Origin: Qipengyuania aurantiaca
Lineage (GTDB): Bacteria > Pseudomonadota > Alphaproteobacteria > Sphingomonadales > Sphingomonadaceae
DNA: 64,000 bases
Assembly (NCBI RefSeq): GCF_019711375.1
Contig: NZ_CP081295.1
Location: forward strand, 558,001-622,000
Direction: 5' to 3'
Position 1 is the stretch's first letter. Every line of letters starts with the position of its first letter. The notes under the pieces were generated by a model. It was not told the DNA's origin. It searched no databases and saw only the letters and a program-made list of their open reading frames with translations. The position numbers were made by a program, and so were the translations under genes. Below, in pieces: positions 1 to 64,000 of this stretch.

Positions 1-1
1 A

Positions 2-1555
2 TGGCTGGCGATCGAATTGCGCAAGGAGCGCATGCAGATCTCCGAGCTCATCGTGCTCTCGACCGAGCTCACATCCGGAGCCGACGCGGCACAACTGCAA
101 ATCCAGCGCTATGCCCTTTACGGCGATACCACGTCACTTAACGCAGCTCGCGCTTCGTTGCAGGATGCGCGCCGCGACCTCAACGCCATCGCCACCCAGG
201 TCAATGAGGTGGCTCCGGCCCAGGCGGCGGCCATCGCCGAACTGCGCGCGGGCCTCAACACCTTCAACGATCGCCTCGCCCAGCTGAAGGGCCAGAGCGA
301 TCTGACCACGCGCCTTGGCGTTGCCGAAGGCGCTCTTGTCGAAGGCGCTGAATTCAATGAACTGACCAAGCAGCTGAAGACCGCGCTCATCGAAACCGGT
401 CAGGCAAGCGATTCGCGCGGCCAGTCAAACATTTTCATCCTCATGGTGGCCTTCTTCCTCGTCGCTATCGCCGGTATCGTGCTGATCGTTCTTTCCACCC
501 GCATCATCGCGCGCGACATTTCCGGCACGGTAAGCGAACTGACCGATGCTTCGGAACGTCTCGCGACAGGGGACAAGTCCATTACAATTCCGGGTCTTGA
601 ACGGCGCGATGAACTGGGCGGCCTCGCCCGCTCGCTGCATGTCTTCCTGCGCGCCGCTTTCCGGTTCGAGAAGATGGCCGAGGAGAAGGAAGCGCTTCGT
701 GCGGAGCGCGGGCAGGACCTCCAGCGCCTTGCCGCGCAGTTCGAAAGCACCGTGGGCGAAGTGGTCAACGGCGTCGCCGCAGCCTCCAGCCAGCTCAATT
801 CAACCGCTGCCGCGATGGCGGCCAGCGCCGAACAGGCGACGCAGCAGACCGCCAATGTGAATTACGCCATGGAGCAGGCTTCGGGCGGCGTCACTGCGGC
901 CGCAGCCGCCTCGGACGAATTCGCCATGTCGATTGGCGAGATCAGCCGCCAGGCCTCGCACTCGGCCGAACTCGCCCGCAAGGCTTCGGACGACGCGGAA
1001 GGCGCAGACGCGACCATCTCCGCCCTCGCCTCTTCGGCCGAACAGGTCGGCCAGATCGTCGAGCTGATCCAGTCGATTGCCCAGCGCACCAACTTGCTCG
1101 CGCTTAACGCAAGCATTGAAGCCGCGCGCGGCGGGGAAGCGGGTCGCGGCTTTGCCGTGGTGGCGAGCGAAGTGAAGGAACTTGCCGCCCAGACCAGCCG
1201 CGCGACCGAGGAAGTGGCCGAGCAGATCCAGGCCATGCAGGCCTCGACCGGCGCCAGCGTCAACGCGCTGCGCTCCATCGGCGACCAGATCAAGCAGCTG
1301 GAGACCACCGCTATCTCAATTGCCAGCGCGGTCGACCAGCAATCGGTCGCCGGACAGGATCTGGCGCGCAGCATCGATCTCGCCGCGCGTTCGACCGACG
1401 AAGTTTCCGGCAGCGTGGTGCAGGTGCGCGAAGCCAGCATCGCGACCGGTGCCGCCGCCAGCCAGGTGCTCGGCTCCGCCACCGCGCTCGAATCGCAAGC
1501 GGGCGTTCTGCGCCAGCAGGTGGAAGTATTCTTGCAGCATGTCCGGGCTGCCTGA
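2..1555 (+). CDS. Methyl-accepting chemotaxis protein, 5'-truncated by the window edge
   Basis: Membrane chemoreceptor that passes a ligand signal to CheA/CheW. The reading frame is already open at base 2 and no convincing start lies inside the window, so the N-terminus and probably the first membrane helix are missing. What remains is a helical periplasmic part to about residue 140, one membrane segment ([20 protein letters not shown]), a HAMP region, and a long coiled-coil signalling domain with the receptor hairpin tip ([20 protein letters not shown], then [15 protein letters not shown]). The signalling domain is almost identical to that of the next gene. A hairpin followed by a T-run lies just downstream. 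No che genes are nearby. The family call is secure; the ligand is unknown. Confidence 0.93.
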
Positions 1556-1570
1556 TTTGGTGACCATCAA

Positions 1571-1598
1571 GCGCCAGTAGAAAAGGCGCGGGTTTTTG
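1571..1598 (+). terminator. Intrinsic terminator between the two chemoreceptor genes
   Basis: GCGCC (1571-1575) pairs with GGCGC (1585-1589) across a 9-nt loop, followed by GGGTTTTT. The stem is short, so termination may be partial. Confidence 0.45.
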
Positions 1599-1612
1599 GG
1601 GGAATAGGTGCC

Positions 1613-2956
1613 GTGAACGCTCATACGACAAGGATCGAAGAAGAGCTCAGCCAGGAGATCGCCGCCGTCGAAGGCGCCGAGATCGAAGATATTCGCCACA
1701 CCGGCGGCTTGCATGGCTGGTTCATGGCAAAGAATATCGCTGCCAAATCGAAGATAGCTTCCGTTTTCACCCTGGGTGGCGTTCTGACGATTTCGGCCAT
1801 CGCCGTCGTCGGACTCTCCAATCCCGAATTCGCGGGAACGGCGCGCACGCTCGTACTCGTTCTCGCCGCCGTGTCGGCTTTGGGAGCAATCCTCAGCCTG
1901 CGTTTCATCCTGCGCGATGTCATTGCGCCCTTCCAGCACGTGTCGACAGAAATGGCGCGGCTTTCGCAAGGGGCACGCGATATCGAAGTGGGCGACACCA
2001 GCCGCCCCGACGAGATCGGCGACCTTGCGCGAGCGTTGGCCGTTTTCGCCCGCTCCGGTCACAAGCTCGATGAACTCTTCGCCGGCCGCAAAGCCGCGTC
2101 CGAACAGCGCAAGCAGGAATTGATGCTGCTCGCAGACAGCTTCGAGAAGACCGTGGGCGACGTTGTCGGCGGCGTTGCCGCGGCCTCGAGCCAGCTCAAC
2201 GCCACCGCCGGTTCGATGGCGGCCGCAGCGGAACAGGCTTCGGGTCAGGCCAACGATGTTAGCCGTGCCATGGAGCAGGCCTCGGGTGGCGTGACCGCAG
2301 CCGCAGCCGCATCGGACGAATTTGCCATGTCGATCGGCGAAATCAGCCGTCAGGCCTCGCACTCGGCCGAGCTCGCCCGCAAGGCCTCGGACGATGCGGA
2401 AGGTGCGGACGAGACCATCTCCGCCCTTGCCGCTTCGGCCGAACAGGTCGGCCAGATCGTCGAGCTTATCCAGTCGATTGCCCAGCGCACCAACCTTCTC
2501 GCCTTGAACGCCAGCATCGAAGCCGCGCGTGGCGGCGAAGCAGGCCGCGGCTTCGCCGTGGTGGCGAGCGAGGTGAAGGAACTCGCCGCGCAGACGAGCC
2601 GCGCGACCGAGGAAGTCGCCGAACAGATCCAGGCCATGCAGTCCTCGACCGGCGCCAGCGTCAGCGCGCTGCGCTCGATCGGCGACCAGATCAAGCAGCT
2701 GGAAACAACCGCTATCTCCATCGCCAGCGCGGTCGACCAGCAGTCTGTCGCCGGACAGGACCTCGCGCGCAGCATCGACCGCGCGGCGCATGGCACGGAT
2801 GAAGTGTCCACGCACCTCGCCAGCATGCGCGACACCAGCATGGCCGCCGGCGCTGCCGCCAGCCAGGTGTTGTCCTCTTCCAGCGATCTCGAAGGCCAAG
2901 CGACGACCCTGCGCGACAAGGTCGACGAATTCCTGTTCCACATCCGCGCGGCCTAA
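1613..2956 (+). CDS. Methyl-accepting chemotaxis protein without a sizeable periplasmic domain
   Basis: 447-residue chemoreceptor starting with GTG, with a G-rich Shine-Dalgarno stretch (TTGGGGGAATA) just upstream. After a cytoplasmic leader of about 50 residues come two closely spaced hydrophobic segments (about 53-71 and 80-97) with only a few residues between them, so there is almost no periplasmic sensor domain. A HAMP-like region (about 100-155) and a full signalling domain with the [20 protein letters not shown] tip follow. This layout suggests sensing of an internal or membrane-borne cue, or signalling together with another receptor; that is inference. From the codon at 2270 to about 2781 it aligns without gaps to 869-1380 of the upstream receptor. 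Confidence 0.93.
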
Positions 2957-2974
2957 TCTCCCGCGCTTGCTAGC

Positions 2975-3012
2975 AAAGGGCGGCCCGGCGCATTGCCGGA
3001 GCCGCCCTTTTT
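2975..3012. terminator. Bidirectional intrinsic terminator
   Basis: AAAGGGCGGC pairs with GCCGCCCTTT, enclosing an inner CCGGC/GCCGG stem, with T-runs on both sides. It lies between convergent genes: the chemoreceptor on + and the amidohydrolase on -. Confidence 0.85.
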
Positions 3013-3013
3013 C

Positions 3014-6000
3014 CTATTCCCACCAGTAAGGCAGGCGGCGGCTGTCGCCGGTCTCGACCTCGTGCATGGTACGCGCGTCGTAGAGACGGCCGCCCAGCAT
3101 CACTTGCGCGATATCGTCCGAATTGCGGATGTTCTCGGCCGGGTCGGCGGTGAGAATCAAGAGGTCGGCCAGCTTGCCCACTTCGAGGCTGCCGATATCC
3201 TGGACCATGCCGAGCGACTTGGCCGGTTCGATCGTGCCTGCGCGCAGCGCCTCGACCGGGCTCATGCCGCCGCGCACGAAGCTCCACAGCTCCCAATGCG
3301 CCGCGATGCCGGGCTGCTGTCCGTGGGCGCCAATGCTGACCTTGACCCCGCGTTCGGCGAGCTTCTTGGCCTCGCGGGCCGAGTTGTCATCGACAAAGGC
3401 CCAGTCGGGCGCGGTGACACGGCGACCCGTCTGCGCGAGCAGCAGGCGCGGCGGCGTATGGACGAGCAGCGGGTTGTCGAACACATCGGTAGCCTGCCGC
3501 CAGTAAGGATCGGCGGCCAGACCGCCGTAGGTCACGGTCAGCGTCGGCGTGTAGTTCGTGTCCGAACCGCCGAACATCTGCAGCACGTCTTCGTACATGA
3601 CATCGACCGGGAGATTGTGCTCCACGGTCGAATTGCCGTCGGCGACGAGGTTCATGTCCATGCCGAAGAGCGAACCGCCCTCAGCCACCACCAGCATATT
3701 CTCCGCCCGCGCGGCAGCCACGACCTGCTGGCGCTGCTCGCGCCGGGGCTGGTTGTAGTTCTTCACGCTGATGCCGCCCTGCGCCTTGATCCGGCGGACA
3801 TGGGCGAGCGCATCTTCGTAGCTGTCGATCCGGGCATAGACGCTCGGCGCCTTGGCCCCGTAGATGATCTCGCCGGTCGAGAAGATGCGCGGGGCGAGCA
3901 GCGTCCCCGCCTGCTGGCGTTCGGCCGCTGCGAAGATCATGCTCGCGCTCGACGAGGGATCGTGGATCGTCGTCGTTCCCATGGCGAGGTTCTGGACCTG
4001 CGACCAGTTCTGCTGCGGGATCAGGTCGCCCGTCCCCTGCGCGCCATGGGCGTGCGCGTCGACCAGGCCGGGGATGATCGTACGCCCTGTGGCATCCACC
4101 ACAGTCGCGCCCGAGGGTAGTGGCACGCTCGCGGCAGGACCGATCGCGGCAATACGATCGCCTTCGATCAGGATCGTGCCGTTCTCGATCGTGCCGGCAC
4201 CCTCGCCCGCCATGGTGTGGATACGCGCGCCGGTGATGGCGACCACGCCGCGGGCCTTGTCGGCACGGACCGTGCGGGCCAGCGAGGTGCCGCGGTCGGG
4301 CGGCGTGAATTTCGGCGCTTCATCGCCCGGCGCGCTCGGCGTCAGGGCTGCGGTGCTGGCGCGGTAGAGGACCGGGCCCATCGACCAGTGCAGCGTCGAA
4401 CCGTTATCGGCCCAGCCGATATAATCCGCGCCGCCCTTGCTGACTTTCGTCACAGGCAGCGAGCTGGCTTTCTCGCCCACGGTGACCGTCTGCCCGCCGG
4501 GCAGCAGCGGCATGGCGAAGACTTCGTAATTCTGCCTAAACGCCACGTAATCGCCGCGCGGGCTTACACGGAAATCGTTCGCCAGATCGCCCTGGGCGTG
4601 GACGCGGCGCGCCTCGCCGTCGAGATCGGCGGAGATCAGCTGCAGATTGCCGCCCTCTCTTGCGAGCATGAAAATCCGTTCGTCATCCGCGCCGTATTGT
4701 GGGGTTGAGGTGTCTCGCGCGACAAGGCGCGGCGTTCCGCCGCTGGCCGCAACAGCGTAGACGCCCTCATTCTCCGAGTAAGTCGGCGAGGTAAGGTAGC
4801 CGCCGCCGCGCTTCTCGAACACGATGGTGTCGCCATCGGGCGAGAATTGCGGGACCGCATAATGCCCCTGCTGGCGAGTGACCACGCGCTCGTTCCGGCC
4901 GCGGGCATCCACCGTGACGATCCGGCCAAGCCCGGCATCCGTCCAGCGCACGAAGGCGATCCGATCCCCGTCGCGCGACCATGCCGGCCACAGCTCGAGA
5001 CTGTCATCGCTGCCGGAGACGAGCCGGCGCGGAGCTGCATCGCTGCCCACCGGTTTTACATACAGCTTGCCGAGGCTTTCGAAGACGACGGTGCGACCGT
5101 CGGGCGAAACGCTGGCGAAACGCGGGATCTTCGCAGTGAAGCTGTCGGGAGCGACATCGATCACCGGGTGCGGCGCTTCGGCCACCATGCGCGTGTCGGA
5201 GATACGGAACGGGATCACATCAGCGCCAGATCCGTCTGCGGCCACGCGGTTGAGCTTGCCGCCCGCCCAGACGACCATGCTTTTCCCGTCGGGCATCCAG
5301 TCCATCATCGGGTAGACGCCGTAGACCGCCCAGGTCTCCTGCAGGTCGAGGTCGAGCGCGCCGAAGATCATGCGCTCTTCGCCGGTCGAAAGGTCCTTCA
5401 CCCACAGCTGCGACTGGTCCTTGTCGCGGCGCACGAAGGCGAGGCTCTTGCCGTCCGGCGACGGAGTCGGACGCACAGCTCCGCCAAACCCGCCAACCGC
5501 CGTTGTTACTTCGCCGGTGTCAATGTCGTAGCGCTCGATATTGAAGATGCCCTGCGTCGAATCCTGCGCGTATTCGAAGGTCGCGCCCGGCGTGATGTTG
5601 CGGGTGTAGTAGATCGCGTTGCCGTCGGGCGCGTAAATCGGTTCGCCCAGTTCCTTCTGCACCGCTTCGCTGGCACGCTTGACCAGCTGGACACCGCCCC
5701 CGCCCGAGACGTGATAGAGCCAGATTTCGCCCGTGCCCGCGCTGCGCTGGGTGGTGAAGTGCTTCTTGGCGACGATGTAGCGCCCGTCGGGCGACCAGCT
5801 GGGCTGGTTGAGCAGGCGGAAGTCCTCCTTGGTGACCTGCTGCTTGTTCGAACCATCGGCATTCATCAGCCAGATGTTGTCGCCGCCGCCACGGTCCGAA
5901 ATGAAGGCGATGCGCGAGCCGTCTGGCGAAAAGCGCGGCTGGATTTCCCAAGCCAGCCCGTCCGCGATCCGCGTCGGCGTGCCGCCGGAAACGGGCATGG

Positions 6001-6352
6001 TGTAGATGTCGCCCAGCATTGAGAAAGCCAGCGTGCGCCCATCGGGCGAGACGGCCACATCCATCCAGGTGCCTTCATCGGTGTTGATGGCAACTTCGCG
6101 CAAGGTAGCGCCGCGCGGGGCGGTGATGTCCCACCCTTCGCCCCTCGCCTCCTCGCCCGCAATCGGCACGTTTGCAGGCGCAGCATCGACCGCCTCGCCG
6201 CTGCCTTCGGGCGGCAGTTCGTCCTGCGAGGCGTCGACCTCCTGCTCCTCGACCGGATTGGGGCTCGGCTCGGGCTCCTGGTTCTGCGCGAAGGCAGGTG
6301 CGGAACCCGCGCAGAGCACGAGCGCGAGGGCGGAAGCGATGCTGGTTTTCAT
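3014..6352 (-). CDS. Secreted beta-propeller / amidohydrolase fusion protein
   Basis: 1112-residue exported enzyme. It has a Sec signal peptide (KTSIASALALVLCAGSAPAFA), then an acidic linker. Residues about 75-640 form a TolB/WD40-like propeller built from repeats of the SPDGxxIAF type. The C-terminal amidohydrolase domain (about 690-1090) carries the metal-binding pair in GLVDAHAHG near residue 765, a later IGAHGQQPG histidine motif, and the family's closing GSLEVGKLADLLIL segment. The family covers imidazolonepropionase- and prolidase-like enzymes; the substrate cannot be read from sequence, though a peptide or cyclic amide is plausible. It lies downstream of a LacI-type regulator on the same strand, with only about 80 bp between them, so the two may be co-transcribed. 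Confidence 0.92.
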   Translation of the reverse strand: MKTSIASALALVLCAGSAPAFAQNQEPEPSPNPVEEQEVDASQDELPPEGSGEAVDAAPANVPIAGEEARGEGWDITAPRGATLREVAINTDEGTWMDVAVSPDGRTLAFSMLGDIYTMPVSGGTPTRIADGLAWEIQPRFSPDGSRIAFISDRGGGDNIWLMNADGSNKQQVTKEDFRLLNQPSWSPDGRYIVAKKHFTTQRSAGTGEIWLYHVSGGGGVQLVKRASEAVQKELGEPIYAPDGNAIYYTRNITPGATFEYAQDSTQGIFNIERYDIDTGEVTTAVGGFGGAVRPTPSPDGKSLAFVRRDKDQSQLWVKDLSTGEERMIFGALDLDLQETWAVYGVYPMMDWMPDGKSMVVWAGGKLNRVAADGSGADVIPFRISDTRMVAEAPHPVIDVAPDSFTAKIPRFASVSPDGRTVVFESLGKLYVKPVGSDAAPRRLVSGSDDSLELWPAWSRDGDRIAFVRWTDAGLGRIVTVDARGRNERVVTRQQGHYAVPQFSPDGDTIVFEKRGGGYLTSPTYSENEGVYAVAASGGTPRLVARDTSTPQYGADDERIFMLAREGGNLQLISADLDGEARRVHAQGDLANDFRVSPRGDYVAFRQNYEVFAMPLLPGGQTVTVGEKASSLPVTKVSKGGADYIGWADNGSTLHWSMGPVLYRASTAALTPSAPGDEAPKFTPPDRGTSLARTVRADKARGVVAITGARIHTMAGEGAGTIENGTILIEGDRIAAIGPAASVPLPSGATVVDATGRTIIPGLVDAHAHGAQGTGDLIPQQNWSQVQNLAMGTTTIHDPSSSASMIFAAAERQQAGTLLAPRIFSTGEIIYGAKAPSVYARIDSYEDALAHVRRIKAQGGISVKNYNQPRREQRQQVVAAARAENMLVVAEGGSLFGMDMNLVADGNSTVEHNLPVDVMYEDVLQMFGGSDTNYTPTLTVTYGGLAADPYWRQATDVFDNPLLVHTPPRLLLAQTGRRVTAPDWAFVDDNSAREAKKLAERGVKVSIGAHGQQPGIAAHWELWSFVRGGMSPVEALRAGTIEPAKSLGMVQDIGSLEVGKLADLLILTADPAENIRNSDDIAQVMLGGRLYDARTMHEVETGDSRRLPYWWE

Positions 6353-6434
6353 GTCTCTTAGCTCTCCCCTAGAGAATTGCGGGGAGGCTTAGACCGACCG
6401 GAGCGGGCTTGGCAAACGACCAATCCACGAACGT

Positions 6435-7463
6435 CTAACGCGCGCTGGCACGCTCCACCAGACGCACGGGCACGCGGCGTTCGGTCCGCTCGCCGTCTCC
6501 GGCCAGCGCCGTCTCGACCAGCAGGCGGCCCGCCTCGGCGAAATCGGGCTCCACCGTTGTGAGCGGCGGGTTGCTGAATTCGCCCGAGCCAAGGCCGTCG
6601 AAGCCGACCACGCCGAGCGTGCCGGGCACCTCGATCCCGCGGGTCGACAATTCCTCCAGAGCGCCGAGCGCCATGGCGTCGCAGGCGAAGAAGAGGCCGT
6701 CGAAAGCCTCGCCGCCCTCGTGCAATTGGCCGATGGCGTTTCGGCCCTGCGACACGCGATCCTCGCCCTCGGACACCAGCGGATCGCGCGGGGCGAGTCC
6801 GGCCTTTTCCATCGCCGCACGATAGCCTTCGTAACGTTCGCGAAACTGTTTCTGCGAGGAATTGGGGTCGCCCACGAAGACGATATCCTTTGCGCCACCA
6901 GCGATGAGGCGCTCAACCGCGAGCCGTCCGCCTTCGAGATTGTCCGAGCGCACCCAGACCGCGTCGTCGAAGGGAGAGCCCCAGAAGGCGATCGCGCTGC
7001 TCGCATCGGCCACGGTGCGGAAATAATCCCAGGCCGGTTTGTTAGTCGCCGTGCCGATAACCACTACGCCATCGGCCTGCCGCCGCCCGACGTAGTGACC
7101 GAAGAGCTCTTCCTCCTTCGCCTGGAAGGAAACCAGCGCCTCGTAGCCGCGTTCGGCGGCGGCGGCGCAGGTGCTGCCAAGAAGGCTGTAATAGAAGGGA
7201 TTGATCGCCGCGGGGCCCTGCCCGTCGCGCCCGATCACGACGATGGCGATGGTCCCGGTCTCGCCCTTGCGCAGGCCCGCGGCGCGCATGTTGACGTGAT
7301 AGCCGAGTTCGGCAGCGGCCTGTTCGACCCGCCGACGGGTAGCCTCGGTGATGGTTTCCGATCCCGATAGCGCGCGGCTGACGGTGGACTGGCTCACCCC
7401 GGCGCGTTCGGCGACATCGATCGACGTAACCCGATGGGGGCGTCCGTTACCCTCTTTCGTCAT
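6435..7463 (-). CDS. LacI-family transcriptional regulator
   Basis: 342-residue repressor of the LacI/GalR family. The N-terminal helix-turn-helix and hinge are clear (IDVAERAGVSQSTVSRALSG, then TRRRVEQAAAELGYHVN). A periplasmic-binding-protein-like effector domain follows from about residue 65 to the end (AIVVIGRDG, VGDPNSSQKQFRERYEGY, GVVGFDGLGSGEF). GAGGAGATGCC upstream of the ATG is a good ribosome binding site. LacI proteins usually sense sugars or related small molecules. The downstream amidohydrolase is the obvious neighbour to test as a target. No operator was identified with confidence. Confidence 0.93.
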   Translation of the reverse strand: MTKEGNGRPHRVTSIDVAERAGVSQSTVSRALSGSETITEATRRRVEQAAAELGYHVNMRAAGLRKGETGTIAIVVIGRDGQGPAAINPFYYSLLGSTCAAAAERGYEALVSFQAKEEELFGHYVGRRQADGVVVIGTATNKPAWDYFRTVADASSAIAFWGSPFDDAVWVRSDNLEGGRLAVERLIAGGAKDIVFVGDPNSSQKQFRERYEGYRAAMEKAGLAPRDPLVSEGEDRVSQGRNAIGQLHEGGEAFDGLFFACDAMALGALEELSTRGIEVPGTLGVVGFDGLGSGEFSNPPLTTVEPDFAEAGRLLVETALAGDGERTERRVPVRLVERASAR

Positions 7464-7567
7464 GGCATCTCCTCAAGCCCGTCCCCGCCCTAGCCCACAG
7501 TTTGCGCCAAGGCGAGAGCGAGCGCCGCTTGCAGCGGGTCCCAACTCGTGGAAAAGCGCGTAACAGG

Positions 7568-8989
7568 ATGGACGAGGGGAAAGCAAATGCCGCCGAGGAG
7601 GCGCAAGGTCCTGCTGCGGGCAGCGGGAGGCGGATAGCGCGCGGGCTGGCGGCCAACCTCGCCTCGATTGGCACGCGCATCCTCGTGCAATTCGCAACCC
7701 TGCCCATCTTCTTTGCCAACTGGAGCCCCGAGCGGGTCGGCACCTGGCTGATCGTGTTTGCCATTCCCGTCTATATCGCGCTGGTCGGCAACGGTTTTTG
7801 CGGCGCCGGGGGGACATCCTCCCTCGCTGCGGCGCAGGCCGGAGACATGCGCGCTGCGCGAACGAACTTCCGCGCGGCATGGACGATTTCGGCCATGAGC
7901 ACCGCCGTGCTCGCGCTGCTGTTTGCGGGAACGGCCATGTTCCTGACGCCATCGCTCATCGAGCCGCGCGCCGAGGTCGAGATCTGGGACATCGCCAAGG
8001 CGGCCGCGTGGCTCTCCCTCTATATTTTCGCGTCGAACCAGATGGCCGTGTTCGATATCCCGTTCAGGGTCGCCGGCCGCTATCCCGACCACATCTTCCT
8101 CTTCAACGCCACGAGCCTGCTCGAGATCGTCGTCATCGCCGCGGCTGTCACCTTTTCGCAGAGCCTCGCGGTCCTCGCCATGTCGCTCGCGCTCTTCCGC
8201 TGTCTTGCGGCGGCTTACATCCTTTATACAGCGCGCCGCGCCGAGCCGCGCCTGTTCAAGGGCGAGCATGACCCGGTGTCGAGCCGCCTTGGCGAGCTCT
8301 GGAAACCCTCGCTCGCCTTCATGATGCTGCCGCTCATTTACGGTCTCAACCTGCAGGGCTACGTACTGGTCGTGAGCGCGGCCTTCGGCGCCGTCGTGCT
8401 GGCGGGCTTCGTTGCCACCCGCGTCCTGACGCGGATGCTCGACCTCGGCACCAATATCGCCTTTGCCATGCTGTTCTACGAAAGCGGCTATCTCGAGGCA
8501 GACCGCAAGGCCATCCAGCGGCGGATGCTGGCGACGGTGACCGCCGGATCGCTGGTTCTGGCAGTGGGTTTCACCGTGGTCCTGATGTTGCTGGGTGCCT
8601 GGGCGCAGGACCTCTACACGCTGGGAGAAACCCGCTTTGCCCCCGCCGTTGCGCTGGTGCTGGTCTGCGCCTCGACCTTCCGCGCGCTGTCGGCCGCCCC
8701 GATTGCCATCCTCGCGGCCGAGAACGCCCACCCGCCGGTCATGACACGCTATCTTGCCGGTTCTGCCGCGGCGCTCGCGCTGGCTACCCTGTTCGGCGCG
8801 GCGGACCTGCCGCTGCCCGTGATCCTCTTGCCGATCATCGCGGCGGAGGCGAGCCAGATGGTCCCCGCCATGTCGCGTGCCCTTGCGCATCTCAAGATCG
8901 CCCCTGCGGACTTCCTTCGCACTCTCGTCTCGCGCGAGAGGATTTCCGACGTGAAAGCGCTGATACACACGCTCGGCAAGAAGGCATGA
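7568..8989 (+). CDS. Polysaccharide flippase-like membrane protein (Wzx/MATE-like)
   Basis: 473-residue integral membrane protein with a short hydrophilic N-terminus and about twelve hydrophobic segments (for example TRILVQFATLPIFFANW and SLVLAVGFTVVLMLLGAWA). This architecture matches lipopolysaccharide or exopolysaccharide repeat-unit flippases. The ATG at 7568 was chosen over an upstream in-frame start because the extra N-terminus would be a charged stretch without family character. It is followed after 13 bp by a polymerase-like membrane protein, which supports a role in surface polysaccharide assembly at the inner membrane. The transported glycan is unknown, and no glycosyltransferases are visible nearby. 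Confidence 0.72.
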   Translation: MDEGKANAAEEAQGPAAGSGRRIARGLAANLASIGTRILVQFATLPIFFANWSPERVGTWLIVFAIPVYIALVGNGFCGAGGTSSLAAAQAGDMRAARTNFRAAWTISAMSTAVLALLFAGTAMFLTPSLIEPRAEVEIWDIAKAAAWLSLYIFASNQMAVFDIPFRVAGRYPDHIFLFNATSLLEIVVIAAAVTFSQSLAVLAMSLALFRCLAAAYILYTARRAEPRLFKGEHDPVSSRLGELWKPSLAFMMLPLIYGLNLQGYVLVVSAAFGAVVLAGFVATRVLTRMLDLGTNIAFAMLFYESGYLEADRKAIQRRMLATVTAGSLVLAVGFTVVLMLLGAWAQDLYTLGETRFAPAVALVLVCASTFRALSAAPIAILAAENAHPPVMTRYLAGSAAALALATLFGAADLPLPVILLPIIAAEASQMVPAMSRALAHLKIAPADFLRTLVSRERISDVKALIHTLGKKA

Positions 8990-9002
8990 GCGTCTTGCGC
9001 CC

Positions 9003-10424
9003 GTGCCCGAACGAGCGATAGACCTGCGCCCCGTGTACGAGTTCCTCCTCCTCGCCTCGGTCGTCCTGCTGGTCTTCGTGACCATCGTCTACCTGCGGCA
9101 CCCGGCAGCCTCGATCGCGCATCCGGCGAGCTTCTATCTCGCCTTTCACGCTTTCATCTTCGTGCTGCGCCCCATCGTCGCGCGCTGGTACGAGTTCGAT
9201 TTCGTCTACCAGCTCTACGAATTCATGCCCTCGATGGAGACCAAGATCACGGTCATCCTTGGCGCGAACCTGTGCATGGTCACCTTCGTGATCGTGTCGC
9301 TGTGGATCGCCTCGAAAGAGCGGCGCGACATTCTGCGGCGCGAATACGACGCGTTTCGTACCCGGATGTTCTGGCCGATCCTGTCCGCGGTCGGCCTTGT
9401 CACCCCGCTCGCCCTCGCTGCGCTGATCAGCAATTGGGAGCGGCGGGTGAACAATTTCGAGAGCATGGTCCGCGATGCATCCACCGGCGCGATGGTCAAC
9501 ATCCAGGGCAACGGCTGGTTCACCGATTCCGCGCTGATGATGGCGCCCATGTCGGTGATGATGGTGTGGCTGTCGCGCTATCGCTGGTGGGGCTGGGCCT
9601 ATTTCGCGGTCTTCGCTTTCCTGCAGGCGGGCACGGGATCGCGCCACGCGATCATCTACGCCATTTCGGCCATTGCGATATGCTGGCTGCTGGAGACCGG
9701 GCGCAAATGGTTCGACTGGCGCGCGGTTGCGCTGGCCTTGGTGGCGGCGGTCGCCTTCAACCAGATCGTGATCGACCGCGGCGGCGCTGTCCGCGCCCTG
9801 ATCAGCGACGATCTTTCCGACGGCTATATCGACGAAGAAGCGCTCGACCCGCTCGAGCATATGGATTTCGCCAATCTCGAATATTTCGAATACATGGTCT
9901 ACGCGGTGCCGGAGCGGACCGGCACTTACGACTATTTCGCCCACACCCTCCAGATCTTCACCGAGCCGATCCCGCGCGCCCTGTGGGAAGGCAAGCCGGT
10001 GGGTTCCCCCATCCAGCACTTTTCGCTGTGGGATTATGGCCGCCCCATCGGGATGACAGGCTCGCTGCCGGGGATCGGGTGGATGAGCCTCGGCTATCCG
10101 GGCATCGTCATCCAGGCGAGCATCTTCGCGCTGATCTTCGGCGGACTCCACCGCCTGCTGCTGGTCAACCGCGCCAGTCCGCTGGCCCGCCTCGCCTATG
10201 CGCTGGCGATCTCCATGACGGTGCTCGGCTTTAGGGACGGCACGCTTCTTACGCTGCTGCGCTCGACACCCTTTTACTTCGGTCCGCTGGCGCTCGCCGT
10301 GTTCTTCTGGTGGCTCGCCACACCCCGAGGCACAACAGTCGCGCAAGTGCCGTCCGCAGGCCATCCCTCGCCTGCCGAGCGCCGCCGCGCCCTTGCCGCG
10401 CGAGCCGAAGAGAAACCGCAATAG
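9003..10424 (+). CDS. O-antigen polymerase-like multi-pass membrane protein
   Basis: 473-residue inner-membrane protein with about ten to twelve predicted membrane segments and a longer polar loop (about residues 265-330, rich in Asp and Glu) before the final helices. Size, topology and pairing with the upstream flippase resemble Wzy-type repeat-unit polymerases, a family recognised more by topology than by motifs. It starts with GTG, 13 bp after the flippase stop; a second GTG ten codons later is possible. The soluble C-terminus is Pro/Arg-rich. The functional call is an inference from architecture and context. Confidence 0.6.
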   Translation: MPERAIDLRPVYEFLLLASVVLLVFVTIVYLRHPAASIAHPASFYLAFHAFIFVLRPIVARWYEFDFVYQLYEFMPSMETKITVILGANLCMVTFVIVSLWIASKERRDILRREYDAFRTRMFWPILSAVGLVTPLALAALISNWERRVNNFESMVRDASTGAMVNIQGNGWFTDSALMMAPMSVMMVWLSRYRWWGWAYFAVFAFLQAGTGSRHAIIYAISAIAICWLLETGRKWFDWRAVALALVAAVAFNQIVIDRGGAVRALISDDLSDGYIDEEALDPLEHMDFANLEYFEYMVYAVPERTGTYDYFAHTLQIFTEPIPRALWEGKPVGSPIQHFSLWDYGRPIGMTGSLPGIGWMSLGYPGIVIQASIFALIFGGLHRLLLVNRASPLARLAYALAISMTVLGFRDGTLLTLLRSTPFYFGPLALAVFFWWLATPRGTTVAQVPSAGHPSPAERRRALAARAEEKPQ

Positions 10425-10481
10425 GTTGCACCTCGCAACTCGTGCTTCCCCTCTCGCGTCGCTTGGGTTAGTCTGCGCCTC

Positions 10482-11999
10482 ATGGGAGAGAGACCAGCAA
10501 GCAACCGCGCCACCGATTTCGATGTGCTGATCGTCGGCGCCGGCATTTCCGGCATCGGCATGGCCGCGCATATGCGGGAGAAAGCGCCCGATCACACATT
10601 CGCCATCGTCGAACGGCGCGAAAATCTGGGCGGCACCTGGGACCTGTTCCGTTACCCCGGCATTCGCTCGGACAGCGACATGCACACGCTGGGCTTCGAT
10701 TTCGAGCCGTGGAAGCATGAGAAGAGCATTGCCGATGGACCGGCCATACTCGACTATCTCGACCGCATCGTCGACGAGCGCGACATTCGCCGCCACATTC
10801 GCTTCGGCCACAAGGTCGTCGCTGCCGACTGGCGCGAAGCCGATGCCCGCTGGCACGTGACGCTGGAAACCGAGGATGGCGAACGCAAGAAGCTGACCGC
10901 GAACTGGCTGTATCTCGGATCGGGCTATTACGACTATGACGAGCCCTACGATCCGGGCTTCGACTTCGGGGACTTTACCGGGCAGGTCATCCATCCGCAG
11001 TTCTGGCCGAAAGACCTCGACTATGCGGGCAAGAGCGTGGTGGTCATCGGATCGGGGGCGACGGCGGTTACAATCGTGCCCTCGATGGCGGACAAGGCGG
11101 CAAAGGTCACCATGCTCCAGCGCACGCCGACCTGGATGTTCTCGCGTCCGGCGAAGGACGGGTTCGCGAATTTCCTGCGCAAGGTGCTGCCAGAAAAGCT
11201 CGCCTATCGCATCACCCGCTTCAAGAACATCAAGCTGCAGGACATCGGCTTCAAGCGGGCGCGCACCAAGCCCGAGAAGGTGAAGCAGTTCCTGCACAAG
11301 AAGATCACGAAGATCATGGGGAAGGATTACGACCTTGCCCCCTTCACCCCGCCCTACGATCCGTGGGACCAGCGGCTCTGCCTCGTGCCCGACGACGATC
11401 TTTTCGAAGCGATCAAGGGCGGCAAGGCCGAGGTCGTCACCGGTCAGATCAAGGCCTTCGAAAAGGGCGGCGTGCGGCTGAAGGACGACAGCTTCCTGCC
11501 CGCCGACATCGTCGTCACGGCCACGGGCCTGAAGCTGGCCGTGGCCGGCAAGATCAGGCTGTCGGTCGAGGGCGAAGCGGTCGATCTGGCCGAGCGCTTT
11601 TATTACAAGGGCTGCATGTTCTCGAACCTGCCCAACCTTGCGGTGGTGTTCGGCTATCTCAACGCCAGCTGGACGCTGCGTGCCGATATCAATTCCGATT
11701 ACGTGTGCCGCGTGCTCAACGTGATGAAGGCCAAGGGTGCGGAGGTTGCCGTGCCGGTCCTGCCGCAGGATCACGGGTTGGAAGAGGACGATATTTTCGA
11801 CTTTTCTTCCGGCTATATCCAGCGTTCCAAGCACATCATGCCCAAGAACGCGCTGCAATATCCCTGGCGGCTCAACCAGGAATATGTGCTCGACCGCAAG
11901 CGCATGGCCACCGACCCGGTCGAGGACGGCCTGCTCCGCCTGCGGGGGCGGCAGGAGGCCGCGACCGGCGACAGAGAGAAACTGGAAGCAGCAGAGTAG
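10482..11999 (+). CDS. EthA-like flavin-dependent Baeyer-Villiger monooxygenase
   Basis: 505-residue FAD/NADPH enzyme inserting oxygen next to ketones or oxidising S/N heteroatoms. The FAD-binding Rossmann motif is near the N-terminus (VLIVGAGISGIGMAAHM). The Baeyer-Villiger fingerprint FxGxxxHxxxWP is intact (FTGQVIHPQFWP, about residue 166), and the NADPH-binding motif follows (VVVIGSGATAV). RYPGIRSDSDMHTLGF is typical of the EthA branch of mycobacterial and proteobacterial monooxygenases. Cytoplasmic. It sits between polysaccharide genes and a CinA-type gene with no obvious partner, so the physiological substrate is unknown. Confidence 0.9.
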   Translation: MGERPASNRATDFDVLIVGAGISGIGMAAHMREKAPDHTFAIVERRENLGGTWDLFRYPGIRSDSDMHTLGFDFEPWKHEKSIADGPAILDYLDRIVDERDIRRHIRFGHKVVAADWREADARWHVTLETEDGERKKLTANWLYLGSGYYDYDEPYDPGFDFGDFTGQVIHPQFWPKDLDYAGKSVVVIGSGATAVTIVPSMADKAAKVTMLQRTPTWMFSRPAKDGFANFLRKVLPEKLAYRITRFKNIKLQDIGFKRARTKPEKVKQFLHKKITKIMGKDYDLAPFTPPYDPWDQRLCLVPDDDLFEAIKGGKAEVVTGQIKAFEKGGVRLKDDSFLPADIVVTATGLKLAVAGKIRLSVEGEAVDLAERFYYKGCMFSNLPNLAVVFGYLNASWTLRADINSDYVCRVLNVMKAKGAEVAVPVLPQDHGLEEDDIFDFSSGYIQRSKHIMPKNALQYPWRLNQEYVLDRKRMATDPVEDGLLRLRGRQEAATGDREKLEAAE

Positions 12000-12032
12000 C
12001 TTTCACGCGCTGCACGCATTAGGCCGGGCGTC

Positions 12033-12788
12033 ATGACCGATCGCATCTACACCGCCGGGCTCGTCGTCATCGGTGACGAAATCCTTTCCGGCCGCACGCA
12101 TGACAAGAACATTGCGCAGGTCGCCAGCTGGCTGCAGGTGCAGGGCATTCGCCTGTCCGAAGTGCGCGTGGTGCCCGATGTGGTGGCGAAGATCGTCGAG
12201 GCGGTGAACACGCTGCGCGAGAGCTATGACTACCTCTTCACCACCGGCGGGATCGGGCCGACGCATGACGACATCACCGTCGATGCCGTGTCGGAGGCGC
12301 TGGGCGTCGACGTCGTCATCCATCCGGAAGCGCGCGCGACGCTGGAAGCCTATTACGCCGACAAGGGCGGGCTCAACGAAGGGCGCCTGCGCATGGCCCG
12401 TGTGCCGGAAGGAGCCGAGCTCATTCCCAACCGCATGTCGGGCGCGCCGGGCATCCGCATTGAGAACGTCCACCTCATGGCGGGCGTGCCGCATATCACC
12501 GCCGGGATGCTCGATGCGCTGACCGGCACGCTGGAAGGCGGCGCGCCGTTGCTGTCCGAGACCATCGGCGGTTTCATTCCCGAAAGCGAGGTCTCGACCC
12601 TGCTGCGCGATGTCGAGAAGGCGCATGAGAACTGCCAGATCGGCAGCTACCCCTTCTTCAAGGAGGGCAAGGTCGGCGCGAACTTCGTCATCCGCTCCAC
12701 CGACCGCGTCGCGCTGGACGCCTGCCTCGTTGCGCTGACCGCTGGCCTGGACGAGGCCGGCTTCGCCTATACGCCGGGCGGGATTTGA
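12033..12788 (+). CDS. Molybdopterin-binding (CinA N-terminal/MoCF) domain protein
   Basis: 251-residue stand-alone MoCF-fold protein of the competence/damage-inducible protein A family. Signature segments are VIGDEILSGRTHDKN and FTTGGIGPTHDDITVDAVSEALG. The C-terminal nicotinamide-nucleotide amidase domain of full-length CinA is absent. In this family the N-terminal domain is linked to ADP-ribose or NMN metabolism, but the role of single-domain forms is not settled. It ends at a strong bidirectional terminator facing rplA. Confidence 0.88.
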   Translation: MTDRIYTAGLVVIGDEILSGRTHDKNIAQVASWLQVQGIRLSEVRVVPDVVAKIVEAVNTLRESYDYLFTTGGIGPTHDDITVDAVSEALGVDVVIHPEARATLEAYYADKGGLNEGRLRMARVPEGAELIPNRMSGAPGIRIENVHLMAGVPHITAGMLDALTGTLEGGAPLLSETIGGFIPESEVSTLLRDVEKAHENCQIGSYPFFKEGKVGANFVIRSTDRVALDACLVALTAGLDEAGFAYTPGGI

Positions 12789-12803
12789 TCGGACAAAGAG
12801 AAA

Positions 12804-12836
12804 GGGCCGGAAGTTTCCCTCCGGCCCGTTTCTGTT
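12804..12836. terminator. Bidirectional intrinsic terminator
   Basis: GGGCCGGA (12804-12811) pairs perfectly with TCCGGCCC (12820-12827) around an 8-nt loop. GTTTCTGTTT follows on + and TTTCTCTTTG on -. It serves the convergent CinA-type gene and rplK-rplA. Confidence 0.85.
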
Positions 12837-12905
12837 TGCGCTATCGCCTATCGGCTACTTGAGCGCGAACGCCCTCAATTAGCGAAGCGGTAGGGCGAAA
12901 AAGGC

Positions 12906-13598
12906 TTACGCACCCTCGACTTCGCCGAGATCGACCTTGAGGCCGGGGCCCATCGAGCTGGTCAGCGTGACCTTGCGGACATACTTGCCCTTGGCGCCAG
13001 CCGGCTTCGCCTTGACGATGGCGTCGGTCAGAGCCTTGAAGTTGGTCTTCAGGTCTTCGTCCTTGAACGACAGCTTGCCGATGCCTGAGTGGATGATGCC
13101 CTGCTTTTCCACGCGGAATTCGACCTGGCCGCCCTTGGCGTCCTTCACGGCCTGTTCCACGTTCGGCGTAACGGTGCCGAGCTTCGGGTTCGGCATCAGG
13201 CCCTTGGGGCCGAGCACCTTACCGAGACGGCCGACGACACCCATCATGTCCGGGGTCGCGATCACGCGGTCGTAGTCGAGGTTGCCGTTCTGCATGTCTT
13301 CCATGAGATCTTCGGCACCGACCTTGTCTGCGCCGGCAGCAAGAGCCTTCTCGGCGTTGTCGCCCTTGGCGAACACGGCGACGCGCACGTCCTTGCCGGT
13401 GCCGCTCGGGAGCGAGACCATGCCGCGGACCATCTGGTCGGCGTGGCGCGGATCGACGCCGAGGTTCATCGCGACTTCGACGGTCTCGTCGAACTTCGCC
13501 TTGTGCTCGCGCAGCGTGGCGAGTGCTTCGTCCACGGTGTAGAGCTTTTCGCCGTCCAGCTTCGCGCGGACCTGCTGGTTCTTCGTCTGCTTTGCCAT
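12906..13598 (-). CDS. rplA: 50S ribosomal protein L1
   Basis: 230 residues, the usual L1 length. L1 binds 23S rRNA at the stalk near the E site and in many bacteria represses its own operon by binding the mRNA. Family signatures include [36 protein letters not shown] and [16 protein letters not shown]. It lies 4 bp after rplK on the same strand. The usual upstream partners nusG and secE are on the same strand about 2 kb away, separated by two + strand genes. Confidence 0.98.
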
Positions 13599-13602
13599 GT
13601 TC

Positions 13603-14034
13603 TTAGCCCTCCACCACTTCGAGGCCCATCGAACGCGCGGAGCCTTCGATGATCTTCATGGCCTGGTCGATGTCGTTCGCGTTGAGGTCGACCATCTTGG
13701 CTTCGGCGATTTCCTTGATCGCGCTCTGCTTGATGGTTCCGGCCGAAACCTTGCCCGGCTCCTTCGAGCCCGACTTCAGCTTGGCAGCCTTCTTGAGATA
13801 GAACGATGCCGGCGGCGTCTTGGTGACGAAGCTGAACGAACGGTCGGCATAGACGGTGATGACCGTCGGGATCGGGGCGTTCTTTTCAAGGTCCTGCGTG
13901 GCGGCGTTGAACGCCTTGCAGAATTCCATGATGTTGACGCCGCGCTGACCCAGTGCCGGGCCGATGGGGGGCGACGGGTTTGCAGTGCCCGCGGGCACCT
14001 GCAGCTTGATATAGCCTTCGATCTTCTTGGCCAC
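13603..14034 (-). CDS. rplK: 50S ribosomal protein L11
   Basis: 143-residue L11, part of the GTPase-associated centre and the target of methylation by Prm[21 protein letters not shown] and [17 protein letters not shown] are diagnostic. The start codon is GTG (14032-14034 read on -), supported by the strong Shine-Dalgarno AAAGGAGG six bases upstream. It begins the rplK-rplA unit. About 435 bp separate it from the divergent PspA-like gene; a promoter for this operon is expected there. Confidence 0.97.
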
Positions 14035-14158
14035 GATTGGCCTCCTTTCACACTGTCGGCCGCCTCTTTCGAGGGGGCCTCATGTTGAGCGGTCGAGCGG
14101 CTTGCCGTGAGGCACTCCTCCCGCGTGGAATCCCATGACTGTCGCTTGGGAAGGCGCG

Positions 14159-14186
14159 CACATAGCGATTCTGCCCGTAAATGCAA
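14159..14186 (-). promoter_or_regulatory. Candidate promoter for rplK-rplA
   Basis: Read on the minus strand, TTGCAT (14186-14181) and TATGTG (14164-14159) are separated by 16 nt, a sigma-70-like spacing, giving a leader of roughly 120 nt before the rplK GTG. The remainder of the 14035-14470 intergenic stretch shows no tRNA and no credible gene. Confidence 0.35.
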
Positions 14187-14470
14187 GCCTGAGCACGTCC
14201 TGTAGGACGCCGTTTGGATTGGCCCGGCGCAGTCCCGACAGAATGGAGCGGATGGAGCACGGTCCTGCGGCGAAATCCAGTCCGAGGGCCACGATCAGAC
14301 GAGGCGGCGGCGGGAAGCAGGTAAGGTAGGGCAAAATCATGGCCGGACCTTATTCGTCTACGCCCGTGTAGGAAAACGGATGAACAGCCCAAACTGCGCT
14401 TCCTATTTCTTCTCGAAGCGTTAACAATTGACCGGTAAGAAATTCGGGACTTTCAAAGGGGGACGCTTTC

Positions 14471-15172
14471 ATGTTTCGTATTGCCATCCAGGTGAAGGAA
14501 CTCATTTCCAGCAACGTCACCAGCGCGATCGACAGCGCTTCGAACCCGGCCAAGATGCTGGCGCGCCTGCAGCGCGAAATCGAAGAGGCTCTGGTCGGCC
14601 TGCACGGCGAAGTGTCGAAGGCCCGCCGCCAGAAGGACCGGCTCGAGAACGAACTGACCCAGGCCGAACTGCGCGAGGCCGACTGGTCGGATAAGGCCCA
14701 GATCGCCATGGACAACGGTCGCGAGGACCTTGCCCGCCAGGCGCTTATGGCGCGCGAGGATTGCCGCGCCGGGATCGAGCGGGTGAAGCAGGACATCGAC
14801 CGCCTTTCCGCCGACATCACCGAAATGGAAGCGGCGACGCGCGAACTGGAAGCCAAGCGCGAGGACGTGCGCCAGCGCCACGCAGACCAGACGGCGGCTG
14901 ACGGCAACGCCAGCGGCTCGGGCGCAGTCAGCGGCTACGCCAGCCGCACCGAACGCCGCATGGACCACATCGAAACGCTGGAAAAGCGCACCGCCTTCGC
15001 CACCGAAGAGAGCGCGCCGTGCCGCGGCAACGCCTCGGTCGAACGCGAGATCGAGGAAATGCGCCGCAACCGCAAGATCGAGGAAGAACTCGCCGCCATG
15101 CGCTCGGACGATAAGCCCGCACCGGCGAAGAAACCGGCAAAGAAGGGCGGAAAACGCAGCAAGGCCGCGTGA
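14471..15172 (+). CDS. PspA/IM30-family membrane-stress protein
   Basis: 233 residues, almost entirely helical and charged, matching the PspA/IM30 (ESCRT-III-like) family that coats and stabilises the inner membrane under stress. The N-terminus (FRIAIQVKELISSNVTSAID) is the amphipathic membrane-binding helix and start of the coiled coil. The helical core runs to about residue 195 and the C-terminal tail is Lys/Ala-rich (KKPAKKGGKRSKAA), which is unusual for the family. A strong ribosome binding site (AAAGGGGGA) precedes the ATG. No pspB/C genes are adjacent; regulation is unknown. Confidence 0.85.
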   Translation: MFRIAIQVKELISSNVTSAIDSASNPAKMLARLQREIEEALVGLHGEVSKARRQKDRLENELTQAELREADWSDKAQIAMDNGREDLARQALMAREDCRAGIERVKQDIDRLSADITEMEAATRELEAKREDVRQRHADQTAADGNASGSGAVSGYASRTERRMDHIETLEKRTAFATEESAPCRGNASVEREIEEMRRNRKIEEELAAMRSDDKPAPAKKPAKKGGKRSKAA

Positions 15173-15193
15173 TCGCTGCGCCATCGAATGTTA

Positions 15194-15223
15194 GGGCGGT
15201 GCTGCAAGGTGCCGCCCTTTTTT
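15194..15223 (+). terminator. Intrinsic terminator after the PspA-like gene
   Basis: GGGCGG (15194-15199) pairs with CCGCCC (15212-15217), followed by six T residues. Confidence 0.8.
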
Positions 15224-15254
15224 ATGCGCGCGGCAAGCGGGAGAGGACGCAGTG

Positions 15255-16007
15255 ATGACCGACACGGGCCAGCAGCGCATGGGATGGGGCTATTTCCTGC
15301 TCCAGCTCATCACCATCGGGGCGGTCTATTTCCTCTGCTCGATCCCGGCAGCGGTGATCTGGGGCTATGTCGATGCGAGTGGCGAGGCCGCGATAAGCTC
15401 GACCGGCGCGGCGGCATCGGTCGCCTCGAGCATGGCCGGCGCGCTTCTGGTCGCCTGGCTGTGGCTGCGCCGCGATGGCGCGGTTGCCGAGGCGTGGAAC
15501 CTGCGCCGGCCCGAAGACGGCTGGGCGAGGACACTGCTCGCCGCCGTGGTCGCGACGATCGCCATCATCGGCTGGTTCACGCTGGGCGCAATGCTGGTCG
15601 ACGCGATCGGCCTTGCCATGCCCGATGTGGTCGAGGTGCTCGGCTGGGTCACACAGAGCCAGTTCCACTTCATCCTGTGGATCGTCCTCGTAGCCCTCTT
15701 CGCTGCCGGCCTTGGCGAGGAACTCATTTATCGCGGCTTCCTCATGGACCGGCTGAACCGCCTGCAGGGCCTTGCCGGAAAGGCCTGGCCGATCATCCTG
15801 ATCCAGGGCGTGCTGTTCGGCCTCCCCCACGCCTATCAGGGCTTGGGCGGCGTGATCATCACCGGCGTCGTCGGCATCGGGCTCGGCTGGCTGCGCTACA
15901 ACCGCAAGGGCAATCTGTGGGCGCTGGTGCTGGCGCATATGGCGGTCGACGTGATCATGATGAGCCTGTCCTATGCCGACAAGCTGGGCTTCATGCCCGC
16001 GACCTGA
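15255..16007 (+). CDS. CPBP-family intramembrane glutamic endopeptidase
   Basis: About 250 residues with six to eight membrane segments. The CPBP (Abi/CAAX prenyl protease 2-like) motifs are intact: GLGEELIYRGFLMDRL (EExxxR), FGLPHAYQG and HMAVDVIMM. The EE pair and the two histidines form the proposed active site. In bacteria these proteins process membrane peptides or confer bacteriocin immunity; the target here is unknown. Start: the ATG at 15255 lies seven bases after GAGAGGA; a GTG directly before it (15252) is an alternative. It is convergent with nusG, with a terminator between them. Confidence 0.9.
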   Translation: MTDTGQQRMGWGYFLLQLITIGAVYFLCSIPAAVIWGYVDASGEAAISSTGAAASVASSMAGALLVAWLWLRRDGAVAEAWNLRRPEDGWARTLLAAVVATIAIIGWFTLGAMLVDAIGLAMPDVVEVLGWVTQSQFHFILWIVLVALFAAGLGEELIYRGFLMDRLNRLQGLAGKAWPIILIQGVLFGLPHAYQGLGGVIITGVVGIGLGWLRYNRKGNLWALVLAHMAVDVIMMSLSYADKLGFMPAT

Positions 16008-16028
16008 GCCACACTCTCCACGCAAACG

Positions 16029-16068
16029 AAAAGGGGCGCCCCCCCGGATGTGAGGAGCGCCCCTTTTT
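16029..16068. terminator. Bidirectional intrinsic terminator
   Basis: GGGGCGC (16033-16039) pairs with GCGCCCC (16057-16063), flanked by GAAAA and TTTTT. It lies between the convergent CPBP protease gene and nusG. Confidence 0.85.
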
Positions 16069-16089
16069 CGTGAGCCCGAAGGCGAAGTC

Positions 16090-16626
16090 TTACTTGACCA
16101 GTTCGACCTGTTCGAATTCGAGTTCGACCGGCGTGGCGCGGCCGAAGATCGAGACCGAAACCTTGACCTTCTGCTTGTCGAAATCGAGTTCCTCGACGAG
16201 GCCGTTGAAGCTGGCAAAGGGGCCGTCGAGCACCTTGACCTGGTCGCCGATCTCGTAATCGACATTGACCTGCTTCTTGGGTGCGGACTTGGCTTCTTCC
16301 ACACCGCCGAAATAGCGCGCGGCTTCCTTCTCGGAAATCGCCTGCGGCTTGTTGTTGTTGCCGAGGAAGCCGGTCACCTTGGGCGTGTTTTTCACGAGGT
16401 GATAAACGTCGTCGGTCATGTTGAGCTTGGCCAGCACGTAGCCGGGCATGAACTTGCGCTCGACCTGGACCTTCTTGCCGCGCTTCACTTCGGTGACGGT
16501 TTCGGTCGGGACCTGCACCTCTTCGACGCCTTCGGACAGGCCCAGGCGCTCGGCCTCGGCGATGATCGAATCGCGGACCTTGTTCTCGAAACCGGAATAG
16601 GCGTGGATGATGTACCAGCGTGCCAT
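16090..16626 (-). CDS. nusG: Transcription termination/antitermination protein NusG
   Basis: 178 residues, the usual length. The N-terminal NGN domain, which binds the RNA polymerase clamp, begins ARWYIIHAYSGFENKVRDSI and includes RKFMPGYVLAKLNMTD. The C-terminal KOW domain, which contacts Rho or S10, is at about residues 125-178 (GDQVKVLDGPFASFNGLVEE). It lies 26 bp downstream of secE on the same strand, the standard secE-nusG pairing. The usual rplK-rplA continuation is missing directly downstream. Confidence 0.98.
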   Translation of the reverse strand: MARWYIIHAYSGFENKVRDSIIAEAERLGLSEGVEEVQVPTETVTEVKRGKKVQVERKFMPGYVLAKLNMTDDVYHLVKNTPKVTGFLGNNNKPQAISEKEAARYFGGVEEAKSAPKKQVNVDYEIGDQVKVLDGPFASFNGLVEELDFDKQKVKVSVSIFGRATPVELEFEQVELVK

Positions 16627-16652
16627 GTGTTCTCGTTATCCTTTAGGAAAGG

Positions 16653-16901
16653 TCAGGCCAGCGTGAGGAGCCAGCTCACCACGGCGCCGAAGGCCGAATC
16701 GACGCCGAGGAAGAAGAGCGAGAGGATGATCATCATGATGAACACGAAGATCGAGATACGGACCGTTTCGGGCCAGGTCGGCCACACGACCTTGCGGCCT
16801 TCGGTCTGAACCTGCCGGATGAATTCGGCGGGCGAGGTTTTCTTGCCCCCCTTAACTTTGGCAGGGGCTACCTTGGCGGTCTTGTCGGCTTTGTCGACCA
16901 T
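16653..16901 (-). CDS. secE: Preprotein translocase subunit SecE
   Basis: 82-residue single-span SecE of the short alphaproteobacterial type. After a Lys/Ala-rich N-terminus comes the conserved amphipathic segment and start of the membrane helix (EGRKVVWPTWPETV, then ISIFVFIMMIILSLFFLGV). It clamps SecY in the SecYEG channel. First gene of the secE-nusG unit; no tRNA-Trp, a frequent neighbour in other bacteria, was found upstream. Confidence 0.96.
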   Translation of the reverse strand: MVDKADKTAKVAPAKVKGGKKTSPAEFIRQVQTEGRKVVWPTWPETVRISIFVFIMMIILSLFFLGVDSAFGAVVSWLLTLA

Positions 16902-17141
16902 GATCGTGTCTGCTCTCGCGAATGAACTTTTGTATCTCTTCCGGGATGGGGGCCGCGCCGCCCCGATGCAAGATCGGGAGGGGCTTTTCCTTCATCGATG
17001 TCGGAAGACGGGAAGCCATTTAGGCCGCGCGCCACAAAAACGCAAGCGGTGGAGACGCGCGCGATTGCCGCTTTCCAAGAGCCGTGCGCGTGGCTAGCTT
17101 GCGCGCTTCGAATTCAAGGGACGCTTGAGGGGAATACAACG

Positions 17142-18665
17142 ATGGCAAACGCCACACCGCCGAGTTTTGGCGAGCGGATGATCGAACCGGTCACCAACAT
17201 ATCCGATTTCATCTGGGGGGGGACCTGGAACGGCGAGGCCGTGATCCCCTTCCCGCCGCTGGCCATAATCCTGCTGGGCATCGGCCTGTGGTTCATGGTG
17301 GGCCTGCGGTTCTACCCGATCGTCAAGCTGTGGTCCTCGATCACCGGCCTTTTCGCCGGTCGCAAGGGCCAGGGTGCGGGCGAAATCTCGCCTTTCGCTG
17401 CGCTGTCGACCGCCCTGTCGGGACAGGTCGGCACGGGTAACCTCGCCGGTGTCGCCACCGCTATTGCACTGGGCGGACCGGGGGCGATCTTCTGGATGTG
17501 GATCACCGCCCTGTTCGGCATGGCGCTGGCCTTCGCCGAAGGCTCGCTCGCCATCCGCTATCGCGAAAAGACCAGCGACGGCGTCTATCGCGGCGGTCCG
17601 ATGAGCTACATCATGATGGGCCTGGGCCCCAAGTTCACCTGGCTGGCGGTGGTCTTCTGCCTCGGTACGCTGTTCTCCGCGCTGGTGACGGGCAACTCGA
17701 TCCAGGCGAACGCCATGGCCGACGGCATGAACGAACTCTTCGGCATGCCCGAATGGCTTGGCGGCCTCCTGACGGCGGCCATCGTCTTCATCGTCATCAT
17801 CGGCGGCATCAAGTCGATCGGCAATGTGGCGGAAAAGATCGTGCCCTTCATGGCCGCAACCTACATCGTCATGGCGGTGATCGCGCTGATCCTGAACTTC
17901 GGCGATCTCGGCGAGACTTTCGCCCTGATCTTCAACGGTGCCTTCAACCCGCAGAGCGCGGTGGGCGGCTTCACCGGCGCGGCGATCATCATGGCGATCC
18001 GCGCAGGTGTGGCGCGCGGCCTGTTCTCGAACGAGGCGGGCCAGGGTTCGACCCCGATCGCCCACGCCGTCGCGCAGACCGACGATCCCGAACTGCAGGG
18101 CCGCATGGCCATGCTGGGCACCTTCATCGACACCATCGTGATCTGCACCATGACGGCGCTGGTCATCCTCACCGTGCGCGGTGATTTCACCGCTGGCGGC
18201 GAGGCTGTCGCGCACGCCTGGCAGTCGGATCGCGTCGGCTTCGAAATGACCAGCGGCGCCTTCGCAGCGGCCTTCCCCTTCGAGATCGCCTCGATCCCGA
18301 TCGGCACGCTGATCGCTTCGATCGCTCTCATTCTGTTCGTCTTCACCACGCTGCTGACGTGGAGCTATTACGGGGAACGGGCGATCACCTTTATTTACGA
18401 CCGGATCAAGGGCTCGACCCGTAGCGGCGAGAAGAAGCTGCACATGGCGTGGCGCGTGCTGTGGTGCCTTGTGATCTTCCTCGGTGCCGCTCAGCCGAGC
18501 GAACTGGTCTGGCGTCTTGGCGATATTTCCAACGCCGCGATGGCGCTGCCCAACCTGCTGGCGCTGGCGCTCCTGTCGGGCGTGGTGTTCAAGCTCGCCC
18601 GCGGCGATCGCAAGGCCGGGCCGGACCATACGGCCGACACGCCCGAGGAACCGGAGGAGTACTAA
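17142..18665 (+). CDS. AGCS-family sodium:alanine/glycine symporter
   Basis: 507-residue inner-membrane amino-acid transporter of the alanine-or-glycine:cation symporter family, with about eleven membrane segments. Conserved stretches are FAALSTALSGQVGTGNLAGV (the sodium- and substrate-site region), YRGGPMSYIMMGLG and GVARGLFSNEAGQGSTPIAH. The ATG at 17142 follows GAGGGGAATAC; an upstream in-frame start would add 48 non-conserved residues. Uptake of glycine or alanine would fit the glycine-catabolic genes elsewhere in the window, but that link is inference. Confidence 0.93.
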   Translation: MANATPPSFGERMIEPVTNISDFIWGGTWNGEAVIPFPPLAIILLGIGLWFMVGLRFYPIVKLWSSITGLFAGRKGQGAGEISPFAALSTALSGQVGTGNLAGVATAIALGGPGAIFWMWITALFGMALAFAEGSLAIRYREKTSDGVYRGGPMSYIMMGLGPKFTWLAVVFCLGTLFSALVTGNSIQANAMADGMNELFGMPEWLGGLLTAAIVFIVIIGGIKSIGNVAEKIVPFMAATYIVMAVIALILNFGDLGETFALIFNGAFNPQSAVGGFTGAAIIMAIRAGVARGLFSNEAGQGSTPIAHAVAQTDDPELQGRMAMLGTFIDTIVICTMTALVILTVRGDFTAGGEAVAHAWQSDRVGFEMTSGAFAAAFPFEIASIPIGTLIASIALILFVFTTLLTWSYYGERAITFIYDRIKGSTRSGEKKLHMAWRVLWCLVIFLGAAQPSELVWRLGDISNAAMALPNLLALALLSGVVFKLARGDRKAGPDHTADTPEEPEEY

Positions 18666-18697
18666 ACTCCTCCCACCCTAACGGTGGCCAAGAAAAA

Positions 18698-18727
18698 GGG
18701 GCCGGGAGTATCGCTACTCCCGGCCCC
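18698..18727. terminator. Strong intrinsic terminator
   Basis: A perfect 13-bp stem (18698-18710 with 18715-18727) closes on a TCGC tetraloop. A-rich sequence on its left gives a T-run on the minus strand, so it is well formed for the small minus-strand gene and also lies just after the AGCS gene. Confidence 0.88.
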
Positions 18728-18766
18728 ACCCTTTTGGGTCACGTCCTTTACGACTGAACCTTCGTA

Positions 18767-18916
18767 TCAGCGGGCGCCAAACAGGCGGGCGAGGAAACCG
18801 GGTTCTTCCATCGGGAGGATCTTCCCGTGGTGCTTATAGCGAAGGCTGGCGTCGCTATAGCTCTTCGGCTTCACCCACCCGTCCGGGCGGCTGCTGCGGT
18901 AGGACAAGCTCGACAT
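18767..18916 (-). CDS. 49-residue hypothetical protein
   Basis: Small basic protein starting MSSLSYRSSRPDGWVKPKSY and ending in EEPGFLARLFGAR. The ATG at 18916 is preceded by GGAGG at good spacing, and a strong terminator lies downstream, so it looks like a genuine one-gene unit. It has no membrane segment or signal peptide; the aromatic and basic residues suggest a soluble or peripheral protein. No function is recognised. Confidence 0.65.
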   Translation of the reverse strand: MSSLSYRSSRPDGWVKPKSYSDASLRYKHHGKILPMEEPGFLARLFGAR

Positions 18917-19183
18917 GGGTACTCCTCCATGAAATCTTTTCCCTGCGTCCGCCGAGTAGAACCACCTAGGCGCGGCTGCGGTTCCCGCGCCGCCTCCACT
19001 GAGGCGCTCGGGCGTGGCCAAAGGGCAACATTAACCCTTTGAATCCGCGGAAATCTGTTACCCGAAAAACGCGTATTCTAAGGCGCGGTTAAAGCGCCTT
19101 CTCAAGGCGAGCGGCTATTTCACAATGCCGGCCGCGCGCGTTTCGACATCGGTGGCAAGGCCCCTCACGAAAGGGCGCCAGGA
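18917..19183. other. Intergenic region with a hairpin
   Basis: No gene is seen. AGGCGC (19081-19086) pairs with GCGCCT (19094-19099) in a small hairpin with poor T-runs. The right end carries the hairpin that spans the stop codon of the DUF885 gene. Confidence 0.4.
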
Positions 19184-21046
19184 TCAGCCCTTTCCCGCGC
19201 CCGCTGCAATCCACCGGTCGATCTTAGCCTCCAGCACGGGAAGCGGCAGGGCGCCGCTGTCCAGCACTTGCGCATGGAAATCGCGGATGTCGAAAGCCGC
19301 GCCCAATTGCTGCTCGGCCTTGGCGCGCAGTGCCTGGATCTTGAGCGCGCCGACCTTGTAGGCGAGCGCCTGCCCGGGAATCGCGATATAGCGTTCGACC
19401 TCGGCGATCACCTCGGTCTCGGTCAGGCCGGAATTTTCCAGCATGAAGGCAATCGCCTGCTCGCGGGTCCAGCCCTTGGCGTGGAGCCCGGTGTCGACCA
19501 CCAGCCGCATCGCCCGCAGCTGCTCGTCCTGCAGCGTGCCGTAGCGGTTCCACGGATCCTCGAAGAAGCCCATCTCATAGCCCAGCGTCTCGGCATAAAG
19601 GGCCCAGCCTTCGATATAGGCGGTGTTGCCGCCGAAGCGCATGAAGCTTGGCAGGGCCTCGTTCTCGCGCGCGAGGCTGATCTGGAAGTGATGCCCCGGC
19701 GCGCCTTCATGGAGATAGAGCGTGACGATACCCGTCGTCAGGCGGCTCGGCAGGTCATAGGCGTTGAAGTAGAAGGTGCCGGGTCGTGATCCGTCGGGCG
19801 CGCCGTCCTGATAGGACCCGCCTGCCTCGAACTTTTCGCGATATTCCTCATAGGGCTTGATCACGAGCGGGGTCTTCGGGACCAGCGAGAAATAGGCACC
19901 GATGCGCTCGTCCACCTCGTGGCCGATATCGTAATAGGCCTGCGTCAGCGCCTCGCGGCTTTTCGGCTTGAATTGCGGATCGGTCCGCACGTAATCGAAG
20001 AATTCGTTGAGCGTGCCGGTGAAGCCGACCTCTTCCTTTATCTCTTCCATGCCCGTCTTGATCCGGGCGGTCTCGGACAGGCCGAGATCGTGGAGGTAAT
20101 CGGGGGTGAGCGGCAGCGTGGTCGAACCCTCGATCAGGTGCTGATAGAGCGCCGCCCCGCCCTTCATCTGCGAAAGGCCCACGCTTTCGCGCGCGGCACC
20201 GTAATATTCGTCACGCAGGAAATCGCGCAGGCGCATATGCGCGGCGTAGACGGCCTCGACCGCATCGAGATATTCGAACTTAAGCCGCTTCTTCTCCTCC
20301 GCGCTGAAGCTGTCGGGGAAGTTGTCGACCGGCATCCAGAAGGGCGATTCGTGGTATTCCATCGACAGCTGGGTATCGATCTGGCTGATCACGTTTCCGA
20401 TGGTCAGGCGCGTTTCGAGGACGCCGCTGTCCATCCCTTCGCGGAACCGCGCTATCGCGCGGTCGATGATCGCGACATATTCCGCGTGGCGCGCAAGATT
20501 GTTCTCGTGGTCCTCGACCGTCGCCAACGTGACCCCGCCCTCGCCGCTCGCAAGGCTGGGGTAGAAAGTGTGCAGGCCGCTGAAATGGTTGATGGGGCGA
20601 ACCTGCGTTACTGCGAGCAGTTCGGGCTCCAGCCCCTTCAACGTGCGCTGCTGGTCGAATTCGAACACGTCATAGGCGAGCTGGTCGGTCGGCGAGAGGG
20701 CCGCGCGGTCGATCGCTTCCAGCTGCTGCAGGTTGAGCGCGGCATCGGCGCGGCTGGCTTCGGTGTATGCGTCGCTGAAATAATCGCCCAGCCGATCGGC
20801 ATAGCGCGTGTCGCCGCGAAACAGGCCGCTTAGAGGGTTGAGCTTGAGATCGCGTTCGTCCGCTTCCGCGAAGAGCGCGAAGAGCGCGTCATGGGCGACA
20901 CTCTCGTCTGTCGCTGAGACCGGGGTTTCGGCGGCAGCGACGGCGCCGTCCCCTTCTGTAGCCGTCTGGTCGACGGTGCCGGTCGTGGCACACGCTGCAA
21001 GCGCTAGCGCCGAAGCGCCGCACACGGCGAGGCGGGCGATATTCAT
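19184..21046 (-). CDS. DUF885 lipoprotein, putative zinc-peptidase-like enzyme
   Basis: 620-residue exported protein of the DUF885 family. The start at 21046 gives a lipoprotein signal (ARLAVCGASALALAACATTG) with a LAAC lipobox; an upstream in-frame start would hide it. The C-terminal half has the putative metal-binding segment YLHEGAPGHHFQISLA and the downstream EGWALYAETLGYEMG, resembling HExxH metallopeptidases. The substrate is unknown. An 8-bp hairpin, GAAAGGGC (19169-19176) with GCCCTTTC (19187-19194), encloses the stop codon in its loop. Confidence 0.9.
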   Translation of the reverse strand: MNIARLAVCGASALALAACATTGTVDQTATEGDGAVAAAETPVSATDESVAHDALFALFAEADERDLKLNPLSGLFRGDTRYADRLGDYFSDAYTEASRADAALNLQQLEAIDRAALSPTDQLAYDVFEFDQQRTLKGLEPELLAVTQVRPINHFSGLHTFYPSLASGEGGVTLATVEDHENNLARHAEYVAIIDRAIARFREGMDSGVLETRLTIGNVISQIDTQLSMEYHESPFWMPVDNFPDSFSAEEKKRLKFEYLDAVEAVYAAHMRLRDFLRDEYYGAARESVGLSQMKGGAALYQHLIEGSTTLPLTPDYLHDLGLSETARIKTGMEEIKEEVGFTGTLNEFFDYVRTDPQFKPKSREALTQAYYDIGHEVDERIGAYFSLVPKTPLVIKPYEEYREKFEAGGSYQDGAPDGSRPGTFYFNAYDLPSRLTTGIVTLYLHEGAPGHHFQISLARENEALPSFMRFGGNTAYIEGWALYAETLGYEMGFFEDPWNRYGTLQDEQLRAMRLVVDTGLHAKGWTREQAIAFMLENSGLTETEVIAEVERYIAIPGQALAYKVGALKIQALRAKAEQQLGAAFDIRDFHAQVLDSGALPLPVLEAKIDRWIAAGAGKG

Positions 21047-21233
21047 CCTGTTTCCCTCGAAGATTGCTTCGAAAACGCGCTTACAAGGACCGCCGGAGAA
21101 CACAAGCCGCAGACCGCCGACAGTCTATCGGCATCGACGGAGGGCTTCACACCGCAAGCCCGGCCCGGTTTGCCTTACGCACGGGCCTCGCTATGAGTGC
21201 GCGCAAACGCATCCATGAAGGAGAGGATCGCAT

Positions 21234-23291
21234 ATGAAACTTCGCCCCATCGCCCTTGCCGCAAGCTTGCTGGCCGGTGCCTCGATCACCGCCACGGCGC
21301 AGGCGCGCCCGATGACGCCGGAAGATGTCGCCAAGCTGGAAAGCGTGGGCACCATCGCGGTTTCGCCCGATGGCAGCCGCATCGCCTACACCACCGCCAG
21401 CCTGCCCGACATCACCGATGGCGAGGAAAACGGCAGCACCGAGCAGCAGCTCAAGATGGCCTACGCGCCGATGAACGCGCGCGACTTTTTGCCCGAAGAC
21501 ATGAGCGTTTCGGGCATCACCTTCTCGCCCGATGGCCGCATGGTGAGCTTCCTGTGGGCCGATGAGGACGAAGACCGCGCCGTATGGGGTATTCCCGTGG
21601 ATGGCGGCGCGCAGCGCAAGCTCGCCGCAGTCGAGGATGCCAGCGTGCGCTCCTTCGCCTGGGCACCCGACGGCTCGCGCATCTGGATGCTCGCCTCGGC
21701 AGAGAACGACGAGGCCCGCGAGAAGGAATCCAAGGCCGGCTTCAACGCCATCGTCTATGAGGAAGAGGCGCGCCTCAACCGCCTGTTTTCCGCCGCCGTC
21801 GGTACCGAAGTTGACGAGGACCCGGTGGCCGTCACCATCCCCGGCTATGTCAGCGCCTTCAAGGTCGCTCCTGGCGGCAAGACCGCCGTGGTCCAGAGCG
21901 CTCCGACGCCGCAGATCGACGATGAATACACCTCCAAGCGGGCCCATGTGATCGATTTGACGAGCGGCAAGGTCCTGCGCGTCGTCGAAACCCCCGGCAA
22001 GCTGGGCGACATCGAGATTTCGCCCGATGGAAAGCAGCTGTCCATGATCGCGGGCGTCGACATGAACGACCCGGCGGATACCACGCTGCACCTGGTCGAT
22101 GTCGCCAGCGGCAGCTACCGCGCGCTCAATGCAGGCGCGCCCGAAGCGGCGGTCGATGCCGAATGGCTCGCCGACGGCCGCCTTGCCGCCGTCATCCACA
22201 AGGGCGCCCAGTCTGCGCTCCGCATCTACAACGCCAATGGGACCGTTGCCGAGGAACACGATGGCGGCGCACTCATCCTCACCAGCGTCGAGGCAGGCGG
22301 CAAAACGCTGGCCGTCGAAGCCAACAGCCCCACCCATCCGACCGAACTGTTCGTCTGGAACAAGGGCAAGTTCGCCCGCTGGACGCAGCACAACCCGTGG
22401 CTGTCGGAGATCGATTTCGGCAAGCAGCGCACCTTCCGCTACACCGCGCGCGACGGGCAGGAAGTCGAAGGCGTGCTGATCGAGCCGGTCGGCGGAGCCC
22501 CGCGCGGCGGCGCCCCGCTGATCCTCAATGTCCACGGCGGCCCCGAAGCGCATGACAGCAACGGCTGGCAGACCGCCTATTCGAAGCCCGGCCATGTCGC
22601 GGCAGGCCAGGGCTATGCCGTCTTCCTGCCGAACTATCGCGGATCGACCGGCTATGGCACGGCCTTCTCCAAGCAGCACACGGGCAATTACACCGATCCG
22701 GAATTCACCGACCTGGTCGACGCCAAGCGCGCGCTGGTCGAGGCTGGCATTGCCGACCCTGATCGCACCGGCGTGACCGGTGGTTCCTATGGCGGTTATG
22801 CCACGGCATGGTCCTCCACCGCGCTGTCGGACGAATTTGCCGCGGGCGTGATGTTCGTCGGCATTTCGAACCAGATCTCGAAGTTCGGCACGACCGACAT
22901 TCCTTACGAGATGTACAACGTCCACTCGGGCAAATGGCCGTGGGACGACTGGCAGGCCATGCTCGAAGTCTCGCCGATCTACCATGTCGACAAGGCCAAC
23001 ACGCCGCTGCTCATCCTGCACGGCGCGGAGGACACCCGCGTCGCGCCGAGCCAGAGCTACGAGCTCTATCGCTCGATGAAGGTGCGCAAGCCCGATGTGC
23101 CGGTGCGCCTCGTGCTCTATCCGGGCGAAGGCCACGGCAACCGCAAGGCCGCAGCGCGCTACGACTATAACCTGCGCATGATGCGCTGGTTCGACACCTA
23201 TCTGAAGACCGGCGACCGCGACGCGGAAATCCCGGACGCACGGCCGGTCCTGCCGGAAGGCACGACCGGAGCGGCAAAGAAGGACGACTGA
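21234..23291 (+). CDS. S9-family serine peptidase (prolyl oligopeptidase/DPP-like)
   Basis: 685-residue secreted peptidase. A Sec signal peptide (residues 1-24, ending TATAQA) is followed by a TolB-like beta-propeller (about 30-390) and an alpha/beta-hydrolase domain. The catalytic triad is visible: Ser in TGGSYGGYATAW (about residue 517), Asp in GAEDTRVAPSQS (about 599) and His in GEGHGNRK (about 632). It is expected to trim oligopeptides in the periplasm or outside. GGAGAGGA precedes the ATG. It is divergent from the DUF885 gene and is followed by a near-perfect terminator. Confidence 0.95.
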   Translation: MKLRPIALAASLLAGASITATAQARPMTPEDVAKLESVGTIAVSPDGSRIAYTTASLPDITDGEENGSTEQQLKMAYAPMNARDFLPEDMSVSGITFSPDGRMVSFLWADEDEDRAVWGIPVDGGAQRKLAAVEDASVRSFAWAPDGSRIWMLASAENDEAREKESKAGFNAIVYEEEARLNRLFSAAVGTEVDEDPVAVTIPGYVSAFKVAPGGKTAVVQSAPTPQIDDEYTSKRAHVIDLTSGKVLRVVETPGKLGDIEISPDGKQLSMIAGVDMNDPADTTLHLVDVASGSYRALNAGAPEAAVDAEWLADGRLAAVIHKGAQSALRIYNANGTVAEEHDGGALILTSVEAGGKTLAVEANSPTHPTELFVWNKGKFARWTQHNPWLSEIDFGKQRTFRYTARDGQEVEGVLIEPVGGAPRGGAPLILNVHGGPEAHDSNGWQTAYSKPGHVAAGQGYAVFLPNYRGSTGYGTAFSKQHTGNYTDPEFTDLVDAKRALVEAGIADPDRTGVTGGSYGGYATAWSSTALSDEFAAGVMFVGISNQISKFGTTDIPYEMYNVHSGKWPWDDWQAMLEVSPIYHVDKANTPLLILHGAEDTRVAPSQSYELYRSMKVRKPDVPVRLVLYPGEGHGNRKAAARYDYNLRMMRWFDTYLKTGDRDAEIPDARPVLPEGTTGAAKKDD

Positions 23292-23321
23292 CCCCGCGCC
23301 AAGACGGCCACAACCTGCTAG

Positions 23322-23359
23322 ACCCGCCCTTTCGTTACCATGCGAAAGGGCGGGTTTTT
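23322..23359 (+). terminator. 12-bp perfect intrinsic terminator overlapping the next gene's start
   Basis: CCCGCCCTTTCG (23323-23334) pairs with CGAAAGGGCGGG (23343-23354) around an 8-nt loop and is followed by TTTTTG. The loop ends with the ATG (23340-23342) of the next reading frame, whose first codons are encoded by the 3' arm. Confidence 0.9.
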
Positions 23360-23870
23360 GCGTTCACTTCTTGCCATTGCCGTGGGGATCGGACTCGTTG
23401 CCGCAGGGTTCGGCTATATTCGCGACATCGATACCATGCCGATGGTGATGAAGGTGATCTTCGTCCTGTTCGGCGGGGTGCTCATCTATGCCGGGCTCTA
23501 TCATCTCTGGCTTCGGATCCAGCGGCGCAGGGCCTACACCGGCGGGCGCGAGCGGCAGGGCACCGCGCGCTTGCTGAAGCCGCTGGACGAGGATGACGCT
23601 CTCGCCTTCGTCCTTTTCGCGAACAGCCATTCCGAATGGCTGATGTCGGTCGACCGCGGCAGCATCCGGCAGATCGAGAGCGGGCTTGGTGAAGGCCTGC
23701 CCGCCCGCGCCTATCTCGGCAATGACGACCGGATTTACGGTCTCGACATCGGCTCCACCAAGGCGCTGCCGATTTCGGTCGGGACGCCCTATGGCGGCAA
23801 GCTCAAGGAGCGCGTCGACTGGGCCGAGCGCAAGAAAGCCGAATGGGCTGCGCGCAAGCGCGAGGACTGA
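23340..23870 (+). CDS. Small membrane protein of unknown function
   Basis: 176 residues (if the ATG is used) with two N-terminal membrane segments (LLAIAVGIGLVAAGFGYI and VIFVLFGGVLIYAGLYHLWL), then a soluble charged domain ending in a Lys/Arg/Glu/Trp-rich tail (ERKKAEWAARKRED). The start is uncertain: the ATG has no ribosome binding site and sits in the loop of the terminator of the upstream peptidase gene. A TTG at 23358, seven bases after AAGGG, is a reasonable alternative and would remove six residues. No family recognised. Confidence 0.75.
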   Translation: MRKGGFLRSLLAIAVGIGLVAAGFGYIRDIDTMPMVMKVIFVLFGGVLIYAGLYHLWLRIQRRRAYTGGRERQGTARLLKPLDEDDALAFVLFANSHSEWLMSVDRGSIRQIESGLGEGLPARAYLGNDDRIYGLDIGSTKALPISVGTPYGGKLKERVDWAERKKAEWAARKRED

Positions 23871-23874
23871 GCCG

Positions 23875-24468
23875 TCAGCCCGCCGCCTGCCACTCGCCGA
23901 TCGCCTCGACCGGCCAGATCAGCATGATGAAGTTGAGGGTCAGGTTATCGCGCACGACCATCGCCGCCACGGTCTCCATGATGATTGCGAGCACCACGGT
24001 CACTTTCACCGGCAGCTTCAGCGCGAGGTAGAAGCCGAGGCTCATCCAGCCGAGGTCGGCAAGCGAGTTGATGATGCTGTCGCCCGAATAGCCCCAGTTG
24101 ACCGTGACCGAGCGATAGCGGTCGATGACCCAGGACATGTTCTCGACAATCTCCCATACGGCCTCGAGCGCGATGGCGAGCGCGAAACTCCACTTCGCCG
24201 CGCCCTTCCCGCCGATCTTCAGCTTCGCGAACAGAAGCCAGCCGAGTGCGTAGAACAGCATGCCGTGGATGATGTGGCTCGGCGTGTACCAATCGGCGAG
24301 GTGCTGGCTGTTGCCCGAAGAATTGATGTTGCCGTGCCACAGCTTGACGTAGCCGCATTCGCATATCGGCGGTCGGTCCATCGCGTAAAGGATCGCGAGC
24401 GTGGCGATCACGAGGACAAGCGACAGGGTGAGCGCTGCGCGATGCGGCTTGAGCGACCGGTTCTTCAT
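23875..24468 (-). CDS. DUF2585 (UPF0314) family membrane protein
   Basis: 197-residue membrane protein with four to five hydrophobic segments. The conserved motifs of the DUF2585 family are visible: CECGYVKLWHG, QHLADWYTPSHIIHG and VWEIVENMSWVIDRYR. The ATG at 24468 is preferred to an upstream TTG. Function unknown. It ends 4 bp from the end of the convergent membrane-protein gene, leaving no room for an intergenic terminator. Confidence 0.88.
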   Translation of the reverse strand: MKNRSLKPHRAALTLSLVLVIATLAILYAMDRPPICECGYVKLWHGNINSSGNSQHLADWYTPSHIIHGMLFYALGWLLFAKLKIGGKGAAKWSFALAIALEAVWEIVENMSWVIDRYRSVTVNWGYSGDSIINSLADLGWMSLGFYLALKLPVKVTVVLAIIMETVAAMVVRDNLTLNFIMLIWPVEAIGEWQAAG

Positions 24469-24526
24469 GGGCGCGACCCTGCGGCGGGAATGCCCCGCTG
24501 CCAAGAGACGCGCCCTCGCTTATCCG

Positions 24527-25423
24527 CTAGAAGGTGTAGCCGACGCCCAGCGCGACGAAATACTGGTCGTTATTGCCGCGAATGCTGGTGAAGGGCGTGT
24601 CGGCCGCATCATTGACCAATTTCGACCAGCCGCCGATGCCGACAAGAGACAAGCCGCCATCGGTGACATCGCCGCTGAGGTCATGCGCGAGCAGCAGGTT
24701 TACGCCGTAGCTTTGCATCCCGCCTTCGGCCTGGAAACCGGGCAGCACGTTTTCGTCCGGCAGCAGCGTGTTGAACTGCGGCACGGAGTAGTAATAGTCG
24801 GCAAACTTGTCGTCGACGAAGGTCGTGCTGAGCGAGAGCGAGGCGGCGGTCGCGCGGCTGAGCGGCGAGAAATAGGTGACGCTCGGGCTCCAGTACATGC
24901 CGCCATGCGCGCCCGCGACATCCCAGGCCGCGTCGAGATTGACCGAGAGACTATCATAGGGGTGAAGGAGTTTGGGAAAGCTCACCCCGACGCTGCCGCC
25001 CAGTTCCACGGCCCGGTCGAGTTCGCCATAGGCTGCCACCACATCGTCGTTGATGTCGTCGACATCCGCGCGGTCGCTGCGCAGGCGCACCATGGGGCCG
25101 GCGGAAAAGCCGATGCCCTCGTCGGGATCGGGAATGAAGTCGAGCGCGAGGCCCGCGGGGCGCGGATTGACCTTGATGCCGGCGAAGCTCGCCTGGACGA
25201 TGGGCAGGATGTTGATGTTGTAATCGTCGCTGCCCGAATAGCTGGCGTTGTATCCCACGCCGATGCCGACGCTGAGGAAATCGCCGTCGAAAACGGTTTC
25301 GGGCGGACCGGCGGGCAGCGGTTCCTCGACTTGCGTTTCCTGTGCGAGGACCGGCGTTGCCGAGACGGATATGAGAAGGGCTGCGGCGATGGACGCAGGT
25401 CGAACCATTTGATTAACCCCCAT
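24527..25423 (-). CDS. MipA/OmpV-family outer-membrane protein
   Basis: 298-residue predicted beta-barrel. A signal peptide (SIAAALLISVSATPVLAQ) leads to alternating amphipathic strands and a C-terminal strand ending in aromatic phenylalanine (FVALGVGYTF), the outer-membrane insertion signal. The family includes MipA, a scaffold for murein hydrolases, and OmpV. The start at 25423 is chosen because a purine-rich GGGA lies upstream; an ATG at 25408 is also possible. Divergent from the DUF2059 gene. Confidence 0.88.
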   Translation of the reverse strand: MGVNQMVRPASIAAALLISVSATPVLAQETQVEEPLPAGPPETVFDGDFLSVGIGVGYNASYSGSDDYNINILPIVQASFAGIKVNPRPAGLALDFIPDPDEGIGFSAGPMVRLRSDRADVDDINDDVVAAYGELDRAVELGGSVGVSFPKLLHPYDSLSVNLDAAWDVAGAHGGMYWSPSVTYFSPLSRATAASLSLSTTFVDDKFADYYYSVPQFNTLLPDENVLPGFQAEGGMQSYGVNLLLAHDLSGDVTDGGLSLVGIGGWSKLVNDAADTPFTSIRGNNDQYFVALGVGYTF

Positions 25424-25527
25424 GAAGTTATTTCCCTTGCCAACGTGCATCATCCCGCCACGTTCCTCAAACGATGTGTGCCGTCAGCGATTGCGGCGGA
25501 GCGGCGACATCCATAGAAGGCAGACCC

Positions 25528-26259
25528 ATGACCAGACTGATTTCCCTTCTCGCCCCGCTTGCCTTTGCCACGGGGCTGGCCAGCGCTGCGAACGCTCAGG
25601 AAGCCGAAGCCGTCGCTTCCGCCAGCGAAACGAGCAGCTATGACGCGCTGCTCGATTCGATGCTGGACGGGCTCGATCGCGAACAGTTGATCGACAACCA
25701 GCTCCGCGTTGCGAAGTCCTTTTGGGAGGCCGACGCCAATGTCGTGGCTATGGAAGCGCAGCATCCCGGCCTGATGGACGCCATGGTCCGCGCCATGCGG
25801 CCGATCCTGATCCGCGTCGATGCCGAGCTGCAGAACGAATACCGCGACGATTTCGTAGCCGCCATTGCCGCCACGGTGACGGCGGAAGAAGCCAGCACCA
25901 TTGCCCAATTCTACAGTTCGGACCTCGGCGTGAAGATGCTGTCGGGCATCAGTGCCACGTACGATGGCAAAGAATCCATCGCGAAGACGCTCGAAAGTGG
26001 CGCCCCCACCAACGAGACTTTCGACCGCGACACCGCTGTGACTACAAACCACGTAGTGCAGACCCTGTCCGCCGAGGAGCAACAGGAACTGGTGGCGCAG
26101 TTCACGAGCAAGCCGGCGCTTCAAAAACTTCCGGCGATCCAGCAGGCGATGCGTCCCATCCGCATACAGATGGAACGCGCAGGCATGGCTCCCGAACGCC
26201 AGCGCGTGATCCAGGAGGCTGTCCGCAAGGCGGCCATGGATCACATGGCGAATTCCTAG
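25528..26259 (+). CDS. DUF2059 exported protein
   Basis: 243-residue protein with a signal peptide (TRLISLLAPLAFATGLASA) and a helical body typical of DUF2059, with paired helices around TAEEASTIAQFYSSDLGVKM (about residues 116-135). The family is periplasmic and without defined function. The ATG at 25528 follows AGAAGGCAG. It ends 18 bp before crtY on the same strand, so it may share transcription with the carotenoid genes, though its role there is not evident. Confidence 0.85.
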   Translation: MTRLISLLAPLAFATGLASAANAQEAEAVASASETSSYDALLDSMLDGLDREQLIDNQLRVAKSFWEADANVVAMEAQHPGLMDAMVRAMRPILIRVDAELQNEYRDDFVAAIAATVTAEEASTIAQFYSSDLGVKMLSGISATYDGKESIAKTLESGAPTNETFDRDTAVTTNHVVQTLSAEEQQELVAQFTSKPALQKLPAIQQAMRPIRIQMERAGMAPERQRVIQEAVRKAAMDHMANS

Positions 26260-26277
26260 GCGGGGCAGGCTCCCGGC

Positions 26278-27453
26278 GTGCTCGACATCGCAATCGTCGG
26301 CGGCGGTCTGGCCGGTGGGCTGACCGCGCTGGCGATCCGTCGGGTTGCGCCGGACCTGTCCTTCGCCCTGTTCGAGGCGGGCGACAGCTTCGGAGGCAAC
26401 CACCGCTGGAGCTGGTTCGAGCATGACCTCGATGCCGAAGCCACCGCCCTCCTCGCGCCGTTCGACAAGACCGAATGGAGCGGCGGCAACGAGGTGCGCT
26501 TCCCCGCGCACAGCCGCATTCTCGCCAGCAATTACCGCTCGCTCGACAGCCGCGATTTCGACGCCGCGCTTCGCCGCCTCCTGCCACAGAAAGCGATCCG
26601 CACCTCCTCGCGCGTGGCGGGCCTCGATAAAGGCGGCATTACGCTGGCCGATGGCGAACGTATCGCCGCTCAATGCGTGATCGATTGTCGCGACGGAGCG
26701 GGAAGCGAGCATCTGACCGGCGGATGGCAGGTCTTCCTCGGCCAGCACCTCCGCACCGAGGCGCCCCACGGGATCGAACGCCCGGTCATCATGGACGCCA
26801 CGGTCGAACAGGCGAACGCCTATCGCTTCGTTTACCTCCTGCCGCTCGGCGAGGACGAAATCTTCGTCGAGGACACCTATTACGCCGACAGCCCCGAGCT
26901 CGACGCGGGAACCCTGCGCGCGCGGATCGAGGCCTATGGCTGTGCGAAAGGCTGGCAGGCGAAGGTCTTGCACGAGGAAACCGGCGTCCTCCCGGTCATC
27001 ACCGGCGGAGATTTTGGCGCCTATCGCGCTTCGCTGAGCATTGCGGGCGTCGCGCTGGCGGGCGCGCGCGGAGGCTTCGTCCATCCGCTCACCAGCTACA
27101 CCATGCCAATTGCCGCCGATAACGCGCTCGCCATCGCGCGGGCGGCCCAGGCCGACCTCGCCGCCCTGCCCGAATTCGTCGAGCACCGTGCGAAGGAACA
27201 TTGGCGCGCGACGGGCTATTATCGCATGCTCGGCAAGATGCTGTTCCAGGCGGCACGGCCTGCGGAACGATATCGCGTGTTCGAGCGCTTCTATCGCCTA
27301 CCCGAACCCCTCATCGAACGCTTCTACGCCGCCCGCTCTACCCCGCTCGACAAGATGCGCATCCTCACCGGCAGACCGCCCGTACCTGTCGCTCGCGCCA
27401 TCCCTGCCCTGCTTGGCAAGGGCACACCGCTCGTCCAAGAGATCGATCCATGA
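26278..27453 (+). CDS. crtY: Lycopene beta-cyclase
   Basis: 391-residue flavoprotein cyclising lycopene ends into beta-carotene. The N-terminal dinucleotide-binding motif (IAIVGGGLAGGLTALAI) and the CrtY segments NHRWSWFEHD, VFLGQHLRTEAPHG, IERPVIMDATV and GGFVHPLTSYTMP are present. Starts with GTG at 26278. Its TGA overlaps the crtI ATG (ATGA), implying translational coupling. First committed carotenoid gene of the crtY-crtI-lipoprotein-LOG-crtB unit; beta-carotene is the expected output, and any hydroxylase or ketolase would lie outside the window. Confidence 0.95.
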   Translation: MLDIAIVGGGLAGGLTALAIRRVAPDLSFALFEAGDSFGGNHRWSWFEHDLDAEATALLAPFDKTEWSGGNEVRFPAHSRILASNYRSLDSRDFDAALRRLLPQKAIRTSSRVAGLDKGGITLADGERIAAQCVIDCRDGAGSEHLTGGWQVFLGQHLRTEAPHGIERPVIMDATVEQANAYRFVYLLPLGEDEIFVEDTYYADSPELDAGTLRARIEAYGCAKGWQAKVLHEETGVLPVITGGDFGAYRASLSIAGVALAGARGGFVHPLTSYTMPIAADNALAIARAAQADLAALPEFVEHRAKEHWRATGYYRMLGKMLFQAARPAERYRVFERFYRLPEPLIERFYAARSTPLDKMRILTGRPPVPVARAIPALLGKGTPLVQEIDP

Positions 27454-29006
27454 ACGCCCAGACCCAGAATACCGCCTTTCGCGCCACCGACCTGCCCGAA
27501 AGCCCGACCATGCCGGAACCCACGGGCAAGACCGCCTGCGTCGTCGGCTCGGGCTTCGGCGGTCTCGCTCTCGCCATCCGCCTGCAATCGGCCGGCATCG
27601 CCACCACGGTGATCGAAGCGCGCGACAAGCCGGGCGGCCGCGCCTATTTCTGGGAGAAGGACGGCTTCACCTTCGACGCCGGCCCCACCGTCATCACCGA
27701 TCCCGACTGCCTGCGCGAACTCTGGGCGCTGACCGGCCACGACATGGCCGAGGATATCGAGATCATGCCGGTCATGCCGTTCTATCGCCTCAACTGGCCC
27801 GACGGGACGAATTTCGATTATTCGAACGACGAGGAACAGCTCTTCAGCGAAATCGCCGAGCTGAACCCGCGCGATGTGGCGGGCTACCAACGCTTCCTCG
27901 ATTACGCCGAGGGCGTCTATGAAGAAGGCTACGTCAAGCTCGGCCACGTCCCCTTCCTCGACTTCAAGTCGATGATGAAGGCGGCCCCGGCGCTGGCCAA
28001 GAAGCAGGCCTGGCGCAGCGTCTATTCCATGGTGTCGAGCTTCGTCGAGAACGAGAAGCTGCGCGAGGCCCTGAGCTTCCACACGCTGCTCGTCGGCGGC
28101 AACCCGATGAAGACCAGCAGCATCTACGCGCTGATCCACAAGCTGGAGAAGGACGGCGGTGTGTGGTGGGCCAAGGGCGGCACCAACCGGCTGATCGCGG
28201 CCATGGTCACGCATTTCGAACGGATCGGCGGCGCCATGCGCGTCGGCGATCCGGTGACGCGCATCCACACGCTGGGCAGCAAGGCGAGCGAGGTGGAAAC
28301 GCATTCGGGCTTCAAACAGCGGTTCGACGCGGTCGCCAGCAACGCCGACATCATGCACAGCTACAAGGACCTCTTGGCCGGGACCAAGCGGGGCGAGAGC
28401 TATTCCAAGTCGCTCGCGCGCAAGAAGTTCTCGCCCAGCCTCTTCGTCGTCCATTTCGGGATCGAAGGCACCTGGCCGGGCATCCCGCACCACATGATCC
28501 TGTTCGGCCCGCGCTACCAAGGCCTGCTGGAAGACATTTACGATCACGGCGTCCTGCCGCAGGATTTCTCGATTTACCTCCACCACCCAAGCGTGACCGA
28601 CCCCAGCGTCGCGCCCGAAGGCATGAGCACCTTCTACGCGCTGGTGCCGGTCGCCCACATGGGCAAGCTGTCGGTCGATTGGGAGCAGATGGGCCCGGTG
28701 CTTGAAAAACGCATCCTCGACGAGGTCGAACGCCGCCTGATCCCCGACCTGCACGGCCGCATAAAGACCAAGTTCCACTACGCGCCGAGCGATTTCGCGC
28801 ATGATCTCAACGCCCACAAGGGCAGCGCCTTCAGCCTCGAACCGCTGCTGACCCAGAGCGCCTTTTTCCGCGGGCACAACCGCGACGATGTGCTGGACAA
28901 TTTCTATCTGGTCGGTGCAGGGACGCATCCGGGCGCCGGCATCCCCGGTGTCGTCGGCAGCGCGAAGGCGACGGCCGGCTTGATGGTAGAGGATCTGGTT
29001 TCGTGA
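27450..29006 (+). CDS. crtI: Phytoene desaturase
   Basis: 518-residue FAD enzyme converting phytoene to lycopene by successive desaturations. It has the FAD motif VVGSGFGGLALAIRLQ, the CrtI segment GGRAYFWEKDGFTFDAGPTV and the C-terminal signature NFYLVGAGTHPGAGIPGV. The first 25 residues are a polar extension. The ATG at 27450 overlaps the crtY stop; the 3' end overlaps the next gene's GTG by 4 nt. Membrane-associated, acting between CrtB and CrtY. Confidence 0.97.
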   Translation: MNAQTQNTAFRATDLPESPTMPEPTGKTACVVGSGFGGLALAIRLQSAGIATTVIEARDKPGGRAYFWEKDGFTFDAGPTVITDPDCLRELWALTGHDMAEDIEIMPVMPFYRLNWPDGTNFDYSNDEEQLFSEIAELNPRDVAGYQRFLDYAEGVYEEGYVKLGHVPFLDFKSMMKAAPALAKKQAWRSVYSMVSSFVENEKLREALSFHTLLVGGNPMKTSSIYALIHKLEKDGGVWWAKGGTNRLIAAMVTHFERIGGAMRVGDPVTRIHTLGSKASEVETHSGFKQRFDAVASNADIMHSYKDLLAGTKRGESYSKSLARKKFSPSLFVVHFGIEGTWPGIPHHMILFGPRYQGLLEDIYDHGVLPQDFSIYLHHPSVTDPSVAPEGMSTFYALVPVAHMGKLSVDWEQMGPVLEKRILDEVERRLIPDLHGRIKTKFHYAPSDFAHDLNAHKGSAFSLEPLLTQSAFFRGHNRDDVLDNFYLVGAGTHPGAGIPGVVGSAKATAGLMVEDLVS

Positions 29007-29425
29007 AGTTTGGTGTTGCTGTCGCTCTGGCGGCGTTAAGTGTTGCAGGATGCGGAGAAACGGTGGCGCGTGAAGAGGCGCCGGTTCCCGCCGGTTTCGT
29101 TCCGGTCGAGATGCCGGCTGGTGAGCGCGTCTATTTCGACCCGGCCTCGCGCGGCGAAGGCCAGATGAACGGCAACCCGGCACGCACCGGCGTGTTCGTG
29201 GAGGTATTCGAGACGACCGACAATCGCTGGGCCTTGCGCCGCGAAAAATGGACCTCGCGCTGCGACCCGCAGCATGCGACGAAGGAAGTCCTTTCGCTCC
29301 AGACGCCGAGCGGCGAAACCGTGGCGGAAAGCGCGCTCGTCATTCCCGAGCGTGATTTCGCCGAGCGCAGCTATTACTTGCGCAGCTTCTCCGGCTATCT
29401 CTGCGAACAGGAGGTGCTGCCGTGA
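29003..29425 (+). CDS. Small lipoprotein of unknown function in the carotenoid operon
   Basis: 140 residues. The GTG start at 29003 gives KFGVAVALAALSVAGCGETV with a SVAGC lipobox, so a lipid-anchored exported protein is likely. The rest is soluble, with two cysteines (CDPQHA and LCEQE) that could form a disulfide. It overlaps both crtI and the LOG gene by 4 nt (GTGA at each junction), so it is translated as part of the operon. No family recognised; a tie to carotenoid membrane placement is speculation. Confidence 0.82.
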   Translation: MKFGVAVALAALSVAGCGETVAREEAPVPAGFVPVEMPAGERVYFDPASRGEGQMNGNPARTGVFVEVFETTDNRWALRREKWTSRCDPQHATKEVLSLQTPSGETVAESALVIPERDFAERSYYLRSFSGYLCEQEVLP

Positions 29426-30003
29426 AGCGTCTTGCAGTCTATTGCGGTTCGGCCTCGCCCGAGGACCCGCGGTATCTCGAACTTGCCCGCGACGTGGGCG
29501 CAGGCCTTGCCGAGCGCGGAATCGGCGTCGTCTATGGCGGCGGACGTCTGGGCCTGATGGGCGCGGTGGCGTCCGGCGCGCTCGATGCGGGCGGCGAGGT
29601 GATCGGCATCATTCCCGATGCGCTCGCCAACAGCGAAGTCGCCAACCACGACTGCACCGAGCTTTACACCGTATCCGGTATGCACGAGCGCAAGCAGCGC
29701 TTCACCGACCTGTCCGACGGTTTCGTTACCATCCCCGGCGGCGTCGGCACGATGGACGAGTTGTGGGAAGCGGTGAGCTGGGCGCAACTCGGCTACCACC
29801 AGAAGCCCGTCGGCCTGCTCAACGCCTTCGGCTTTTACGATCACCTCATCGCCTTCAACCGCCACATGGCCGAGGTCGGCTTCGTGCGTCCGGCGCACCA
29901 AGGGATAATTCTGGCCGAAGAGACGTTAAGTGCGTTGCTGGACAAAATGGAAAGCTATCAACCGCATACACCGATCTTCAAGATGAAGGCCTCCGACCTC
30001 TGA
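29422..30003 (+). CDS. LOG-family protein (cytokinin riboside 5'-monophosphate phosphoribohydrolase type)
   Basis: 193-residue Rossmann-like protein of the TIGR00730/LOG family, which cleaves the N-glycosidic bond of nucleoside 5'-monophosphates. The nucleotide-binding motif PGGVGTMDELWEAVSW matches PGGxGTxxE, and VYGGGRLGLMG is also conserved. GTG start within GTGA of the upstream lipoprotein. Bacterial members act on nucleotide monophosphates, with cytokinin production shown in only some. Its position between crt genes is unusual. Its stop is overlapped by a CTG that may start crtB. Confidence 0.92.
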   Translation: MKRLAVYCGSASPEDPRYLELARDVGAGLAERGIGVVYGGGRLGLMGAVASGALDAGGEVIGIIPDALANSEVANHDCTELYTVSGMHERKQRFTDLSDGFVTIPGGVGTMDELWEAVSWAQLGYHQKPVGLLNAFGFYDHLIAFNRHMAEVGFVRPAHQGIILAEETLSALLDKMESYQPHTPIFKMKASDL

Positions 30004-31019
30004 GCAAGCCCCGCCCCTTAACGACGCAAAACCTTCGCCCCACCCCGGCGCGCGCCGGTGGCGGGCGTGAGCGTGCCACGCTGGTGGCGCGGGCGCTGGA
30101 ATCGATCGAGGTCGGCTCGCACAGCTTTTCCGCCGCTTCCAAGCTGTTCGACAAGACCACCCGCGAGCGCAGCTGGCTCCTCTACGCCTGGTGCCGCCGC
30201 TGCGACGATATTGCCGACAATCAGGACAAGGGCGGGCCGCTCGGCGACCAGGGCACTCCGAAAGATGCCGAGGACCGCATCCAGGCGATCCGCGTCCTTA
30301 CCCGCCGCGCCTTGGAGGGCCAGCCCACGGCCGATTTCGCTTTCGACGCGCTGGGCATGGTCGCCTCCGAATGCGGCCTGACCTACGAGATGGCGAACGA
30401 CGTCATCGGCGGCTTCGCCATGGACGCGACCGGTTTTGCGCCCAAGAATGAAAACGACATGCTGCGCTATTCCTACCATGTGGCAGGCGCGGTCGGCATC
30501 ATGATGGCGAAGATCATGGGCGTGCACGAGGACGATGGCGAAACGCTTGATCGGGCGAACGATTTGGGCCTCGCCTTCCAGATCGCCAACATCAGCCGTG
30601 ACGTGGTGGAAGATGCCGCTGCGGGCCGCGTCTACATCCCCGCAACCTGGCTCGAAGAGGCAGGCCTCACTCCCGGCGAGCACGCCAAGGAAGAAAACCG
30701 CTTTGTCCTCGCCAGCATCATGCCGCGCATGATCGCGCTGATGCAGAAGCACGAGGACGCAGCGCGCCTCGGCGCAAAACGCCTGCCGTTCCGCTCGCGC
30801 TGGGCGGTGCTGTCGGCGGCGAATATCTACGGCGCAATCGGCCGCAAGGTCCTCGACCGCGGACAGAACGCCTGGAACACCCGCACCCGCGTGAACGGCC
30901 TCGAAAAGGGCTGGCACGTCACCACGGCCTTCTTCCAGGCCCTGTGGAACCGGCCTGCTGGCCCGCAAGAGCCGATCATCTGGTCACGCCACGATTTCAG
31001 GCCTGTTGCCGGTTGGTAG
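30000..31019 (+). CDS. crtB: Phytoene synthase
   Basis: Condenses two geranylgeranyl diphosphates to phytoene. Both Asp-rich motifs are present: CDDIAD near the start of the catalytic core and NISRDVVEDAAAGRVYIP, which includes the second DxxxD. The C-terminal RSRWAVLSAANIYGAIGRKVL is also conserved. The start is unclear. No ATG, GTG or TTG lies in frame just upstream of the conserved LVARALESIEVGSHSFSAAS region; the first canonical start is a GTG at 30084, inside that region. A CTG at 30000 forms a 4-nt overlap (CTGA) with the LOG stop, matching the three preceding junctions, and GAAGG lies ten bases upstream. CTG gives 339 residues, GTG 311. The family is certain; only the start is uncertain. 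Confidence 0.93.
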   Translation: MSKPRPLTTQNLRPTPARAGGGRERATLVARALESIEVGSHSFSAASKLFDKTTRERSWLLYAWCRRCDDIADNQDKGGPLGDQGTPKDAEDRIQAIRVLTRRALEGQPTADFAFDALGMVASECGLTYEMANDVIGGFAMDATGFAPKNENDMLRYSYHVAGAVGIMMAKIMGVHEDDGETLDRANDLGLAFQIANISRDVVEDAAAGRVYIPATWLEEAGLTPGEHAKEENRFVLASIMPRMIALMQKHEDAARLGAKRLPFRSRWAVLSAANIYGAIGRKVLDRGQNAWNTRTRVNGLEKGWHVTTAFFQALWNRPAGPQEPIIWSRHDFRPVAGW

Positions 31020-31057
31020 CTTGATGCGGCGCGCCGCTACGGCTAGCGCGCATTCGT

Positions 31058-32950
<1,893 letters not shown>

Positions 32951-32964
32951 GCCTGGCCTCAATT

Positions 32965-33056
32965 CCGTTCGTGCTGAGCTTGTCGAAGCACCGCTTTTTC
33001 TTCTAGCTCAGGTCCACAAGTGAAGGACGGCCCTTCGATAAGCTCAGGGCGAACGG
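32965..33056. repeat. Inverted pair of a sphingomonad-type dispersed repeat
   Basis: Two 24-nt copies face each other: 32965-32988 and 33033-33056, core CTTCGAyAAGCTCAG, with 21 of 24 positions complementary. They can form a hairpin in the transcript between the two carboxylase genes. The right copy runs into the GGAGG ribosome binding site of the carboxyltransferase gene. Recognising this as a common sphingomonad dispersed repeat is from memory. Confidence 0.75.
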
Positions 33057-33064
33057 AGGTTGGG

Positions 33065-34615
33065 ATGTCTTGGCAGGCCGAACTTGAAGAACTCCGCAGG
33101 CGCGAAGAGTTCGCGGAACAGATGGGCGGGCCGGACAAGCTCGCCCGCCAGCACTCCCGCGGCAAGATGGATGCCCGCGCCCGGCTCGCGGCGCTGGTGG
33201 ACCCCGGCTCCTTTCGAGAGATCGGCAAGATCGCCGGCAAGGGACACTACGACGAGGACGGCAATCTTGCAGGCGTAACCCCTGCCCCCTTCCTGTTCGG
33301 CAAGGCGGAGATAAACGGCCGCCCGGTGGTCGCGACCGCCGACGATTTCACCATTCGCGGCGGCGCTGCGGATGCCGGGATCAGCCGCAAGATGGTGCAG
33401 GCCGAGAAGATGGCGCACGAGCTGAAGCTGCCCATCATCCGCATGATTGACGGCACGGGCGGCGGCGGCAGCGTCAAGACGCTCGAACAGATCGGCGCGA
33501 CCTATATTCCCGCAGTGCCCGGCTGGTCCGACGTGGTGAAAAACCTCGACACCGTGCCCGTGGTGGCTCTGGCGCTTGGCCCCACGGCAGGTCTCGGCGC
33601 GGCCCGGACGGTGGCGAGCCATTATTCGGTCATGGTGAAAGGCCTTAGCCAGATCTTTGCCGCCGGGCCTGCCGTGGTCGATGGCCTGGGCGAAGGTTAC
33701 AAGGGCTCCGACAATCACCAACAGGCCAAGGAAGACCTTGGCGGCAGTGGCATCCACACGCGCAACGGCGTGGTCGACGACGAGGTGGCAAGCGAGGCCG
33801 AAGCCTTCGCCCGCGCGCGGCATTTCCTCTCCTTCATGCCCGAGCATGTCGGCCAGCTTGCCGCCCGTGCCGACTGCTCCGACCCGGTGGACCGCCGCGA
33901 GGAGGCGTTGCTCAGTCTCGTCCCGCGCGAGGACAAGCAGGTCTATTCGATGCGCCGCGCGATGGAGATTGTGTTCGATTCCGGCACCGTCTTCGAGATC
34001 GGCCGCATGTGGGGCCGCGCCTGCATCACCGCGCTTGCCCGGCTCGACGGCTGGCCCGTCATGGTGCTCGCCAGCGACCCGTCCTATCTCGGCGGGTCGT
34101 GGGAAGCGAAGACCAGCGAGAAGGTCGAACGCTTCGTCAAGCTCGCCGACCAGTTCCGCCTGCCCATCGTCCACCTCGTCGACAATCCCGGATTCATGAT
34201 CGGGCGCGAGGCGGAGATGGCGGGGACCATCCGCTACGGCGTGCAGGCGATGAACGCGATCTACCGCGCCAGCGTCCCGCTCGCCTCCATCGTCCTGCGC
34301 CGCGCCTATGGCATTGCGGGGAGCGCCATGAGTAACGCCGAGACCTTCCAGTACCGCTATTGCTGGCCTTCAGGCGATTGGGGCTCGCTCCCCATCGCGG
34401 GCGGCTTGGAGGTCGCCTACAAGTCCGAGCTGGAAGCGGCCCAAGACCCGGAAGCCGAACTCGCCGCCATTCGCGAGCGGCTGGACAAGGTCACCTCGCC
34501 CTTCCGCAGCGCCGAACGCTTCAACGTCGAGGACATCATCGACCCGCGCGACACCCGGCCCTTGCTGTGCGAATTCGCGCAACTTGCGTGGCGCAGGCTG
34601 GAGAGCGAGACCTAG
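33065..34615 (+). CDS. Acyl-CoA carboxyltransferase (beta) subunit
   Basis: 516-residue carboxyltransferase of the crotonase-like fold, paired with the upstream biotin subunit. The N-terminal half contains DDFTIRGGAADAGISRKM and the oxyanion segment IDGTGGGGSVK; the C-terminal half has VHLVDNPGFMIGREAEMAG and RRAYGIAGSAMS, which build the acyl-CoA and biotin sites. Start ATG at 33065, five bases after GGAGG. It is somewhat diverged from typical PccB and MccB, so the acyl-CoA substrate is left open. Its TAG overlaps the TAG of the convergent transporter gene in a shared CTAG. Confidence 0.9.
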   Translation: MSWQAELEELRRREEFAEQMGGPDKLARQHSRGKMDARARLAALVDPGSFREIGKIAGKGHYDEDGNLAGVTPAPFLFGKAEINGRPVVATADDFTIRGGAADAGISRKMVQAEKMAHELKLPIIRMIDGTGGGGSVKTLEQIGATYIPAVPGWSDVVKNLDTVPVVALALGPTAGLGAARTVASHYSVMVKGLSQIFAAGPAVVDGLGEGYKGSDNHQQAKEDLGGSGIHTRNGVVDDEVASEAEAFARARHFLSFMPEHVGQLAARADCSDPVDRREEALLSLVPREDKQVYSMRRAMEIVFDSGTVFEIGRMWGRACITALARLDGWPVMVLASDPSYLGGSWEAKTSEKVERFVKLADQFRLPIVHLVDNPGFMIGREAEMAGTIRYGVQAMNAIYRASVPLASIVLRRAYGIAGSAMSNAETFQYRYCWPSGDWGSLPIAGGLEVAYKSELEAAQDPEAELAAIRERLDKVTSPFRSAERFNVEDIIDPRDTRPLLCEFAQLAWRRLESET

Positions 34616-35877
34616 TCGTAATCCTCCATCTTCTCGCCGAACAGCTCGCCGCGTTCGGAGAAGAGGACGAAAACGAGGCTCAGCACCGCCGTGATGAGCA
34701 GGGCGAGCGCCAGCGGGCGCGCCGTGCCGTCGTACATATAGCCGATGAACGCCCCCAGCGCCGCGCCGCTTGTCATGCGCAGGAACCCCTGCGCGCTCGA
34801 AGCCGCCCCTGCGATATGGCGGAAGGGCTGCAAGGCGATGCTGCCGAAATTGGCACCGATGAAGCCAAGCAGGCTCATGTTTGCCGCCATCAGCGGGACG
34901 AAGGTCCACAAGGTCTCGTCCGGGTCGTTGGCGAACCACAGTTGCAGCGCGGCCACGAAGATGAAGGCGAAAAGCGCCGCGTGGCTGACCTTGCGCGCCC
35001 CGAACCGCTCGACAATGCGGCTGTTCGACCAGTTGGCAATTGCCATACAGCCAGCACAGATGGCGAAGATCAGCGGGAACTTGTCGCCTGCCCCGAAGGC
35101 TTCGCCGATGAGCTGCTGGCTCGAATTGATGAAGCCGAACAATCCGCCGAACACCAGCGCGCTCCCGAGCGTGTAACCGATGGTTTCGCGCAAGGTGACA
35201 GCGCTTTTCATGTTGCGCGTGATGGTCGGCAGGTGGATGTCCTGCTTGTCTTCCTCGTGCAGGGTTTCGGGGAGGCGGAAATAGACCCAGGCGCTCATCA
35301 CGCAGCCGAGCAGGGCCATCGCGCCGAAGATCCAGCGCCAGTCGCCAAACGCGAAGAGCACGGCTTGCCCGATACTCGGCGCGACGGCGGGCACGAGCAG
35401 GAAGATCACGAAGATGAGGCTCATCATGCGCGCCATCTTGTCCCCGCCCACCCGGTCGCGAATGATGGCCGGCGGCAGGGCGATGATGCCGGCGGCGAAG
35501 AAACCCTGTGCCGCGCGAAGACCCACCAGCATATCGAATGTGGTCGCCATGGCGCAGGCGAGCGAGAGCAGGATGTAGCAGGCCAGCGCCACGAACAGCA
35601 CGGGCCGTCGCCCGTACCGGTCGGCAAAGGCTCCAGGCACGAGCGTACCGAAACCGGCCGCCAGCAGATAGGCGCCGACCACGAACTGGCGATCGTTGCC
35701 CGGCGCGCCGAGATCGCTCGCCAGCGCGTCGAGTGCGGGAAGGATGGCGTCGATACCGAAAGCGTTGCAGGCCATCAGCAGCGCCATCATCCAGATCAGC
35801 TCGCGCTCACCGATCATCGTGCGCTTCGCGCGGTCGGGAAGCGGGCGTTCGCCGCCGGAGAGCTGTTCGTTTCGCAT
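34612..35877 (-). CDS. Bcr/CflA-type multidrug efflux MFS transporter
   Basis: 421-residue inner-membrane transporter with twelve predicted helices. The MFS motif A after helix 2 is visible (GAFADRYGRRPVLFVALA), as is the Bcr/CflA-like APSIGQAVLF at helix 5. It uses the proton gradient to export drugs such as bicyclomycin or chloramphenicol in characterised members; the substrate here is unknown. Start ATG at 35877 (MRNEQLSGGERPLPDRA); the ribosome binding site is weak. Convergent with the carboxylase gene. Confidence 0.9.
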   Translation of the reverse strand: MRNEQLSGGERPLPDRAKRTMIGERELIWMMALLMACNAFGIDAILPALDALASDLGAPGNDRQFVVGAYLLAAGFGTLVPGAFADRYGRRPVLFVALACYILLSLACAMATTFDMLVGLRAAQGFFAAGIIALPPAIIRDRVGGDKMARMMSLIFVIFLLVPAVAPSIGQAVLFAFGDWRWIFGAMALLGCVMSAWVYFRLPETLHEEDKQDIHLPTITRNMKSAVTLRETIGYTLGSALVFGGLFGFINSSQQLIGEAFGAGDKFPLIFAICAGCMAIANWSNSRIVERFGARKVSHAALFAFIFVAALQLWFANDPDETLWTFVPLMAANMSLLGFIGANFGSIALQPFRHIAGAASSAQGFLRMTSGAALGAFIGYMYDGTARPLALALLITAVLSLVFVLFSERGELFGEKMEDYD

Positions 35878-35942
35878 CTGCACAAAATGGCGAGTGAAGC
35901 ACAAGGTTCCGATTTGCAACCCGCATCGCTATCTAGGCGCGC

Positions 35943-37055
35943 ATGAGCGAAGGTGACGAGAAGGATGAGGACGAGGCCGATGGCCTGCGCAAGATCATCC
36001 ATGTCGACATGGACGCCTTCTTCGCCAGCGTCGAACAGCGCGACAATCCGGACCTGCGGGGCAAGCCGGTCGCCGTGGGCGGATCGAGCGGGCGCGGCGT
36101 GGTGGCGGCGGCAAGCTACGAGGCGCGCAAATTCGGCGTGAAGAGCGCCATGCCCAGCGTCACCGCCAAGCGGCTCTGCCCCGACCTGATCTTCTGCAAG
36201 TCGCGCTTCGATGTCTACCGCGAGGTCAGCCAGCAGATCCGCGCGATCTTCCGCCATCACACCGACCTTGTCGAACCGCTGAGCCTCGACGAGGCCTATC
36301 TCGACGTCACCGAGGACAAGCTCGGCATCGGCAGCGCGACGCGCATCGCCGAACTTATCCGACAGGAAATCCGCGCCAAGACGAAACTGACCGCCAGCGC
36401 GGGCGTGTCGTACAACAAGTTCCTCGCCAAGCTGGCGAGCGACCAGAACAAGCCCGACGGAATGTGCGTCATCCGCCCCGGACAGGGCGCGGAGTTCGTG
36501 CAATCGCTCCCCGTGCGGCGCTTCCACGGCGTCGGCCCCAAGGGGGCGGAGAAGATGGACCGGCTCGGCATCCAGACCGGTGCCGATCTCGCCGCCAAGG
36601 ACATCGAGTGGCTGCGCGCGCATTTCGGCAGCTTTGCCGATTACCTCTATCGCGCCGCGCGCGGGATCGACCTGCGCCCCGTACGCTCCAGCCGCATCCG
36701 CAAGTCGGTCGGCGGCGAGCGGACCTTCAGCCGCGACCTCTCTTCGGGCAGCGAACTGCGCGAGACGCTGGAGGATATCATCGACATCGTCTGGGGCTAT
36801 ATCGAGCGCGCCGAGGCCAAGGGCCGCACAGTCACGCTCAAGATGAAATACACCGATTTCCAGATTTTCAGCCGCGCCAAGACGGTCGACCAGCCGATCA
36901 CCGACCGCGCCCAGTTCGCGGCGCTCTCGCGGCAGTTGCTGGAAGAGGTGCTTCCCCTACCCATGCCGATCCGGCTGATGGGCCTGACCTTGTCGAAACT
37001 GGAAGGCGGCAAGGAGGAACCCAAGCGCCCCGATGCGCAGCTCTCGCTGCTCTAG
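35943..37055 (+). CDS. dinB: DNA polymerase IV (Y-family translesion polymerase)
   Basis: 370-residue Y-family polymerase. The catalytic acidic residues lie in KIIHVDMDAFFASVEQRDNP (about residue 19 on) and EPLSLDEAYLDVT (about 110). GGSSGRGVVAAASYEARKFG and the helix-hairpin-helix RRFHGVGPKGAEKM are conserved. The C-terminal QLSLL is a beta-clamp-binding motif. It bypasses damaged template bases. It is divergent from the efflux gene; no LexA site was recognised with certainty. The acidic first 15 residues are an extension beyond the usual start. Confidence 0.97.
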   Translation: MSEGDEKDEDEADGLRKIIHVDMDAFFASVEQRDNPDLRGKPVAVGGSSGRGVVAAASYEARKFGVKSAMPSVTAKRLCPDLIFCKSRFDVYREVSQQIRAIFRHHTDLVEPLSLDEAYLDVTEDKLGIGSATRIAELIRQEIRAKTKLTASAGVSYNKFLAKLASDQNKPDGMCVIRPGQGAEFVQSLPVRRFHGVGPKGAEKMDRLGIQTGADLAAKDIEWLRAHFGSFADYLYRAARGIDLRPVRSSRIRKSVGGERTFSRDLSSGSELRETLEDIIDIVWGYIERAEAKGRTVTLKMKYTDFQIFSRAKTVDQPITDRAQFAALSRQLLEEVLPLPMPIRLMGLTLSKLEGGKEEPKRPDAQLSLL

Positions 37056-37522
37056 CTCTTGCGCGCCTGCCACATCTTCAGCCGCTCGCGCGTGCGGGGG
37101 CTGAGCGGTTCGGGGAGCGAGTGGGTTGGGAAGAAGCGCGCTTCCACCACCTCGCGGCCATCGGCTTCGGGCATGTCGTTGACCACGCCTTCGAACAGAT
37201 GCGCCTTGTGCGGCGCGCCGGAGAGCGTCTCCTCGATCAGTCCGACGAGCTTCATGCCTTCGATCTCGCAGCCCGTTTCCTCGAGCAATTCGCGCCTGGC
37301 GGCCGTTTCCGGCTCCTCGCCCTCGGCGATGCCGCCGCCGGGGAAGAACCATTGGTTCGGGCCGTAGCTGTGGCGCACGAGCAGGATCTGCCCGCCCAGA
37401 TCGCGGCCGACCACGCTCACTCCGTCGCGCGTCGTGCCAGACACGCGGCGCGCCCGGTTGCGCAGCTTGTAGGCAATCTTGAGGGCGAGCCGATGCAGCG
37501 GCGCAGGTATCAGGTGAAGCAT
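37052..37522 (-). CDS. NUDIX hydrolase
   Basis: 156-residue NUDIX-fold pyrophosphohydrolase. The NUDIX box Gx5Ex7REUxEExGU is intact across GGIAEGEEPETAAR and RELLEETGC. The N-terminal APLHRLALKIAYKLRNRARR is basic and partly hydrophobic. The substrate is unknown. The ATG at 37522 lies within the end of pgl (13-bp overlap), so it is likely translated from the pgl transcript. Its 3' end overlaps the dinB stop by 4 bp on the opposite strand. Confidence 0.9.
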   Translation of the reverse strand: MLHLIPAPLHRLALKIAYKLRNRARRVSGTTRDGVSVVGRDLGGQILLVRHSYGPNQWFFPGGGIAEGEEPETAARRELLEETGCEIEGMKLVGLIEETLSGAPHKAHLFEGVVNDMPEADGREVVEARFFPTHSLPEPLSPRTRERLKMWQARKS

Positions 37523-38130
37523 ATGACAGGCTGTGTAGCGCCTGCCAGCAGCCGGGCAACCGGCAAATCGCTTTTTCCGCCAGCGGCTTCGTCGAACACG
37601 GCGCGCTTGTCTTCGCCACGGATCACGAAGGCGATGGTGTCGCTGTCGAGGATCGCGGGGAGCGTCAGGCTGATGCGGTCGAAGGGCGCTTCGGGCGGCA
37701 GCGGATCGGGCGTTAGGCGCACGATGCTGCGTGGCTCGTCCAGCTTGGGATCGGTGTTCGGGAAGAGCGAGGCGATGTGCCCGTCCGCGCCCATGCCGAG
37801 CCATGCGAGGTCGAAATGCGGGACCTGTTCCATGATGGTGAGCGTCACCACTTCCGCGCCCGCCGGTTCGAACATGGCGCGCAGCTTGCCGGTGTTCGAG
37901 GCCTCGTGATCTTCGGGCACGATCCGGTCGTCGCCCGGCCACACGACCAGCCGCGACCAGTCCAGATCGGCCTCGAGCAGCTTGGCGATGATCGGGAACG
38001 GCGTCGAACCACCCGGCACAGTGATGGTCACCGGGCCGTCTGTCGCGGCCAGCGCCCTTGCGAGCTCCTGCTCGAGCCATTCGGCAATTCGTTCGTCGGC
38101 GGCGTTTTCGATGATCGTGATGTCGGCCAT
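37510..38130 (-). CDS. pgl: 6-phosphogluconolactonase
   Basis: 206-residue enzyme hydrolysing 6-phosphogluconolactone in the oxidative pentose phosphate or Entner-Doudoroff route. The SugarP-isomerase-like fold is shown by VTITVPGGSTPFPIIAKLL, the family segment WSRLVVWPGDDRIVPEDHE and the phosphate-binding LAWLGMGADGHIASLFP. ATG at 38130 after GGGAG. The partner zwf is not in the window. Downstream NUDIX overlaps it; dps lies upstream on the same strand. Confidence 0.94.
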   Translation of the reverse strand: MADITIIENAADERIAEWLEQELARALAATDGPVTITVPGGSTPFPIIAKLLEADLDWSRLVVWPGDDRIVPEDHEASNTGKLRAMFEPAGAEVVTLTIMEQVPHFDLAWLGMGADGHIASLFPNTDPKLDEPRSIVRLTPDPLPPEAPFDRISLTLPAILDSDTIAFVIRGEDKRAVFDEAAGGKSDLPVARLLAGATQPVICFT

Positions 38131-38202
38131 GGGTACTCCCGATACAGCAAACCCGCCCCCGGCCAAGCCGCGAGCGGGTGAATTGCTATGCGCTCATTGC
38201 GC

Positions 38203-38664
38203 TTACTTGGTGGTCTGGTTGAGGAACCAGATGCGCTCTTCGCATTGGTCGATCCAGTCGTCGACGATGCCGCTGGTGGCGTTGTCGCCGACGCTTTCGG
38301 CCTCTTCCTTCACCTTGCCGAGGCGGTCGTGCAGCTTGCGGTTATCGTCGCGCAATTCTGCCACCATGGCGTCGGCGGTGATGGTCACGTCGTCCTGGTC
38401 CTTGATCTGCGTTTCGGACGCGACCGTGCCGATCGAGGTGAGCGTGTATTCGTCGTTCTTGCGCACGCGCTCGCCAATATCGTCGACCGTGCCGATCAGC
38501 TGCGCCGCCTGCTCGTCGAAGAGCAGGTGCAGGTCGCGAAAGCGCGGGCCTGCAACGTGCCAGTGAAAGTTCTTGGTCTTGAAATAGAGCGCCATCGTAT
38601 CCGCCAGCGCGCCGTTCAGCGCCGTGACGAGACCTGCTTTTGCGTTGTTGCCGAGTTCGGCCAT
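38203..38664 (-). CDS. dps: Dps-family ferritin-like DNA-binding protein
   Basis: 153-residue miniferritin. Ferroxidase-site residues lie in KNFHWHVAGPRFRDLHLLFD and the following EQAAQLIGTVDDIGERVR. Dps forms dodecamers that oxidise and store iron and protect DNA during oxidative stress or starvation. AAGGA precedes the ATG. A weak ACCCGC/GCGGGT hairpin (38151-38179) lies downstream. Upstream, at 38744-38766, there is a perfect 8-bp hairpin (CTTGATCG with CGATCAAG), perhaps terminating the PhoX-like transcript. Confidence 0.95.
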   Translation of the reverse strand: MAELGNNAKAGLVTALNGALADTMALYFKTKNFHWHVAGPRFRDLHLLFDEQAAQLIGTVDDIGERVRKNDEYTLTSIGTVASETQIKDQDDVTITADAMVAELRDDNRKLHDRLGKVKEEAESVGDNATSGIVDDWIDQCEERIWFLNQTTK

Positions 38665-38791
38665 TGTCTCTTGTCCTTCTATTTCCTGTTTGTCCGGCCA
38701 ACGAACGAACGGGGGGTGAAGTTTCGGGACAAAGACCGGCCTTCTTGATCGGATTTTTCGATCAAGGGCGCGTAATTTATCGAACTGGTGA

Positions 38792-40111
38792 TTATGTCGC
38801 CCAAGGCCCAGTTATGGCTACCGTCCTTGTCGGCGAATAGGCGTTGACGAAGAACCACTTGCCGTCGGGCGAGAAGCAGCCACCGGCAAGTTCGGTCTGC
38901 AGCTTGAGCCGGCCGAACACATAGGGTGCGCCCAGCGGCGTGATGCCGATCAGCCGGTTGTCGACCACCTCGGTATACTGGTCTTCGCACACGATCAGGT
39001 GGCCGTTGGGGGCCACGGTAAGATTGTCGCCATAGTTGAATTGCGCGGGATCGGAGCTCTCGAAGAACAGCTCCACCCGTTCGGGCGTGCCGTCGAAGGC
39101 GGGCTGGAGGCGGAAGACCTGACCCAGTTTGGCCGCACCGCCGCTGGTCGAGCAAATGTAAAGCTCGCCCTCGCCCATGTGGATGCCCTCGCCCCGCGCG
39201 ATCAGGGTCGCGCCCATGGCCGCGCCGCGCTTGCGCAGATCGTCGAGCGGGGCCTCGACATTGTCGAGCGCGACCCAGCGCACGCTGCGCGGCTCCTGCA
39301 CCGCGATCGAGACCGCGTCCCAGTTGCGCGCATCGGCGACGCCTTCGATCACCATCGCTTCGAGGCGGCCCGGCTCGTCGAGCCGGCCGTTGGGCACGAA
39401 CCGGTAGAGCAGGGAATCGTCGCGATCCTCGGTCAGGTAGACAAGGCCGTTGCGCGGATCGACGCAGGCCGCCTCGTGGTTGAAGCGGCCAAGATGCTTG
39501 AGCGGCTGCGCGTCCACCAGCCCGGTCGCGCTCGCCGGCACTTCGAACACCCAACCGTGGTTCTTGGCCAGCTTGTCGGGCGCGATGTGCTGGTCCTCGC
39601 TCACGAATTCCTCGCAGGTGAGCCAGCTGCCCCACGGCGTCACCCCGCCCGAACAATTGCGGATCGTCCCGGCAAGCGAGCGGAACTCGCGCTTCTTCTG
39701 CAAGGTCGCCGCGTCGAGCACGAGGGTCGTGGTGCCTCCGGGAAGGACGTGATGTCCGGCGATCGTGTCGTACCCGCTCGTCACCGTACCGCCGATATCC
39801 TGTCCCGGCATCAATTCGTGGTTGCGCACCAGCGCGATCTCCCCGCCATCGAGCGGCAGGCAGCCCATGCCGTCTGCGTGGTCGGGCACTGTGCCGCCAT
39901 CGCTCATCGCATCGCCGAGGCTGGAGAGCAGGCGGTAGGAAAAGCCTTCGGGCAGGTCGAGGAGACCGGCCGGATCGGGGACCAGATCGCCATAGCCGGT
40001 GAAGTTCGCCCAGCGCGACGCGCCGCGGGTCATGCAGCCGCTCAGCGAAAGCGCGGCAAAGGCGCTCGCGGTGGCGGACAGGAACTGGCGGCGATGAAGA
40101 CTTGCAGGCAT
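38792..40111 (-). CDS. PhoX-like (DUF839) Tat-exported protein
   Basis: 439-residue protein related to the PhoX alkaline phosphatase/DUF839 family, a beta-propeller fold in which PhoX binds iron and calcium. The N-terminus HRRQFLSATASAFAALSLSG is a twin-arginine signal followed by Cys, so it may be a Tat-exported lipoprotein. Family segments include VRNHELMPGQD, NCSGGVTPWGSWLTCEE, FNHEAACVDPRNGLVYLTED and NLTVAPNGHLIVCEDQ. GGGAG precedes the ATG at 40111. Phosphatase activity is plausible; no phosphate-responsive promoter element was identified. Confidence 0.87.
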   Translation of the reverse strand: MPASLHRRQFLSATASAFAALSLSGCMTRGASRWANFTGYGDLVPDPAGLLDLPEGFSYRLLSSLGDAMSDGGTVPDHADGMGCLPLDGGEIALVRNHELMPGQDIGGTVTSGYDTIAGHHVLPGGTTTLVLDAATLQKKREFRSLAGTIRNCSGGVTPWGSWLTCEEFVSEDQHIAPDKLAKNHGWVFEVPASATGLVDAQPLKHLGRFNHEAACVDPRNGLVYLTEDRDDSLLYRFVPNGRLDEPGRLEAMVIEGVADARNWDAVSIAVQEPRSVRWVALDNVEAPLDDLRKRGAAMGATLIARGEGIHMGEGELYICSTSGGAAKLGQVFRLQPAFDGTPERVELFFESSDPAQFNYGDNLTVAPNGHLIVCEDQYTEVVDNRLIGITPLGAPYVFGRLKLQTELAGGCFSPDGKWFFVNAYSPTRTVAITGPWAT

Positions 40112-40187
40112 GCGGTACTCCCTTGGCGGTATGGCCCAAGCCATGCGATAGCAGTGCGACAGGCAAATGACAGCAGGGAGAGCGGAG

Positions 40188-40982
40188 ATGGAACTGACCG
40201 AAGGCATGGCGGCGGTGGTCACGGGTGGGGCCAGCGGTCTCGGCAAGGCGAGCGCGCAGGCGCTGGCCGATCTCGGCCTGAAAGTGACGATCTTCGACGT
40301 GAACGAAGAGGCCGGCGAGGCGCACGCCAAGGCCATCGGCGGCACCTTTGCGCGCGTGGACATCACCGACGAGCAATCGGTCGTCGACGGTTTCGAAAAG
40401 GCGCGCGGCACCCACGGGCAGGAGCGCGTAACCGTCCATTGCGCCATGACCAGCCGCCGCGGCAAGACCTTGGGCTGGGACAAAGAAACGGGCGGCTACA
40501 AGCGCCTCTCGACCGCGGATTACGCCTATGGGGCGGAAGGCATCCTCGTCTCCTCCTATCGCATCGCCAGCCATTCCGCGCTGGGTATGGCCAACAGCGA
40601 GCCGCTGAACGCGGACGGCGAGCGCGGCTGCATCACGCTGACCGCCAGCGTGGCGGCGCAGGACGGCCAGATCGGGCAAGTTATCTATGGCAGTTGCAAG
40701 GCAGGGGTGAACGGCCTCGTCCTGCCGATGGCGCGCGACCTCATGGACCTCGGCATCCGCGTCAATTCAGTCATGCCGGGCATATTCGCCACCCCGTTGA
40801 TGCTGGGCATGAAGGACCGCAACCCACAGATGTGGGACCAGTTGAACGCCAGCGTCCCCTTCCCCAAACGCCTCGGCGAGCCGGAGGAATTCGCCTCGCT
40901 CATCTGCGAAATCGCGCGCAACAGCTACATCAACGGCCACCAGTTCCGCCTCGACGGTGCGATCCGGATGCCGCCGAAATAG
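40188..40982 (+). CDS. SDR-family oxidoreductase (3-hydroxyacyl-CoA dehydrogenase type 2-like)
   Basis: 264-residue short-chain dehydrogenase. The NAD-binding TGGASGLGKASAQAL, the active-site YGSCK (Tyr-x-x-x-Lys) and the upstream catalytic Ser region ITLTASVAAQ are visible. The N-terminus MELTEGMAAVVTGGASGLGK resembles HSD10-type 3-hydroxy-2-methylbutyryl-CoA dehydrogenases, which would fit branched-chain acyl-CoA catabolism. That assignment is inference. GGGAGAGCGGAG precedes the ATG. Confidence 0.85.
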   Translation: MELTEGMAAVVTGGASGLGKASAQALADLGLKVTIFDVNEEAGEAHAKAIGGTFARVDITDEQSVVDGFEKARGTHGQERVTVHCAMTSRRGKTLGWDKETGGYKRLSTADYAYGAEGILVSSYRIASHSALGMANSEPLNADGERGCITLTASVAAQDGQIGQVIYGSCKAGVNGLVLPMARDLMDLGIRVNSVMPGIFATPLMLGMKDRNPQMWDQLNASVPFPKRLGEPEEFASLICEIARNSYINGHQFRLDGAIRMPPK

Positions 40983-40997
40983 AGAAAATCAGGGAGG

Positions 40998-41071
40998 TGG
41001 AGCGGGTAGCGGGAATCGAACCCGCGCGTCCAGCATGGGAAGCTGGCAGGCTACCATTACATCATACCCGC
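40998..41071 (-). tRNA. tRNA-Gly(CCC)
   Basis: The minus strand folds into a complete cloverleaf. The acceptor stem is GCGGGTA/TACCCGC, discriminator T and encoded CCA (40998-41000). The anticodon loop is TTCCCAT, so the anticodon is CCC (41037-41039 complement), reading GGG. The T arm contains GGTTCGATTCC. Length is 74 nt including CCA. Confidence 0.96.
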
Positions 41072-41183
41072 AGCCCGGAGCGGCGATTTGCCTGTGGCCA
41101 GCGTGGCGGTCAACATGGTTTTTCGCCTCCGCCCTCGCTAGGCAGGCAGCAGGAAAACGATTTGGGACCGGTTTCACAAAACG

Positions 41184-42398
41184 ATGATCACTGACGATAG
41201 GATAATTCTCGGCCTGCTCGGCCTTGTGCTCGCTTTCGTCTTCGCGACGCGCGACCGGCCCGGCTGGACGAAATTCTACACCTTCGTGCCGATCATCCTC
41301 GTCTGCTATCTGGTCCCTTCGCTGATGGTCACCTTCGGCCTGATCGATGTGAGCGAGAGCAATCTTTGGACTGTCGCGAAGGACTTCTTCCTGCCCGCCG
41401 CGCTGTTCCTGATGACGCTCAGCATCGACCTCAAAGGCATTCTCGGGCTCGGCAGCAAGGCCATCATCATGTTCCTCACCGCCACGCTGGGCATCGTGAT
41501 CGGCGGACCGATTGCGCTTTGGGCGGTGGCGCAGTTCGACCCCTCCATCATCGGCACGGGCGACAACGCCGCCTGGCGCGGGCTGGCAACGCTGGCCGGA
41601 AGCTGGATCGGGGGCGGCGCGAACCAGACCGCCATGCTTGAAGTCTATGGCTACAACATCGAACGCTATTCCGCGCTGATCGCAGTCGACATCATCGTCG
41701 CCAATATCTGGATGATCTTCCTCCTCTATGGCGCCGGCGCGAGCGAGCGGGTCGACCGTTGGCTGGGCGCGGACAGCAGCGCGATCGACGCCCTCCGCGA
41801 CAAGATGGCGGACTACACCAGCTCGGTGGAACGCGTCGCAAAGGCCAACGACTATGTGCTCCTTTTCGGCGCGACGCTGGCCGTGGTCGGCCTATGCCAC
41901 CTGCTTGGCGGCCTGCTCGGCGGGTTCTTCGCAGACCTCCAAGGGGAAGACGCAACGCTGGCGAGCAGCTTCTTCTGGGTCGTCGTCGTGGCGACGACGC
42001 TGGGCCTTGCCGCCAGCTTCACCCGTGCGCGCGATCTCGAAGGCGTCGGGGCGAGCAAGTTCGGCACGCTTTTCATCTTCCTCTTGGTCGCCATCATCGG
42101 CACCAAGATGGACGTGACCCAGCTGGGCGATGCGCCCGGCTTCTTCGCCGTCGGCCTGATCTGGATAATCATCCACGTCGTGCTGCTGCTGGTGGTCGCC
42201 AAGCTGATCAAGGCGCCATTCTTCTTCGTCGCCGTAGGCAGCAAGGCCAATGTCGGCGGTGCGGCCTCAGCTCCCGTCGTGGCCGCTGCCTTCCACCCGG
42301 CCCTCGCCCCCGTCGGCGTGCTGCTGGCGGTGCTCGGCTATGCGCTCGGCACCTATGGCGCGATCCTGTGCGCGCAGATGATGGCGGCAGTCGGATAG
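41184..42398 (+). CDS. DUF819-family membrane protein
   Basis: 404-residue protein with about eleven membrane segments and the DUF819 features YLVPSLMVTFG, FLPAALFLMTLSIDLKGIL and AGSWIGGGANQTAMLEVYG. The family has a transporter-like architecture; its substrate is unknown. Start ATG at 41184. It lies upstream of mmsA on the same strand but with operator-like dyads between them. Confidence 0.88.
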   Translation: MITDDRIILGLLGLVLAFVFATRDRPGWTKFYTFVPIILVCYLVPSLMVTFGLIDVSESNLWTVAKDFFLPAALFLMTLSIDLKGILGLGSKAIIMFLTATLGIVIGGPIALWAVAQFDPSIIGTGDNAAWRGLATLAGSWIGGGANQTAMLEVYGYNIERYSALIAVDIIVANIWMIFLLYGAGASERVDRWLGADSSAIDALRDKMADYTSSVERVAKANDYVLLFGATLAVVGLCHLLGGLLGGFFADLQGEDATLASSFFWVVVVATTLGLAASFTRARDLEGVGASKFGTLFIFLLVAIIGTKMDVTQLGDAPGFFAVGLIWIIIHVVLLLVVAKLIKAPFFFVAVGSKANVGGAASAPVVAAAFHPALAPVGVLLAVLGYALGTYGAILCAQMMAAVG

Positions 42399-42411
42399 CG
42401 CATCGAACAAA

Positions 42412-42458
42412 GGTTTCAACTGAAACCGGTTGATTTCGGACCTCTCGCTTGCCAAGGC
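42412..42458. promoter_or_regulatory. Two dyad elements upstream of mmsA
   Basis: GGTTTCAACTGAAACC (42412-42427) is a nearly perfect palindrome. CTTGCCAA (42438-42445) and TTGGCAAG (42451-42458) form an 8-bp perfect inverted repeat. Both lie in the 88-bp gap between the DUF819 gene and mmsA, ahead of the GAGAGGA ribosome binding site. A repressor operator is a reasonable reading; the regulator is unknown. Confidence 0.45.
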
Positions 42459-42486
42459 CGTTGGCAAGAAAAGAGAGGATTCCCCC

Positions 42487-43967
42487 ATGCGTCAGGTTGA
42501 CCATTTCATCGTCGGCGAAAGCCCGGCCCCCACCCGCAAGCACAAGATCTGGAACCCGTCCACGGGCGAGGTACAGGCGCAAGTCGCGCTCGGCGGCGCG
42601 GACCTGCTCCAGCAGGCGGTCGATGCCGCCAAGAAGGTCCAGCCCGAATGGGCGGCGACCAATCCGCAACGCCGCGCCCGTGTCATGTTCAAGTTCAAGG
42701 AACTGGTCGAGGCGAACAAGCAGGAACTGGCCGAGCTGCTTTCGAGCGAGCACGGCAAGGTCGTCGAGGACGCGCATGGCGACGTGCAGCGGGGCCTCGA
42801 AGTCATCGAATTCGCCTGCGGCATCCCGCAGGCGCTGAAGGGCGAGTACACGCAAGGTGCCGGTCCCGGCATTGATGTCTATTCGATGCGCCAGCCGCTC
42901 GGCATTGGCGCCGGCATCACCCCGTTCAACTTCCCGGCCATGATCCCGATGTGGATGTTCGGCATGGCGATTGCGGCGGGTAATGCCTTCATACTCAAGC
43001 CTTCCGAGCGCGACCCGAGCGTTCCCGTACGTCTCGCAGAACTTTTCCTCGAAGCCGGCGCGCCCGGAGGCCTGCTGCAGGTCGTCCATGGCGACAAGGA
43101 AATGGTCGACGCGATCCTCGACCATCCCGATATCCCGGCGATCAGCTTTGTCGGCTCCTCCGACATCGCGCAGTATATCTATTCGCGCGGCACGGCGAAC
43201 GCCAAACGCGTGCAGGCCTTCGGCGGCGCGAAAAACCACGGCATTGTCATGCCCGACGCGGATCTCGACCAGGTGGTCAACGATCTTGCCGGTGCTGCTT
43301 TCGGCTCGGCGGGCGAACGCTGCATGGCACTGCCCGTGGTCGTTCCCGTGGGCGAGGACACCGCCAACCGCCTGCGCGACAAGCTGATCCCCGCTATCAA
43401 CGCGCTGCGCGTCGGCGTCTCGAACGATCCCGACGCGCATTACGGCCCCGTGGTCACGCCCGAACACAAGGCGCGCGTCGAAGGCTGGATCGACACGGCC
43501 GAAAAGGAAGGCTCGACGGACGCGGCTTCACGCTCCAGGGCCATGAAGACGGCTTCTTCGTCGGCCCGACGCTGCTCGACCAGGTCACGCCCGACATGGA
43601 AAGCTACAAGGAAGAGATCTTCGGCCCGGTTCTCCAGATCGTGCGCGCCAAGGATTTCGAGGACGCTGTGCGCCTGCCCAGCGAGCACCAATACGGCAAT
43701 GGCGTCGCGATCTTCACTCGCAACGGCCACGCGGCGCGCGAATTCGCCAGCCGCGTCAACGTCGGCATGGTCGGCATCAACGTACCGATCCCCGTTCCCG
43801 TCAGCTACCACAGCTTCGGCGGCTGGAAGCGTTCGGGCTTCGGCGACATCGACCAGTACGGCATGGAAGGCCTGAAGTTCTGGACCAAGGCCAAGAAGGT
43901 CACCCAGCGCTGGCCCGACGGCGGCGGTGACGGGTCGAACGCCTTCGTCATCCCGACGATGGGGTAA
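42487..43967 (+). pseudogene. mmsA: Methylmalonate-semialdehyde dehydrogenase, frameshifted
   Basis: CoA-acylating aldehyde dehydrogenase converting methylmalonate semialdehyde to propionyl-CoA in valine catabolism. Residues from the ATG at 42487 up to EKEG match the family (AGITPFNFPAMIPMWMFG; catalytic Cys in SAGERCMALPVVVPVG). At about 43511 the frame breaks: the continuation LDGRGFTLQGHEDGFFVGP is in the next frame from 43512 and runs to the normal end (YHSFGGWKRSGFGDIDQYG, stop 43967). In relatives four residues separate EG from LDGRG, so about 13 nt appear to be missing. Read straight through, the product would have a scrambled C-terminus ending at 43875. Either a true inactivating deletion or an assembly error. 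Confidence 0.88.
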
Positions 43968-44008
43968 TACCGGCGGGATAATTCGGACCGGCGAGGCGTT
44001 GGGGGCAC

Positions 44009-44527
44009 ATGACTTTCGGATCGCTCCCCCGCCTCGCCCTCGTCTCCCTGCCCTTACTGCTGGCAGCCTGCGACAGGGCAGGCGACGAAGCGGCCGAGCG
44101 CTTGCCCGACCAGGCCCCGCTCGAGGAAACCACGCCCGTGCCGACCCCCTCGGTGAGCGAGACCCCCAATGCGCAGCTTGCCAAGACCATGCCTTCCGCC
44201 ATGCACGGCGACTGGCACAAGGACGATCTGGGGCGCGCCCCCACGGCTCAGGATTGCGACCCGCGCCTTCGCGGGACCATCGACTGGGATCGCCTGATGA
44301 CGGTTCGCGAGGAGGGCTACAGCTATTTCGAAACCGGCGGCCGGATCATGGAGGTGCACGCGCGCACCGACCACACGATCGACGCCACGTTCGACACCAC
44401 CTATGCCGAAACGCCCACTAGCGAGCGCCGCGATTTCGCGCTCGAAGGGGGCGGCACGCTCGCCGTCAACGCCGACAAGGGCGGCGGCGGGATGGACGTC
44501 ACCCGATACATTCGCTGCCCGGAGTAA
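44009..44527 (+). CDS. Lipoprotein of unknown function (paralogue A)
   Basis: 172 residues with a lipoprotein signal ending LPLLLAACDRAG and a Pro/Glu-rich linker. The C-terminal domain begins with MPSAMHGDWHKDDLGRAPTA and contains a Cys soon after. The next protein has a domain with the same order of residues (P-A-hydrophobic-HG-x-W, then DC, then a GxI/RL stretch), so the two are likely diverged tandem copies. No family recognised. First gene of a closely spaced run of four. Confidence 0.8.
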   Translation: MTFGSLPRLALVSLPLLLAACDRAGDEAAERLPDQAPLEETTPVPTPSVSETPNAQLAKTMPSAMHGDWHKDDLGRAPTAQDCDPRLRGTIDWDRLMTVREEGYSYFETGGRIMEVHARTDHTIDATFDTTYAETPTSERRDFALEGGGTLAVNADKGGGGMDVTRYIRCPE

Positions 44528-44531
44528 ACCT

Positions 44532-45008
44532 ATGCGTTCGATGCTCGCCCTTATCGCCCTCGCCCCGCTTGCGCTGGCCGCCTGCTCCGACCCGATCGAG
44601 GAGCGTCCCGAAGGCGAAGAGACGATGATCCCGGTCGAACCCGATGGCGGCATCGGCGACGGGGCCGAGCCCTTGCCGGAGCCGGTCGCGACAACCATTC
44701 CCGCCGCCTTCCACGGGCGCTGGGGCATCAATCCCGGCGACTGCACCGATGAGAATGGCGACGCCAAGGGCGCCATCACGATTTCGGAGGACCGGCTGCG
44801 CTTCTACGAATCCGTGGCGACGCTGGGCGCGATTTCGGAAAGCCGCGACGGAGACCTTCGCGCCACCTACGCCTTTACCGGCGAAGGCGAGGAATGGACG
44901 CGCGATATCCGCTTTGCCATCAGCGAAGACGGCACCGAACTAACGCGCACCGAATATGGAGAAGACGCCATGGCCGAACCGCTCACCTACACGAAGTGCC
45001 AGGCATGA
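44532..45008 (+). CDS. Lipoprotein of unknown function (paralogue B)
   Basis: 158 residues. Signal peptide with lipobox (LALIALAPLALAACSD), an acidic linker, then IPAAFHGRWGINPGDCTDEN and a beta-rich domain. Similar in layout to the protein just upstream. Starts 4 bp after its stop, and its own stop overlaps the next start (ATGA), indicating translational coupling. Function unknown. Confidence 0.8.
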   Translation: MRSMLALIALAPLALAACSDPIEERPEGEETMIPVEPDGGIGDGAEPLPEPVATTIPAAFHGRWGINPGDCTDENGDAKGAITISEDRLRFYESVATLGAISESRDGDLRATYAFTGEGEEWTRDIRFAISEDGTELTRTEYGEDAMAEPLTYTKCQA

Positions 45009-45307
45009 TCCGCATCGCCGCCCTCCCCCTCGCCCTGCTTGCCGGAGCCTGCATGACCATGGATCGTCCGACCGGAAGCCTCGACGCGCCCGACGCGCCG
45101 CCCGCCAGTTGCTCGGCCACGGAAGCACAGCAATTCATCGGGCGCACGGCCACCTCCGCCATCGGCAAGAGCGTGCTCGCCATGAGCGATGCACGTGTCC
45201 TCCGATGGGGCCCGCCCGATAGCGTTTTCACGATGGATTACCGGCAGGACCGGGTGAACGTGATCTACGACGCGCAAGGCGTGATCACACGGATATATTG
45301 CGGGTGA
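45005..45307 (+). CDS. I78-family peptidase-inhibitor-like lipoprotein
   Basis: 100 residues. A lipobox (LALLAGACMTM) follows the ATG at 45005. The C-terminal part, FIGRTATSAIGKSVL and VFTMDYRQDRVNVIYD to the final RIYCG, matches inhibitor I78-type domains, small serine-peptidase inhibitors. The two Cys at CSATEA and the C-terminus probably form a disulfide. A periplasmic guard against secreted proteases is plausible. Confidence 0.82.
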   Translation: MIRIAALPLALLAGACMTMDRPTGSLDAPDAPPASCSATEAQQFIGRTATSAIGKSVLAMSDARVLRWGPPDSVFTMDYRQDRVNVIYDAQGVITRIYCG

Positions 45308-45690
45308 GCACGCGCCAGCACGCCTTCACCGGATCGCCTTTCGAGGAACGGTTCGGCTTCGCCCGGGCGGTGCGCGAAGGCAATCGCATCACCGTCGCGG
45401 GCACCGGGCCGGTGGAGGACGACGGCTCCTCGACCGCTGGCGATGCGGCCGCGCAGGCGGAGCGCTGCTGCGTCCTGATCCTGCGCGCCATCGAGGAACT
45501 GGGTGGGTCGGCAGTCGATATCGTCCGCACCCGCATGTTCCTGACCAACTTCGACGACCAGGCCGCGGTGGGCGCAGTCCACGCGCGCTTTTTCGGCGAA
45601 GCGCGTCCCGCCGCAACGATGGTCGGCGCAAGCTGGCTCTGCCGCAAGGAATGGAAAGTCGAGATCGAGGCCGAAGCAATCGTTTCGTGA
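45304..45690 (+). CDS. RidA-family protein
   Basis: 128-residue protein of the RidA/YjgF/UK114 family, whose archetype hydrolyses reactive enamine/imine intermediates. Recognisable segments are VAGTGPVEDDG, LGGSAVDIVRTRMFLTN and RPAATMVGASWLCRKEWKVEIE. The archetypal catalytic Arg region (R in VRTRMF) is present. GTG start at 45304 overlaps the upstream stop (GTGA). A GC-rich hairpin just downstream (about 45699-45728) could end this short operon before the acyl-CoA dehydrogenase. Confidence 0.88.
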   Translation: MSTRQHAFTGSPFEERFGFARAVREGNRITVAGTGPVEDDGSSTAGDAAAQAERCCVLILRAIEELGGSAVDIVRTRMFLTNFDDQAAVGAVHARFFGEARPAATMVGASWLCRKEWKVEIEAEAIVS

Positions 45691-45742
45691 GGTTGCCAAG
45701 CGCCCCTTCCCTTGCGGCAAGGAGGGGGCTAGAGCGCGCGGC

Positions 45743-46897
45743 ATGACTACGAATGCAGGACAATTCCAGCTCACCGAAGAGCAGCAGCAGATCCAGGAAA
45801 TGGCGCAGCGCTTCACCGCCGACAACATCACGCCGCACGCCGCGGAATGGGACGAAAAGTCGCATTTCCCGCGCGACGTCATCAAACAGAGCGCCGAGCT
45901 CGGCTTCGGGGCGATCTATGTTTCCGAAGAAAGCGGCGGCATCGGTCTCGGCCGTCTGGAAGCGGCGCTGATCATGGAAGCCATGGCCTATGGCTGCCCG
46001 GCGACCAGCGCCTATATCTCGATCCACAACATGGCCGCCTGGATGATCGACCAGTTCGGCGGGGCGCAAGTGAAGGAGAAATATCTTCCCGACCTCGTCA
46101 CGATGGAAAAGATCGCGAGCTATGCGCTGACCGAACCGGGCAGCGGCTCGGACGCGGCGGGTCTCAAGACCAGCGCGAAGCTCGAGGGCGATCATTACGT
46201 CCTCAACGGCACAAAGCAGTTCATCTCCGGTGGCGGCTTCAACGACGTTTACGTCACCATGGTCCGCACCAGCGATCACAAGACCAAGGGCATCACCTGC
46301 CTTGTGATCGACAAGGACACGCCCGGTATCTCCTTCGGCAAGCCGGAAAAGAAGCTCGGCTGGAACGCCTCGCCCACGGCGCAGGTGATCTTCGAGGACG
46401 CGCGCGTGCCCGTAGCCAACCGTGTCGGCGATGAGGGCGAAGGTTTCCGTTTCGCGATGATGGGTCTCGACGGCGGCCGCCTCAACATCGGCGCGTGCTC
46501 GCTCGGCGGGGCGCAGCGTTGCCTCGACGAGGCGGTGGCCTACACCAAGGACCGCAAGCAGTTCGACACACCCATCGCGGATTTCCAGAACACGCAATTC
46601 ATGCTCGCCGACATGGCGACCGATCTGGAGGCAGCGCGCGCGCTGCTTTATCTCGCAGCGGCCAAGGTTACGGACAACGCTCCCGACAAATCGCGCTTCT
46701 CCGCCATGGCCAAGCGCCTCGCCACCGACAGCGGCAGCAAGATCGTCAACGACGCGCTGCAGCTCTTCGGCGGCTACGGCTATCTGCGCGAATATCCCAT
46801 CGAGCGCTTCTGGCGCGACCTGCGCGTGCACTCGATTCTCGAAGGCACGAACCAGGTCATGCGCATGATCGTGGGCCGGGATTTGCTGCGCCAGTGA
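45743..46897 (+). CDS. Acyl-CoA dehydrogenase, probably isobutyryl-CoA dehydrogenase
   Basis: 384-residue flavoprotein. Family features: YALTEPGSGSDAAGLKTSA, FISGGGFNDVYVTMVRT, and the catalytic Glu region HSILEGTNQVMRMIVG near the C-terminus. It would oxidise isobutyryl-CoA to methacrylyl-CoA. The assignment to valine catabolism rests on the following genes (hydratase, 3-hydroxyisobutyryl-CoA hydrolase, mmsB). Its TGA is overlapped by the next GTG (GTGA). Confidence 0.92.
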   Translation: MTTNAGQFQLTEEQQQIQEMAQRFTADNITPHAAEWDEKSHFPRDVIKQSAELGFGAIYVSEESGGIGLGRLEAALIMEAMAYGCPATSAYISIHNMAAWMIDQFGGAQVKEKYLPDLVTMEKIASYALTEPGSGSDAAGLKTSAKLEGDHYVLNGTKQFISGGGFNDVYVTMVRTSDHKTKGITCLVIDKDTPGISFGKPEKKLGWNASPTAQVIFEDARVPVANRVGDEGEGFRFAMMGLDGGRLNIGACSLGGAQRCLDEAVAYTKDRKQFDTPIADFQNTQFMLADMATDLEAARALLYLAAAKVTDNAPDKSRFSAMAKRLATDSGSKIVNDALQLFGGYGYLREYPIERFWRDLRVHSILEGTNQVMRMIVGRDLLRQ

Positions 46898-47283
46898 CAG
46901 CGCTTGCCATGACCACCTTCCTCGTCCCCGATTACGACGAGGGCATCGCTTTCTTTCGCGAAGCGCTCGATTTCGCGCTTCACGAGGACACCGATCTGGG
47001 TGGCGGCAAACGCTGGGTCGTCATGGGTGGGGTGAACGGTGGCCGGTTGCTTCTTGCCCGCGCCACAGATGACGAGCAGCGTGCGGCCATCGGCAGGCAG
47101 ACGGGCGGGCGAGTCGGGTGGTTTCTCGCATCCGACGACTTTGCCGCCGACCATCGTCGCATGACCGCATGGGGTGTAGAATTTACCGAGGAACCTCGCC
47201 ACGAGCCCTATGGCACGGTGGCGGTCTTCAAGGACCCATGGGGCAACCCCTGGGACCTTATCGAACACAGGAAAGCAGCATGA
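46894..47283 (+). CDS. VOC-superfamily (glyoxalase-like) protein
   Basis: 129 residues with the vicinal-oxygen-chelate fold: TFLVPDYDEGIAFFREALDF at the N-terminus and EEPRHEPYGTVAVFKDPWGNPWDLIE at the end, where the terminal Glu is a typical metal ligand. The GTG start overlaps the dehydrogenase stop, and its own stop overlaps the next ATG. The substrate is unknown; its place in the valine operon suggests a side function such as detoxifying an intermediate. Confidence 0.82.
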   Translation: MTALAMTTFLVPDYDEGIAFFREALDFALHEDTDLGGGKRWVVMGGVNGGRLLLARATDDEQRAAIGRQTGGRVGWFLASDDFAADHRRMTAWGVEFTEEPRHEPYGTVAVFKDPWGNPWDLIEHRKAA

Positions 47284-48326
47284 CCGACCAGGTCCATATC
47301 CACACGCACGGCCGCATCGGCCACATCTCGCTCAACCGGCCCAAGGCGATTCACGCCCTCACGCTCGACATGTGCCACGCGATGAGCTCGGCGCTGACGG
47401 AATGGGCGTCAGATGACGCGGTCGAGGCGGTGATCCTCGATCACGCCGAGGGGCGCGGCTTTTGCGCGGGCGGCGACATCAACCTGCTGCGCAATTCGGC
47501 GCTGAACGATGGCGGGGCCTCGGGCCGCGCCTTCTTCCACGACGAGTACCAGCTCAACCACCAGATGATGACCTATCCAAAGCCCATCGTGGCTATCATG
47601 GACGGCATCACCATGGGCGGCGGCGTGGGCATCGCGCTTCCGTGCAAATACCGCGTCGCGACCGAGCACACGCGCTTCGCCATGCCCGAAACCGGCATCG
47701 GCCTCTTCCCCGATGTGGGCGGCGGCTGGCACCTCTCGCGCCTCGGCGGCAGGCTCGGCCAGTTCCTGGCGCTGACCGGCGCGCGGCTCGACGGCGCGGA
47801 ATGCGTCTGGGCCGGTATCGCCACGCATTACCTCCCGTCCGAAAGGCTGGAGGAAGCCAAGGCGCGCATCGTCGAACATCCCGACCGGATCGCCGGCATC
47901 CTTTCCGAACTGTCCGAGACGCCGCCCGAAGCGCGCATCGAAGGCAATGCGGAAAAGATCGCCCGCCACTTCGCCTCCGACCGCTACGAGGACATCCTCG
48001 CCAGCCTCGAAGCCGAGGACAGCGACTGGGCCGCCAAGGAACTCGCCACGCTGCGCACCAAGAGCCCGCAGACCTGCAAGGTCGCGCTGCGCCAGCTGGC
48101 GGAAAGCGCGAAGCTCGACGATTTCGCCGACAACATGGTCATGGAATACCGCATCGCGAGCCGCGTGCTCACCCGGCCCGACTTTGCCGAAGGCGTGCGC
48201 GCGGTGATCGTGGACAAGACCAACGACCCCAAATGGGATCCGGCCACGCCCGAGGGCGTGAGCGAGGACCTGCTCGACAGCATCTTCGCCCCGCTTCCCG
48301 CCGAAGAGGAATGGAAACCCCTATGA
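47280..48326 (+). CDS. 3-hydroxyisobutyryl-CoA hydrolase
   Basis: 348-residue crotonase-fold thioesterase, longer than plain hydratases as expected for HIBCH. Key segments are [51 protein letters not shown] and [20 protein letters not shown], and the HIBCH C-terminal [19 protein letters not shown]. It releases 3-hydroxyisobutyrate from its CoA ester, the step unique to valine breakdown. ATG overlaps the VOC stop. Confidence 0.93.
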
Positions 48327-49105
48327 CTTTCGAAACCATCACCGTCGAACAGCGCGATGCCGTCACGCTGATCACCTTGAACCGCCCCAAGGCGCTCAAC
48401 GCGCTCAACTCGAAAGTGCTCGAAGAACTGATCGAGGCTTTTGCCGCCTACCAGGCCGACAGCAGCCAGCTGTGCGCGGTCCTCACCGGCTCGGGCGACA
48501 AGGCCTTTGCCGCCGGCGCCGACATCAAGGAAATGAGCGAGAAGGACGCGGCAGACTTCTATCTCGACGATTTCTTCGCGCCCTGGACCAGCGAGATCGC
48601 GAAGAAGACCCGCAAGCCGTGGATCGCCGCGGTCAACGGCTTCGCGCTCGGCGGCGGGTGCGAGCTCGCCATGATGGCGGACTTCATCATCGCTTCGGAA
48701 AACGCCAAGTTCGGCCAGCCCGAAATCAAGCTCGGCGTTGCGCCCGGCATGGGCGGTTCGCAGCGTCTGACCAAGGCCATCGGCAAGTCCAAGGCCATGG
48801 AAATGTGCCTGACGGGCCGCATGATGGGCGCTGAGGAAGCCGAACGCAGCAACCTCGTCGCGCGCGTGGTGCCGCATGACGATTTGCTCGACGATGCGAT
48901 GAAGACCGCTGCCCAGATCGCCTCGATGCCCCCGATGGCGGCGATCGCGAACAAGGAAATGGTCAACGCCGCCTTCGAGACCAGCCTCGACCAGGGCCTG
49001 ATCATCGAGCGCCGCATCTTCCAGATCCTCACCGCGAGCGAGGACAAGAAGGAAGGCATGGCCGCCTTCGTCGAGAAGCGCGAGGGTAAGTGGACTGGGA
49101 GGTAA
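48323..49105 (+). CDS. Enoyl-CoA hydratase (methacrylyl-CoA hydration)
   Basis: 260-residue crotonase. Both catalytic Glu regions are present, in [20 protein letters not shown] and [31 protein letters not shown] is the usual oxyanion segment. Placed between the HIBCH gene and mmsB it most likely hydrates methacrylyl-CoA to 3-hydroxyisobutyryl-CoA. ATG overlaps the previous stop by 4 nt. Confidence 0.95.
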
Positions 49106-49359
49106 TCCTAAAGGGTCTCGGCCTGCTGACGTTCGGCGCTCTGTTCGTGTGGTTCGGCATCGACGGATGGCGACACCGCCGCGAAGAGCGGATTAGTCTG
49201 ATCGAAGCGGCAATCCTCAAGGCGGGTAAGGAAAATGAGCCCCTGCCATTCAATCGATGGGACCGGATGACGGCATACGTCCAGCCGGTGCTCTTGCTAA
49301 TATTCGGACCGCTCATGATCCTCGGCGGCGTAGCGGTCCTTTCACTTTTGGGAGAGTGA
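49090..49359 (+). CDS. Small membrane protein inside the valine operon
   Basis: 89 residues with two membrane segments ([19 protein letters not shown] and [20 protein letters not shown]) separated by a charged loop. It starts with GTG within the end of the hydratase gene (16-bp overlap; GAGGG just upstream) and ends 1 bp before mmsB. Codons look less GC-rich than the neighbours. No family recognised and no reason known for its presence in this pathway. Confidence 0.72.
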
Positions 49360-49360
49360 C

Positions 49361-50227
49361 ATGAAAATCGCCTTCATCGGCCTCGGCAACATGGGCGGCG
49401 GGATGGCCGCGAACCTTGTGAAGGCGGGGCACGCGGTCAACGCCTTCGACCTGTCGGACGAAGCCCTCGCCACGGCCAAAGACAACGGCTGCGCGACATA
49501 CACCGACGCCTCTGAAGCGGTTCAGGGTGTCGATGGCGTGGTGACGATGCTTCCCAATGGCGGGATCGTGAAGTCGGTCTACGAAAGCAGCGTCATCGGC
49601 AAAGCTCCAGAAGGCGCAGTGCTGCTCGACTGCTCGACCATCGACGTCGCCACCGCCAAGGAGGTGATCGCCAAGGCCGAAGCTGCCGGATACGACATGG
49701 TCGATGCCCCGGTCTCGGGCGGTATCGCGGCGGCCAATGGCGGCACGCTCACTTTCATGGTCGGCGGCACCGAAAAGGCCTTCAAGCGCGCCGAAGAGGT
49801 GCTGAACGCGATGGGCAAGGCTGTTATCCACGCAGGCGATGCCGGTGCGGGGCAGACGGCGAAGATCTGCAACAACATGCTGCTCGCCATCACTATGATC
49901 GGCACGACCGAAGCGATGAAGATGGCCGAAAAGCTCGGCCTCGACCCGCAGAAGTTCTACGAAATTTCGAGCCAGTCCTCAGGCTACTGCTGGCCGCTCA
50001 ACGCCTATACGCCGATGCCCGGCGTTGGCGTCGAGAGCCCGGCGGACAAGGACTATCAGGGCGGCTTCGCCACTGCGCTTATGCTCAAAGATTTACGCCT
50101 CGCGATGGAAGCGGCGGGAAGCGTCGATGCGAAGACCGCGCTCGGCAAGCATGCCACCGAGATCTACGAGGCGTTCGCCGAGGAGAACGGTGGCCTAGAC
50201 TTCTCGGCGGTGATCAAGACGCTCTGA
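49361..50227 (+). CDS. mmsB: 3-hydroxyisobutyrate dehydrogenase
   Basis: 288-residue NAD-dependent beta-hydroxyacid dehydrogenase. The N-terminal Rossmann motif AFIGLGNMGGGMAANLVKAG, the substrate-binding VDAPVSGGIAAANGGTLTFM, the catalytic Lys region GAGQTAKICNNMLL and KDYQGGFATALMLKDL are all present. It makes methylmalonate semialdehyde, the substrate of MmsA, whose gene is frameshifted upstream. Its 3' end overlaps the convergent Nmad3-like gene by 14 bp. Confidence 0.96.
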   Translation: MKIAFIGLGNMGGGMAANLVKAGHAVNAFDLSDEALATAKDNGCATYTDASEAVQGVDGVVTMLPNGGIVKSVYESSVIGKAPEGAVLLDCSTIDVATAKEVIAKAEAAGYDMVDAPVSGGIAAANGGTLTFMVGGTEKAFKRAEEVLNAMGKAVIHAGDAGAGQTAKICNNMLLAITMIGTTEAMKMAEKLGLDPQKFYEISSQSSGYCWPLNAYTPMPGVGVESPADKDYQGGFATALMLKDLRLAMEAAGSVDAKTALGKHATEIYEAFAEENGGLDFSAVIKTL

Positions 50228-50948
50228 GGTCTGCTAGGATCACCTCCAACCAGCGCCGTGGTGCCTCGCGGCGACCGATATCGGCCACGAATTCCTGTCC
50301 CCGCGCCACGCTCTTCAGGCGCTTTCCGCGCAGCCAGCGGTCCCCGCGGTCGTGATAGGTGAGGCCGCCCTTGCGCAGCCACTCGGGACGCTGCCACAGA
50401 CTTGGCGGGCCGCCCGGGACCGTCAGCCGCAAGGCGTCGCTGGCATGGGCCGCCGTTCCGCCCGGTCCTACATAGATCCAGTCATTGCTGCCATGCATGG
50501 CCAGCGCATGGGGGTGGAGGTGGCCTGCCAGTTCCTCACGCTCCTCCTCGCGGCAACGCGCAAGATCGACCATCCGCTCGATCTCCATCCAGCCGAAGAT
50601 ACGGTGATGCGGCTCGCCGGTTTCCTCGTCGCGAAAGAGGCCGAAGAATAGGAAGACATCGCCCACCCCCACGCCCTGGTTCGCCAGATGCGTCTGCGCC
50701 GCGCCGACCTGCCCGAAGAGGCAGGTTCCGTCGCTGCGGAACATGGGGTCGTGGTGGCAGAGGTCCTGAGCGCCCAGCTTTCCGCGGCTGGCCGTCGCCG
50801 CGTGCTCGCCCAGCCCGAGATCGCCATAGGTCGTGCGTGACGCTGTGCCCGCCGGGATCGGCAGGCTTAACGGCACACCGTCCACGATCGGCGAGGCACC
50901 GCCGCCCGCTGCGCTGTCGAAGCCCTTGCGGCTGAAGACGATCTTCAT
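50214..50948 (-). CDS. Nmad3-like protein (putative nucleotide-modification-associated domain)
   Basis: 244-residue soluble protein beginning MKIVFSRKGFDSAAGGGASP and followed by IVDGVPLSLPIP. This resembles the Nmad3 (nucleotide modification associated domain 3) family, which was defined by computation; the assignment is from memory. Other conserved-looking stretches are CHHDPMFRSDGTCLFGQVG and FLFFGLFRDEE. Histidine- and cysteine-rich parts could bind metal. It is the last gene of the glycine cleavage unit, 18 bp after gcvPB, with a weak ribosome binding site. No known role. Confidence 0.7.
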   Translation of the reverse strand: MKIVFSRKGFDSAAGGGASPIVDGVPLSLPIPAGTASRTTYGDLGLGEHAATASRGKLGAQDLCHHDPMFRSDGTCLFGQVGAAQTHLANQGVGVGDVFLFFGLFRDEETGEPHHRIFGWMEIERMVDLARCREEEREELAGHLHPHALAMHGSNDWIYVGPGGTAAHASDALRLTVPGGPPSLWQRPEWLRKGGLTYHDRGDRWLRGKRLKSVARGQEFVADIGRREAPRRWLEVILADLRAS

Positions 50949-50966
50949 GTCCGCATGAGGAGAGGC

Positions 50967-52592
50967 TTACCGCCCCCCCTGCTCGCTCATCGTCGGCGTG
51001 CCGCCGGGAGGGCTCGGCTCTTCCCAGGCCAGCACCGGCTTGCGCGCCGCCAGCGTCTCGTCGAGACGACGGCGAGGCGCGTAATGCGGGGCGGTCTTGA
51101 GGCTCTCGTCGCCCGCCCGCGCCCGCTCGGCCACGCTGCGCAGCGCCGTGATGAACTGGTCGAGCGCCGCCTTGCTTTCGGTCTCGGTCGGCTCCACCAG
51201 CATCGCGCCATGCACCACCAGCGGGAAGTACATGGTCATCGGGTGGTAGCCCTCGTCGATGAGCGCCTTGGCGAGATCGAGCGTCGAGATGTCCTCGGCG
51301 AAGCCCTTATCGCTGAACAGCGCCTCGTGCATGCAGGGGCCGCTGTGGCCGAAAGGCGCGTCGAGCACGTCTTCGAGGCTGCGCAGGATGTAGTTGGCAT
51401 TGAGCACCGCATCTTCCGCAACCTGCCGCAATCCGTCCGCACCGTGGCTGAGGATATAGGTCAGCGCGCGGGTGAACATGCCCATCTGGCCGTGGAAGGC
51501 GGTCATGCGGCCGAAGCTCTGCATCACGCCGTCGAAATGCTCTTCGGAAAAGGCGTCGGCGTCCTCTTCCTCGACGAGGTGGACGATACCGTCCTTCGTG
51601 CGCGCGGTGTAGGGCAGCGGAGCGAAGGGGCTGAGCGCTTCGGACAGCACCACCGGGCCAGAACCCGGGCCGCCACCGCCGTGCGGGGTGGAGAAGGTCT
51701 TGTGCAGGTTGATGTGCATGGCATCGACGCCGAGGTCGCCGGGGCGCACCTTGCCGACGATGGCGTTGAAGTTCGCGCCGTCGCAATAGACGAACCCGCC
51801 CACCTCGTGGACCGCGTCGGAGATCGCCTTCAGGTCGCGCTCGAACAGGCCGAGCGTCGAAGGGTTGGTGATCATCACGCCAGCCACATCCGGGCCAAGA
51901 CGCGACTTGAGCGCATCGAGATCGACGCGGCCGTCGCTGTTGGCCGGAATATCCTCGATCTCATAGCCGGCGAAGGCGGCGGTGGCGGGATTGGTGCCAT
52001 GCGCGCTTTCGGGCACGAGGATGACCTTGCGGGCATCGCCGCGCGCTTCGAGCGCGGCGCGGATGCAGAGGATGCCGCACAATTCGCCATGCGCACCGGC
52101 CTTGGGGCTCATCGCGACGCCGTGCATGGCGGTGAGGTCGATCAGCCAGAACGCCAGCTCGTTGATGACCTCGAGCGCGCCCCGCACCGTGTCGACCGGC
52201 TGCAGCGGGTGGACATCGGCGAAACCGGGCATCCGCGCGACCTTCTCGTTGAGGCGCGGGTTGTGCTTCATCGTGCAGCTACCCAGCGGGAAGAGCCCGA
52301 GGTCGATGGCGTAGTTCTGGCGGCTGAGGCGCGTGTAGTGGCGCACGGTTTCCGGTTCGGAAAGACCCGGAAGGCCGATGGTCTCGTTACGGTCAAGGCC
52401 GCCGAGGCGGTTCGCGCCGCCCTTCGCTTCGGGGAGGTCGACACCGGTCGTCTCGGTCGTGCCGATCTCGAAGATAAGCGGTTCCTCGAGCATCAGCGCG
52501 CGGTTGCCGGTGACGGTGTCGGGGCCGCTCATCGCGTTGTGATCCTGGACGGGGCTGCCGGGCTTCCAGCCGGACTGGTTGGGCGCGCTCAT
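50967..52592 (-). CDS. gcvPB: Glycine dehydrogenase (decarboxylating) subunit 2
   Basis: 541-residue PLP-binding subunit of the two-piece P-protein. The PLP lysine lies in [20 protein letters not shown], with [19 protein letters not shown] and [20 protein letters not shown] also conserved. With subunit 1 it decarboxylates glycine and passes the aminomethyl group to GcvH. The ATG at 52592 overlaps the gcvPA stop (ATGA), ensuring coupled synthesis of the two subunits. Confidence 0.97.
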
Positions 52593-53956
52593 GCCAGCAC
52601 CTCCTTCAGAGCGGAGACGAGGGTTTCGATATCCTCCTCCGTCGTGGTCTCGGTGACCGCGACGATGAGGCCGTCGGACAGCTCCTCGTGCTGCGGGAAC
52701 AGGCGGCCGAGCGACACTCCGGCAAGCACATTGTCCTTGGCGAGGCGGCGCACAATCGCGCGGGCATCGGTCCCGAGGCGGATGGTGAATTCGTTGAAGA
52801 AGCTGCCGTTGAGGACCGAGACGCCCGGAACCTCGGCCAGCTTGTCGGCGGCGAGGCACGCAAGGCGATGATTCTCGGCGGCAAGCTGGCGCAGGCCCTT
52901 CTCGCCCAACAAGGTCATGTGGACGCTGAAGGCCAGCGCGCAGAGGCCCGAATTGGTGCAGATGTTCGAGGTCGCCTTCTCGCGGCGAATGTGCTGCTCG
53001 CGCGTCGAGAGCGTCAGCACGTAGCCGCGCTTGCCCTCGGCATCCTGCGTCTCGCCGCACAGACGGCCCGGCATCATGCGGACATGCTTGGGATCGCGCA
53101 CGGCGAATAGGCCGAGGTAGGGGCCGCCGAACTGCAGGCCGACGCCGATCGACTGGCCCTCGCCCACGACGATATCCGCGCCCATTTCGCCGGGCGACTT
53201 GATCGCTCCCAAAGCCACGGGCTCGGTGTTGACGACGATCAGCAGCGCGCCCTTGTCATGCGCGGCTTCGGCGATCGGCTGGAGATCGGTCACGCGGCCA
53301 AGGATGTCCGGATATTGCACCACGACGCAGCTGGTGTCCTCGTCAATCCGCGCCATCAGCCCGGCACTGTCCGGCTCCGCCTGCATGGCGGGCTTGGCGT
53401 GGGCGATCTCGTCGTCGGTGAATTTCGCCATGGTCTTCACGACCTCGGCGTAATGCGGGTGCAGCGCGCCCGAGAGCACGACCTTGCGCTTCTTTCCGCG
53501 CGCAATGCGGCTCGCCATCGCGACCGCTTCCCAGCAGGCGGTCGAGCCATCGTACATCGAGGCGTTGGCCACCGCGCAGCCATAGAGATGCGCGACCTGG
53601 CTCTGGAATTCGAACAGCATCTGCAGCGTGCCCTGTGCGATTTCCGGCTGGTAGGGCGTGTAAGCGGTCAGGAACTCGCCGCGCTGGATGATGTGGTCGA
53701 CGCTCGCCGGGACATGGTGCTTGTAAGCCCCTGCCCCGAGGAAAAAGGCCGCGTCCGCTGCCGCGAGGTTCTTCTTCGATAGGCGGCGCATATGCTTTTC
53801 GACCGCCATTTCGCTGGCGTGCATCGGCAGGCCGTGGATCGGCCCGTCGAGGCGGGCTTCCTCGGGAACATCGACGAAGAGTGCATCCACATCGGGCGCA
53901 CCGATCTTTTCAAGCATAGCCGAACGGTCGGCATCAGTCAGGGGAAGGTAGCGCAT
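52589..53956 (-). CDS. gcvPA: Glycine dehydrogenase (decarboxylating) subunit 1
   Basis: 455-residue partner of GcvPB, starting [20 protein letters not shown]. Family segments include [40 protein letters not shown] and [21 protein letters not shown]. The reading frame starts directly after the stop of an unrelated lipoprotein gene that separates it from gcvH. Confidence 0.97.
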
Positions 53957-54400
53957 TTAATTTGTCTCGGCAGGTTGAATTGAAAGTGGCTCGATGTCGG
54001 GCGCGCGATCCGAACAATTTGCCGGCCAACACATATCGTTAACACGACCTCGTATTCGAACCCGACTGTGTTGCAGAGGAAGGGCGGAAGCGTCGAAGGT
54101 ATCGTCAGCACCCACACTTAGGGTACGCCGCAAAGCGTGCTCCTGAGCGGTCGACCATTCTCCTCCTTGCTCAAGAATCTTGCGATCGGCTGGGTCGGAA
54201 TACAGCATGCAATCAAGCTCCTCACAGCGACCTAGCCAACCTTCGACTGTGACGATCTGACCATCCCAATCGTGAATATTCGCTCCCACTTGAGCGGGAG
54301 TGACAATCCCCACCAACTCGTTCTCACCATCGGCCGTGGGATTTGCTTCCGCACAGCCCGTCAAGCTGACGAGCAGGATCGGGACGGTTGTCGCCCGCAT
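53957..54400 (-). CDS. Lipoprotein of unknown function inserted in the gcv operon
   Basis: 147 residues. The signal RATTVPILLVSLTGCAEANP has a SLTGC lipobox. The mature part contains NIHDWDGQIVTVEGWLGRCE and SRVRIRGRVND, compatible with a small OB-like beta-barrel, and several Cys. It starts one nucleotide into the gcvH stop (TGATG) and ends flush with gcvPA. Its sequence is less GC-rich than the neighbours (137 of 240 bases over 54121-54360 by hand count). No family recognised. Confidence 0.75.
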   Translation of the reverse strand: MRATTVPILLVSLTGCAEANPTADGENELVGIVTPAQVGANIHDWDGQIVTVEGWLGRCEELDCMLYSDPADRKILEQGGEWSTAQEHALRRTLSVGADDTFDASALPLQHSRVRIRGRVNDMCWPANCSDRAPDIEPLSIQPAETN

Positions 54401-54780
54401 CAAAGCCCGTCGCAGAAGCTCTTGTAAGCCTTGTCGTCCATAAGCCCTTCGAGCTCGGCCTTGTCGGAAACGGTCATCTTGAAGAACCAGCCGTCTTCTT
54501 CCGGCGAGGAATTGACGAGTGCGGGATCGTCTTCCAGCCCGTCGTTCACCTCGACGACTTCGCCCGATAGCGGCGCGTAGACGTCGCTTGCGGCCTTGAC
54601 GCTCTCGACCACGGCGGCGTCCTTGCCCTTTTCGACCATGGTGCCGACTTCGGGCAGTTCGACGAAGACGATGTCGCCCAGCTGGCCTTGCGCGAAATCG
54701 GTGATGCCGACCGTGGCGGTGTCGCCTTCGAGGTCGATCCATTCGTGTTCATCGGTGAAATAGCGAGCCATCTGAGTCAT
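54400..54780 (-). CDS. gcvH: Glycine cleavage system H protein
   Basis: 126-residue lipoyl carrier. It begins with the typical [20 protein letters not shown] and carries the lipoylated Lys in [27 protein letters not shown] and the C-terminal [18 protein letters not shown] are conserved. It shuttles the aminomethyl group from GcvP to GcvT. The ATG overlaps the gcvT stop (ATGA). Confidence 0.98.
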
Positions 54781-55952
54781 TTCCCTCTGTGGTAGCGATT
54801 GGGGACGAAGGGCATGGCGGCAACCTTCGCGGGCAGTCTCTTCTTACGAACCTCGACCTCGACTTCGGTTCCCTCGGTGGCGAGGCCGGTGTCGATATAG
54901 GCCATGGCGATCGGGCGCTGGAGCGTGGGCGAGAAGCCGCCGCTGGTGACGCGGCCGACCTGTTTGTCGCCCGAGTAGACCAGCGCGCCTTCGCGGGCCG
55001 GCAGGCGACCTTCGATGTTGAGGCCGACGCGCTTTTGCGCCGGACCATCGGCGAGCACCTTGGCGACCGCTTCATGGCCCATCCACCCGCCTTCCTCGCG
55101 GCGCTTCTTGGTCAGTGCGAAGAGGAGGTCGGCGGAAACCGGATCGGTCTCCGTGGTGATGTCGTGGCCGTAGAGCGGCAGGCCTGCTTCCAAGCGCAGG
55201 CTGTCGCGCGCGCCGAGGCCGATGGGGCGCACCTCGATTTCCGCGCACAGGCGGTTGCAGAAGCTTTCCGCATGCTCGGCCGGAAGCGAGATCTCGAAGC
55301 CGTCTTCACCGGTGTAGCCCGAGCGGGTGATGCGCAGCGGCCATTCGCCGAAATCGTGGCAGACCGAATCCATGAATACCATGTCGTCGATGACGTTGCG
55401 CATCACGCGGTTCAAGGCCGTCGCCGCGTTGGGCCCCTGCAGGGCGACCAGCGCGTGGTCGTCCATGTGGGTGAGCGTGACATCGTCGTCGAGATGCTCG
55501 CGTAGGTGGGCGATATCGTCCCACTTCATCGCGCCGTTGACGACGAGGTAATAGGCCGGATCGCCCCAGTGGCCTTCGGCGCCTTCCTCTTCGTCGCCCT
55601 CGATCCACGGCGTCGCGTTGGTGACCATGAGATCGTCGAGGATGCCGCCATCTTCGGCCATCAGCAGCGAATAGCGCGTGCGGCCGGGCTTCAGCGATGC
55701 GATGGCGCCGGGCAGGAGCTTTTCGAGTTCCTCGGCCGCCTTGTCGCCCGTGACCATGAGCTGGCCCATGTGGCTCACATCGAACAGGCCCGCCTGCTCG
55801 CGCGTCCAATTGTGTTCGGCGACGATGCCTTCATACTGGATCGGCATTTCGTACCCGGCGAAGGGCACCATGCGCGCGCCCTTGCGGCGATGCCATGCGT
55901 CCAGCGGCAGCGTCTGGATTTCACCATCGGTGTTTTCGTGTTCTTCGCTCAA
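54777..55952 (-). CDS. gcvT: Glycine cleavage system aminomethyltransferase (T protein)
   Basis: 391-residue folate enzyme releasing ammonia and forming methylene-THF. Conserved parts: [56 protein letters not shown] and [19 protein letters not shown]. The start is probably TTG at 55952, giving [20 protein letters not shown], because AAGGACGGG lies just upstream and no ATG precedes the conserved region. First gene of the operon, behind a tandem glycine riboswitch. Confidence 0.95.
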
Positions 55953-55968
55953 GTCCCGTCCTTCAAAA

Positions 55969-56010
55969 GCATGGGGGCGCGCCGTGCGGCACGCAAAAAC
56001 CAACCCATGC
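55969..56010 (-). promoter_or_regulatory. Candidate expression platform of the glycine riboswitch
   Basis: On the minus strand GCATGGG (56010-56004) can pair with CCCATGC (55975-55969), immediately followed by TTTT and then the gcvT ribosome binding site. This could act as a terminator or an alternate pairing controlled by the aptamers. Inference from pairing only. Confidence 0.45.
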
Positions 56011-56011
56011 C

Positions 56012-56200
56012 CCCTCTGTCGGGAAACCTGAGAGACTGGCGCGCAGATGAGCGCGCTTACCCCTTCGGTGGCCGCGGCACGAAGCTGCGACGCTTTCCAG
56101 AGTGTCGATGGCGGCGCACGGTCCCGAATGCCTGAGAGTTTCCGGGGCGGTTGCTCCTTCGGCGCTGTGCGGGTGTCCCCCGCACAGGCTCTCCCGTGCG
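56012..56200 (-). ncRNA. Tandem glycine riboswitch
   Basis: Two consecutive glycine aptamers are readable on the minus strand. Aptamer 1 (about 56200-56115) has CGCACGG/CCGTGCG as its closing stem, GGGAGAGCC, CCGAAGGAGCAA and ACTCTCAGGCA. Aptamer 2 (about 56103-56012) has CTGGAAAG, CACCGAAGGGGTAAGC, TCTCTCAGGTT and CGACAGAGG. It precedes gcvT, the classic target, and normally turns the operon on when glycine is abundant. The region is non-coding. Confidence 0.95.
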
Positions 56201-56263
56201 CGCCCGCCGCAGAATCGCTCCCGAGGCCGACGCAAGACGCCCTGCGCGACTATGCGCGCGGGG

Positions 56264-58891
<2,628 letters not shown>

Positions 58892-58895
58892 AGGT

Positions 58896-59942
58896 TCAGG
58901 CAGCAATCGTAAAGGGTTCGAGACCGGCGAGGCGCATATGCTGGTCGACATTCGGCAATTTGCGCGGGGCGACGCCTTCGACCTTCTTGGCCATGGCGGC
59001 GATATGCGCCGGAGTTGAGCCGCAGCAACCGCCCAGCGCGTTGATCCGGCCGTTGTCGGCCCAGACCCGCGTCAGCGCGGCGGTGGTTTCGGGCAGCTCG
59101 TCATATTCGCCCAGATCGTTGGGCAGGCCGGCGTTGGGATAGGCCATGAGATAGCAATCGGCGATGTCCGAGAGGATCTGGACATGCGGGCGCAGCTGCT
59201 CCGCGCCGAAGCTGCAATTGAGCCCCATCGTCAGCGGTTTTGCATGACGCACCGTGTGCCAGAACGCCTCGACCGTATGGCCCGACAGGTTGCGACCCGA
59301 CAGGTCGGTCAGCGTGAGCGAGATCATCAGCGGGATGTCCTGCCCGAGCTCGCGCTCCAGCTGCTTGACCGCCATGATCGCGGCCTTGCAATTGAGCGTA
59401 TCGAAGACGGTCTCGATCAGGATGAAATCCGCCCCGCCCTCGATGAGGCCGCGTGCCTGTTCGACATAGACCTCCACGATCTCGTCGAAAGTGACTTCGC
59501 GAAAGCCCGGGTCCTCGACATTGGGAGAGAGCGACAGGGTCTTGTTGGTCGGCCCCATGGCGCCGGCCACGAAGCGCGGCACGCCGTCCTTCGCCGTCGC
59601 CTCGTCCACCGCCTCGCGGATGATCTTGGCTGCCGACACATTGATTTGGTGGACGAGATGCTCGGCCCCGTAATCAGCCTGGCTGATCCGGTTGGCGTTG
59701 AAGGTGTTGGTGGCAAGGATATGCGCGCCGGCGTCGATATAGCTGTCGCAAATCTTCCGTATGACCTGCGGCTGGGTCAGGTTGACGAGGTCGTTATTAC
59801 CTTTCTGGTCATCGGCCAGGCCGGTATCCCCGGCATAGTCTTCCGCCGCCAGCTTGGCGCGCTGGATTTCCGTTCCGTAGGGGCCGTCCTTGATCAGGAT
59901 GCGCGTTGCCGCAGCGGCTTCGAATTCTTGGCGTTTGGACAT
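58896..59942 (-). CDS. metH: Methionine synthase, homocysteine-binding polypeptide
   Basis: 348-residue N-terminal part of the split MetH. The zinc ligands are the Cys in [15 protein letters not shown] and the CC pair in [29 protein letters not shown] and [16 protein letters not shown] are typical of the homocysteine methyltransferase barrel. It activates homocysteine for methylation. It sits 5 bp after metF and 4 bp before the second MetH polypeptide, so the operon can supply both halves together. Start ATG at 59942. Confidence 0.97.
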
Positions 59943-59947
59943 GGGGG

Positions 59948-60868
59948 TCACGCTTTTGGGCGCAGGCCGAGCATATGGCAGATCGCATAGCTCAGTTCGG
60001 CGCGGTTGAGGGTGTAGAAGTGGAACTGGCGCACGCCGCCCGCATAGAGGCGGCGGCACATTTCGGCGGCGATGGTGGCGCTGACCAGCTGGCGCGCCTC
60101 GGGACGCTCGTCGAGCCCGTCGAACAGGCCCTCCATCCAATCGGGAATCGCCGTGCCGCACAGGCCGCTCATCTTCTGGACGGCGGCAAAGCTCATCACC
60201 GGCATGATGCCCGGCACGATCTCGCCGTCGATGCCCGCAGCCGCGGCCTTGTCGCGGAAATCGAAGAAGCATTCCGGCTCGAAGAAGAACTGGGTGATCG
60301 CCCGGGTCGCGCCGGCGTCAAATTTGCGCTTGAGATTGTCGAGATCGGCCTGGCGGTCCGGCGAATCCGGGTGCATTTCCGGATAGGCGGCGACCGAAAT
60401 CTCGAAATCGGCGATCTTCTTGAGGCCCGCAATAAGGTCGGCGGCGTTTTCATAGCCACCCGGATGCGGGGCATAACCCGCTTCGGCATCGGGCGCATCG
60501 CCGCGCAGGGCGACGATGTGGCGCACACCCTCTTCCCAATATTGGCGCGCGACTTCGTCCACTTCCTCGCGCGTCGCTTGGACGCAGGTGAGGTGGGCGG
60601 CAGCGGGAATGCCGGTTTCCGCCACGATGCGGCGCACCGCGTCATGCGTGCGCTCGCGGGTCGAGCCGCCCGCGCCATAGGTCACCGACACGAAGCGCGG
60701 GTCGAGCGGTTCGAGCGTCTTCACACTCGACCACAGTGTCTCGGCCATCTTCTCCGTCTTGGGCGGGAAGAATTCGAAACTCACGTCGATATCCCCGGGC
60801 AGGCCGGAGAACAAACGGGCTTCCAGCGCGCGCTGAGCTTCGCGCATCTGGTCGAGCGTCGGGCTCAT
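59948..60868 (-). CDS. metF: 5,10-methylenetetrahydrofolate reductase
   Basis: 306-residue flavoprotein making 5-methyl-THF for MetH. DVSFEFFPPKTEKMAETLW, RFVSVTYGAGGSTRERTHD, AAHLTCVQATREEVDEVA and DAGATRAITQFFFEPECFFD are family landmarks. AGGAAATCCGC precedes the ATG at 60868, which overlaps the stop of the upstream regulator gene (ATGA). The methylene-THF it uses can come from the neighbouring gcv operon. Confidence 0.97.
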   Translation of the reverse strand: MSPTLDQMREAQRALEARLFSGLPGDIDVSFEFFPPKTEKMAETLWSSVKTLEPLDPRFVSVTYGAGGSTRERTHDAVRRIVAETGIPAAAHLTCVQATREEVDEVARQYWEEGVRHIVALRGDAPDAEAGYAPHPGGYENAADLIAGLKKIADFEISVAAYPEMHPDSPDRQADLDNLKRKFDAGATRAITQFFFEPECFFDFRDKAAAAGIDGEIVPGIMPVMSFAAVQKMSGLCGTAIPDWMEGLFDGLDERPEARQLVSATIAAEMCRRLYAGGVRQFHFYTLNRAELSYAICHMLGLRPKA

Positions 60869-61836
60869 GCGGATTTCCTTTCTGCGGGCCGGCGCCGTTG
60901 CGCGACCCAAATATTGATCCCGATTTCCCCGTCGTCGAGCGAGATCGGGGATTGCGGTTCGAAGCCTGCATCGTCGAGCAGGTCCTGCATCTGGCCCTGC
61001 GCAAAACCCAATCGCGCATGGGCGTGCTTCTCGCGCAGAACCTCGTGCTGGTGGGCGTCGAAATCGACGATCGCGATGCGACCGCCGGCGCGCGTCACCC
61101 GCGCCGCTTCGTAAAGGGCAGCAGCAGGGCTGTGGGCAAAATGCAAGACCTGATGGAACAGCACCGTGTCGAAACTTTCGGGCGGGAACGGAAGGCTGGT
61201 GAAGTCGCCCTGCACCACTTCGACCTGTTCGGCCGAGAGGTGCTGGAGCTTGGCGCGCGCGACGCGCAGCATGGCGAGGCTCTTGTCGAGCGCCACGATA
61301 TGGTCGGCCTTTTCGGAGAACAGCTCTGCCATTCGCCCCGTACCGGTGCCGATGTCGAGCAAGCGCCCCAGCCCATCGGTGCCGAGCGCTTCGGCCAGCG
61401 CGCGTTCGACCTGTTCGTCCGAGGAGTGTAGGCGTCGCAGCTCGTCCCAGTCATGCGCGTGCTCGGCAAAATACTCCTGCGCCTGCGCTTCGCGCGCGGT
61501 GCGGATTTCGGCGAGCCTCTGGCGGTCGCTTTCGCAAGCTTCACCGAAGGAGGGATCGAAGCTTTCAGCCCGCGTGAGCAAGCGGGCGATGTCGGAGCGC
61601 ACCGGGGAACCTTCAGGTGGATCGCTCGCGGCGCGCAGGAATATCCAGCTGCCTTCGCGGCGGCGCTCGACAAGGCCAGCATCGACGAGGATGCCGATAT
61701 GGCGCGAGACGCGAGGCTGGCTCTGGCCGAGCACTTGCGCGATCTCGCCCACCGCCAGCTCCATCGAGCCCAGCAGGCGCATGATCCTGAGGCGCGTGGG
61801 ATCGGCCAGCGCGCGAAAGAGTGTCTCGGTTTTCAT
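60865..61836 (-). CDS. ArsR-family regulator fused to a SAM-dependent methyltransferase domain
   Basis: 323 residues. The N-terminal winged helix (ALADPTRLRIMRLLGSMELA, then GEIAQVLGQSQPRVSRHIGI) is followed by a Rossmann methyltransferase domain from about residue 155, with the SAM motif LLDIGTGTGRMAELFSEKAD. It is translationally coupled to metF. Related ArsR proteins such as SahR sense S-adenosylhomocysteine and repress methionine-cycle genes; by analogy this one may sense SAM or SAH, which is inference. A dyad lies just ahead of its start. Confidence 0.9.
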   Translation of the reverse strand: MKTETLFRALADPTRLRIMRLLGSMELAVGEIAQVLGQSQPRVSRHIGILVDAGLVERRREGSWIFLRAASDPPEGSPVRSDIARLLTRAESFDPSFGEACESDRQRLAEIRTAREAQAQEYFAEHAHDWDELRRLHSSDEQVERALAEALGTDGLGRLLDIGTGTGRMAELFSEKADHIVALDKSLAMLRVARAKLQHLSAEQVEVVQGDFTSLPFPPESFDTVLFHQVLHFAHSPAAALYEAARVTRAGGRIAIVDFDAHQHEVLREKHAHARLGFAQGQMQDLLDDAGFEPQSPISLDDGEIGINIWVAQRRRPAERKSA

Positions 61837-61844
61837 TCCAGCGG

Positions 61845-61864
61845 CATATAAGGATATTTTTATG
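61845..61864 (-). promoter_or_regulatory. Candidate operator of the ArsR-metF-metH operon
   Basis: CATATAAGGATATTTTTATG is an AT-rich imperfect palindrome (7 of 10 pairs) in an otherwise GC-rich stretch, centred about 18 bp before the regulator's start. A GTCC/GGAC inverted repeat lies beside it (61864-61877). AT-rich dyads here are typical for ArsR-type autoregulation. The rest of 61837-62094 shows no gene. Confidence 0.5.
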
Positions 61865-62094
61865 TCCGTAAATGGACAAGCACGAAGGTTCGGCTTGTGT
61901 TCCCATAAGCACGGCTCTCTGCGGCGATTACCCTATATTCATCCTTTGGTCGCAAGCTGCCTGCCTGCGACTTCCTCGACTCACAGGATCGGACGAGGCG
62001 GCCGCGCGGGGTCATTTAGATTGGGCGCAGCTATGTACGGCATAAGGGATCAGCTTGGCATGACAGCCTCGCCTCGCCGTGCGCGCTTCATACG

Positions 62095-64000
62095 ATGACG
62101 GCGGCCTTCAACCACATCGAATGCGAAAGGGTCGTCGCCGACCTGCTGGGGATGCTGTCGCCCGCCGAAAAGGCCGGGCAGCTCGTGATGCGCCCTGTGC
62201 CGCCGGTCGAGGACCGGGAGGCGACCGAAAGCTTCCTTGCCGATCTTCGTGCCGGTCGCATCGGGACGGTCACGGGTGTTGGCGATGCACAGGAGGCCGA
62301 AAACCTTCAACGGCTTGCGCAGACGGAAACGCGGCTCGGCATCCCTCTCCTCATTCCGGCCGAAACCGGCTCGGGCGTGGAAACCATTTTTCCTTCCGCG
62401 CTGGCCGTCGCGGCCAGCTGGGACGCCGATGCGGTCGAAGCCGCCGGTGCCGTGTTGGCACAGGAACTCGATGCGCGCGGTGCCAATTGGGCGCTCACGC
62501 CTCCCTTACCGCCGAGCGGTATCGGAGGACTCGAGGGTCCGCAGGCCGACACCGCGCACACGCATCTCGGCGCGCAGCTCGCCGCAGCGCATATTCGCGG
62601 CCTTCAGGGCCGCAGCAGCCTGCGCAGCCCGGGCGTGCTCGCCAATCTGGCGTTTGGCGCGTCCGCTCGCGGCCAGGCCATATCGGCAGAGAGCAAAGCG
62701 GTCGCCGCGCTTGAACTCGCCCATACCGCCATCGGCGAAGGCGCTGTCGGCAGCCTTGCCTGCGACGCCATCACGCGAGAAATGCAGCCGGCGTTCGAAA
62801 CAGCCTTTGGCCTGCTCAAGGGACCCGGCGGCTTCGACGGCGTCTTCCTGTGCGAATGGAAGGCTCTCGCCGCTGAGCTGGCGGGGGATGAACTTGCGCA
62901 AGCCGACGAACGGGAAATCGATCCCGACACGTTGGTGGAGGCGCTGCAAACAGGCCGGATCGACCGCCACCGTGTTGACGACATGGCAGCGCGGGTCCTG
63001 CGGGCGAAATACCGCCTTGGCCTGCTAAGCTCGGCCATCGTCGGCAGCGTCCGCCCACAGCGTCACACCATGCCGACGCCGATCCATAACCGCGAAAGCG
63101 CGCTCGATCTCGCGCGCCGCAGCCCGGTGCTGCTGCGCAACGAACCCGCGCTGCTGCCGCTGGGTATCGATTCGGGGGATGTGCTGGTCGTCGGGCCGAC
63201 CGCCGCCGACCGCCACGCCCCGCTCGATGGGCGCGCCGGGGTTGCGGCCAGCCTGCTCGACGGGCTGGAGCAACTGGGCGTGCCGCATCGCTATGTGCCG
63301 GGCCTCGCCCTGCGCGATGCGGACCAGCCAGTGGATGCGCTCATCGGGGCAGACAGCATGGCCATCGGCATGGCCTGCGAAGCCGCTAAGCGCGCGGGAA
63401 CGATCGTGCTCGCCATCGGAGGCAACGCGCAAGGCGAACTCGGTGATGCCGAGAACGCCTTACTCGGCGGCCTTGCCTCCGTGACCGAGCGACTCATCCT
63501 CGTCGGCATGGGAGCCGCCCCTCTCGATCCGCGCCTGTCGGGGCGGACGCAGGGCACGGTCCTCCACGCCGGGCGGCTCGGCACGATGTCGGGCCACGCG
63601 ATCGCCGAATTGCTGACCGGCGAGGCCTCGCCCTGCGGCAAGCTACCCCTCACCCTCGCCCGCCCCGATGGAGCGCCCGGCCTGCCCTTCGGCCACGGGC
63701 TCACCTATGGCGATTTCGCCCTCACCGACCTCCGGATCGAAGTCGGGCGACAGCGCATCTACGCCTCGGCGCTTTTGCGCAACGCTGGCGAGGTCGCGGG
63801 GCTGGAGACCGTGCAGCTTTATGTCGGCGGACGAGGCGCGGCGGACGAAGACCCCGAACCCCTGCGCTTGGCCGATTTCCAGCGCGTCCGGCTTCACGCC
63901 GGTGGCAGCGAGCATTTGACTTTCGAGCTGGGGCGCAAGGAAATCGGACATTTTGCCGCGAACGGCAGCTTCCGGATCGAGGAAGGCGACCTCACCATCG
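62095..64000 (+). CDS. Glycoside hydrolase family 3-like protein with degenerate catalytic motifs, 3'-truncated
   Basis: At least 635 residues, running off the window. The GH3 scaffold is recognisable: an N-terminal barrel, ALAVAASWDADAVEAAGAVL, a second domain beginning SALDLARRSPVLLRNEPALL, and a C-terminal part with GKLPLTLARP and GLPFGHGLTYGDFAL. The catalytic hallmarks are altered: the nucleophile motif SDW appears as CEW (GGFDGVFLCEWKAL), and the usual DPRWGR and KHF substrate-binding motifs are absent. A glucosidase role is therefore doubtful; it may be a non-catalytic or changed-specificity relative. The ribosome binding site is weak. Confidence 0.8.
   Translation, partial: MTAAFNHIECERVVADLLGMLSPAEKAGQLVMRPVPPVEDREATESFLADLRAGRIGTVTGVGDAQEAENLQRLAQTETRLGIPLLIPAETGSGVETIFPSALAVAASWDADAVEAAGAVLAQELDARGANWALTPPLPPSGIGGLEGPQADTAHTHLGAQLAAAHIRGLQGRSSLRSPGVLANLAFGASARGQAISAESKAVAALELAHTAIGEGAVGSLACDAITREMQPAFETAFGLLKGPGGFDGVFLCEWKALAAELAGDELAQADEREIDPDTLVEALQTGRIDRHRVDDMAARVLRAKYRLGLLSSAIVGSVRPQRHTMPTPIHNRESALDLARRSPVLLRNEPALLPLGIDSGDVLVVGPTAADRHAPLDGRAGVAASLLDGLEQLGVPHRYVPGLALRDADQPVDALIGADSMAIGMACEAAKRAGTIVLAIGGNAQGELGDAENALLGGLASVTERLILVGMGAAPLDPRLSGRTQGTVLHAGRLGTMSGHAIAELLTGEASPCGKLPLTLARPDGAPGLPFGHGLTYGDFALTDLRIEVGRQRIYASALLRNAGEVAGLETVQLYVGGRGAADEDPEPLRLADFQRVRLHAGGSEHLTFELGRKEIGHFAANGSFRIEEGDLTI

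Follow-up and report, generated by a model that had tools for sequence, protein, structure and literature searches.

A probable, very recent 13-nucleotide deletion in the only recognisable mmsA gene of an Erythrobacter/Qipengyuania-group bacterium

Introduction

The loss of bacterial genes through short insertions and deletions is well known. In the case of mmsA, the consequence of loss has been described in Cupriavidus necator where, according to the available part of the source, loss of mmsA3 abolishes growth on valine (PMC6572756). The case considered here resembles the Cupriavidus necator H16 delta-mmsA3 mutant, as described in that part of the source, in that the mmsA gene of the valine pathway appears to be lost in both, and differs from it in that C. 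necator H16 has three mmsA genes and its mutant was engineered, whereas the present genome holds one recognisable copy, which is broken (PMC6572756). Judging from its accessible portion, another paper is concerned with the expression of mmsA (PMC2667423), and in the literature, so far as its texts were accessible, we found no report on this mmsA locus in this bacterial group.

The second relevant class of described systems are the single-lesion bacterial pseudogenes; many putative bacterial pseudogenes are technical artefacts, as stated in the excerpt available from PMC11017572. The gene described here is like the pseudogenes of that excerpt (PMC11017572) in that it carries one frame-breaking indel, is conserved otherwise and is intact in relatives, and it differs in that the lesion spans 13 nt and does not involve a homopolymer, which might make it somewhat less similar to a read error.

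The mmsA locus and its two halves

The DNA that we analysed, hereinafter the window, is a stretch of 64,000 nucleotides. It contains mmsA, the gene for CoA-acylating methylmalonate-semialdehyde dehydrogenase (TIGR01722), on the forward strand at 42487-43967, with the ATG at 42487 and the remains of the gene ending at 43967. The first-pass annotation had assigned the broken gene to 43490..43970; given the full span, this interval is right for the second part of the gene and wrong for the whole. Frame 0 is open up to ...IDTAEKEG (codon 43510-43512) and then runs out of frame until a stop at 43873-43875, and the frame beginning at 43512 reads LDGRGFTLQGHEDGFFVGP..., with the stop at 43965-43967, and represents the resumed mmsA family sequence. 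Thus, the earlier reading, namely an intact frame up to EKEG with the family sequence resuming one frame over at 43512, is borne out by the reading frames.

The in-frame 5' part (42487..43512, +) consists of 342 native residues that match positions 3-339 of the TIGR01722 profile as well as PF00171, and includes the GERCMAL stretch, the cysteine of which we take to be catalytic. It is followed by the deletion junction, at which 13 nt are missing between 43512 and 43513 (+), and by an out-of-frame tail of 120 foreign residues (43513..43875, +, including the stop; part of the ORF 42430..43875), for which no Pfam match was detected over 43510-43872. The displaced 3' part (43512..43967, +; 151 residues) lies in another frame, unjoined from the 5' part, and matches profile positions 344-477 and the C-terminal part of PF00171. 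The two halves produce two TIGR01722 matches in different frames, with 442.6-443.4 bits for the 5' part and 190.1-191.1 bits for the 3' part, and there is no single uninterrupted frame above the curated cut-off of 448.5 bits. Both halves descend from mmsA at a conserved locus, as indicated by the order of the profile segments and by the conservation of the neighbours in relatives. Compared to MmsA of Erythrobacter sp. SD-21 (TIGR01722, 497 aa), the 5' part is 98% identical and the two halves match successive segments of the family model at the same locus; unlike the SD-21 gene, the window mmsA lacks 13 nt, has its halves in separate frames and has a predicted read product of 462 residues, in which 120 foreign residues follow 342 native ones.

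The deletion and its context

In the alignment of mmsA loci, only the window row has the 13-nt gap after 43512, all 43 relative rows being continuous at this point (the best-matching 45 of 126 loci less the 2 of the window itself; some genomes occur twice, as two collections were used). The remaining gaps of the window row amount to 3, 12, 3 and 6 columns. Furthermore, the spacing between the two halves is identical in all 108 intact relative ORFs and exceeds that in the window by 13 nt. These ORFs come from 141 loci, after filtering for identities of >70% (5' part) and >60% (3' part), with some genomes repeated (SD-21 three times). Of the 33 loci that lack a qualifying ORF, 8 belong to the genome of the window and 14 to other families of the order, 1 is truncated at a contig end (L070), 5 are other aldehyde dehydrogenases and 5 are stretches adjacent to the gene; the 14 loci from other families, which are over the MMSDH cut-off, presumably fall below the identity filters. 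Both the alignment and the spacing agree with the earlier estimate that about 13 nt are gone, and the spacing also confirms that relatives carry four more residues at the junction. Among the genomes compared, the disabling change is private to that of the window: all 43 relative rows are ungapped, and each of the 24 other genomes of the same genus in the order-level set contains an MMSDH match that exceeds the cut-off.

Only one placement of the gap is compatible with the relatives, so that the C at 43512 is common to both frames and is not a repeated base at the ends of the deletion; the deletion had been thought to be flanked by a shared C, and this part of the annotation is unsupported. The comparison with relatives reveals no direct repeat at the deletion ends, and there is no homopolymer at the site, in keeping with the original judgement that this is not a typical homopolymer read error. 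A deletion-prone hairpin was considered and rejected: the 71 nt that surround the site in the intact SD-21 gene show no stronger folding than their shuffled versions (z 0.26; equalled or surpassed by 121 of 200 shuffles). There is no special mechanism in view for the loss of mmsA.

Selective constraint and the age of the break

In the comparison with SD-21, omega is 0.036 for the 5' part of mmsA and 0.054 for the 3' part, with values of 0.031 to 0.120 for nine other genes of the window. With Q. xiamenensis as the outgroup, the non-synonymous and synonymous changes in mmsA number 6 and 38 on the window branch, of which 2 and 24 fall in the 5' part and 4 and 14 in the 3' part, and 7 and 34 on the SD-21 branch. 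In the absence of constraint, the window branch should have accumulated approximately 123 non-synonymous changes, and under the constraint of the sister branch approximately 8. The 6 changes observed against the unconstrained expectation imply that no more than roughly 10% of the window branch, counted from its divergence from SD-21, passed without constraint, where this bound is a 95% limit derived from parsimony counts with one outgroup. Strong constraint on both halves means that the break is either very recent or an assembly error; if real, this would be a gene loss seen prior to visible further decay.

Two observations could hint at such decay. The 3' part has 4 non-synonymous changes on the window branch against 2 on the sister branch, and codon 194 counted from the Met (43066-43068), a nearly invariant position of the 5' part, encodes Gly in the window and in none of the 218 other aligned proteins, which have E, D, A or Q. 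We considered Gly194 as a second, independent disabling lesion and did not count it because the solved enzyme 4e4g has Ala in the aligned position. Together, these observations are too little to argue for decay.

The constraint on both halves might also be expected if an active enzyme were still made, either through ribosomal frameshifting that joins the halves or through separate translation of the 3' part to complement the 5' part. For the latter, there is an in-frame ATG at 43596 with an AGG about a dozen bases before it, but inspection by eye reveals no clear ribosome-binding site at the usual distance, and a start at this position would drop 28 residues of the 3' part. Even with the frame recovered, four residues would be absent, and recency accounts for the constraint. 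A frameshift that is programmed, or a split gene conserved in relatives, would appear among close relatives as the same short spacing combined with an intact frame; a comparison with such relatives had been suggested at the outset, and this form is found in 0 of the 108 intact ORFs. We regard the continued production of an active enzyme as extremely unlikely.

A real deletion or an assembly error

The same constraint, with no clear relaxation of selection on either half and no further disabling change, is equally expected if mmsA is intact in the organism and the 13 nt were dropped in sequencing or assembly, and the technical origin of many putative pseudogenes, as given in the excerpt cited above, likewise points in this direction (PMC11017572). 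However, the missing stretch spans 13 nt without a homopolymer or direct repeat at its ends, and the genome is a nearly complete single contig (2,825,489 bases; assembly listed as 99.99% complete). A loss of 13 nt outside a homopolymer is atypical as a read error.

To check for artefacts, we compared coding-like ORFs of two syntenic relatives with the window (hits at >=65% identity for the SD-21 count). In the SD-21 comparison, 28 of the 32 ORFs are open over at least 85% of their length in one frame, with three flags for breaks and one partial ORF; in the Q. xiamenensis comparison, 40 of 42 ORFs are open and the remaining two carry a flag. The mmsA gene is flagged in both, and we judge it to be the only break inside a conserved gene body in the two comparisons. 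According to the ORF listings, the flags that a naive ORF comparison places at about 24505 and 54775 are located between genes or upstream of them, and the other flags of the coding-like comparison, near 41151-41175, 54776-54904 and 56131-56313, are upstream extensions of open genes, which we judge to be outside the genes from the likely starts. Thus, with the other flags outside gene bodies, the assembly shows no conspicuous load of frame errors within the window.

Two further observations belong to this comparison. One SD-21 ORF matched the window over only 54 of its 514 residues (21221-21382). At 38895-40483 (-), in a gene that we take to be PhoX-like, the SD-21 ORF falls in two frames of the window, the window's own gene being open; this is possibly a draft error in SD-21 or an artefact of ORF choice.

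The same lesion was not found elsewhere among the best 120 of 8000 scored proteins. Three of these (P0001, P0032 and P0044) cover more of the out-of-frame query, retain the residues missing in the window mmsA and have the frame broken later in the gene. Another database entry for mmsA, P0034, continues beyond a similar point with an end that looks unrelated. These anomalies may be sequencing errors or independent losses, and if the later breaks in the three proteins are scattered errors, they would lend some weight to an error in the window as well. Among the same best 120 of 8000 proteins, none exceeds 98% identity over the aligned part, so that no other strain of the species was recognised. 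With all these considerations, an assembly or consensus error appears unlikely, and we infer that the deletion is present in the organism itself, beyond the assembly.

The search for a spare copy

The last step to propionyl-CoA had been predicted to be lost unless another copy exists, and no such copy was recognised: no other site in the genome reaches the MMSDH cut-off. None of the 10 TIGR01722 matches in the whole genome (E <= 0.001) is above 448.5 bits; two of these are the mmsA halves, and the next best aldehyde dehydrogenase scores 286.6 bits. When five of the eight other matches were scanned with NCBIfam (matched stretches only, families at E <= 1e-90), four were above no cut-off and one was above that of succinylglutamate-semialdehyde dehydrogenase. 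Given that relatives hold comparable second-rank aldehyde dehydrogenases beside an intact mmsA, those of the window genome are unlikely to be hidden mmsA copies. A plasmid search with mmsA returned 11 matching records, the best at 81.3% (Sphingopyxis sp. FD7).

The rest of the valine pathway

Four valine genes follow mmsA in the same direction, and all are open. The first encodes an acyl-CoA dehydrogenase (45743..46897, +), a neighbour of mmsA in relatives that matches acyl-CoA dehydrogenase models, none over the cut-off, and is probably the isobutyryl-CoA dehydrogenase by its position. It is followed by the genes for 3-hydroxyisobutyryl-CoA hydrolase (47274..48326, +; NF004127, 396.4 bits, cut-off 274), for an enoyl-CoA hydratase (48350..49105, +; NF004517, 355.2 bits, below the cut-off of 396) and by mmsB, for the 3-hydroxyisobutyrate dehydrogenase that makes the substrate of MmsA (49361..50227, +; TIGR01692, 387.1 bits, cut-off 291.6). 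None of these neighbours is flagged as broken in the syntenic comparisons, in agreement with the first-pass annotation, which had the other valine genes of the window intact. Elsewhere in the genome, a protein of the methylmalonyl-CoA mutase family is over its cut-off with the frame open, and close to its gene there is an open carboxyltransferase gene, which by position we take to be that of propionyl-CoA carboxylase. The accD gene, flagged for a stop, was considered as broken and rejected, being a complete ORF of 282 aa. Among the steps tested, from the acyl-CoA dehydrogenase to mmsB and on to the carboxyltransferase and the mutase, MmsA alone is broken.

Between the acyl-CoA dehydrogenase and hydrolase genes, there is also a glyoxalase-like (VOC) gene (about 46909-47283, +; PF00903). 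In SD-21 and Q. xiamenensis, no such gene occurs at this position, the two flanking genes being separated by 7 and 11 nt, respectively; hits were obtained in 6 of the 84 loci searched, with four of the rows listed lying between the same two genes.

mmsA across the family

The closest named relative by DNA is Erythrobacter sp. SD-21, with 92.4% identity over the gene, followed by Qipengyuania xiamenensis with 90.2%; these two and Q. gaetbuli are each over the MMSDH cut-off, and so are three further genomes of the genus in the family survey. In the order-level set, 39 of the 41 genomes are over the cut-off, the exceptions being the genome of the window and one other of the same order (G031). Among the 298 genomes of the family survey (the window's included; usually with five candidates scored per genome), 248 score above the MMSDH cut-off and 49 lack any match at E <= 1e-100; in the subset with a completeness of at least 90% and a contamination of at most 5%, 39 of 278 are without a match at this threshold. 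Life without mmsA is thus tolerated in the family, in which the gene is common yet dispensable, and the genomes without a match at E <= 1e-100 suggest repeated loss of this valine step.

Possible repeated loss invites the question of whether the deletion was selected, because halting valine breakdown at this point helps, for example, by avoiding propionyl-CoA or by excreting intermediates. Nothing separates such selection from drift or laboratory passage, and the gene is kept in 27 other genomes of the genus examined, so that we deem an adaptive loss exceedingly improbable. That the other valine genes are kept open also speaks against it. A variant in which the truncation was selected in a lineage that retains those genes, such that valine would be only partly oxidised and an intermediate, such as 3-hydroxyisobutyrate, excreted instead of being converted to propionyl-CoA, is very unlikely, too.

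Implications

The explanation that we favour, and consider quite probable, is that this Erythrobacter/Qipengyuania-group bacterium lost its only recognisable mmsA through a real 13-nt deletion that happened very recently. Ribosomes would read 342 native residues and then 120 foreign ones, the C-terminal part of MmsA would be lost, and the displaced 3' part would seem to have no good start of its own. Judging from this predicted product, MmsA is almost certainly inactive. Valine breakdown would then run to methylmalonate semialdehyde and halt before propionyl-CoA. The loss is ordinary, recent and possibly strain-level, and the general understanding is unchanged by this case, given that about one in six of the sampled family genomes (49/298) has no match at E <= 1e-100. 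If the deletion is real, it calls for caution with metabolic models built from this genome and, for valine by analogy with the C. necator mutant, predicts a simple phenotype: the strain should not grow on valine or on isobutyrate.
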